Source of the DNA: a virus
Virus record (IMG/VR): IMGVR_UViG_3300036046_000029
Location: 1-31,038 of that record
Strand: one strand, 5' to 3'
Length of the DNA stretch: 31,038 nt
Positions within the stretch are counted from its first letter, which is position 1. Every line of letters starts with the position of its first letter. The notes beneath the pieces were generated by a model. That model was not told the origin of the DNA and did not search any database. It saw only the letters and a program-made list of their open reading frames with translations. This document shows positions 1-31,038 of this stretch, piece by piece. The position numbers were made by a program, and so were the translations under genes.

Positions 1-557
1 CAGACCGGGTTTTTCGCGTCCGAGGCATCGGCCTTGTAGGCGGCCACGACATAGGTGATCCCGCGCCCGCGATCATTGGCGGTCCAGCCCGGCCCGTTGG
101 TGGTCAGGATCGAAGGGACGCTCTGGTCCCAGGTGCCATTGCGGAAGAGCACCTGCAGCTGGTTGTTGAAACCCGCGACATTCCCGTCCCCTGCAAAGGC
201 GACATAGGTGTCATCGACGAAGAAGCCTTCCAACGCATCGGACCGGTGATCCGTTAGCGCGATCACCAGCACCTCCCAATCGGTGCCGTATTTGCCGCCA
301 TAGTTAAAAGCATCGACCAGCGATCCGGCCACCGCCGCCCGCCCGAACACCGCCTGCCGGGGCTGCTCGCCCAGCTGGAGGGTTGCAGCGGCAGCAGCGC
401 GCCTCGGCGCACCCGGTTTGCCGAGGATCAGCCCTGCCCCGACCGAAAACAGCGCCGATCCAATCGCCGCACCGATCGGCCCGCCAAGGGCGAAGCCGAC
501 CACCGCGCCCAGAACCGAAGCGCCAAGCGAGACGATCGAGCGGACAACGCGGCTCAT
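1..557 (-). CDS. Phage tail protein, tail-tip region (3' end cut by window edge)
   Basis: The visible 185 residues are the N-terminus; the gene runs off the left edge. It starts with a short basic segment and a Gly/Ala-rich hydrophobic stretch (about residues 8-48), then a soluble beta-rich region with motifs such as QPRQAVFGRAAVAG and WEVLVIALTDH. This N-terminal pattern is common in tail proteins that follow the NlpC/P60-like gene at the tail tip of lambda-like and GTA-like phages. The start ATG overlaps the stop of the upstream peptidase-like gene (ATGA), so the two are probably translationally coupled. Its position after the other tail-tip proteins suggests a tip or host-recognition component. 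The family is inferred from context more than from a decisive motif. Confidence 0.7.
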   Translation of the reverse strand, partial: MSRVVRSIVSLGASVLGAVVGFALGGPIGAAIGSALFSVGAGLILGKPGAPRRAAAAATLQLGEQPRQAVFGRAAVAGSLVDAFNYGGKYGTDWEVLVIALTDHRSDALEGFFVDDTYVAFAGDGNVAGFNNQLQVLFRNGTWDQSVPSILTTNGPGWTANDRGRGITYVVAAYKADASDAKNPV

Positions 558-961
558 TGCGCCAGCCTTTCAGCCGACCACGCCATCCCCATCGCACTGC
601 GCGGCATGCGCTCCAGCCCCTTCAGTCCTGGGCCAACCAGCGTATCGCCTTCCACCACCATCAGCCGGATGCCGAACTGCCGGTCAGGCAGGCCCGCGAT
701 ATCGCCGCGCTGCGCCATTGCGGCCGGGATGCGATCAAGCCGGACATCGAGTGCCTTCTTCAGCCCTCCGCGTTCCTTGGCGATCCCCACAGCTTCGCGC
801 CTTGTCTTCCAGCGCGGGACGCCTTCCAGAATATCCTCGCCGGTCTGCGCCTTTACGCAGGCAGCGGCAAAGCTCACGCAGCAGCGCCCGTGCCGCCAGC
901 CAAAGCGACGGGCCGAACGCACCTCGATCGCGGAGACCAGAGCTGTGAAATCGCGGCTCAT
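554..961 (-). CDS. DUF6950-type (NlpC/P60-like) tail-tip protein
   Basis: This is a 135-residue protein. The N-terminal segment WRHGRCCVSFAAACVKAQTG resembles the 'W-G-x-DC-x-xF' start of NlpC/P60-related phage proteins (DUF6950), where the Cys is the would-be nucleophile. The usual Asp before the Cys is replaced by Cys here (RCC), so peptidase activity is uncertain. Later, MAQRGDIAGLP resembles the family's 'xxGDIvxl' strand. In siphophages and gene transfer agents a protein of this kind sits at the tail tip and helps to breach the cell wall. The gene overlaps both neighbours by 4 nt (ATGA), inside the tail-tip operon. Confidence 0.7.
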   Translation of the reverse strand: MSRDFTALVSAIEVRSARRFGWRHGRCCVSFAAACVKAQTGEDILEGVPRWKTRREAVGIAKERGGLKKALDVRLDRIPAAMAQRGDIAGLPDRQFGIRLMVVEGDTLVGPGLKGLERMPRSAMGMAWSAERLAQ

Positions 962-1614
962 CGCTCGTTCACCTGCGGGAAGCTGCTGCCGCTGCCGAAC
1001 ACGCCGCTGCCAAATCCGCCGCCAACACCGGGCAGCGCCGATCCGGCCCGCGCCGGACGCCGCCCGCCCCAGTAAAGCGTCTTCTCACCAGCGTATGAGA
1101 CGTTCTTGAAGAAGCCATCAGCCGGGTCGATCAAGCGCTGGTCGGCATCGCTGCGCATCCGCGCCCCGCGCCGCCCCAGCCCCTTGGCCGCCGTTTCCAG
1201 CTGCGCGGTGATGGTGGCCGTGCCGCCGATCTCCTCGTCCCGCTCCAGCGTGTCGAGCCGCCCGCGTGCCCAGATATCGCCATCCAGCAGGGTGTTGCCG
1301 GTCTGGTCGAAGATCAGCCGCCACAGGGTTGCGGGCGCGCCCGAAACCTCGGCCGCATCCAGCAGCGCGGCGGTTTCGGGATCGATGCCCGAAAGCCGCA
1401 GCGTGATGTTCTGCGCCGCATCGCCAAGCGCCCCGCCAGCCACCTGCACCAGCCCGCGATCGCCGACCGGATCGAAGGTGCGCCCGTCCAGCACCAGCGG
1501 ATGATGCCCGCCCCAGATCCGCACCGGCGGATCGCAGGCAATCTCCACCGCTCCGCTGACAATCGCGGTCCCAGCCTCAAGCGCGGCGAGAGCGGCAGGG
1601 GCGAGCGTCTTCAT
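958..1614 (-). CDS. Tail-tip/hub protein, DUF2163-like
   Basis: This 218-residue protein has an N-terminus (LAALEAGTAIVSGAVEIAC) and the segment FDPVGDRGLVQVAGGALGDAAQNITLRLSG that are typical of phage tail proteins of the DUF2163/GTA gp13 kind, a beta-rich hub-associated protein. The C-terminus has a Gly-rich tail with an FGSGVFGSGSSF pattern. It lies directly between the other hub protein and the NlpC-like protein, as in GTA-type clusters (hub protein, DUF2163, NlpC/P60, tip protein). It overlaps both neighbours by 4 nt. The family assignment rests on pattern recognition and order; no catalytic motif is expected. Confidence 0.65.
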   Translation of the reverse strand: MKTLAPAALAALEAGTAIVSGAVEIACDPPVRIWGGHHPLVLDGRTFDPVGDRGLVQVAGGALGDAAQNITLRLSGIDPETAALLDAAEVSGAPATLWRLIFDQTGNTLLDGDIWARGRLDTLERDEEIGGTATITAQLETAAKGLGRRGARMRSDADQRLIDPADGFFKNVSYAGEKTLYWGGRRPARAGSALPGVGGGFGSGVFGSGSSFPQVNER

Positions 1615-2315
1615 GCGCGCAGATCCTGAATTGCGGTGATCGTCGAGCCCGCCAGAATTCCGCCGCTGCCGATCGGCCCCAGCTGGCTGTCTTCAGGCAC
1701 AAGCTGCATCACGCAGGCCGGATTGTCGAAGTGGGCAATCGCGCCAGCTGGCACCACCGCAGGGTTGATCGGCGGTTCGATCATCACCTGCGCCTGTCCG
1801 CCGCCGCCTGCCGTTGCAGGCAGCACCGCGCGAGCGATGGTGCGCCGGTCGAAGGTGCCAGCGGGCGATCCCGCCGCATCCCAGCGCACGCCGATCATGT
1901 CGCCAACGCTGATCTGGAAACCCGAAGGCAGGCCGTTCAACGTCATCAGCGCATTGCCATTGGCATCGATCGCCTGGCTCCAGCTGGTCGCGGTGCCGGG
2001 GAAAGGCCCGCCGCCCGAACCGACCGTGCGGTTGAGCCCGGCAAATCCGAAGCGGTAGAGCTTCGGGAACCGCCGCTTGGGATCGATCGCGTAAAACCGC
2101 CGGATGCGCCCGCGCAGACGGTCAAAGAACGCCTGCCACAGATCCGCGCTGTCAGGATCGGCCCTGTCGATTTCGAACCGAGCCGCCCACAGCGGCCAGC
2201 CTGCCTGCAAGCCGCCCTGCCGCCCGCTGGCTTCGGGCGCGGCATAATCGATCCGTTCGATATCGAACCGGACGCGGGCAATGCCGCTGGGGGTTTCGGG
2301 CTGGGTCAGGATCAT
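1611..2315 (-). CDS. Distal tail / hub protein, uncharacterised
   Basis: This is a 234-residue protein directly downstream of the tape measure gene. Its N-terminal half (WPLWAARFEIDRADPDSADLW, RLRGRIRRFYAIDP) looks like a domain that packs on the tail tube end. The C-terminal half (NGLPSGFQISVGDMIGVRW and following) is beta-rich. Position alone, between the tape measure and the DUF2163-like protein, suggests a distal tail protein, equivalent in place to the first tip protein of GTA or lambda-type tails. I do not recognise a named family with certainty. ATGA overlaps occur at both ends. Confidence 0.65.
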   Translation of the reverse strand: MILTQPETPSGIARVRFDIERIDYAAPEASGRQGGLQAGWPLWAARFEIDRADPDSADLWQAFFDRLRGRIRRFYAIDPKRRFPKLYRFGFAGLNRTVGSGGGPFPGTATSWSQAIDANGNALMTLNGLPSGFQISVGDMIGVRWDAAGSPAGTFDRRTIARAVLPATAGGGGQAQVMIEPPINPAVVPAGAIAHFDNPACVMQLVPEDSQLGPIGSGGILAGSTITAIQDLRA

Positions 2316-4504
2316 GGCAGCAGCCTCCGGTCTTTGGCTTCGCGCACCGTGGCGACGATCGTGCCGGGCAGTTCCTCGCGCAGCCGGTCGATCTGGGCGT
2401 TGACCCGCGCAATCGCGGCAGCATCCGCGCCGGTGGCGTCGATGGTAATCGGGATGGCGATGCTCGGACCGCCGGCAGCGCCGCTCAGCAGTTTGCGGCT
2501 GTCGGGGTTGGAGATGATGCCCACCCCGCCGGGACCAGCAAAGGCCAGCTCCGGCCCTTCCTCGCCGACGACGGCGAACTTGCCGGTCGGGATCGTGCCG
2601 CCGCTCGCCATGAACCCGGCGAAGGCCTGCTCGAACGCCGAGCCGCCGCCGCCCCCGCCGAACAGCCCGCCAAGAAACCCGCCGCCGCCGTCGCCGAACA
2701 GGCTGTTGGCCAGCGGGCGGATGATCGCCTGCTGGATCGCGATCCGCAGCAGGTCGGCGATGATCTGGTCGGCCACCCGGCTGAAGACATCGCCAAGGCT
2801 TTCGGCCCCCATGATCGCGCGGGTCAGGCCGTCATTGAGCTGCTCGAGGCCGTCGATCCGGATCCCGTCCAGCGCCTCGTTGATCATTCCCGGCGTGGCA
2901 TTGAGGCCGCGCAGATAGCGCTCGGTCTCGGTGTCGTTTTGGCGGGCAACAGCGGCGCGGCCCGCACCCGCATTGGCGTCGAGGTTGGCGAGCCGCTGGC
3001 TGGCCAGATCGCCTTCGCGCTTCTCGATCTCGCCCCGCGCCGCCATGTCGATCACGGTCTGCAGCGCGATCCGCTCCATCTGCACCTGCGCATCATAAAG
3101 CCGCAGGGCAATGTCGCGGCGTTCGGCCTCGGTGTCGGCCATCTGGCCCGCGATCTGCAGCGCCTGCTCCTCGCCGCGGAACCGCTCGTCGGCCAGCGCC
3201 TGGGCATCGCGCGCCAGCTCGGCGCGCTGGGTGAACCGGATCGCTTCGAGCTCGGCATCGGCGAGCCGGTTGGTGGCGGCACGCAGCTCCTTGCGCTGGA
3301 CTTCGGACAGGCCCTCGCGCGCCTCGATCGCGGCCAGCGCATCGCGCCGGTCCCATTCCACGCCGCGCTCGGCCAGCTCGGCGCGCTCATCGGCGCTGGT
3401 GGCGATCTGCAGCCGCGCCTGCAGGATGCGCTGGGTGATGGCGATCAGATCGCCCTCGAACCGCGCATCGATCGCCGCCTGATCGGGGCCGGAATTGGCA
3501 CGCGGGGTGCGCTGCGATCCGACGGGCTGCGGCCCGAGGATCCGCCGCGCCGCCGCGCTGTCGCCATCCAGTCCCGCCAGCGTGTCGCGGAAGACCTCGA
3601 CATTCGCTCCTTCGACATCGAAGCTGGTGATCGCCTGGGCAGCGCGGAAGTAGGCCTCCGGCGAGATTATGCCGCTTTCCATCCGCGCGCGCAGCTGCTG
3701 TTCGGCCGCCGGGCCGGAAAGCCGCCCGCGCATCACCAGATCGACGATTTCCTGCCCAGTGTTGGCGCGGGTGACGCGCAGGCCGCCCATCGTGCCTTCG
3801 ACCCTGAGATCGCCGAGGCCGCCCTGCCGGATCGACTGCATCTCGCCGCGCGCTGCCGCCTGCCGTTGCATCGCGCCGACCATCCCGGCCGCCGCCTGCG
3901 CGCGGGCCAGCGCCAACATCGCCTGCGACTGCGCGTTGACCCGCCCGGTGGTCTTGTCGATCACGCTGCCGAGGATGCTCTGCGCATCGCCCAGCCTGCT
4001 GCTTGCGAACTCGACGCCCTTGAGCGCATCGTCGGCCTCGAACAGCTTGCCGATGAACGGGACCAGCACCACGGCGGCCGAGGTCATCGCGATGCCCCAA
4101 GGGCCGCCCATGAAGGCGGCGAGGCGGCTGGACCCGCCCGTCATCAGCTGCACCGCCTGGATCACCTGCCCGCTCTGCGAGGCGAAGATCTGCGTCGGCC
4201 GAGCGCCCATCGCGTACATCGTGGCGATGTCATTGAGCTGGAACCTCAGTTGCTGCATCCCGGCGCTCTGCGCCCCGGCCGACGCGACGACACGCTGGCC
4301 TGCCTGTTCGAAGCCCGCGCTCATCACCGCCACGCTGCGGCCGGTGACGGTCAGCTCGCCCGCCAGTTTGGACGAGCTGCCGCTGGTGCGATCAAGCTGC
4401 GCGCCCAGCTGCTGGGCCTTGCCCTTGGCCTGCTCCACCCCGCTGGTGAAGCCCGCATCGTTGGTGCGCAGATCGAGGAGAGCCTCGCCAAGTCTCTCAG
4501 CCAT
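2312..4504 (-). CDS. Tail tape measure protein
   Basis: This 730-residue protein sets tail length and is ejected with DNA. The N-terminus (LLDLRTNDAGFTSGVEQAKGKAQQLGAQLDR) is the classical tape-measure start. Residues about 80-190 include hydrophobic stretches (GGPWGIAMTSAAVVLVPFIGKLF). A long Ala/Arg/Glu-rich helical region covers about 360-540. The C-terminus has a Gly-rich hinge (GDGGGGFLGGLFGGGGGG) followed by ASGGTIPTGKFAVVGEEGPELAF, a signature of lambda-type tape measures. The ORF begins 50 nt after the stop of the second chaperone; that gap carries a copy of the dispersed hairpin element. The length predicts a rather short siphophage tail. Confidence 0.93.
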   Translation of the reverse strand: MAERLGEALLDLRTNDAGFTSGVEQAKGKAQQLGAQLDRTSGSSSKLAGELTVTGRSVAVMSAGFEQAGQRVVASAGAQSAGMQQLRFQLNDIATMYAMGARPTQIFASQSGQVIQAVQLMTGGSSRLAAFMGGPWGIAMTSAAVVLVPFIGKLFEADDALKGVEFASSRLGDAQSILGSVIDKTTGRVNAQSQAMLALARAQAAAGMVGAMQRQAAARGEMQSIRQGGLGDLRVEGTMGGLRVTRANTGQEIVDLVMRGRLSGPAAEQQLRARMESGIISPEAYFRAAQAITSFDVEGANVEVFRDTLAGLDGDSAAARRILGPQPVGSQRTPRANSGPDQAAIDARFEGDLIAITQRILQARLQIATSADERAELAERGVEWDRRDALAAIEAREGLSEVQRKELRAATNRLADAELEAIRFTQRAELARDAQALADERFRGEEQALQIAGQMADTEAERRDIALRLYDAQVQMERIALQTVIDMAARGEIEKREGDLASQRLANLDANAGAGRAAVARQNDTETERYLRGLNATPGMINEALDGIRIDGLEQLNDGLTRAIMGAESLGDVFSRVADQIIADLLRIAIQQAIIRPLANSLFGDGGGGFLGGLFGGGGGGSAFEQAFAGFMASGGTIPTGKFAVVGEEGPELAFAGPGGVGIISNPDSRKLLSGAAGGPSIAIPITIDATGADAAAIARVNAQIDRLREELPGTIVATVREAKDRRLLP

Positions 4505-4509
4505 GGCGC

Positions 4510-4535
4510 GTCCTCAAGTAGCGAAGCGGTAGGAC
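4510..4535. repeat. Dispersed hairpin element, copy 1
   Basis: GTCCT and AGGAC arms (5 bp) flank the 16-nt core CAAGTAGCGAAGCGGT. It lies in the gap between the tape measure start and the tail chaperone stop. The same core is exact in copy 3 (12156-12171), differs by one base in copy 4 (24585-24600, reverse) and by four in copy 2 (6454-6469, reverse). Confidence 0.8.
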
Positions 4536-4554
4536 CGCCATCAAAGAACGCTGC

Positions 4555-4920
4555 TCAACCACCGGAGCCTCCCAGCCACGCGTCCAGGTCTTCGATCACC
4601 GGTGCGTCGTCCTCATTGGCGATGCCGATGCCCATCGCCGCCAGATCGGCGGGATCGGCCGGTCCGGCCTCCTCGGCAGCGTCACCGCGCGCGCGGCCTT
4701 CGATCGCGGCGATGGCCCGCTCCCGGTCTTCGGGGCTGCGGAAGCCGATGTTGTTGCCCAGCACGGCCCGGTTGACGGCACCGAGCGTCTCGGCCGCATC
4801 GATCCGGGGCATCATCCGCACGAAGGCTCTCACCAGCCCGGCAGGAACCGCCTCCAGCCAGTCCTGCGGCCGTCCGCCGTAGAACCGCTGGAGCCGGGGG
4901 ATGAGCTCGCCCCAATCCAC
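4555..4920 (-). CDS. Tail assembly chaperone, second part (GpT-like)
   Basis: The coding signal is clear for about 120 residues (DWGELIPRLQRFYGG ... APVIEDLDAWLGGSGG), acidic toward the C-terminus, directly upstream of the tape measure. No ATG precedes it in frame near the coding start. Given here is the GTG at 4920, which lacks a strong ribosome-binding site. The alternative is a -1 shift from the overlapping upstream chaperone frame, as for lambda G/GT. The frame stays open upstream to about 5157, so a fused product is possible without a stop codon. It would act as a chaperone that loads the tape measure and tail tube protein. Confidence 0.65.
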   Translation of the reverse strand: MDWGELIPRLQRFYGGRPQDWLEAVPAGLVRAFVRMMPRIDAAETLGAVNRAVLGNNIGFRSPEDRERAIAAIEGRARGDAAEEAGPADPADLAAMGIGIANEDDAPVIEDLDAWLGGSGG

Positions 4921-5297
4921 GCCGGCAGCTCGCCCCGTGCTGCTTCCATCGCTCCGGCCACCTTCAGCGTCGATCGCAGCCGGAGCGCGGTAAAAAGGTC
5001 GATGATGGCCCATCGCTGGGATCCGGGCAGCTTGGCGAACAGCTCGTCCGAAGCGCCGACGCAGATCTTGCGGGCGGCGGTGGCGACGAGCGCGTCGAGC
5101 TCCTTCTCCACGTCCTCGCCGGTCTGCTGCGCCATCTCCTCGATCCGCCGCCCCCACGCGCCGAAGCGGTGACTTTCGATCACGCTCAGCTCGTCGGGGT
5201 GCAGGATATCGACCCGCTCGCCATCGATGGTGATGAACGGCCGCTCGATCAGGGTATCAAGATCGAGCAGCGCGTTCTTTCCGGCACCAGCCATCAT
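4830..5297 (-). CDS. Tail assembly chaperone, first part (GpG-like)
   Basis: This 155-residue frame starts at tandem ATGs (5297/5294), with GGAG placed best for the second. Residues to about 125 look real: LDTLIERPFITIDGERVDILHPDELSV, then a helical region, LPGSQRWAIIDLFTALRLRSTLKVAGAM. The last ~29 residues (Ser/Gly/Arg-rich) overlap the coding frame of the downstream chaperone and look like a read-through shadow. That is the usual appearance of a G/GT pair with programmed -1 frameshifting. It lies between the tail tube gene and the tape measure, the standard chaperone position. Confidence 0.75.
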   Translation of the reverse strand: MMAGAGKNALLDLDTLIERPFITIDGERVDILHPDELSVIESHRFGAWGRRIEEMAQQTGEDVEKELDALVATAARKICVGASDELFAKLPGSQRWAIIDLFTALRLRSTLKVAGAMEAARGELPAWIGASSSPGSSGSTADGRRTGWRRFLPGW

Positions 5298-5307
5298 CAC
5301 TCTCCGA

Positions 5308-5907
5308 TCAGAGCGCCGGGAGGTGCGCCTGGCGCAGCACGCCAAGCCGCTGCTGGACGTTGGCGGCGAGCGGGTTTTCGAGCGCCTCGAACTGCAGCTG
5401 CAGACCGGCCGGCTCGCCCTTGCGGAACACCGGGGCCGGTGCGCCGGACTGGAAGCAGCGCGGGATTTCGAACTGCATCGCGAGAGCCGGGTTGTAGGGC
5501 GAAAGCCCGCGCGCCAGCAGCGCGAAGTTGGCGGTGCGGCCCACGTCCTCGCTAAGGCCGATCGCGCGGTGGCCGGGCTGGCCGGCCGCAGGCGCGGTGG
5601 TGGTGACGGTGTTGTTGTTGAGCGTGTAGGCGTACTGCTCGATCGTCATGTCGAGCAGCGTCAGGCGGAACATCACGTCTTCCTCGGTGAGGAAGGCGGT
5701 GACCGGCCCGGTCGCCCCGGCGGTGCGGACCTTGTTGTAGGTCTTGCTGTGCTGCACCTGCACGCCGGAATTGTCGTAATTGCGATCGCCGTTGGTGCCG
5801 AGCCTGATCCACGCAGCAGCCGGGGCCGCGCCGATGGTGGGGAAGGCGGTGCCGACCGGCGCGATAAAGACGGTGAGCGGGGCACCGATGATTTCATGGA
5901 AGGACAT
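5308..5907 (-). CDS. Major tail tube protein
   Basis: This 199-residue, beta-rich protein reads MSFHEIIGAPLTVFIAPVGTAFP..., with WIRLGTNGDRNYDNSGVQVQHSKTYNKVRT and later FRLTLLDMTIEQYAYTL. These are typical of a siphophage tail tube/major tail protein: short N-terminal arm, variable loop, and Thr/Asn-rich strands. Its location just upstream of the G/T-like chaperones and tape measure fits. A purine-rich AAGGAG sits about 10 nt upstream of the ATG. It polymerises as rings around the tape measure. Contractile sheath genes are absent nearby, so the tail is non-contractile. Confidence 0.85.
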   Translation of the reverse strand: MSFHEIIGAPLTVFIAPVGTAFPTIGAAPAAAWIRLGTNGDRNYDNSGVQVQHSKTYNKVRTAGATGPVTAFLTEEDVMFRLTLLDMTIEQYAYTLNNNTVTTTAPAAGQPGHRAIGLSEDVGRTANFALLARGLSPYNPALAMQFEIPRCFQSGAPAPVFRKGEPAGLQLQFEALENPLAANVQQRLGVLRQAHLPAL

Positions 5908-6016
5908 TGCTTGGGTCTCCTTGTTGTCCGAACAGGCTGGCTGGGCCGAAGCGTCGGCCAGTAAAAGTGGGAACCGGTTTTGCGTGCCAGAACCAAAGGG
6001 GCGGCAGCGCGACCAT
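5894..6016 (-). CDS. Possible 40-residue peptide in tail operon
   Basis: This short ORF starts at an ATG that overlaps the stop of the tail terminator gene (TGATG), and its end overlaps the tail tube start by 14 nt. The middle is encoded by the motif GTGGGAACCGGTTTTGCG and its flanks (5963-5984), giving FWHAKPVPTF. This looks like translation of an interspersed motif, not a conserved protein. Start/stop coupling supports translation; the peptide composition does not support a function. Confidence 0.3.
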   Translation of the reverse strand: MVALPPLWFWHAKPVPTFTGRRFGPASLFGQQGDPSNVLP

Positions 6017-6444
6017 CACGAGGGCACCTCGAGAAGCCCGTGCATGACCTGGAAGGATTGGAACTGGCGGGGCCACTCGGTCACTGGCTCGCGCCCGGCG
6101 ATCGAGCCGCTGGCGGCGTTGGCCCAGTGGATCAAGCACCCTGCGTGGACCGACGGGCGCAGCCGGCGCAGGGCGAGCGAGGCGGCGCGCATCAGGGCGG
6201 TTGCGGCGCGGGGTGTGGCCCCGAAGGCAAAGACATCGACCCGCTGGGTGTCGTGTTCGACGAAGGTGTCGCCCAGCAGCGAAGCGCCGCCCGAGCTCCG
6301 CAACACGATCGCGCCGCGCGGCATCTCTGCGGCTTGGGCCTCTGGCAGCTCGCCGCCGAAGACGCGGCCCTCGGTGATCGCGGCGACCACCGCGTCGGCC
6401 TTGAGGAACGCCACCAGCCCGCCTTCGAGATCAGCCGGCGTCAT
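6016..6444 (-). CDS. Tail terminator / DUF3168-like neck protein
   Basis: This 142-residue protein begins MTPADLEGGLVAFLKADAVVAAITEGRVFGG and continues PRGAIVLRSSGGASLL ... VDVFAFGATP. The pattern of an N-terminal helix followed by a mixed alpha/beta domain, with a 'DVF' strand in mid-protein, matches tail terminators (GpU-like, DUF3168), which cap the tail tube and join it to the head. It lies between the HK97-gp10-like protein and the tail tube gene, exactly the usual place. The start is the ATG at 6444. Confidence 0.75.
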   Translation of the reverse strand: MTPADLEGGLVAFLKADAVVAAITEGRVFGGELPEAQAAEMPRGAIVLRSSGGASLLGDTFVEHDTQRVDVFAFGATPRAATALMRAASLALRRLRPSVHAGCLIHWANAASGSIAGREPVTEWPRQFQSFQVMHGLLEVPS

Positions 6445-6448
6445 GGTT

Positions 6449-6474
6449 GGCCTACCACTGCGTTGCTTGAGGCC
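6449..6474. repeat. Dispersed hairpin element, copy 2 (most diverged)
   Basis: GGCCT and AGGCC arms (5 bp) flank ACCACTGCGTTGCTTG, the reverse-orientation core with four changes from copy 1. It fills nearly the whole gap between the HK97-gp10-like stop (6475) and the tail terminator start (6444). The arms differ from copy 1 (GTCCT/AGGAC) but still pair. Confidence 0.7.
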
Positions 6475-6930
6475 TTAGCCATCGCTCAGACCCCCCTGAG
6501 ACGCGCCTGAACCGCTTTCGAAAGCCTTGCGGATGTTGCCCGCCAGCTGCGGATAGATCGCATCGGCCGCCGGGCGCAGGTAGGGGCGCGCCGGAATGGT
6601 GACGCTCTTGACGAAGCGGAACGAACCGTCGGGCATCGGGATCTTCAGCGCCTTGGCCCGCACCGGCACGATCACGCCGCCCAGCTCGTGGATCAGCGCG
6701 TAACGCACGCTCTTCGATCCCCAGGTGCCGACGACGCCCGCCCCGTCCGGCCGCGCCAGCTCGGCGATGTTGATCGAGTTCTCGAGCCGCCCCTGATCGT
6801 TCTTCCAGGTGTGATTGGCGCGCGCGTGCAGGACGGCATCCTGCATCGCCTTGTTGACGCCGAGCTGCTGCGCCGCACGCATCCGCTTTGTCAGCGCATC
6901 ACCTTTCCAGCGGAGCGATTGCGAGCTCAT
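6475..6930 (-). CDS. HK97-gp10-like neck/tail-completion protein
   Basis: This 151-residue protein starts at the ATG 6930 (MSSQSLRWKG), which overlaps the stop of the upstream small membrane protein. It has an N-terminal helix (LTKRMRAAQQLGVNKAMQDAVLHARANH), then GRLENSI, a strand with VGTWGSKSVRYALIHELGG and the C-terminal IPARPYLRPAADAIYPQLAGNIRKAF. The 'ARPYLRPA' ending and 'Y..i.ElG' strand are hallmarks of the HK97 gp10 family. It acts at the head-tail interface with the tail terminator encoded next. Confidence 0.88.
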   Translation of the reverse strand: MSSQSLRWKGDALTKRMRAAQQLGVNKAMQDAVLHARANHTWKNDQGRLENSINIAELARPDGAGVVGTWGSKSVRYALIHELGGVIVPVRAKALKIPMPDGSFRFVKSVTIPARPYLRPAADAIYPQLAGNIRKAFESGSGASQGGLSDG

Positions 6931-7082
6931 GACAGCGCACTCCACACGATCGAGGCAAAGATGATGCCGACGATGAACCAGCCAAAGCTGGCCAGCGCTT
7001 TGGCACCGAAGCCTTCACGGATTTCGCGCACCGGAGGCGGCGCGGGCGGCGGCGGCGGCATCTTGGGCGCAACCGACCCCAT
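6927..7082 (-). CDS. Small proline-rich membrane protein, 51 residues
   Basis: The reading frame overlaps the upstream adaptor stop (TGATG) and the downstream neck protein start (TCATGA region), so it fits the coupled operon exactly. It begins MGSVAPK, has a run of prolines (residues 9-17), a short charged linker (VREIREGFGAKAL) and one predicted transmembrane segment (FGWFIVGIIFASIVWSAL). Function is unknown. Confidence 0.6.
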   Translation of the reverse strand: MGSVAPKMPPPPPAPPPVREIREGFGAKALASFGWFIVGIIFASIVWSALS

Positions 7083-7429
7083 CACCCAATCCTCTGCAGC
7101 GCGGCTTCGCGGTGGTTGTGCTTGAACTGGACCGGGCCTTCGACCTTCAGGCGGCCGGTGATGATCACGGTGCCGTTGCGGTCCGAAACCGAAACGATCT
7201 CGTCGCCTTCGGCCAGATCTGCGCCCAGCGCGATCATGATCCGCAGATCCTCGATCATTGCGGTCTTGGCCCCGTCAACCAGCTCGCGGCTACTGTTCGA
7301 ATAGACGAAGCAGGGCAGCGCATTGTGCAGCACGGTGAACACCGGCTCCACCGGCCCGCCCCAGCTGTCGGTTCCGCTGGCGGTGTTGCGCTCCACGCGG
7401 GCGCGCATGGTGAGCCGACCGGCGATCAT
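7082..7429 (-). CDS. Head closure / head-tail adaptor protein
   Basis: This 115-residue protein begins MIAGRLTMRARVERNT and contains DSWGGPVEPVF, EDLRIMIALGADLAEGDEIVSV and the final strand VEGPVQFKHNHREAALQRI. The opening 'ag.l..R...er' and late 'Gd.i...dr.....i.v......g...h.e..l.r' pattern is that of the SPP1 gp16/HK97 gp9-type head closure protein. It sits between the connector and the neck proteins. TGATG and ATGA overlaps occur with its neighbours. Confidence 0.75.
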   Translation of the reverse strand: MIAGRLTMRARVERNTASGTDSWGGPVEPVFTVLHNALPCFVYSNSSRELVDGAKTAMIEDLRIMIALGADLAEGDEIVSVSDRNGTVIITGRLKVEGPVQFKHNHREAALQRIG

Positions 7430-7629
7430 TTGCGGAAGGCCTTGGCGATGAAGGCGGCCGCATCGACCACCATGTAAAGCGCGATCATGATGGCCAGCGC
7501 GGGCCGGCCCAGTCCGATCACGGCAGCGCCGAAAAAGCGCGGCACGAACCGCTCATCGCAGGCTTCCCTGAAGATCAGAGCCGTCAGCAGAAGGGCGACC
7601 ACGACGTAGAGTATCTCGAACCACATCAC
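7426..7629 (-). CDS. Small membrane protein, 67 residues
   Basis: The frame overlaps both neighbours by 4 nt. Two hydrophobic segments (FEILYVVVALLLTALIF and LAIMIALYMVVDAAAFIA) are separated by a charged loop (REACDERFVPRFFG). It is not a recognised family. Placement inside the connector genes is unusual for a membrane protein, but phages often carry small membrane proteins in structural operons. Confidence 0.65.
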   Translation of the reverse strand: MMWFEILYVVVALLLTALIFREACDERFVPRFFGAAVIGLGRPALAIMIALYMVVDAAAFIAKAFRK

Positions 7630-8201
7630 GCCATCACCATCCCGCGCCGGTCTTCCAGCGTCTGCAGGATCGCCTCGCGATCGGCGGCCATGTCGCCACT
7701 AAAGCTCACCTGGTAATCGCCCGCCCGCTCGCTGCGCAGCGCGCCGCGATAGGACAGGTCGAGCGCGATCAGCTTGATCGTCACCTCGTCCCACGCGGCC
7801 GCCAGCCCGATCGGGGTGTAGCTGGCCCGGACGAGCGGAGCCCAGTGCGTGCGGGCGTTCGGCCCGCCGGTGAGGCGCTGGAGCGTCCGCCCGCCGTGCA
7901 GCACGCGGAAGTCTGCGCCTGCCAGCTCGGTCTCGTGGGCAGCGAGGCCGGTGTTGCCGGGATCAATTTCGGTGATGGTGATCGGCAGGCCGGTGTCGGC
8001 CGGCCGCAGCAGGCGCAGCGTGGTGACGAGCCGATCGGCCGGGGCCAGCGGATCACCCAGATCCACCGTGATCGCGCCCGCCGCACCGAAGCGCGCATCG
8101 AGCTCGGCTGCGATTGCGTCGATCATCGCCAGCAGCTCGTTGTCGGGCAGATCGGTCTGCAGCCGCAGCTTGACCCGGTCGAGGAGGGCATAGTTCGGCA
8201 T
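7626..8201 (-). CDS. Head-tail connector protein (gp6-like)
   Basis: This 191-residue protein begins MPNYALLDRVKLRLQTDLPDNELLAMIDAIAAELDARFG, the helical start of gp6-like connector proteins ('vK..L.i..d..d..l..li.aA...ie...g'). It then carries a beta-rich region with ADRLVTTLRLLRP and the late RASYTPIGLAAAWDEVTIKLIALDLSYRGALRSERAGDYQVSF, also typical ('A...l.........iksEriGdys'). It forms a ring under the portal. The overlap with both neighbours is 1-4 nt. Confidence 0.82.
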   Translation of the reverse strand: MPNYALLDRVKLRLQTDLPDNELLAMIDAIAAELDARFGAAGAITVDLGDPLAPADRLVTTLRLLRPADTGLPITITEIDPGNTGLAAHETELAGADFRVLHGGRTLQRLTGGPNARTHWAPLVRASYTPIGLAAAWDEVTIKLIALDLSYRGALRSERAGDYQVSFSGDMAADREAILQTLEDRRGMVMA

Positions 8202-8464
8202 CAGGCGGCCACCGACTTCTTTGCGCTTTCCGCAAATTGCAACACAGCCACCTCGCCCGCGCCATCACCGGCCGGAGCCGCCCCGAGGGGCATCTCGGCG
8301 ACCAGCAGATCGAAGCCGACCCCCAGAAGGAACTCACGCTCGAACTGCGGCGGCAGCTGGGCGACCTCGGTCAGCTCCGCCCCGAACACCGGATCGGCAT
8401 CGCGGGGGTAGGAGAGCACGATCGCCGGCGCTGCCTCGGTGATGACGCGGACGCGGGTGGCCAT
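8201..8464 (-). CDS. Hypothetical protein, 87 residues, in head-connector operon
   Basis: This small protein begins MATRVRVITEAAPAIVLSYPRD and contains LPPQFEREFLLGVGFDLLVAEMPLG. Its stop overlaps the start of the connector gene. No family is recognised. The conserved operon position between the Ala-rich protein and the connector suggests a virion or assembly role. The frame shows normal high-GC third positions. Confidence 0.6.
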   Translation of the reverse strand: MATRVRVITEAAPAIVLSYPRDADPVFGAELTEVAQLPPQFEREFLLGVGFDLLVAEMPLGAAPAGDGAGEVAVLQFAESAKKSVAA

Positions 8465-8468
8465 CGGA

Positions 8469-8903
8469 TCAGGCCTTGACCTTGCCCGGCTTGGCGGGCT
8501 TGGTCTCGTCGGGGGAGGCGGGCTTGGTTTCGGTCTGCGCCTTGGCGGCCTCTTCGGCGGCGGCCTTCAGGGCAGCTTCCTTCTTGGCCGCCGCGTCGGC
8601 AGCGGCCTGCTGCGCACGCTTCTGCTCCTCGATCGCCCACGCGGCATCGGCAGCGGCCTTTTCGGCGGCCTCGGCGGCGGCCTTCTCGGCGGCCTCCTTC
8701 TCGGTAGCCGCAGCGGCGTCGGCAGCTTCATCGAAGCCGGGCAGCGCGCCATCGATCAGGCCGAACTGCTCGGCCACCTCGGGCAGGATCTCGGTGCCGG
8801 GCGTGGCGAACAGGAACGCGGCGCGCTCGTCGCTGGCATCGACCAGCTCGGTCTTGTCGGCGGCAAGGCACAGGCGCTGGCGGGCAATCTGGTTCTGGGA
8901 CAT
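8469..8903 (-). CDS. Alanine/lysine-rich coiled-coil protein in head operon
   Basis: This 144-residue product starts at the ATG 8903 with AAGGAA about 8 nt upstream; an in-frame extension further upstream has no coding look. The first ~55 residues (MSQNQIARQRLCLAADKTELV ... VAEQFGLIDGALPGF) look globular. Residues 56-144 are almost entirely Ala, Glu, Lys and Asp (AAADAAAKKEAALKAAAEEA), a long helix or coiled coil, with a Lys/Pro tail resembling a histone-like C-terminus. Similar Ala/Lys-rich proteins occur next to capsid genes. Function unknown; a DNA- or scaffold-associated role is only a guess. Confidence 0.65.
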   Translation of the reverse strand: MSQNQIARQRLCLAADKTELVDASDERAAFLFATPGTEILPEVAEQFGLIDGALPGFDEAADAAAATEKEAAEKAAAEAAEKAAADAAWAIEEQKRAQQAAADAAAKKEAALKAAAEEAAKAQTETKPASPDETKPAKPGKVKA

Positions 8904-8940
8904 GGGTTGGGTTTCCTTGTTGAAGACGATCATCGGGCGA

Positions 8941-9195
8941 TCACTGCGGCTTGGCCCAGCTGACGAGCAGCCAGCTGCCGCTGGTATCGACGGTGGCCAT
9001 CGCGATCCGGCCGCTGGAACCGGCCGGGATGGAGGCGTTGGCGAAGCGGTCGGTGCGCACGAGCCCGGAGGTGAGCTGCACGACACTGAGCAGCGTGTCG
9101 CCGGCGGCGATCCCGTCAACCGGGATGTTGCCGATCGGCCCGCCACGAACGATCGCGGTATCGACTGCGCGGGGAAATCCCGAGGCGTAGGTCAT
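8941..9195 (-). CDS. Small protein after capsid gene (possible decoration/head protein)
   Basis: This 84-residue protein starts at the ATG 9195 with AGGAGA placed 6 nt upstream. The sequence TYASGFPRAVDTAIVRGGPIG ... SWLLVSWAKPQ is beta-rich and lacks charged helices. Coding next to the major capsid gene and the beta-rich character would suit a capsid decoration or cement protein, but no family motif is decisive. The upstream 143 nt hold three hairpins, so its expression may be tuned relative to the capsid gene. Confidence 0.6.
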   Translation of the reverse strand: MTYASGFPRAVDTAIVRGGPIGNIPVDGIAAGDTLLSVVQLTSGLVRTDRFANASIPAGSSGRIAMATVDTSGSWLLVSWAKPQ

Positions 9196-9222
9196 GAAAG
9201 GTCTCCTGCAGATGGCTTGCCG

Positions 9223-9325
9223 GGCGGCTCGATGGAGCAAGAAGCCGCCGGGAAAGCCGGGGCCGGTGTGGGGGGACATTCCAACCGGCCCCGGAGGGAT
9301 GAGAGCGGACGGGATCGGCCCGCTC
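9223..9325 (-). terminator. Three consecutive hairpins after the capsid gene
   Basis: Reading from the capsid stop: arms GAGCGG/CCGCTC (9303-9325), then a perfect 11-bp stem CCGGGGCCGGT/ACCGGCCCCGG with a 16-nt loop (9257-9294), then 7-bp arms GGCGGCT/AGCCGCC (9223-9249). No long T-run follows, so this may be an attenuator, an RNA-stabilising 3' end or a processing site, not a strict terminator. Confidence 0.55.
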
Positions 9326-9338
9326 GCGGGAGAGACCG

Positions 9339-10673
9339 TTAGGCGTTGAGGCCGGTGACGGTGTGGAACGCGGTCGGGCGGAACACCGCCAGCGCAGCCC
9401 GCATGTCGGCGCGCATGGTGCGCAGACCCGCGGCGAACTGGGAGCCGACGTAGCCCATCTGGATGTCGAGGCCGCGGCGCTCGAACAGCATGATCCACTC
9501 GGGGGTGAACGCGCCCACCAGCGCCGCGCCTTCGGTCAGCGCATCGTTGAGCACCACCGGCAAGCCCCAGAGGCGCATCGGGCCGGCGTCCTTCGGATCG
9601 CCGTAGATGTAGAGGCCGTCAGCGGTCTTCTGCAGGCGCACGCGCTGGAAGTCGCGCGGGTGCATGACGATGTGGGTGGCCTGAGCGCGGCCGGTCAGCA
9701 TGATGTTGATGATCGCGATGTAGAGCGCGTCCATGATGGTGTTGGCACCGCGGGCCGCAGTCTGGATGCCGGCGGTGTTGAGGATGCCGCGCAGGTTGGC
9801 ACCGGTGCCGTTGCCGATCAGGGCCTGCTGGTCGAGCCGCTGACGCACGCCGAAGCCGAGGCGGGCGTTGATGTAGCTTTCGACGATGGCGACATCCTCG
9901 AGCTGCTCGTCGGTGACCGGCAGGATATCGCCGATCTTGACCACAGGCACGCTCTGCTGGCTGAAGGCAAAGGTCGCTTCGGGATAGGCGGCACCTTCCG
10001 CCGTTTCGGCAGCGGCGTGGGTGCGGGTGGTTTCCACCATGAACGGCACGGCAGCCTGCGAGGTGCGGCCCATCGGCAGGATGTCGATCAGCTGGATCGG
10101 ACGGGTCACGCCTTCGACGAAGCCGGGCAGACGGATGTTTTCCGGCGCGAAGCCGGCGGTGGTGCTCATCAGCGCCTTGCGGCCGATGGTTTCGAACTGG
10201 GCGGTCTTGGCGAGGAAGTCCGAGCCGAAGATGTCCTCGTTCTTGTAGTCGAAGCCATCGGGGCAGCCGCGATCGAGCCAATCCTTGAAGCCCCTGCTCT
10301 CGGTCACCTGCGCGCCGAGCGACTTGAACTGCTCGAGATTGGCGGGCTGGCCGCCCCCAAAGCCACCGGGGCTACCAGGGAGGATAAAGCCGGGACGAAC
10401 CTTGCCCAGCTGCTCGAGGTTGGTCTGCGCGTTCTTGATCGCCTGCAGGCCGCCGATGTGCTCGCCCAGCTCGTCGAGCTCGGCATTGCGCTTCTTGACC
10501 TCGGTGATGAGATCATCCGAGCTCTTGATGACGACGCCGGGCACGGTGATCTTCGAGGGATCGTAGGTGCCCTCAGGCGTTTTGGCCTGTTTTAGCATCG
10601 TGTGCAGCTCTTCGGCCCGCGCCCGCATCTTCTCCTGCGCCTTATCGAGCGGGAGGGTCTTCATATCGTACAT
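9339..10673 (-). CDS. Major capsid protein, HK97 fold
   Basis: This 444-residue protein forms the capsid shell. The start chosen is the ATG 10673 with GGAG 7 nt upstream; an in-frame extension beyond it is not coding-like. Residues about 5-95 are a charged coiled-coil scaffold (delta) domain. From about 150, typical HK97 features appear: WLDRGCPDGFDYKNEDIF, GFVEGVTRPIQLIDILPMGRTSQAAVPFMVETT, then QSVPVVKIGDILPVTDEQLEDV and HPRDFQRVRLQKTADGLYIYGDP with AGLRTMRADMRAALAVFRPTAF at the end. The HK97-type protease gene is nearby. Its promoter region (10674-10878) carries the CCGGACA-NN-TGTCCGG dyad shared with the lysis cassette. Confidence 0.95.
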   Translation of the reverse strand: MYDMKTLPLDKAQEKMRARAEELHTMLKQAKTPEGTYDPSKITVPGVVIKSSDDLITEVKKRNAELDELGEHIGGLQAIKNAQTNLEQLGKVRPGFILPGSPGGFGGGQPANLEQFKSLGAQVTESRGFKDWLDRGCPDGFDYKNEDIFGSDFLAKTAQFETIGRKALMSTTAGFAPENIRLPGFVEGVTRPIQLIDILPMGRTSQAAVPFMVETTRTHAAAETAEGAAYPEATFAFSQQSVPVVKIGDILPVTDEQLEDVAIVESYINARLGFGVRQRLDQQALIGNGTGANLRGILNTAGIQTAARGANTIMDALYIAIINIMLTGRAQATHIVMHPRDFQRVRLQKTADGLYIYGDPKDAGPMRLWGLPVVLNDALTEGAALVGAFTPEWIMLFERRGLDIQMGYVGSQFAAGLRTMRADMRAALAVFRPTAFHTVTGLNA

Positions 10674-10770
10674 TGCGTTTCTCCACTGGGGCCGGCCAAA
10701 GGCGACGGTGTCTGAGGCGCGGCGAAAACCGGTGGAGATGTATTGAGAGCAGAAACGCCCCGCGCGCGCC

Positions 10771-10786
10771 CCGGACACATGTCCGG
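10771..10786. promoter_or_regulatory. Dyad CCGGACA-CA-TGTCCGG, capsid/nuclease divergent promoter
   Basis: This is a perfect 7-2-7 inverted repeat, 98 nt from the capsid ATG and 93 nt from the divergent nuclease ATG. The flanks (CGCGCC to the left and C to the right) are identical to those of the dyad at 19499-19514, so 22 of 23 positions match. The dyad centre lies about 33 nt from CAATAC, a possible -10 toward the capsid gene. It is the likely binding site of the Mor/C-like activator encoded at 19518-19925. Confidence 0.7.
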
Positions 10787-10878
10787 CACGGCAGAAAAAG
10801 CGGCGATGCGGGAATGACGACTGCCTAACCGCAAAGCCGCGATTCGGCAAATGATCCGCGCGGTGCTAGGGCGCGGCG

Positions 10879-11259
10879 ATGTTTTTCACTCTGGCCGCCG
10901 CCCCGATGCTTCTTGGCGCGATCGCGGTGTGCCCGCCGCCGCCGGCCCGCCGCCATCACTGCGTCGTCGATGGCGACACGGTCTGGTGGCAGGGCGAGAA
11001 GATCCGCATCGCCGATATCGACACCCCCGAGCTGAGCGGCCGGTGCGAGGCGGAGCGCCGCCGCGCCCGCGCCGCCCGCGATCGCCTGGTGGCGCTGCTC
11101 AACGCACGGCCAGTGACAATCGAGCGCACCGGCACCGATCGTTACGGCCGCACGCTCGCCCGGTTCCGGTCCAGGACCGGCATGGTCGGCGAGCAGCTGG
11201 TGAGCGAAGGCCTCGCCGCCCGCTGGCCGGGCCGCCTGGACTGGTGCGCCGCCCGTTGA
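10879..11259 (+). CDS. Secreted SNase-type (thermonuclease family) nuclease
   Basis: This 126-residue protein has a hydrophobic N-terminus (FFTLAAAPMLLGAIAV) that could be a signal peptide, then a compact staphylococcal-nuclease domain: VVDGDTVWWQGEKIRIADIDTPE and TDRYGRTLARF. Equivalents of the catalytic set are present: D33, R43, D48, E51 and R92. The domain is shorter than classical SNase but matches small alphaproteobacterial members. It is the only plus-strand gene inside the head operon, sitting between the capsid and protease genes, so it resembles a moron. A possible own promoter element (TGCTAG) lies about 16 nt before the ATG. It may degrade host or competing DNA outside the cytoplasm; the role is inferred. 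Confidence 0.85.
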   Translation: MFFTLAAAPMLLGAIAVCPPPPARRHHCVVDGDTVWWQGEKIRIADIDTPELSGRCEAERRRARAARDRLVALLNARPVTIERTGTDRYGRTLARFRSRTGMVGEQLVSEGLAARWPGRLDWCAAR

Positions 11260-11366
11260 CCGGCAAGGTCGTCTGAAACACCGCCCAGGGGCGATTTCAG
11301 AGGCCATAAGAACCCCGTCATGCGATTTTTGGCGGTCGGAGGGCCTTCAACCAATTCTGGGGCTTT

Positions 11367-11392
11367 CTGACGGCTCCTGAGCGGAGTGTCAG
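11367..11392. terminator. Interrupted hairpin between protease stop and nuclease end
   Basis: CTGAC-GG-CTCC-tgagc-GGAG-T-GTCAG forms a 9-bp stem with small bulges, overlapping the protease stop codon (11389-11391). It is convergent-positioned between the plus-strand nuclease and the minus-strand protease and could terminate either transcript. It lacks a clear T-run. The rest of 11260-11366 holds no gene I can support. Confidence 0.35.
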
Positions 11393-12123
11393 AGACCCAG
11401 CCGGATCCGGGCCTCCCGGGTCTCGTGGTGGGCGATCTGGTTGCGGATCGCATCGATCGCCTTCGCCTCGGCATCGGGATCAAGATCACCCGTTACCGGC
11501 ACCGTCACGTTGGGCAGGCTCAGGGCCTTGCCCAGTGCGATGTGGATCTCCTCGAGCTGCTTGCGGCCGGTCGTGCTCAGGCTGGCGGGATCGCCGCCCA
11601 GCGCCTCGGCCAGCTCGCCCAGACCGGCGATCAGCGGCGCGAAGCCTGCATCCTTCAGCGACTTCATACTGAGCGTCCCGGTGCCCCGGCCCGCGCCGCG
11701 AATAACGGTCGACACCTCGTGGACATCGAGCCGCTTGAGCACCCGCACCCGGGTCTCGCCGCGCTGGGTGAAGTCGGATTCGACCACCCCGAAGCCGTAG
11801 GAATACTCCTGCACCGGCTTGCCCTTGGCCAGATCGAACAGCAGCGTCTTGTGCCAGTCGCGCCCGCCCTGCGTCTCGAGGTTGAGGTGCAGCTCGGCAT
11901 AGGCGATGTCGCCCTCCTCGTAGACCCGCGCCTTTCCGAAGGGCATCCTGTAGCGATCGTGATGGTGGATCAGCGGGCACCACTGCTCGCCGCCGTCCTT
12001 CCAGCTGAACGCGCCGGGGGCGTACGTGTCGCCGTCATGGTCGACCTCGGACAGGCGGGCGAGGATGGCGAGGCCCTTGCCGGTCTCGCCCATCTCGGTG
12101 ACGGTCAGGTTCTTGGTTAGCAT
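11389..12123 (-). CDS. Prohead protease, HK97 family (peptidase U35)
   Basis: This 244-residue serine protease would mature the capsid by removing the scaffold domain of the major capsid protein. Visible motifs: DGDTYAPGAF at the N-terminus, HHHDRYRMPFGKA (catalytic His about residue 55), QEYSYGFGVVE (Ser 108 in the SxGF motif) and LKRLDVHEVSTVIRGAG (Glu 136 in the L-x-EVS motif). This is the His/Ser/Glu arrangement of HK97 gp4. Downstream of residue 170 a C-terminal helical extension may assist scaffolding. It sits between portal and capsid genes as usual, although a plus-strand nuclease gene separates it from the capsid gene. Confidence 0.93.
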   Translation of the reverse strand: MLTKNLTVTEMGETGKGLAILARLSEVDHDGDTYAPGAFSWKDGGEQWCPLIHHHDRYRMPFGKARVYEEGDIAYAELHLNLETQGGRDWHKTLLFDLAKGKPVQEYSYGFGVVESDFTQRGETRVRVLKRLDVHEVSTVIRGAGRGTGTLSMKSLKDAGFAPLIAGLGELAEALGGDPASLSTTGRKQLEEIHIALGKALSLPNVTVPVTGDLDPDAEAKAIDAIRNQIAHHETREARIRLGL

Positions 12124-12142
12124 CGGTTAGTTCCTTCAAACG

Positions 12143-12184
12143 CTCTGGCCGGCGTCAAGTAGCGAAGCGGTAGGCCGGTCAGAG
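12143..12184. repeat. Dispersed hairpin element, copy 3 with extended stem
   Basis: The 16-nt core CAAGTAGCGAAGCGGT (12156-12171) is identical to copy 1. Here the stem is much longer: CTCTGGCCGGC pairs with GCCGGTCAGAG (11 bp with one G-T pair). It occupies the portal-protease junction and includes the portal stop codon. Nothing else is seen in the 55-nt gap. Confidence 0.75.
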
Positions 12185-14359
12185 AACAAAGTTCGGCACG
12201 AAGGACAGCGTGCAGTTGGGGCGCATGGTGTCGGTCATCAGCCGTGCGGCCTCGGCCGAGACGATCTTGCCGTTGCGGGCGATGTGGCTGAGCTCCGATC
12301 GCGGCTCGCCGAAGATCCCGTCGGAGACGACATACTCGGCAACCCCGCCGCCGCGCCCCATCTCCAGCGTCGAGACGTTCTGCGCATACTGGGTCTCGGT
12401 GCGGGCGATCACCCGGGCGCGGGTTTCGGGGCTGTTCCAGATCCCGCCTTCGACCTGGTTGGCGATGCGGTTGGCGAGCGCGCGGATGCCCTCGCCTTCC
12501 TCCAGCCCCTCGGCCAGCGCGGTGAAGACCGCATCGCGGGTCTGGCCCGACAGGTCTATCACCCCGGCACGGCGGCCGCCGGCCGCCACGATCTCACGCA
12601 GCACCGGATCGGGCAGGCCGGTGCCAAAGCCTGCTTCCTGCAGCACCTCGGCCGTCTTGCGCGCGATCGCGACGTACTGCGCCTGGTAGCGGGACGAGAG
12701 GCCCTGCTCCCAGGCCTCGAGGTTGAGCAGGTCGATGATCTGCTTGATGAGGTCATCGTTCTTGGTGAAGACCTTCGACTTGGGTTCCCAGCCCCGCGCA
12801 CTCAGCACCTGCTCTGCGACCCTTTCGGCGGTGTCGCCCCACTCGGCGAACAGCGGCAGCAATACGGCGTTGAAGGCCTCCGCCTGCGCGCGCGCTTCGC
12901 GGAACAGGCGCAGGGCGATCCGCTGGCTGCGCGCGATCGTCGCCTCGTCCGCATCGCGCGCACCGGCCGGCAGCCAGTCCTCGGGCAGGTTCTTGGCCTC
13001 AGGCTCGGGCAGCGCCTTGGCAGGCGACGCCAGCTGGGGGTCGGGCTCGGGCAGGCCGCGCATCTCGCGCGGCTTTCCTGCCTCCGCCAGGGGCACCTCG
13101 AGCTTGGCGATCGGGCGCAGGTAATACTTGTGGCTCTCGTCCGCCTCGCGGCCGGTTTCGACCAGGTAATCGTAAAGCGTGATCGCGCCTGCCTCGAACT
13201 CCTTCAGCTTGCGTTCGGTCTGGCGGTTTTCGTCCTCCTGCAGGGCGAGCACTTCATCGGTGTCCCAGAACAGCTCAAGGGGGAGTTTTCCTCTGCCGGG
13301 CTTTTCGAAATCGGGCAGCAGGCTGCGCTGCAGCTCGTCGGCAAGGGCGCGGCCCAGCGGCAGCACGCCGTTGTGCCAGGCGAGCTTGCGCATCTCCTCC
13401 ATCGTCGCGCCGACCTTGGTAGACTGGAGCCCCGCGCCGAAGCCGACGACAGCGGACGGGATGCCCAGCGCCGCGCAAACCCGTTCCTCGGCCACATCAC
13501 GTGCCTCTGACAGGTTCATCTGCTGCGGGTTGAAACCATAGGGCTGCACATCGGTCGGCGCGCCCATCACCAGCGTGCCGCCGCGCCCGTCGCCGCTGAA
13601 GGTCTGCTGGAACCACGTTTTGGTCGCCTCGACATCATCGGTGCTGGCCATCGATCCGGCCTTGGGGCTGATCACCACGCCGGGCACGCCCATGTTGCGC
13701 AGCAGGCTGGCGACGAAGTTGCTGCTTTCTATGTCGGCAAAGATTTCGCGGATCACGCTGCGCATCGGGGCATAGCCGCGCCGCAGATCGCGGGGATTGA
13801 GCCCGTTCCGAAAGTGCACGACATCGGCAGGATCGAGGTAGAGCCGACCGTAACCGGTGCCGGGCGAATATTCATAGTGCGACAGGAACTGGCTGCCATC
13901 GAGCCCCGCCTTCGGCTCGATCATGAATTGCGGCACATACCACAGCTCGCGCACGGTCCCGGCCAGATCTCGGACCTTGACCAGATAGGCATCGCCCCAG
14001 ATGCAGAAATCGGCGATCACCCCGTTCCACAGCGCGATGTCTCCATAATGCGGGTTGGGGTGGCGGATCAGATCGAGCAGCGGATGCTCCTCGACCTGCT
14101 CGAGCTTGCCGCCCTGCTTGCGCTCGCGCATCGCCAGCGTCGCCTCTGGCAGCGCCCGCTGGAGCCACATCACCGGGGCCATGACGACCGAGGCGTCGAG
14201 CATGTCGCCGACCTCGCGGGCATAGTCGAACCGGGTGCGGCGCAGCAGCCCGCCGAAGAACAGCGACTGCGCGGCGTGGCGCATCGTGGTCAGCGAGCTG
14301 CTGACGCGGGCGAGCGCCTTGGTGATGAAGTTGCCGCCGGTATTGGGGGAAGGCGTCAT
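12179..14359 (-). CDS. Portal protein fused to minor head protein (F-like)
   Basis: This 726-residue two-domain protein has residues about 1-430 as an HK97-type portal: EEHPLLDLIRHPNPHYG, WNGVIADFCIWGDAYLVKVRD, LYLDPADVVHFRNGLNPRDLRRGYAPMRSV, ERVCAALGIPSAVVGFGAGLQSTKVGATMEEMRKLAWHNGVLP. After an acidic/proline linker (about 440-480), residues 490-726 are a Mu gpF/SPP1 gp7-type minor head domain: LSARGWEPKSKVFTKNDDLIKQIIDLLNLEAWEQ, then ARVIARTETQYAQNVSTLEMGR (RTE motif about 653) and a final MRPNCTLSFVP, a variant of the usual HPNCRC. The ORF is continuous with no internal stop, so the fusion looks genuine. It overlaps the upstream 54-residue gene by 4 nt. Confidence 0.92.
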   Translation of the reverse strand: MTPSPNTGGNFITKALARVSSSLTTMRHAAQSLFFGGLLRRTRFDYAREVGDMLDASVVMAPVMWLQRALPEATLAMRERKQGGKLEQVEEHPLLDLIRHPNPHYGDIALWNGVIADFCIWGDAYLVKVRDLAGTVRELWYVPQFMIEPKAGLDGSQFLSHYEYSPGTGYGRLYLDPADVVHFRNGLNPRDLRRGYAPMRSVIREIFADIESSNFVASLLRNMGVPGVVISPKAGSMASTDDVEATKTWFQQTFSGDGRGGTLVMGAPTDVQPYGFNPQQMNLSEARDVAEERVCAALGIPSAVVGFGAGLQSTKVGATMEEMRKLAWHNGVLPLGRALADELQRSLLPDFEKPGRGKLPLELFWDTDEVLALQEDENRQTERKLKEFEAGAITLYDYLVETGREADESHKYYLRPIAKLEVPLAEAGKPREMRGLPEPDPQLASPAKALPEPEAKNLPEDWLPAGARDADEATIARSQRIALRLFREARAQAEAFNAVLLPLFAEWGDTAERVAEQVLSARGWEPKSKVFTKNDDLIKQIIDLLNLEAWEQGLSSRYQAQYVAIARKTAEVLQEAGFGTGLPDPVLREIVAAGGRRAGVIDLSGQTRDAVFTALAEGLEEGEGIRALANRIANQVEGGIWNSPETRARVIARTETQYAQNVSTLEMGRGGGVAEYVVSDGIFGEPRSELSHIARNGKIVSAEAARLMTDTMRPNCTLSFVPNFVL

Positions 14360-14520
14360 GCCAGCAGCTCCTTCAGCAGCGCGATCTGGTTGGCGGACAG
14401 GGTGATCTGGTGCTGGCGTCCCTTTCCGGCTTGCCGGATCAGCACCGATCCGCTGCTGACGGTCACCAGCGTGGTGTCGGCAAAGGCGTTGCCTCCAAGA
14501 TTATGCGTGCCAGTCTTCAT
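14356..14520 (-). CDS. 54-residue protein between terminase and portal
   Basis: The start overlaps the terminase stop (ATGA) and the stop overlaps the portal start (ATGA). The sequence MKTGTHNLGGNAFADTTLV, with SSGSVLIRQAGKGRQHQITLSANQIALLKELLA after it, has a helical C-terminus. Position and coupling suggest a genuine gene, possibly a small head-completion or packaging protein like the gpW-type small genes found at this site in other phages. No family is recognised. Confidence 0.65.
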   Translation of the reverse strand: MKTGTHNLGGNAFADTTLVTVSSGSVLIRQAGKGRQHQITLSANQIALLKELLA

Positions 14521-15935
14521 GCCGGGATCCAGTTTGCATCGAGGTCAAGGACGCCGGGCGCAGGCGTCGGCGTGATCCCGGCGAGCGGCCGCCACGGCGC
14601 GGACTTGCTGTCGCTGCCGGCATGGATCGCCAGTGCCAGCGCCCAGAAGCGGTCGGCGTGGCCATCGGGCGTGCGTTCGGCGGTGAAGCGGATGTTGCCG
14701 GCACCGGTGACCTGCTTGGTGACGCTGCGCAGATCGCTGCGGATCTTGCCATCGTGCGGGATCCTGAGGCGGCGGTCCTCCATCGTGCCGCGCACCGGGT
14801 AGGCCAGCGCCTCCTTCGACTGCGCGGTGAAGTTGACCCCTTCGACCCGGTATTTGCCGAATTTGCCTTGCGCATCGTCCACCCAGCCGATGCCGAGGCC
14901 GGTGTTGTCGATCGCCACCCGGCCGCCGCATTCTAGCACGCGGGCGATCCACGGCCAGATGACCTTTTCCTGATCGGGCTTGGTCATGTTCTGCAGAGCT
15001 TCGATGTGGCGGGTGTAGAACACGTCGCCCAGCTTCTCGACCACCCAGATCACCGTGAGGTCCTTCTTGCGGCCGATATCGATGCCGGCAAACAGCGTGC
15101 CGCCCTCGATCTGCTGCCAGTCTGTGCCCTCGGGATATTCGCTGCGGGCGATCAGATCATATTCGAGGAACGCGGCATCATCATCCGCCGGCCGGCACAT
15201 ATATTCCTGCTGGAAGCTCTCCTCGTCGGCCGCGCCCTTGCGCACGAAATCGAAATAGGCGGCCTCGTCCATCGCCTGCTTTTCATCGTCCGCCGGGATC
15301 GACTGCTGGAGCTTGTAGAGGAAGCCCTGATCGAGCGCATCCTGCAGGGTGACGGTGTGCAGGCTGATGCCCTTGGGATTGCCCTGTTCCTTGATCTCGC
15401 GGACCAACTGGTTGAAGAAGTTGGCGCTGCCGCGATGGGTGCTGATCACCTCCATCGAGCCGCCCCAGGTGATGCCGGGATAGGCGATCGCCCAGAGCTT
15501 GCGCGGATCGGGGTGGAGCGCGAACTCGTCGAGCACGCGCCCGCCGCGCTTGCCCGCCTGCGCGTTCGGGTTGGAGCTCATCGAATTGATCCGCTTCCCG
15601 TTGGCGAAGCGCAGCGTGTAGGACGTCTGCCGGTCGCGCGGGTCGAGCACGATCTCGCCGAGGTCCTCGGCCGCGATCGACAGGTTGCCCGCCCAGAACT
15701 TGCAATCCTCGAGGAACAGCTGCGCCTGGATATCGTCGCGCGAGCTGATCCACTGATCGAAGCGCGCGGTCACAAGCGCGGTGCGCGAGACGGTGGCGTA
15801 GGCGGTCGCCCAGCTAAGGCCGATCTGGCGGCCCTTCTCCATCAGCTTCAGCTGCGAATCGTCCTCGATCCAGCGCGCCTGATAGGGAAGGAAGATCGCG
15901 CCGGGCGCCGCGGGGATGCACTTGGCGTTACCCAT
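14517..15935 (-). CDS. Large terminase subunit, Mu gp28 type
   Basis: This 472-residue DNA-packaging motor starts at the ATG 15935, which overlaps the end of the upstream gene by 8 nt; a longer in-frame start has no coding look. The ATPase domain shows KGRQIGLSWATA (residues 34-45, the variant Walker A of Mu-like terminases) and GGRVLDEFALH (Walker B about 131-141). The nuclease domain carries three acidic clusters: FAGIDIGRKKDL (D286), RVAIDNTGLGIGW (D343) and PDGHADRFWALALAI (D428). The motif order and Mu-like gp27 and gp26 homologues upstream support the gp28 assignment. Confidence 0.95.
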   Translation of the reverse strand: MGNAKCIPAAPGAIFLPYQARWIEDDSQLKLMEKGRQIGLSWATAYATVSRTALVTARFDQWISSRDDIQAQLFLEDCKFWAGNLSIAAEDLGEIVLDPRDRQTSYTLRFANGKRINSMSSNPNAQAGKRGGRVLDEFALHPDPRKLWAIAYPGITWGGSMEVISTHRGSANFFNQLVREIKEQGNPKGISLHTVTLQDALDQGFLYKLQQSIPADDEKQAMDEAAYFDFVRKGAADEESFQQEYMCRPADDDAAFLEYDLIARSEYPEGTDWQQIEGGTLFAGIDIGRKKDLTVIWVVEKLGDVFYTRHIEALQNMTKPDQEKVIWPWIARVLECGGRVAIDNTGLGIGWVDDAQGKFGKYRVEGVNFTAQSKEALAYPVRGTMEDRRLRIPHDGKIRSDLRSVTKQVTGAGNIRFTAERTPDGHADRFWALALAIHAGSDSKSAPWRPLAGITPTPAPGVLDLDANWIPA

Positions 15936-16311
15936 CGCTCGGCTCCGGGAAAGGCGGCAGCGGAACGGTCTGGCCCGCAAGCGCATGGGTGCAGTCACCG
16001 AGGAACTGGATCTGACCGTCGGTCACGAAGGTGTGGCAGACCGAGCACCCGAAGGGCCAATCCTCGCCATCCTCATCCTTGCTGCTGCACCAGCACTCCG
16101 GCGCCTGACAACCGGGCACGTAATGGCCCGAGCGGATCAGGATGGACGGCGTGAAAGTCGGGCGCTCGGGATCGCCATTGTAGCTCCAAGCCCTGCCCGG
16201 ATCGCGCTGGGCGCTGACCGGGATGTGGTGGATTTCCTTGCACCCGGGGCACCAGAAGGCGACCCGATTAGGCTCCATGCGGCGCAAGATCGGGGAAAGC
16301 ATCTCGCCCAT
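15928..16311 (-). CDS. DUF6527-type zinc-ribbon protein
   Basis: This 127-residue protein contains WCPGCKEIHHIPV (a zinc-binding CxxC) and RAWSYNGDPERPTFTPSIL, the core of the DUF6527 family found in many phages. There are further cysteines in CQAPECWCSS and GCSVCHTFVTDGQIQFL. The tail 'HTFVtdG.IqfL.DctH.laGqtv.lp' is also family-typical. Function is unknown. It is inserted between gp27-like and terminase genes with stop/start overlaps on both sides. Confidence 0.82.
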   Translation of the reverse strand: MGEMLSPILRRMEPNRVAFWCPGCKEIHHIPVSAQRDPGRAWSYNGDPERPTFTPSILIRSGHYVPGCQAPECWCSSKDEDGEDWPFGCSVCHTFVTDGQIQFLGDCTHALAGQTVPLPPFPEPSDG

Positions 16312-16889
16312 CAGCCCTGCCCCATCAGCGCGCGGTTGATCTCGGCCAGCGCCTCGGGCGAGACGCCCTTCTTCTTGCCGATCTCGCCCGCCTGCTTGGC
16401 CGCCTCGGCAAGCCGGGCCTGCACTTCCTTCTCCAGACGCTCGCGGTACTCGGCGCTGGTCTTCTGGGCCGACACCGCCGATTGCAGCGCGCGGCTGATC
16501 TGCATCAGGCCCGAGGTCGAGACTTCACCCTCTTCGAGGATTTCGAACGCCGCGACCTTCACCAGCTCGGCGACAGCGACCGTGACCTCGTCGGGAGCCT
16601 TGGCGTCCATCGTCCGGGCGAGCTCGCCGCCCATCCGCTGGATTTCGTCGAGGCGGCGGAACTGGATCGCCTTCCTCACCGCGTAGCGGCCCCAGGCGCT
16701 CTTGCTGATTGGCTCGATGCCGACGTCGGCGAGCTTCTCGTTGAACTCGGCAAGGATCACCGCGCTGGGCAGCTTGCGCTCGCGCAGCGCATCGTTGGCC
16801 CAGACGATGGCGGCCTCGGCCTCGTCGGGCAACATGTCGATCGACGACAGGTGCCCGCGGCCCTCCTGACGCTTGCGCATGCGCGGCAT
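16311..16889 (-). CDS. Mu gp27-like protein (DUF3486)
   Basis: This 192-residue protein starts at the ATG 16889 (MPRMRKRQEGRG), 1 nt beyond the preceding stop, with GAGGCG upstream. The N-terminus HLSSIDMLPDEAEAAIVWANDALRERKLPSAVILAEFNEKLADVGIEPISKSAWGRYAVRK matches the DUF3486 pattern ('s.idlLP......l...l.....s...I...fN..l...g...is.Sa..Ry'). The remainder is helical, ending in ALAEINRALMGQG. In Mu, gp27 precedes the terminase gp28 and is thought to be the small terminase subunit; here it is separated from it only by the DUF6527 gene. Confidence 0.88.
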   Translation of the reverse strand: MPRMRKRQEGRGHLSSIDMLPDEAEAAIVWANDALRERKLPSAVILAEFNEKLADVGIEPISKSAWGRYAVRKAIQFRRLDEIQRMGGELARTMDAKAPDEVTVAVAELVKVAAFEILEEGEVSTSGLMQISRALQSAVSAQKTSAEYRERLEKEVQARLAEAAKQAGEIGKKKGVSPEALAEINRALMGQG

Positions 16890-16890
16890 C

Positions 16891-17199
16891 TCAGCGCGCC
16901 TCGGCCGGGCGCAGCACGCCCTCCAGCACGCTGCGCTCTTCCAGATGATCGCGGCCGGCGGGCACAAGCGTGGCGAAGATGACGTCCTCGGCCTCGGTCA
17001 GGGTCACCGCGCCCAGCGCCTCGAGCTTCCTCATCTGGGTGCGCACCCAGTCGCGATCGCGGCGGTAGCCGAAATAGTCTAGCGTCCGCTTCAGCAGCAG
17101 ATCGGACAGGCTGCCATCGGTCTGCTCGGCCAGCACCCTCAAGATGCGCAGCCGCGCCTCGCGGGCGATGGCTTCAGCAAGGTTGGCCTTCAGGCTCAT
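16891..17199 (-). CDS. Mu gp26-like HTH protein (VpaChn25_0724 family)
   Basis: This 102-residue protein reads MSLKANLAEAIAREARLRILRVLAEQTDGSLSDLLLKRTLDYFGYRRDRDWVRTQMRKLEALGAVTLTE. It matches the winged-helix 'VpaChn25_0724' phage family ('lrIL.lLa...gys.n..lL...L...G...srd.v...l.wLee.g.v'). It occupies the gp26 place between gp25-like and gp27-like genes and overlaps the upstream gene by ATGA. It is probably a virion-assembly or packaging accessory protein. Confidence 0.82.
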   Translation of the reverse strand: MSLKANLAEAIAREARLRILRVLAEQTDGSLSDLLLKRTLDYFGYRRDRDWVRTQMRKLEALGAVTLTEAEDVIFATLVPAGRDHLEERSVLEGVLRPAEAR

Positions 17200-17612
17200 T
17201 TCTCCATCCCCTTCGGCACGACGACGGACATGATCAGCGTCAGGTTGCGGTCGATGTGATCGACCTTGGCGGCGGTCCCGGCCGAGATCGCGGCGTGCTC
17301 GGACTGCTTGTCGGCCAGCGCACGCTGGCGGGATTCGTGATCGGCCTGCTTGTTGGCCAGCCGGTCGATCGCCTTCTCCAGCCGCTTGATGTCGGCCGCG
17401 CTGGCTGTGTCGCCCTCGATCTTCTCGACCCGCGAAACCAGATCACCGACCTTCTCGTTGACGGCCTTCACCTCGCCCGAAAGGGCGTTGATCTTCCTGT
17501 CCAGCCCGCCGGTGCCGACCGGGTTCTTCGCCCCGCCGCGCCACGCTGCGATCGTGATGCCGATGACGATGAAGGCGATGATCGCCAGCTCGAGGAAGTT
17601 GCCGGAACTCAT
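17196..17612 (-). CDS. Mu gp25-like protein (DUF2730)
   Basis: This 138-residue protein starts at the ATG 17612 (MSSGNFLELA). One N-terminal transmembrane segment (FLELAIIAFIVIGITIAAW, about 5-23) is followed by a long coiled coil (DRKINALSGEVKAVNEKVGDLVSRVEKIEGDTASAADIKRLEKAIDRLANKQADHESR). This is the standard DUF2730 architecture, which sits just upstream of gp26 in Mu-like phages. It overlaps both neighbours by 4 nt. Confidence 0.85.
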   Translation of the reverse strand: MSSGNFLELAIIAFIVIGITIAAWRGGAKNPVGTGGLDRKINALSGEVKAVNEKVGDLVSRVEKIEGDTASAADIKRLEKAIDRLANKQADHESRQRALADKQSEHAAISAGTAAKVDHIDRNLTLIMSVVVPKGMEK

Positions 17613-18040
17613 TGCGGGGGGCCCTTGATCGTGTTGCTGGCCGCTTCGAAGGCGCGGCGCAGGAAATCTTTCACCTGCTGGCCGAACAGCTCGAGCAGTG
17701 AGAAGCCGGAAAAGCCGAGGCCGATGGCGACGACAAAGGCGAACAGCCACCCGGGGCGGCTCTCGATGATCCAAAGCTGGACCAGAACCAGCATGATGAA
17801 GCTGACCAGCAGGCGCAGCTTCCAGCCGAGATCGGCCTCGGCCCGCATGGTGAAGGGCCGCGCGGCGATGATGCCGATCGCGCCCAGGACGCAGGTGACC
17901 ACCGGGATCGGCAGGCCCCAGGCATCGATCAGGAAGCGATCGCCAAGCGGGGTTTCCACATCAGGCACCACCACCGCGACGGCGAGCGTCGGCAGCCAGA
18001 GACTGAGGAACTTGGCGAAGGACAGGGGCTCGGGGCTCAT
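17609..18040 (-). CDS. Multi-spanning membrane protein, holin candidate
   Basis: This 143-residue protein starts at the ATG 18040 (TGATG with the previous stop). Hydrophobic segments lie at about 10-27 (FLSLWLPTLAVAVVVP), 44-62 (LPIPVVTCVLGAIGIIAA), 78-94 (LLVSFIMLVLVQLWII) and 99-118 (WLFAFVVAIGLGFSGFSLLEL), with a basic C-terminus. It is the only polytopic membrane protein in the lysis region, after the endolysin and spanins, so it is the best holin candidate. Sequence family is not recognised; the role is inferred from context. Confidence 0.65.
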   Translation of the reverse strand: MSPEPLSFAKFLSLWLPTLAVAVVVPDVETPLGDRFLIDAWGLPIPVVTCVLGAIGIIAARPFTMRAEADLGWKLRLLVSFIMLVLVQLWIIESRPGWLFAFVVAIGLGFSGFSLLELFGQQVKDFLRRAFEAASNTIKGPPQ

Positions 18041-18252
18041 CACCGCCTCCGCTCGAAATCGGCCTGGCAGGGCGCGCAGCGCCTGGCCGAGGGCAGCGCT
18101 ATGCGGCGCGCTTCCTCGATCCGCTCGCCGCAGCTGATGCAGAACTCCTCGCCCAGCCCGTTGAGGTTGCCCTGGATGCGACGGACCGCCGATTCCTTCG
18201 ACAGCTGCTCGAAGGCCTCGGCCCACTCCAGCCCGCGCTCGCCGAAATCCAT
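18040..18252 (-). CDS. DksA/TraR-type C4 zinc-finger protein
   Basis: This 70-residue protein has an N-terminal helix (GERGLEWAEAFEQLSKESAVRRIQGNL) followed by the C4 finger CISCGERIEEARRIALPSARRCAPCQ, the diagnostic TraR/DksA motif (CxxCG-x2-I-x2-xR-x4-P-x3-xC-x2-C). Phage TraR-like proteins bind the RNA polymerase secondary channel and alter promoter output. It is encoded within the lysis cassette and may be expressed with late genes. The start chosen is the ATG 18252, overlapping the spanin stop (TGATG); a GTG one codon upstream is possible. Confidence 0.9.
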   Translation of the reverse strand: MDFGERGLEWAEAFEQLSKESAVRRIQGNLNGLGEEFCISCGERIEEARRIALPSARRCAPCQADFERRR

Positions 18253-18869
18253 CACCGCGGCTCTTCGGGAACGAAGCGGACGGCGGACTGGGCGTTCACC
18301 CAGTCGATCAGCGCCTGCAGCTGCAGCGCCTGCTCAGATGCGATCAGCGCGTCGTCGAGGGCGAGGCCTCCGGTGGCAGGAAGTCGGTCTTCACCGGTGG
18401 GCGCATCAGCTCGGCCGGCGGGGTCGGGAAGGCCGGACAGACCAGCTGCGTCGGCACGGCCGGGATCGGTTCGGGCCGTTCCTGCCCGCAGGCGGTCAAA
18501 GCGAGCGCGCAGGGCAGCAAGATCGCTGCGGTAGTCAGAGGTGATCGCATCGGTGATGGTCTCCTGTTCGCGGGCGACCCGCTGGGCATTGGCCTCGGCC
18601 TCTTTTTGAGCCTGCTTCGAGGCAGCGAGGAAAGCATTGACGGTGCCGAGGTGCGCAGCCTGTTCGGCGGCAAGGCTGGCCTCGGTCTCGGCAAGATCGG
18701 CGCGCAGGCCGGGGACGGTGACAAGCTGCGACCAGAGCAAGGCCGGGACGACGATCGCGAGGGCGAGGTTGCGCCAGTCGCTGGCGAGCCACTTACCGCC
18801 CGCTGAGAGGCCTCTCAGAACGTCCTCGATCATGCCTGAGAGGAAGATTTTCAGGATCGCCCAGGTCAT
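18252..18869 (-). CDS. Inner-membrane spanin (Rz-like)
   Basis: This 205-residue protein has an N-terminal transmembrane anchor (WRNLALAIVVPALLWSQLVTVPGL, about 32-55) and a periplasmic coiled coil (LAETEASLAAEQAAHLGTVNAFLAASKQAQKEAEANAQRVAREQETITDAIT). This is the topology of an i-spanin. A lipoprotein frame for the o-spanin is nested inside it (18344-18550), the Rz/Rz1 arrangement. It follows the endolysin with an ATGA overlap. The C-terminal third overlapping the lipoprotein frame is Asp/Ala/Pro-rich. It is longer than lambda Rz (153 residues) because of an N-terminal amphipathic segment. Confidence 0.8.
   Translation of the reverse strand: MTWAILKIFLSGMIEDVLRGLSAGGKWLASDWRNLALAIVVPALLWSQLVTVPGLRADLAETEASLAAEQAAHLGTVNAFLAASKQAQKEAEANAQRVAREQETITDAITSDYRSDLAALRARFDRLRAGTARTDPGRADAAGLSGLPDPAGRADAPTGEDRLPATGGLALDDALIASEQALQLQALIDWVNAQSAVRFVPEEPR
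18344..18550 (-). CDS. Nested outer-membrane spanin lipoprotein (Rz1-like)
   Basis: This is a 68-residue frame fully inside the i-spanin gene in a different register. MRSPLTTAAILLPCALALTACG is a textbook lipoprotein signal with lipobox LTAC; the mature part starting at Cys21 is short and proline-rich (VPTQLVCPAFPTPPAELMRPPVK), like Rz1. After lipidation it would sit in the outer membrane and pair with the i-spanin across the periplasm, disrupting the outer membrane in the last step of lysis. The fragment PTQLVCPAFP recurs as a theme in o-spanins. Confidence 0.85.
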   Translation of the reverse strand: MRSPLTTAAILLPCALALTACGQERPEPIPAVPTQLVCPAFPTPPAELMRPPVKTDFLPPEASPSTTR

Positions 18870-19459
18870 GCCGCACCCGCAGCCTTGCGCAGCGCGGCGC
18901 GGACTTCATCCTTGATGTCGATCTCGCGTGCGCTGCGCCAGACGGGATTGCGCGGCCCGTTCGGATTGACCCGGTCGTAGATCGTGACGACGCCGTCATG
19001 CGACCAGCGCCCGTCGAAGAACAGCGCGCGCTCGGCCTTGCGGCGCGGGATGATCTCGCGCGGGCGGGACCAGTGCAGGAACTCGGTCCACGCCTTTTCG
19101 CGGCGGCCGAGCAGAAAGGACTGCACCCAGTCGGCCTGCCCGATCGCGCCGGTGTTCCAGTGGAAGCTCAGCGCGGCGGCCAGCTGCGCCTCGGACAGCG
19201 CGCGCCCGCGGAAGGCGGCCTGCACCTGCGGCAGGTATTTGGTGCGCAGCAGCCATTCGAACACCTCGACGGCGCGCTCGATGCTCGATCGCTGCCCGCC
19301 CCGGGTGGTGTCGTAGCGCTCGACCCGGTGGCCGCTGGCGTTGGTGACGCCAAAGCCCCAGGTGAGCACGCCGGCGCTGCACTTGTAGGCTTCGAGCACG
19401 AGGCCTTCGTGCTCGGCGACTTCGAGCAGGATCCGTTCGGAGAGAAGCGCGGTGGTCAT
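18866..19459 (-). CDS. Endolysin, GH24-type lysozyme
   Basis: This is a 197-residue muramidase. The catalytic segment EHEGLVLEAYKCSAGVLTWGFGVT keeps the exact E-(8)-D/C-(5)-T spacing of phage lysozymes: E18, C27, T33. The usual Asp is Cys here, an accepted variant. Further segments LSEAQLAAALSFHWNTGAIGQADW and FLLGRREKAWTEFLHWSRPREIIPRRKAERALFFDGRW match the family's substrate-binding lobe. No signal peptide is evident, so a holin is needed. The start is the ATG 19459; the dyad at 19499-19514 lies 40 nt upstream and little leader remains, so the mRNA may be nearly leaderless. A TTG at 19480 is a weaker alternative. Confidence 0.88.
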   Translation of the reverse strand: MTTALLSERILLEVAEHEGLVLEAYKCSAGVLTWGFGVTNASGHRVERYDTTRGGQRSSIERAVEVFEWLLRTKYLPQVQAAFRGRALSEAQLAAALSFHWNTGAIGQADWVQSFLLGRREKAWTEFLHWSRPREIIPRRKAERALFFDGRWSHDGVVTIYDRVNPNGPRNPVWRSAREIDIKDEVRAALRKAAGAA

Positions 19460-19498
19460 AGCCGCCGTTGGATGGGGCAAATCAGGGGTTACCGCGCC

Positions 19499-19514
19499 CC
19501 GGACACCTGTCCGG
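19499..19514. promoter_or_regulatory. Dyad CCGGACA-CC-TGTCCGG upstream of lysis cassette
   Basis: This is a perfect 7-2-7 inverted repeat between the stop of the Mor/C-like activator (19518) and the endolysin start (19459). With flanks it matches the capsid-promoter dyad at 22 of 23 positions. This mirrors Mu, where the activator C is encoded immediately before Plys and binds a dyad upstream of -35. A -10 would fall about 19475-19485, giving a very short leader. Confidence 0.72.
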
Positions 19515-19517
19515 CTG

Positions 19518-19925
19518 TCAGCTTTTGAACAGGTCGCCCTGCCGCGTATCGGCCAGCTCTTTCAGCCGGGCACGGCGGCGGCGGACCGTGCGGATCGTGT
19601 ATCTGAGCGCGAGCGCGATGTCACGTTCGCTGCGTCCGGCCAGCAGCATCGCATCGCAGCGGGCCTGCGCGCTGGCGATGAAGCCGACATCGCCGAGCGG
19701 GATTTCCAGCCGCAGCGGGCCGACCCCGGCGGTGAAGTGATCGGCGATCCGGCCTGCCGCCTCCAGCCCGACCAGCTGGCTGAGCCAGTGATCGGCGCCG
19801 GGGGCGGGCGGGATGTAGACCTGCGTCCCGCCGACCGCATCCGCCACCCGGCGCGCCGCTTCCTCGCCCGCGATCCGGACGATATCGGCAAGCACCTGCG
19901 GGAGGGGATCGGCGGGCTGGGTCAT
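19518..19925 (-). CDS. Mor/C-family late transcription activator
   Basis: This 135-residue protein starts at the ATG 19925 (TGATG with the previous stop). Residues 1-45 (VLADIVRIAGEEAARRVADAVGGTQVYIPP) match the Mor dimerisation domain with its 'GG..vYIP' signature. Residues 85-125 (SAQARCDAMLLAGRSERDIALALRYTIRTVRRRRARL) match its C-terminal HTH. Compared with Mu Mor (129 residues) and C (140), the length is normal. It ends the early operon and is immediately followed by a perfect dyad and the lysis cassette, so it probably acts as the late activator (C-like) or combines the middle and late roles. Confidence 0.88.
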   Translation of the reverse strand: MTQPADPLPQVLADIVRIAGEEAARRVADAVGGTQVYIPPAPGADHWLSQLVGLEAAGRIADHFTAGVGPLRLEIPLGDVGFIASAQARCDAMLLAGRSERDIALALRYTIRTVRRRRARLKELADTRQGDLFKS

Positions 19926-20095
19926 CAGCCGGTGATAACGGCCTGCGCCAGCGGCAGCGGGTGGCTGCAGTGGCTGCATTCGGCGGTGGTGCGGCCGACA
20001 TGCCAGCCCTTGCTGCCGCACTGCGGACAGCGGTTGGTCTCGCCCTCGTGGTAGCACAGCGGCGCGGGGCGATCGAAGCAGGTGCGCGCGTTCAC
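19925..20095 (-). CDS. Small zinc-ribbon protein, 56 residues
   Basis: The start is GTG 20095, sharing GTGA with the previous stop; the stop shares TGATG with the activator start. Cysteine pairs CPQCGSKGWHVGRTTAECSHC form a zinc ribbon resembling the Com-like or restriction-alleviation-type small zinc fingers of phages (RCPQCGS). In Mu, Com is a small zinc-finger mRNA-binding protein, but it lies beside mom, so no equivalence is claimed here. It may bind DNA or RNA. Confidence 0.7.
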   Translation of the reverse strand: MNARTCFDRPAPLCYHEGETNRCPQCGSKGWHVGRTTAECSHCSHPLPLAQAVITG

Positions 20096-20805
20096 TTCCC
20101 ACCCCCCGCTGCGCGCAGCTTTTTGCCCAGGGCATTGGCGATGGTGTCGTAACCTTCGGCGGTGATCGGGCCATTCGCGCCCGGCTCTATGCCGCAAAGC
20201 CGGAAGGCGGCGATATCGATCGTCCAGTCGGCCGGGATCACGTCAGCTCCTTTGAGCTTCCAGAGGATCGCCTGGCACAGGTTTTCCTTGAGCTTCATCA
20301 CTGTCCAGGCATTGCCGTTGGCATCGACCTGCGGCCAACCATGCCGCGCGGCCATCGCCTTCAGCGCCTCGATCAGGCGGTAGCCGTGCGACTGGTTGGC
20401 CCAGACCAGCCGCTCGCAGCCGAGCTGGCGCTTGGCGAAGGCCTCCAGCGCCTTTTCATCGGGGCTGCGCACCGCGCCAAGGTGATAAAGGCTGATCCAC
20501 AGCGCCCGCGCCTTGCGGGCGACGGGATGCTGCGCCGGGCGGCCTGCCCCCTGCGCCCCGCCCGCCTTGGGCAGCGGCTTGAAGCCCTTGGCCTCGAACC
20601 GCTTGAGCGCCCGCTCCAGCTCGGCCTCGGTGCAGTCGCCTGCGCTGGTGCGGCCGGTTTCATCGAGCAGGATCTGGCGATAGTCGTCCTCGTCCAGCTG
20701 CAGCTGCTTTCTGGCGACATGGATCTTCGCCAGCATCGCGCGGCGGCGGGTGGCCGAACGATCGAACTGCGCCGGCGCGGCGTTGGTGTGGAGGGCAAGG
20801 CTCAT
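20092..20805 (-). CDS. GemA / Mu gp16-like regulatory protein
   Basis: This 237-residue protein starts at the ATG 20805 (TGATG overlap). ARKQLQLDEDDYRQILLDETGRTSAGDCTEAELERALKRFEAKGFKP is the signature of the gp16/GemA family (DUF1018). The next block, ALWISLYHLGAVRSPDEKALEAFAKRQLG, with WANQSHGYRLIEALKAMAARHGW after it, is equally typical. GemA of Mu modulates host gene expression and DNA topology. It lies in the middle of the early operon as in other Mu-like phages. Confidence 0.92.
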   Translation of the reverse strand: MSLALHTNAAPAQFDRSATRRRAMLAKIHVARKQLQLDEDDYRQILLDETGRTSAGDCTEAELERALKRFEAKGFKPLPKAGGAQGAGRPAQHPVARKARALWISLYHLGAVRSPDEKALEAFAKRQLGCERLVWANQSHGYRLIEALKAMAARHGWPQVDANGNAWTVMKLKENLCQAILWKLKGADVIPADWTIDIAAFRLCGIEPGANGPITAEGYDTIANALGKKLRAAGGGK

Positions 20806-20963
20806 CAGGCGTCTCCAGTGATGGCGGCCAGCCCAATCGCGACGATTGCGAACAGGCTGAGGGTGACGACCATCCCGATTGCTTCGGATCGGGCGGTGCC
20901 GGGACCGCGCGCGGCATCGAGCGCGCGGGCGGTGTAGCGGCAGAGGGCGAGGAGGCGGATCAT
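20805..20963 (-). CDS. Small membrane protein, 52 residues
   Basis: The frame starts at the ATG 20963 (TAATG with the previous stop) and ends in a TGATG junction with the GemA-like gene. A basic N-terminus (MIRLLALCRYTARALDAARG) precedes one hydrophobic segment (GMVVTLSLFAIVAIGLAAI). Codon use resembles its neighbours. Function unknown. Confidence 0.6.
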   Translation of the reverse strand: MIRLLALCRYTARALDAARGPGTARSEAIGMVVTLSLFAIVAIGLAAITGDA

Positions 20964-21151
20964 TAGTGATACTTCCCGATCCCCAGATCACGATGCAGCT
21001 TTTCGCCCTTGGCCTGGAGCTTGTCGGCCGCAGCGCGCAGGCAGTCCGCTGCGCTGAAGAATGCCAGGTCTTCGGCGTAGTCGAACGCAAGATCGACCAG
21101 CTCGGCGGCAGTCATGTCGGCCTCGGTGCGAGGCTTGCGAGGCGCGCTCAT
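20963..21151 (-). CDS. Small early protein, 62 residues
   Basis: The start is the ATG 21151, overlapping the MuB-like stop by 4 nt; an in-frame upstream extension lies inside MuB and is not coding. The product (MSAPRKPRTEADMTAAELVDLAFDYAEDLAFFSAADCLRAAADKLQAKGEKLHRDLGI) is a charged helical protein. Not a recognised family. Confidence 0.62.
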   Translation of the reverse strand: MSAPRKPRTEADMTAAELVDLAFDYAEDLAFFSAADCLRAAADKLQAKGEKLHRDLGIGKYH

Positions 21152-22122
21152 GCCCGGATCCACCGCGTGGCGCGTTCGCGCTGGGCGTCGCGCAGGTCGG
21201 CGATCGACAGGCCGCGATCCTCGGCCACCGCCAGAATCGTCGCCGCCTCGATCAGCTGCTTGCATTCGCGCAGGCCGCCGCTGTCGGGCGTCAGCGCGAT
21301 GTTCTGGAGGTAGCGCCGAATGTCCGGCTGCTCGATCCCCCAGGCGTCACAGAAAGCGGCAACATCCTCGGGCAGCGGGGTGCGCTGTTCGTGCATGTTG
21401 GCGATGCGGCTGAGCAGCCGGGCGAGCTGATCGCGCTTCGGCCCGGTCTTGATCGTCTGGATCAGCTGTTCGTTGCCGAAGATGCAGATGCCGACGCCGG
21501 TGATGTCGTGCCAGTTACGCAGCTGCTCGATCGATTCGAGCGTCAGCCAGTTGCCTTCATCGATCACCAGCAGGCCCTTGCGGCCGCTGATCCGCGTGGT
21601 GACCATCGCGGCCGCATCGGCCTTGGAAAGGTAGCGCGGCTCGACGCCCAGCGCGGCCAGCACCGATTTGGTCATGGCCAGCAGGCTGCCGGTGGCAGGG
21701 CTCATCGTTGCCCGCCAGACCGATGCGGCGCGATCGGCATATTCGTCCATCGTGAAGGTCTTGCCGGTGCCCGGGCCGGTGCCGACGACAGTGATCCGGC
21801 CCGAATGCGCAATCTCCAGCAGGTCCATCATCCGCAGCGAAGTGCGGGTGTCGAAATAGCCCGGGTTGGTGGGCAGCTGCGACTGGCGCATCGTCTGCGC
21901 CTCGACCATCTGGCGGAACTGGAACACCTTGCGGGCCACGTTGCTGCCCCCGTCCCTCGCGCCGTAAGTGCCGGCGGCGAAGGTGGTGATGGTGCCGAGC
22001 GCGATGCCCGATTCCTTCGCCAGCTGGCTCCACGGCATCGGCGGATCGCTGAGCTCGCGGTAGCTGTTGAGCCAGAAGCGCATCTCCTCGACGTCGACCG
22101 GCAGATCCTTCACGTTGATCAT
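21148..22122 (-). CDS. Transposition target ATPase (MuB-like AAA+)
   Basis: This 324-residue protein has an N-terminal HTH (about residues 28-55, WSQLAKESGIALGTITTFAAGTYG, as in MuB). An AAA+ core follows: Walker A GTGPGTGKT (114-122), Walker B GLLVIDEG (183-190), and a sensor segment GVGICIFGNEQ. The C-terminal helical domain contains LTPDSGGLRECKQLIEAATILA, matching MuB's DNA-binding end. MuB binds target DNA with ATP, activates the transposase and gives target immunity. It follows the transposase gene by 28 nt, the canonical A-B order. Confidence 0.95.
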   Translation of the reverse strand: MINVKDLPVDVEEMRFWLNSYRELSDPPMPWSQLAKESGIALGTITTFAAGTYGARDGGSNVARKVFQFRQMVEAQTMRQSQLPTNPGYFDTRTSLRMMDLLEIAHSGRITVVGTGPGTGKTFTMDEYADRAASVWRATMSPATGSLLAMTKSVLAALGVEPRYLSKADAAAMVTTRISGRKGLLVIDEGNWLTLESIEQLRNWHDITGVGICIFGNEQLIQTIKTGPKRDQLARLLSRIANMHEQRTPLPEDVAAFCDAWGIEQPDIRRYLQNIALTPDSGGLRECKQLIEAATILAVAEDRGLSIADLRDAQRERATRWIRA

Positions 22123-22150
22123 GATCCCTTGCTCTCCTGTTGTTGTCGGA

Positions 22151-24118
22151 TCAGTTGTTGGCAGCCGCGATCTTCGCGCGGCCGATGCGCATCCGTTCGA
22201 GCGTGCTCAGCGGCGTGGGCTCGGCGGATGAGGGATTGGTTTCAGGCCGGGGCAGGCCCACTGCGGTGCCGTGCGGCCGCACCGGGCGGACCGCACCGGC
22301 GCGCGGGGACGGCGCGGGCAGGACGCCCGCCTGCAGATCGGCCAACTGATCGGGCGCGATGAGATCGGCAGCGGCGGCCTGCGCCTTGGTTGCCTTCTTG
22401 AAATCGGCGGTGCGCTTGGCCGCTTCCCTGGCCCCGGCGGCATCGTGGAAGCCGGTGTCGGCAATCACATCGGCGGCGGCGATGTAGCGGCCCTCGAAAT
22501 CGTAGACATGCACCTCGGCGTGCAGGTTGTCGGGATCGAAGCGCACCGTCACCCGCTCGCCCCGGCGGCTCGAAAGCTCGGGGTGCCAGTAGCGGTTGCC
22601 ATGCAGCTCGATCTCGCCGGTCTGGCGGTTGATCAGCTTCTGGTCGGCCGCGAGCAGCGCCATCCGCAGCTGCTCCGGCGTGGCCTTGCCGATCGGGCTG
22701 GCGGCGTAGCTTTCGAAGAACACATCATCGAAACTGCGCCCCAGCGCGGTCTGCGTGCGGCGACCCGGGCGGGCGTTGTGCGCGGCGATCTCCTCGTCCA
22801 CCAGCGCCACGAAGCGGTCCCACGCCACCGCCTTGCTGCCGTAGTTCTCGGGCTTCGCCATCGGGCTGTTGCCGGTATAGGCGCCCTCGCACGCGGGATG
22901 CTTGGCGATGGAATCGCACAGATCGCGGAAAGCGCGCTCGATCGGCTTGGACTGGCCGCGGAACGGCATCGCCCAGTGGATCTTCACGCCCAGACCGGTC
23001 AGCAGGCCGGTGGGCTCCTCTGGGCGGATCTTGAAGCGGAAGCGGCTCTTCGCCCCGCCGGTGATCCATTTGGAGGCGAAGGCCCGGCCGTTATCCAGCA
23101 CGCAGGCGGCAGGGATGCCGAAGTTGCGAAAGCAGTCGGCGAAGGCGAGCCGGGTCTGGATCGCGCTTTCCTCGGTCCCGACGCGCCAGGCGAGCAGCTT
23201 GCGGCTGTAGATGTCCTGGATTGCCACCATGATCGGGCGCACCACGCGGCCGTCGGCGGTTTTCACGAAGACATCTAACTTGTGCCCGTCGATATTGACG
23301 CATTCGAGCGCCCGCAGCTCTTCCACCGTGCGGCGCTGCGCGGGGGTCGAGCGGCGCAGCGCCTCTTCGCCCTCGCGCTTCAGGGTCAGCACGGCGGCGG
23401 GATATTCCCGCTCCACCCGCCGCCTGAAGGTGCGCTCGGACGCCATGAAGATGCCGCGCTGCTGCGCCATCCGCTGGACGCGGTAGTAGCAGCTGGTCAG
23501 CGTCGGCGCGCTGGGGCGCAGGTAATCGCTGATGAAGGCCTTCCACAGATCCGAGTGGATTTCGGCCTCGGCCCCGCCGCCCTGGCGGCGCGGGGCAAGC
23601 GCGGGCAGCCAGTCGGTCCGGGGGATGCCCTCGACTGCGCGCAGCCAGTTCCACAAGGTCGATCGGCCGACACCGTGCGTGTCCGAGGCATCGGCCACCG
23701 CGCTGCTGCGGGTTGCGCCGGCTTCGCACAGCAGCTCGATCGCATTGACGATATCGAGGCGACGCTGCGCTTCGGCCTTTACCTTGGCGCTCTGCTTGTC
23801 GAACCAGCCCCAGGCGGTGGTCTGTTCGGCCACCGCGATCGGGCGCAGCCGGATTTCGTCGGATTGCGCCAGCGCGATGCGTGCCTCGCCGGGCAGCAGG
23901 CTGCAGTGGAATTCCACCCCGCCGCCCCGCCCGGCGCGCTGGCGCACCAGCGGGCGATTGTCGCGGCCCAGGCGCGAGGCCCAGCGTTCGGTTGCGGCGC
24001 GGCGATTGATCGAGCGCTTGTCGCCCGGCAGCCCGGGCAGGCCGAGCGTCTCCAGCTCACTGGCGGTGAACCAGGCGTCATCTTCGAACGGCACCTGATG
24101 CGCTGCGAGTACGCTCAT
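22151..24118 (-). CDS. Phage transposase, MuA-like DDE recombinase
   Basis: This 655-residue protein has an N-terminal winged-helix domain (DAWFTASELETLGLPGLPGDKRSINRRAATERW, about 14-47), like the MuA enhancer-binding or end-binding Mu_DNA_bind fold. End-recognition HTH segments follow (about 118-160). The catalytic core has D277 (VNIDGHKLDVFVK), D342 (CVLDNGRAFASKW) and E394 (FRGQSKPIERAFRDL), matching the spacing of MuA D269/D336/E392. C-terminal domains IIIA/B have the beta-barrel RYWHPELSSRRGERVTVRFDP and a basic tail. It would nick and join the phage ends during integration and replicative transposition. Confidence 0.96.
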   Translation of the reverse strand: MSVLAAHQVPFEDDAWFTASELETLGLPGLPGDKRSINRRAATERWASRLGRDNRPLVRQRAGRGGGVEFHCSLLPGEARIALAQSDEIRLRPIAVAEQTTAWGWFDKQSAKVKAEAQRRLDIVNAIELLCEAGATRSSAVADASDTHGVGRSTLWNWLRAVEGIPRTDWLPALAPRRQGGGAEAEIHSDLWKAFISDYLRPSAPTLTSCYYRVQRMAQQRGIFMASERTFRRRVEREYPAAVLTLKREGEEALRRSTPAQRRTVEELRALECVNIDGHKLDVFVKTADGRVVRPIMVAIQDIYSRKLLAWRVGTEESAIQTRLAFADCFRNFGIPAACVLDNGRAFASKWITGGAKSRFRFKIRPEEPTGLLTGLGVKIHWAMPFRGQSKPIERAFRDLCDSIAKHPACEGAYTGNSPMAKPENYGSKAVAWDRFVALVDEEIAAHNARPGRRTQTALGRSFDDVFFESYAASPIGKATPEQLRMALLAADQKLINRQTGEIELHGNRYWHPELSSRRGERVTVRFDPDNLHAEVHVYDFEGRYIAAADVIADTGFHDAAGAREAAKRTADFKKATKAQAAAADLIAPDQLADLQAGVLPAPSPRAGAVRPVRPHGTAVGLPRPETNPSSAEPTPLSTLERMRIGRAKIAAANN

Positions 24119-24573
24119 TGTTCACAACCTTCACGGATCGGGGTTGCTTCGTTGCGCAGGCGGCGCTGCTCGTCCTTCAACTGGCTCATTAGTGTCTCGA
24201 TCTGGCCGAGGCGCGCGGTCTTGACCTCGTCGCCGACCAGCAGGGCCGCGCCGAGCTTGCGCATGATCGGATCGAGCAGGTCCTGCCGGTCGGTCACCAC
24301 CAGCAGCGCGAACAGGCGCGAGGCGGGCACCTTGTGATCGGGTCGCGCACCGCTCGAATAGGCATCGAGCATGGCCTTGCTGACCGTGTCGTCGAGCAGC
24401 ACGCTCATCTCCGCCGCGATCACCTCGCGCGGGCGCGGATCGCTGGCAAGCACGCGGCCGACCAGCTCGGCAATCTGCCGTTCGAGGCCCGCCAGCTCGG
24501 CCACGCCCTTGGAAGGCGCGGGCGCTGCGAAGTCGAAGGGCAGCTGGCCCGGATGAGGCTTAGCCTTGGGCAT
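24115..24573 (-). CDS. Early-operon protein, 152 residues, unknown
   Basis: MPKAKPHPGQLPFDFAAPAPSKGVAELAGLERQIAELVGRVLASDPRPREVIAAEMSVLLDD is the N-terminus; the central part (VSKAMLDAYSSGARPDHKVPASRLFALLVVTDRQDLLDPIMRKLG) is helical, followed by a C-terminal coiled coil (LGQIETLMSQLKDEQRRLRNE). The stop shares ATGA with the transposase start. Proteins of this type regularly precede transposase genes in alphaproteobacterial Mu-like phages, but no function is known to me. The 'LPFDF' start resembles short sliding-clamp-like motifs; this is only a remark. Confidence 0.7.
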   Translation of the reverse strand: MPKAKPHPGQLPFDFAAPAPSKGVAELAGLERQIAELVGRVLASDPRPREVIAAEMSVLLDDTVSKAMLDAYSSGARPDHKVPASRLFALLVVTDRQDLLDPIMRKLGAALLVGDEVKTARLGQIETLMSQLKDEQRRLRNEATPIREGCEQ

Positions 24574-24574
24574 T

Positions 24575-24868
24575 CTAGTCGCCTACCGCTTCGCTGCTTG
24601 AGGCCGGGGCCTCCGCGTCGTCGAACAGGGGATCGCGGCGCAGATCGAGCCGTCGGGTGCAGAAATCGCGCGGCAGGATCGTGATCACGTGGTTCTTGTC
24701 CAGCACCACCCGCTGCCCGCCCGGCAGGCGCACGAAGCGCGCGCCGAACTCGATCGCGATGCGAATCGCCGGGATATCCAGCGCCAGCCAGATCGCGGCG
24801 GCCGGCACATCGGCCACCCGCTCGCGGTAACGCTGGATCGCGTGCCAGGTGAGGAAGATTTCAGTCAC
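24575..24868 (-). CDS. Early-operon protein, 97 residues, unknown
   Basis: The frame starts at GTG 24868 (VTEIFLTWHAIQRYRERVADV), 10 nt after the preceding stop. The core is IRIAIEFGARFVRLPGGQRVVLDKNHVITILPRDF: a helix with 'HAIQRYRERV' followed by beta strands, loosely like small RelE/DUF4258-type folds, but I cannot assign it. The C-terminus (ASSSEAVGD) is encoded by copy 4 of the dispersed hairpin element, so the element has become coding sequence here. Confidence 0.62.
   Translation of the reverse strand: MTEIFLTWHAIQRYRERVADVPAAAIWLALDIPAIRIAIEFGARFVRLPGGQRVVLDKNHVITILPRDFCTRRLDLRRDPLFDDAEAPASSSEAVGD
24581..24604. repeat. Dispersed hairpin element, copy 4
   Basis: GCCT and AGGC arms flank ACCGCTTCGCTGCTTG, the reverse-oriented core with one change from copies 1 and 3. 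It lies across the 3' end of a small early gene and supplies its last codons apart from the stop. Confidence 0.72.
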
Positions 24869-24878
24869 CTGCCCGCTC

Positions 24879-25325
24879 TCAGTCTTCGACCGCCAGCATC
24901 GCATCGGTGGCGGCAAACACCACGTGCATGGGCCGACCATCGACAGGCCGGATCGCCTCGAGGTTCTTGCGGTCGAACGGCTCGAACTCCATTGAAAACA
25001 GGCCGTCCGCCGTGTCCTCGTTGATGGTGAGCGAATAGCTGCCCTTCTTCGCCTTATTTGCGGCGAACTTGCCGCTGGTGTTGTCGACCAAGATCTTGAT
25101 CTTGCCCGCATCATTGCCAGTGCCGAACAGCAGGCGGACGTTGTGATTGTCCTGGTGAAGCGACAGCTTGCGGGCGAGGCCCGATCCGATGACGATCCGG
25201 ATAAAGCGGATGGTGCGCCCAGCCTTCTTGAGGTTGATCACCCGCGGCGACACCCGGACGCCGTCGATCGGGATGGGGTTGGCGGCAGCGGTCGGCTTGA
25301 TGCAGTCGATGTTCTCAAAGGCCAT
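24879..25325 (-). CDS. Early-operon protein, 148 residues, unknown
   Basis: MAFENIDCIKPTAAANPIPIDGVRVSPRVINLKKAGRTIRFIRIVIGSGLARKLSLHQDNHNVRLLFGTGNDAGKIKI is a beta-rich N-terminal domain; residues about 85-148 continue KKGSYSLTINEDTADGLFSMEFEPFDRKNLEAIRPVDGRP. It may be a small beta-sandwich or OB-like fold. No named family is recognised. It has normal high-GC coding statistics. Confidence 0.65.
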   Translation of the reverse strand: MAFENIDCIKPTAAANPIPIDGVRVSPRVINLKKAGRTIRFIRIVIGSGLARKLSLHQDNHNVRLLFGTGNDAGKIKILVDNTSGKFAANKAKKGSYSLTINEDTADGLFSMEFEPFDRKNLEAIRPVDGRPMHVVFAATDAMLAVED

Positions 25326-25336
25326 GATCGTTCTCC

Positions 25337-25588
25337 TCAGTTCCTCATCATCCAGCGGGCGTCGAAGTCGTCGAAGGTCGGCGCGGGCTGCTCCTCAGGC
25401 CGCAGGCTGAGCGGCTGCAGGGCCGAGCGCAGGCCGCGGCGGGCCATCTTCGCACGGTGCGCCTCGCGCGCCTCGGCCGCCTTCATCCGCGCCTCGGCCT
25501 CGATCGGCGTGACGCCCAGCTCCATCGCCAGCAGCATCACCTTGCGATGGTGGCGGTAGTATTCGGCCTTGCTGGCAAAACGGGGCAT
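25337..25588 (-). CDS. Small early protein, 83 residues
   Basis: The start ATG 25588 has an AGGAGG sequence 8 nt upstream. MPRFASKAEYYRHHRKVMLLAMELGVTPIEAEARMKAAEAREAHRAKMARRG is basic and helical. It overlaps the neighbouring HTH gene's reading frame in another register by 194 nt; since its own ribosome-binding site and composition are good, this frame is the better one for the overlap. Confidence 0.65.
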   Translation of the reverse strand: MPRFASKAEYYRHHRKVMLLAMELGVTPIEAEARMKAAEAREAHRAKMARRGLRSALQPLSLRPEEQPAPTFDDFDARWMMRN

Positions 25589-25811
25589 CAGCGGTGTCCT
25601 CCTCAGCCTGCAGGCGCGCGAGCAGCCGCCGCGAGCCGCGCTTCACCAGCGCCTCGCGGTGGCGATCGTGCGCCGGATTTTCGTCGAAGGTGGAGATGAT
25701 CGCCTGCGCCCGGGCGACCGAGATTCCGAACTCGGCGGCGATATCGGCCTCAGGCCAGCCAAGATCGAAGCGCGCCATCACTGCCTGTTCACCGGGGGTC
25801 AGGTTGGACAT
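25395..25811 (-). CDS. HTH protein with overrunning 3' frame
   Basis: The first ~80 residues are a credible HTH protein: MSNLTPGEQAVMARFDLGWPEADIAAEFGISVARAQAIISTFDENPAHDRHREALVKRGSRRLLARLQAEE. The frame then runs another ~57 residues over the downstream gene, giving Gly/Arg/Pro-rich shadow sequence. A TGA in the third frame lies right at the next gene's start (CTGATG), so the natural protein may have ended near 25587 and the present 3' end may be a frame slip or sequence error. It is transcribed as part of a run of small DNA-binding genes. Confidence 0.6.
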   Translation of the reverse strand: MSNLTPGEQAVMARFDLGWPEADIAAEFGISVARAQAIISTFDENPAHDRHREALVKRGSRRLLARLQAEEDTADAPFCQQGRILPPPSQGDAAGDGAGRHADRGRGADEGGRGARGAPCEDGPPRPALGPAAAQPAA

Positions 25812-26032
25812 CAGCGGTGCCCTCCCGCCTGCCGCACCAGCTCGCCGAGGCGGGTGGTCTGGGTGCGAACGGCATCCTCGGCCCTCGCGTCCTGGGCGAG
25901 GTTGACATGGAACCGCTGCACGATGTTGGACACCGTCTCGCGCCGGAAGCCGGTGGCCCGGGTGATCTGGTCGATGGTTTCGCCGCGATCGTGCCGGTCA
26001 AGCACCGCCGCCTCGGTTGGATAGAGGCCCAT
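25811..26032 (-). CDS. Small HTH protein, 73 residues
   Basis: MGLYPTEAAVLDRHDRGETIDQITRATGFRRETVSNIVQRFHVNLAQDARAEDAVRTQTTRLGELVRQAGGHR carries a recognisable helix-turn-helix (EAAVLDRHDRGETIDQITRATGFRRETVSNIVQRF). The start is the ATG 26032 and the stop forms TGATG with the next HTH gene. It shares the general design of its downstream neighbour. Probably DNA-binding and regulatory. Confidence 0.72.
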   Translation of the reverse strand: MGLYPTEAAVLDRHDRGETIDQITRATGFRRETVSNIVQRFHVNLAQDARAEDAVRTQTTRLGELVRQAGGHR

Positions 26033-26036
26033 CAGT

Positions 26037-26315
26037 CTAGCCCTCAATCCGCACGAAGTGCAGCGGCTCACCATCGGGGGCGCGCGGAATTGCGATAGGT
26101 GCCAGCACATCGATGCCACGGCTGACATTGGGGGTGACGCGGATCGCGCCGCGTTCCTCAAGGCTGCGGACCAGCCAGTCAGCGGTGAAGGCGGTCTGGC
26201 CCTTCAGGCCCAGGCCATCGGCGATCTCGCGCAGCGTCGGCGCGACGCCGAGGCTTTCCTTGAACCCGGCGATAAAGCGCAGGGCCTCCTGCTGGCGGGC
26301 GGTCAGGGTCATCAT
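26037..26315 (-). CDS. LexA-like winged-helix protein A
   Basis: This 92-residue protein reads MMTLTARQQEALRFIAGFKESLGVAPTLREIADGLGLKG... with LVRSLEERGAIRV, the LexA N-terminal DNA-binding pattern ('lT.rQ...l.fI.......g..Pt.rEia..lGl'). It lacks any peptidase domain. C-terminal IPRAPDGEPLHFVRIEG matches the tandem neighbour (IPRGPDGEPLYFVRAGG), so the two are paralogues. It would bind DNA as a small regulator. Confidence 0.8.
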   Translation of the reverse strand: MMTLTARQQEALRFIAGFKESLGVAPTLREIADGLGLKGQTAFTADWLVRSLEERGAIRVTPNVSRGIDVLAPIAIPRAPDGEPLHFVRIEG

Positions 26316-26593
26316 GCCGCCAGCCCTCCGGCGCGCACGAAATACAGCGGCTCGCCATCCGGTCCGCGCGGGATCGGCAGCTGGGTCAGCACCCGGATTG
26401 ATCGCTCGCGCCGGGGTAGGCGACGCACGTGCCCGCCCTTCTCTAGCTGCTCGATCAGCCGGTGAACCGAATGCTTGCTGCCAAGCCCCAGGCCGTCGCC
26501 AATCTCGCGATAGCTCGGGCCATGGCCGTGCACCTGCAAAAAGCCGATGATGAAACGCAGCGCGTCCTGCTGGCGGGCGGGGATCGTCGTCAC
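26312..26593 (-). CDS. LexA-like winged-helix protein B (tandem paralogue)
   Basis: This 93-residue product starts at GTG 26593 (VTTIPARQQDALRFIIGFLQVHGHGPSYREIGDGLGLGSKHSVHRLIEQLEKGGHV), overlapping the upstream stop (GTGA), with a GGGGG-rich ribosome-binding region. Aligned with the next gene it keeps RQQ-ALRFI-GF, REI-DGLGL, and IPR-PDGEPL-FVR. ATGA links it to the paralogue. Basic residues (RRLPRRERSIRV) suggest DNA contact in the wing. Confidence 0.8.
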   Translation of the reverse strand: MTTIPARQQDALRFIIGFLQVHGHGPSYREIGDGLGLGSKHSVHRLIEQLEKGGHVRRLPRRERSIRVLTQLPIPRGPDGEPLYFVRAGGLAA

Positions 26594-26694
26594 TGAACAA
26601 TCCCCCACAGGATCATCACCCACCAGATCACTCCGGGCGCAATGATGGCGACAACCATCAGCGCGAGTGCGCAGTCGATCAACGTGTCCCGCAT
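26590..26694 (-). CDS. 34-residue membrane peptide
   Basis: MRDTLIDCALALMVVAIIAPGVIWWVMILWGIVQ is almost entirely one or two hydrophobic segments. The stop shares GTGA with the downstream winged-helix gene and its start lies inside the last 16 nt of the methyltransferase. Coupled organisation supports expression; function unknown. Confidence 0.5.
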   Translation of the reverse strand: MRDTLIDCALALMVVAIIAPGVIWWVMILWGIVQ

Positions 26695-27377
26695 GACGGG
26701 GCCTCCTCAAGTGACAGGATTTCGGAATTGCGGGCCAGCGGCGGCAGCCAGATCGTGCGCGTCTGGCCGCGCGGGGTCGGGCACTTCACGTCCCACACGA
26801 TCCAGCAGTAATCGATCATGCCCCCGCGAAAGGCCCGCTTGCCCATCGCATCGATCAGGTCGCCCGGCGGCATCGAGGGACGCTGGCACAGGTGCAGCAC
26901 CGCCTGCGGCGGATGATCGCTGAACAGCTGGTAACGCGCCTGCGCAGCGAGCCACTTGCTCGGCACAAGGGTGCAGACCCGAAGCGAGGTGAGGGTCAGC
27001 GCGTGGCGGACGAAGGCCTCAAGGATGCCTTTCCGGTAGCTATAGGGCGGGTTGAAGATCAGGCTGCAGGGAACCGGCGCGGCCTTGGTTTCGAGGAAGT
27101 CGCGCTGGTTGAAGATCATCGGCGCGCCGCCACCGAAATTCTGGTAGGCGACGTTCTCGACGAGGTCCGATCCGTAGGTGATGAAGTTCCGGTCGTGCGC
27201 GGCGAGCAGGGTGTTGCCCATCCCGCAGCACGGATCCCAGATACACAAGTCCCACGCGCGCTCAGCTGCGAAGTCCTCGAGCGCGAGCGCGAGCTGCTCG
27301 GCGCACCAGAACTCGTCAACATACCAGTCGAGCGGGTGGCGCTTCGAATGCCGGCCGGATGAGATTTCGCCCCTCAC
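26679..27377 (-). CDS. DNA adenine (N6) methyltransferase-like protein
   Basis: This 232-residue protein starts at GTG 27377 (GTGA overlap with the upstream stop); the longer in-frame extension reads into the upstream gene and is not coding. Motif I is WDPCCGMGNTLLAA (47-60, SAM binding) and motif IV FNPPYSY (108-114, NPPY of N6-adenine/N4-cytosine enzymes). HSKRHPLDWYVDEFWCAEQLALALEDF precedes motif I, a beta-class feature. There is no restriction partner nearby, so it is an orphan. It may protect phage DNA or alter gene control. No separate target recognition domain is obvious, and the catalytic assignment comes from motifs only. Confidence 0.82.
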   Translation of the reverse strand: MRGEISSGRHSKRHPLDWYVDEFWCAEQLALALEDFAAERAWDLCIWDPCCGMGNTLLAAHDRNFITYGSDLVENVAYQNFGGGAPMIFNQRDFLETKAAPVPCSLIFNPPYSYRKGILEAFVRHALTLTSLRVCTLVPSKWLAAQARYQLFSDHPPQAVLHLCQRPSMPPGDLIDAMGKRAFRGGMIDYCWIVWDVKCPTPRGQTRTIWLPPLARNSEILSLEEAPSCGTR

Positions 27378-28381
27378 TCGCCCAGCTCCTCGTTGAGCCG
27401 GTCGCGCAGCGCGCGCTTCATCTCGGGCGTGAGCATCGAGGCGAGTTTCGGGACGAACTGCCGCTTCTGGTCGAGGCTGAGCCGCGACCACGCGCCGGTG
27501 ATCGCGTTGTAGTGCTTCTGGTGCGCCAACGGCGTGGCGAGCGGCACCGCCGCCCCGACGCCGACCGCGATCTTCGCGTCCTCGACCCCGATCTCGTGAT
27601 CGGCGAGCAGCGCCTCGATCACCTTGCGGCGGATGCCCTCATCCTTGAGGTCGCAGATAGCCTTTAGCTGGCTGCCGTTGTTCCCCGCGACCGGGTGCTT
27701 CGCGAGCGCCTCTGCAAGGTCGGGGAACGGCTCGATGACAAGGCGCGAAAGTGCCAGATCACGGTGGATCGTGCGGCGCGACATATCGAGCGCTTCGCCG
27801 ACCGATTCCTCCCACCCGTATGCTTGTGCCATCGTGGCACAAGCATCTTCGGTCTCTTCCCTTAGAGCCGCCTCAGCGGTCTCTTCGAAGTGCTTCACGC
27901 GGTCCCAGCGAGCCTTCGCGCCGCGCTGGTATTGGTCGAGGTTGCCGTGCGCCCGCGCGATCCGCTCCTGCGCGGCGGTCACCAGTGCGGCGGTGAACTT
28001 GGCGCGCTCGATCAGCCCCAGCGGGCGACGGTGGCGATTCTCCGAGGCCTCCAGATCGGCGAGGTCTTCGGGCTTGCCCTTCACCTCGATCGCGAAGACC
28101 GTGATGCATTCATAGGTCGCGCCCATCAGGCGGTGCATGCCGGTGACAAGCCGCCAAGGCTTCTTGCCCTCGGCAACAACAGCCTCGATCGACTTGCTCG
28201 GCAGGTTGCGCGCCACCTTGATCGGGTCGCGCTGGCCATCGACGGCCATCAGACGGCCAAGCGCCGCAGCCTTGTCCTCGTGCAGGAAACCGATCCGGTT
28301 GGGGATCAAAACGTCGGTGGGCGAAAGCTCCAGCACGGCGGCGCTGGTCAGCAGCGGGCGCCCGTTCGAACCAGCGTTCAT
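27374..28381 (-). CDS. ParB-like nuclease-domain/HTH protein
   Basis: This 335-residue protein has an N-terminal ParB/sulfiredoxin-type domain: LSPTDVLIPNRIGFLHEDKAAALGRLMAVDGQRDPIKV, then WRLVTGMHRLMGATYECITVFAIEVKG and ENRHRRPLGLIERAKFTAAL, the equivalents of ParB boxes 1-3 ('GxxRxxA', 'ENxxR..l.P.E'). A central HTH follows (GWEESVGEALDMSRRTIHRDLALSRL). The C-terminal domain is a mixed helical region (AITGAWSRLSLDQKRQFVPKLASMLTPEMKRALRDRLNEEL). No partner ParA was seen in the window. Proteins of this kind head early operons of some alphaproteobacterial Mu-like phages. The start is the ATG 28381 with a GGGGGTG upstream; a longer start at 28396 exists. Confidence 0.82.
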   Translation of the reverse strand: MNAGSNGRPLLTSAAVLELSPTDVLIPNRIGFLHEDKAAALGRLMAVDGQRDPIKVARNLPSKSIEAVVAEGKKPWRLVTGMHRLMGATYECITVFAIEVKGKPEDLADLEASENRHRRPLGLIERAKFTAALVTAAQERIARAHGNLDQYQRGAKARWDRVKHFEETAEAALREETEDACATMAQAYGWEESVGEALDMSRRTIHRDLALSRLVIEPFPDLAEALAKHPVAGNNGSQLKAICDLKDEGIRRKVIEALLADHEIGVEDAKIAVGVGAAVPLATPLAHQKHYNAITGAWSRLSLDQKRQFVPKLASMLTPEMKRALRDRLNEELGE

Positions 28382-28806
28382 TTCGCACCCCCACATAGAC
28401 GGTGCGGAGCAAGCGCGGTCCGGTTAGCCTCCTCGTCACTCGCACAGGAGAACAGCCCATGCCGAATGCCGGTCTCAATTCGATCGAGCAGCTGCGCGAC
28501 CAGCTTTACGCCCTCCAGCAGCTCGTCCTCGCGCAATGCGTGGCCCTCGGCACCGCCGACCGGCCCGCGCTCGATGCCACTCTGTTGATCGCCGCGGGGC
28601 AGGCCGACGCGCTGATCGCCAATGGCCGCCCCATCGCTGGCCAGCGGCTTGCGCTGCTGGTCGATGAGGTGCGCAAGTGCCTCGACTGATGCGCGCGTCT
28701 GCGCGACCGCTGCTTTCACGCGGATCGCCCGCAGCGTCAGCCGCACGACATTGGAGTCCGCGAAGCCGACATCGGCCAGCTTCTCGTGAAACGGTGAAAC
28801 CCTCAC
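28378..28806 (-). CDS. Early-operon ORF, 142 residues, overlaps an antisense ORF
   Basis: The frame begins at GTG 28806 (GTGA with the HTH stop) and ends with ATGA into the ParB-like gene, so it fits the coupled operon. Its N-terminal ~50 residues (VRVSPFHEKLADVGFADSNVVRLTLRAIRVKAAVAQTRASVEALAHLID) look like real helical protein. Residues about 55-120 face the plus-strand ORF 28459-28689 in the mirror frame and are Gly/Arg/Asp-rich (GDQRVGLPRGDQQSGIERGP), suggesting antisense shadow. No family is recognised. Confidence 0.5.
   Translation of the reverse strand: MRVSPFHEKLADVGFADSNVVRLTLRAIRVKAAVAQTRASVEALAHLIDQQRKPLASDGAAIGDQRVGLPRGDQQSGIERGPVGGAEGHALREDELLEGVKLVAQLLDRIETGIRHGLFSCASDEEANRTALAPHRLCGGAK
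28459..28689 (+). CDS. Plus-strand ORF of 76 residues inside the early operon
   Basis: The frame starts with ATG 28459 behind a clear AGGAGA (8-nt spacing). The product (MPNAGLNSIEQLRDQLYALQQLVLAQCVALGTADRPALDATLLIAAGQADALIANGRP...) is an amphipathic helical protein. By hand count GC at codon positions 1/2/3 is about 79/42/86%, the textbook pattern for high-GC genes. Because the opposite frame is the mirror frame, statistics cannot fully separate the two. It would be convergent to the early operon. Confidence 0.5.
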   Translation: MPNAGLNSIEQLRDQLYALQQLVLAQCVALGTADRPALDATLLIAAGQADALIANGRPIAGQRLALLVDEVRKCLD

Positions 28807-29063
28807 GCCGCCACCGCCTTCCCGCGACCGGAGAGCCGCGCAGCATCCTCGGCGTCGATCTTGTCGAGCTCGCGATAGAGCGCCCCGATCGAATGCAGAT
28901 TCGCGCCGGGTGGGTTCGGGTTCCGCTCGGTCTTCTTCCAGTTGTGGAAGGTGTCCTGATGGATGCCCGCACGGCGGCAGAGCTCGGCGATGGATATCCG
29001 CGACGCTTTGGCGCGCCGCGCGATGTCTTGAACGATGGTTTGCTGGTCCATGACCAGGCGCAT
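28803..29063 (-). CDS. Cro/Ner-like HTH protein, first early gene
   Basis: This 86-residue protein contains MDQQTIVQDIARRAKASRISIAELCRRAGIHQDTFHNWKKTERNPNPPGANLHSIGALYRELDKID, an XRE-type helix-turn-helix. It is the first gene of the leftward early transcript, opposite the repressor, so a Cro/Ner role is likely. Start choice is unclear: ATG 29063, ATG 29051 and GTG 29081 are all in frame and none has a good ribosome-binding site. The most probable promoter places the transcript start very near 29052, favouring a leaderless ATG 29051. Confidence 0.75.
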   Translation of the reverse strand: MRLVMDQQTIVQDIARRAKASRISIAELCRRAGIHQDTFHNWKKTERNPNPPGANLHSIGALYRELDKIDAEDAARLSGRGKAVAA

Positions 29064-29087
29064 ATCCGAGATTTCTCGCACTGTAAA
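29059..29087 (-). promoter_or_regulatory. Predicted early (leftward) promoter
   Basis: Reading leftward, TTTACA (29087-29082) matches -35 at five of six positions, and 16-17 nt later ATATGC/TATGCG (29065-29059) is a weak -10. The dyad at 29067-29078 fills the spacer, so a repressor bound there would block polymerase. Assigned by sequence only. Confidence 0.5.
29067..29078. promoter_or_regulatory. Operator-like dyad O1, CGAGA-TT-TCTCG
   Basis: This is a perfect 5-2-5 inverted repeat between the divergent repressor and Cro/Ner-like genes, inside the spacer of the predicted leftward promoter. It shares GAGATTTCTCG with the dyad 22 bp away (two helical turns). Confidence 0.7.
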
Positions 29088-29088
29088 C

Positions 29089-29100
29089 GGAGATTTCTCG
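29089..29100. promoter_or_regulatory. Operator-like dyad O2, GGAGA-TT-TCTCG
   Basis: It has the same 11-bp core (GAGATTTCTCG) as O1, offset exactly 22 bp, which would put bound dimers on the same DNA face. It lies just upstream of the predicted -35 of the leftward promoter and 38 bp before the repressor ATG. A second operator for the CI-like or Cro/Ner-like protein is likely. Confidence 0.65.
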
Positions 29101-29137
29101 GCTACGTGTTCGGAACCGTCTTTGTTAGCTGTGCAGT

Positions 29138-29785
29138 ATGCCAGGGGTAGAGAAAGACGCTGCGCTGATCACTGCGTTGGTCGATTACGCGGGCGTGAGC
29201 CTGACGGAGGTGGCGAAGCGCGCCAAGGTCGACCCCGAAACCCTGAGGAAGCCCGTGAAGGGCATTGTCGACACACGCCTCAGCCAGCGCACTATCGAAA
29301 AACTCGCCGACGCCTTCCCGAAGTTCCCAGGCTGGACCCGAGCTGGGGCTGCCGCGCTTGCCAGCTTCGATGAGCCCGATCTTGTCCCGGTCCGCGAGAT
29401 CGACCTCAGCTTCGGCATGGGGGCAACCTATCTCGACGTGCCGATCACCGAGGAGGTCCACCACTTCCCCCGCGCCTGGCTGCGCCGCTACACCCGATCC
29501 GCGCCAGACAAGCTGTTCTTCGCGCAAGGGATCGGTGACAGCATGGAGCCGACCCTCCACGACAGCGATCTGCTCCTGATCGACACCGCCCAGCGCCAGC
29601 TCACCAGCGCCGATCGCATCTGGGTGCTCACTTATGCCGATTGCGGCATGATCAAGCGCCTTCGCCCTGTTCCCGGCGGCGGCATCGAGGTATGGTCTGA
29701 CAAGAAGGAAGTCTCCCCCTTCACCGCCTATGACGGCGAGCTCGAGATCATCGGCCGCGTCGTCGCAGTCCAGAGGAAGCTATGA
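29138..29785 (+). CDS. CI-like phage repressor, S24 peptidase family
   Basis: This 215-residue protein has an N-terminal DNA-binding segment (ALITALVDYAGVSLTEVAKRAKVDPETLRKPV, about 9-40) and a LexA/CI S24 domain with GIGDSMEPTLHDSDLLLID (Ser135) and ADCGMIKRLRP (Lys173), the Ser/Lys dyad for self-cleavage. A candidate Ala-Gly cleavage site is A69-G70 (FPGWTRAGAAAL) in the linker. SOS-activated RecA could therefore induce this prophage, unlike Mu, whose repressor has no such domain. It reads divergently from the early operon with two dyads between. Little leader sequence is available, so the start is taken as ATG 29138. Confidence 0.92.
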   Translation: MPGVEKDAALITALVDYAGVSLTEVAKRAKVDPETLRKPVKGIVDTRLSQRTIEKLADAFPKFPGWTRAGAAALASFDEPDLVPVREIDLSFGMGATYLDVPITEEVHHFPRAWLRRYTRSAPDKLFFAQGIGDSMEPTLHDSDLLLIDTAQRQLTSADRIWVLTYADCGMIKRLRPVPGGGIEVWSDKKEVSPFTAYDGELEIIGRVVAVQRKL

Positions 29786-30105
29786 AGCCCCCGATGATTG
29801 CAGCGCTTGCCGCCTGCACTGTCGCCCTGGCCACAGCCGGCTATTTCGCCAACGAATGGCGCGTCTGCAACAATCTCGAGGCGGAAGCGGTCGATGCTGC
29901 CTACAGTATCAGGGGAAACTCCAAGCTGCGCTTCAACGGCGCTGCATTGGGTCTCGACCTGCCATATGAAGACCTAAAACGCATGGGCCAAAGAGATGAA
30001 AAGCTCATGATCGAGCGGCTCACGGCAGTCTATGATCGGTGCGGTATGCGCGCCGGTAGAGATGCCAATCACAAGCTGCAGGAAGTCATTGCCGGGGGTC
30101 TGTAG
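29782..30105 (+). CDS. Exported small protein after the repressor
   Basis: The start overlaps the repressor stop (ATGA), so it is probably expressed in the lysogen. The first ~22 residues (MKPPMIAALAACTVALATAGYF) form a hydrophobic signal or anchor sequence; the remaining ~85 are soluble (NEWRVCNNLEAEAVDAAYSIRG... LMIERLTAVYDRCGMRAG), with two cysteines after the signal region. Third-position GC is lower than in structural genes. Lysogenic expression and export suggest a surface or superinfection-related role; this is inference. Confidence 0.7.
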   Translation: MKPPMIAALAACTVALATAGYFANEWRVCNNLEAEAVDAAYSIRGNSKLRFNGAALGLDLPYEDLKRMGQRDEKLMIERLTAVYDRCGMRAGRDANHKLQEVIAGGL

Positions 30106-30436
30106 CCTTGGCTTTTAGGCTTGCTTCGGCAATCACGGCGTAGATACGGCCCAAGGCTGACCTCCCGGGTGCTCGTTCCTGCCCGAACTCCGAAATCAGA
30201 ATGGCCGAAGCATCATTGATCGAGCATCGCCCGTAGAGGCTAAGGATGGCCGAACGAACCTGCGCGTCCTTCCAGTACGGTGATTGGCAGCGAATGCGAC
30301 TGGAGATATCAGTCGGGACAATCGGTTCATTGGAAATCGGGCTTGCTGGCTCACTATCCCCCGCCTCGATCAGGGCGATAGCCCGATCCAGGAGGGCAAG
30401 CGCACGGTTGATCTGTTGGTTACGTGATGGGCGCAT
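30086..30436 (-). CDS. Hypothetical protein near the prophage left end, 116 residues
   Basis: MRPSRNQQINRALALLDRAIALIEAGDSEPASPISNEPIVPTDISSRIRCQSPYWKDAQVRSAILSLYGRCSINDASAILISEFGQERAPGRSALGRIYAVIAEA begins with a helix, has a Ser/Pro linker, then a domain with 'DASAILISEFGQERAPGRSALGRIYAVI', possibly HTH-like. It is convergent with the plus-strand accessory gene (20-nt overlap). An AGTGGGA/TCCCACT dyad starts just ahead of its start codon. No family recognised; third-position GC is lower than in the structural genes. Confidence 0.65.
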   Translation of the reverse strand: MRPSRNQQINRALALLDRAIALIEAGDSEPASPISNEPIVPTDISSRIRCQSPYWKDAQVRSAILSLYGRCSINDASAILISEFGQERAPGRSALGRIYAVIAEASLKAKATDPRQ

Positions 30437-30470
30437 AGTGGGATACCCTTGGACTGGTTATTGTCCCACT
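30437..30470. promoter_or_regulatory. Dyad AGTGGGA/TCCCACT next to start of hypothetical gene
   Basis: The arms are 7 bp (30437-30443 and 30464-30470) with a 20-nt spacer. A further CCCACTT lies at 30512-30518. They lie immediately upstream of the ATG at 30436 and may be an operator, or part of the phage-end protein-binding sites. Confidence 0.45.
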
Positions 30471-30518
30471 TAAACCATCGATCTGCAATCTCCTGGGTGC
30501 CAATATTTGCGCCCACTT

Positions 30519-30620
30519 TCACGAATGTAAGTAAGAGGCCATTTCAGCCTGAATGCGGCGGATTTCCTCGCGTTTTCGTCTGATCGACACACCCGCAGGC
30601 GAATGTCCAAGTTGTGTCCT
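30519..30620 (-). pseudogene. HTH-like C-terminal coding remnant
   Basis: One frame reads RTQLGHSPAGVSIRRKREEIRRIQAEMASYLHS then stop, resembling the end of a small DNA-binding protein ('LGhSpagVs.RR..' recognition helix and a basic helix). An in-frame stop lies 2 codons upstream and there is no start, so it is at best a fragment. Confidence 0.35.
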
Positions 30621-30627
30621 AGTTCAG

Positions 30628-30655
30628 AGGCGTCTCGCGGGTCTCTCAGACGCCT
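30628..30655. terminator. Inverted repeat AGGCGTCT/AGACGCCT
   Basis: An 8-bp stem with a 12-nt loop, followed by TT; it may be a rho-independent terminator on the plus strand or a phage-end structure. A second shorter palindrome GCCT-CAG-AGGC lies at about 30698-30708. Confidence 0.4.
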
Positions 30656-30933
30656 TTCATCGGCCCGTTACAGGCCCATAAATGGCGGATTTCCGCGCCT
30701 CAGAGGCTTAATCCATCAGATCGCGCCACTCCAGCCGCTCGTGGCAATCCATCGTCTAAATGAGCCATGACTCTAGACACAGAACGCGATCGCCAATTTT
30801 TTGGCACTTAGGCCGAAGGCCAAGGAAATCAGTCACCTCTCGCCCGCACAAGCCCGAGCAATCCCGCAAAAACCCGCTCGACGCCACTCCAAAACGTCCT
30901 GTCATCTAACATGCATGCCGTTCGCCCGGCGGT

Positions 30934-31038
30934 TTACGGTCTGATCTCGATCACCGTGCCATCGGGCACGATCCGCCACAATTCCTCGATCTCGGCATTG
31001 GAAAAGGCGATGCAGCCATCGGTCCAGTCGCCCGGCAT
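30934..31038 (-). CDS. L,D-transpeptidase (YkuD) C-terminus, host gene, cut by window edge
   Basis: The 34 visible residues, MPGDWTDGCIAFSNAEIEELWRIVPDGTVIEIRP, are the end of a YkuD-type L,D-transpeptidase. 'DWTDGCIA' holds the catalytic Cys of the (S/T)xGC(I/V) motif, and 'NAEIEELWRIVPDGT.IEIRP' is the family's standard C-terminus. These enzymes make 3-3 cross-links in peptidoglycan or attach lipoproteins, in the periplasm. The gene continues off the right edge; the Met shown at the edge is internal. It marks the host side of the prophage boundary. Confidence 0.88.
   Translation of the reverse strand: MPGDWTDGCIAFSNAEIEELWRIVPDGTVIEIRP

What the first reader, a model, noticed from the sequence alone, without database searches (positions are those of the whole stretch)
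10771..11259. Plus-strand secreted nuclease moron sharing a symmetric late operator with the capsid gene
An SNase-type nuclease with a signal-like N-terminus interrupts the protease-capsid gene pair in reverse orientation. The late dyad sits almost midway (93 nt from its ATG, 98 nt from the capsid ATG), so one symmetric site could drive both directions. A nuclease released around lysis could clear DNA or act on rivals.
Basis: partly seen in the sequence, partly recalled or inferred. Interest (0 to 1): 0.6.

Follow-up and report, generated by a model that had tools for sequence, protein, structure and literature searches.

The report
Nuclease cargo beside phage late switch
A transposing bacterial virus carries an optional, probably exported DNA-cutting enzyme in a cargo slot beside the switch that turns on its head genes; the switch points only towards the head genes, and its DNA 'password' changes in step with the viral activator protein that reads it.

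Summary
An intact SNase-type gene (10879-11259, +) lies antisense between protease and capsid, and a dyad (10771-10786) lies 92 nt from its ATG and 97 nt from the capsid ATG. The window is a Mu-like transposable phage. A second dyad copy (19499-19514) sits between the Mor/C-type activator gene and the lysozyme gene. In relatives the dyad recurs at both places and its arms differ between phages (CCGGACA or CCGGAAC). The two copies agree in 23/23 phages when located independently, and one recognition-helix residue of the activator (R versus K/W/L) switches with them (26/26, plus 4/4 held out). It is not functionally symmetric: a fixed GGCG and -10-like bases lie on the capsid/lysis side, and nothing nuclease-specific on the other. 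The nuclease has its own promoter-like element (9/11 carriers, 0/9 non-carriers), is accessory (five gains or losses), and shares its slot with restriction-modification and ThsB/SLATT genes in relatives. Best reading: an exported cargo nuclease, expressed in the lysogen independently of the late switch, that destroys incoming DNA. Expression, binding and activity remain untested.

The parts
10879..11259 (+). SNase-type nuclease gene, 126 aa, accessory cargo
   Evidence: Pfam PF00565 2.9e-10; fold match; dN about 0.2-0.4 against dS about 0.5-1.4
10771..10786 (-). Late operator dyad CCGGACATGTGTCCGG (read towards the capsid gene)
10767..10770 (-). GGCG flank on the capsid side that gives the site a direction
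10740..10745 (-). -10-like CAATAC, 26-31 nt after the dyad
   Evidence: Mu geometry PMC4287176; sequence inference
9339..10673 (-). Major capsid protein
   Evidence: Pfam Phage_capsid 4.1e-40
11389..12123 (-). Prohead protease (S78)
10843..10872 (+). Nuclease-direction promoter-like element TTCGGC-N18-TAGGGC, 6 nt before the ATG
   Evidence: 9 of 11 carriers, 0 of 9 non-carriers, 95 of 20000 random windows
10821..10850 (-). Capsid-direction promoter-like element TTGCCG ... GTTAGGC, its -35-like box overlapping the nuclease one
   Evidence: present in carriers and in most non-carriers
19499..19514 (-). Second late operator dyad CCGGACAGGTGTCCGG followed by GGCG, before the lysozyme gene
19518..19928 (-). 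Mor/C-type late activator, 136 aa from the ATG at 19928; T114 and R117 in the recognition helix
   Evidence: phrog_836 1.9e-22; Pfam Mor in 23 of 26 family members
18866..19459 (-). Lysozyme/endolysin, first gene of the lysis operon
   Evidence: Pfam 1.1e-11, phrog_7

Best explanation
The site is the boundary between two late operons of a Mu-like transposable phage of Sphingomonadales. The 16-bp dyad is the operator of the phage's own Mor/C-type activator: bound there, it recruits RNA polymerase towards the capsid operon only, as the second copy does for the lysis operon (strong in silico evidence; binding itself inferred). The SNase gene is a separate cargo unit placed antisense in the slot between the operons, with its own promoter-like element, so it can be made in the lysogen without the late activator (inferred). 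The product is exported to the periplasm or outside (inferred) and cuts DNA (catalytic residues intact; activity inferred), most likely destroying DNA that enters from outside, such as that of rival phages or free DNA.
For: Dyad at both operon heads in 26 distinct phages. Sites chosen independently of each other agree at position 6 in 23/23, permutation p 5e-5. Of all activator columns, the one equal to window R117 separates the operator types perfectly (mutual information 0.8905 = the full label entropy) and T114 comes second; both lie in the predicted helix 112-126 of a helix-turn-helix. Operator type switches 7 times on the capsid tree; 6 of 6 independent pairs agree for residue and for the two sites, sign p 0.031. 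Four held-out phages agree. Flank and -10-like bases on one side only. SNase presence changes 5 times on the tree; its own promoter-like element is in 9/11 carriers and 0/9 non-carriers. The same slot holds antisense type II restriction-modification genes in L052 and a ThsB TIR plus SLATT pair in L080. A prophage with the SNase gene lies in an Erythrobacter tepidarius genome (L100). Precedents: prophage DNases that block natural transformation in Campylobacter (PMC3995785); position antisense to lytic genes with an own promoter, called characteristic of morons (PMC7067206).
Against: No expression, binding or nuclease data. A scan for consensus sigma70 promoters and for terminators found none, so the nuclease promoter rests on comparative spacing, and TAGGG 6 nt before the ATG could be a ribosome-binding site instead. 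L026 and L033 carry the gene without it; L033's copy has an internal stop. The signal peptide lacks a charged n-region. PADLOC has no hit for the nuclease. Some cargo in the slot is sense-oriented and has no defence match. The 6-pair sign test is only just significant.
Confidence: 0.55

Rival explanations
1. One reading: the dyad is a bidirectional late operator, so the nuclease is a late gene made with the capsid and released at lysis to clear DNA or act on rivals.
For: The dyad core is symmetric and almost midway; its distance to the nuclease ATG is 69-92 nt in the carriers.
Against: GGCG and the -10-like bases are on one side only; bases 24-31 nt from the dyad on the nuclease side show no conservation peculiar to carriers. 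The left flank is also conserved in phages without the gene.
Confidence: 0.1
2. The exported nuclease serves another purpose: clearing host DNA from lysates, nutrient scavenging, or blocking natural transformation so that the prophage is not recombined away, rather than stopping rival phages.
For: Campylobacter prophage DNases block transformation (PMC3995785).
Against: Known defence genes occupy the same slot in two relatives, but two cases are few.
Confidence: 0.3
3. The dyad is a repressor operator or a terminator-like structure rather than an activator site.
For: Palindromes of this size are common as repressor sites.
Against: Co-switching with the recognition helix of the Mor/C protein, position right after its gene, 16-bp length and -10 spacing as at Mu Pm; no T-run follows.
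Confidence: 0.05

Closest known systems
Phage Mu C-dependent late promoters (Plys, PI, PP, Pmom) and Mor-dependent Pm
   Same: Dyad-symmetric 16-bp activator site in place of a -35 hexamer; Mor/C family activator; transposable phage with MuA, MuB and GemA relatives. That C sits just before the lysis operon in Mu is from general knowledge.
   Different: Other dyad sequence (CCGGACAnnTGTCCGG or CCGGAACnnGTTCCGG, then GGCG); one site lies between protease and capsid; arm sequence and activator helix switch together between close relatives.
Campylobacter jejuni CJIE1 dns and related prophage DNases
   Same: Optional secreted or periplasmic DNase carried by a prophage, reported to block natural transformation (PMC3995785).
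   Different: Sequence relationship to the SNase gene was not tested; different host and position.
Staphylococcal nuclease (thermonuclease)
   Same: Fold and catalytic residues.
   Different: Similarity ends at residue 113-114; shorter C-terminal part; four invariant Cys; 126-aa precursor.
Morons antisense to prophage lytic genes, such as Salmonella ST64B STMMW_20121
   Same: Antisense to late genes, own promoter, optional (PMC7067206).
   Different: Here the slot is the boundary of two activator-dependent late operons and its content differs from phage to phage.

Membership tests
SNase family nuclease | SNase domain above the curated score | tested here: met
   41 bits, cut-off 21
SNase family nuclease | Catalytic set (S. 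aureus D21, R35, D40, E43, R87) | tested here: met
   Window D33, R43, D48, E51, R91 invariant in 10 homologues, aligned with solved SNase chains; catalytic numbering from general knowledge
SNase family nuclease | Calcium-dependent nuclease activity | not testable with these tools
   Needs an assay
Secreted protein | Sec signal peptide: charged n-region, hydrophobic core, AXA site | tested here: inconclusive
   Hydrophobic core and AIA present, no K/R before it; four invariant Cys suit an oxidising compartment; no signal-peptide predictor on hand
Mor/C transcription activator family | Profile match to Mor / late activator | tested here: met
   phrog_836 1.9e-22; Pfam Mor in 23 of 26 family members, best 3.5e-8; the window protein alone 18.7 bits, below the cut-off 24.9
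Mor/C transcription activator family | Fold match to a solved Mor structure | tested here: inconclusive
   No significant sequence or Foldseek hit to a Mor structure in the PDB; model pTM only 0.56
Mu-type activator-dependent late promoter | 16-bp dyad with a -10 about 24 nt downstream and no -35 hexamer | tested here: met
   -10-like conservation around 26-31 nt after the dyad, GGCG in the -35 place; Mu dyad -51 to -36
Mu-type activator-dependent late promoter | Activator binds the dyad and is required for transcription | not testable with these tools
   Inferred from co-switching
Bidirectional operator | Promoter elements on both sides of the dyad at the activator's spacing | tested here: not met
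Moron (accessory prophage gene) | Optional gene, absent from close relatives at the same place | tested here: met
Moron (accessory prophage gene) | Own promoter, expressed in the lysogen | tested here: inconclusive
   Comparative promoter-like pattern; no consensus promoter found; expression not testable
Known anti-phage defence family | Match to a described defence protein | tested here: not met
   No PADLOC hit for the nuclease

The most novel reading that the evidence does not exclude
The protease|capsid boundary of these Mu-like phages is a cargo slot for lysogeny-phase defence, and the small exported SNase (often with a small partner gene) is an undescribed periplasmic anti-phage nuclease that is shut off when late transcription begins, because its -35-like box overlaps a capsid-direction promoter.
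Probability: 0.25. Interest if true: 0.65.

Novelty: new variant of a known kind. Interest (0 to 1): 0.5.

Why it matters
The operator part gives a natural experiment: at least six independent switches of operator sequence at distant late promoters, each matched by the same two recognition-helix residues of the activator. That makes a long-standing question, how an activator and all its sites change together, directly testable with two point mutants and two reporters. The cargo part identifies a slot in Mu-like phages of alphaproteobacteria that carries nuclease, restriction-modification or ThsB/SLATT genes, a place to look for new prophage functions.

Tried and rejected
Bidirectional operator: rejected on the one-sided flank and -10. 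Core head gene: rejected, absent from many relatives. Nuclease as a known defence family: no PADLOC hit. Intrinsic terminator between nuclease and protease: a hairpin folds at 11269-11301, but z is only -1.2 and there is no T-run. First pairing of the two dyads maximised their likeness and was therefore circular; repeated with independent site choice. The activator tree with the helix columns left out is too poorly resolved for the pair test (3 pairs). Foldseek on the activator model gave no significant hit. Literature searches for SNase in superinfection exclusion and for late promoters of alphaproteobacterial Mu-like phages found no description; the library lacks most subscription papers.

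Full report
What is there. The window is a whole 31,038-bp IMG/VR record of a Mu-like transposable phage: MuA transposase (22151-24118, -), MuB (21148-22122, -), GemA (20092-21090, -), Mor/C-type activator, lysozyme, gp27-like small terminase subunit, large terminase subunit, portal, protease, capsid and tape measure, mostly on the minus strand. Named relatives are Sinorhizobium phages StopSmel and Aussie and Microcystis phage Mwe-Yong1; prophages lie in Erythrobacter, Sphingobium, Sphingopyxis and other alphaproteobacteria.

The nuclease. The 126-aa protein matches SNase (2.9e-10), aligns with solved staphylococcal nucleases and folds as one (pLDDT 87.6; Foldseek probability 1.00). The catalytic residues are invariant in ten homologues at the same place, and so are exactly four cysteines. 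Nonsynonymous divergence is about a third of synonymous, so the protein is under purifying selection. All copies start with 14-18 mostly hydrophobic residues ending in a small-residue motif before Cys; export is likely but not shown, because the charged n-region is missing. One relative (L033) has an internal stop.

It is accessory. Among phages with related capsids, the gene is antisense between protease and capsid in the window, L022, L025, L026, L028, L029 (= L100), L032, L033, L035, L037 and L202, and absent in L021, L023, L024, L030, L031, L034, L036, L125 and L209; five changes are needed on the capsid tree. In other relatives the same slot holds other genes: an antisense type II methyltransferase and restriction enzyme (L052; PADLOC 8.2e-168 and 4.1e-103), an antisense ThsB TIR protein and a SLATT protein (L080; 3.5e-43 and 1.1e-46), sense-oriented small secreted-looking proteins in Rhizobiales phages, and others.

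The dyad is a late operator. A second copy lies between the activator gene and the lysozyme gene (19499-19514). Relatives keep a dyad at both places. In 26 distinct phages both copies are followed by GGCG. Arm sequences differ between phages (ACA, AAC, AAA, TCA types, and CCTGAACG), but the two copies in one phage agree. Because the first pairing chose the most alike pair, I repeated it with each site chosen alone: 23 of 23 phages agree at position 6 (permutation p 5e-5). The activator follows: of all alignment columns, the one equal to window R117 separates C6 from A6 operators perfectly (R in 18 of 18; K, W or L in 8 of 8) and T114 is second; both lie in the predicted recognition helix 112-126. 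On the capsid tree the operator type switches seven times; six independent pairs all agree (p 0.031). L021 and L034, close relatives, differ in exactly this way. Four phages fetched afterwards obey the rule. Seven phages of a sister group have a third dyad of matching type about 6 kb downstream of the capsid start.

Direction. In Mu, Mor binds a dyad at -51 to -36 (PMC4287176), so the -10 should begin about 24 nt after a 16-bp dyad. Here A-rich -10-like columns lie about 26-31 nt after the dyad on the capsid and lysis sides, and GGCG stands where a -35 would be. GGCG is on that side in 51 of 54 CCGG-type sites taken without selecting for it, on the other side in 7. None of the eight SNase carriers in the set has it on the nuclease side, and the bases at the matching distance on that side show no conservation special to carriers. 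One symmetric operator serving both genes is therefore unlikely.

How the nuclease is expressed. Carriers share TTSGGC-N18-TANNNY exactly 6 nt before the ATG (9 of 11; 0 of 9 non-carriers; 95 of 20,000 random windows from the same loci). The TT of the first box is missing where the nuclease gene is missing, although the overlapping capsid-direction TTGCC...TA element stays. This suggests a leaderless transcript from an own promoter; a ribosome-binding site at TAGGG is the alternative. A consensus scan finds no promoter.

Function. Intact active site and probable export say extracytoplasmic nuclease. Antisense position in prophage lytic regions with an own promoter is described as characteristic of morons (PMC7067206), prophage DNases of Campylobacter block natural transformation (PMC3995785), and two relatives carry known defence genes in this slot. 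I therefore favour destruction of incoming DNA by the lysogen's exported nuclease, with lysate clearing or a block to transformation as live alternatives. Confidence by step: operator of the Mor/C activator about 0.9; one-directional about 0.85; accessory cargo about 0.95; own promoter about 0.6; exported nuclease about 0.75; protection against incoming DNA about 0.4.

Novelty. Mor/C-dependent late promoters, SNase and prophage DNase cargo are known kinds. The operator sequences, their switching in step with the activator helix, and the cargo slot were not found described in the papers searched; the library is incomplete.

Noticed in passing
L052:1704-4306 (also L053, L054); L080:2241-3652: Antisense defence-type genes in the same protease|capsid slot: type II methyltransferase plus restriction enzyme; ThsB TIR plus SLATT_3/SLATT_1 protein.
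   Followed up: partly
L028:9330-9461, L032:9294-9425, L025:4891-5022, L202:9187-9429 (all minus strand); alone in L125:9551-9808, L023, L031: A small gene of unknown function, without a family match where tested (L125), overlaps the 3' end of the nuclease gene or stands alone in the slot; possible partner gene.
   Followed up: partly
L044, L046, L071, L076, L084, L090, L094, about 5.4-6.6 kb downstream of the capsid start: Third late dyad of the same arm type as the other two in the same phage, probably a further late promoter; not found in the window.
   Followed up: partly
L047, L049, L055, L064, L065, L070, L088 (upstream of capsid and at the end of mor): A second class of paired dyads (such as CCGCGCAnCTGCGCGG or CCACGCAGCCGCGTGG, usually followed by ATG or GTG instead of GGCG), in most of these phages with a different recognition helix (ADVATVRRW).
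   Followed up: no
window 12149-12175 and 24581-24607: 27-nt inverted repeat pair, 93% complementary, 12.4 kb apart; its core recurs near the protease or head genes of several relatives. Unexplained.
   Followed up: no
L108, gap of 3.9 kb between protease and capsid (MAG Parasphingorhabdus): Slot holds what look like a chromate-transporter-like protein, a superoxide-dismutase-like protein and a beta-propeller protein (named by eye, no family search run).
   Followed up: no
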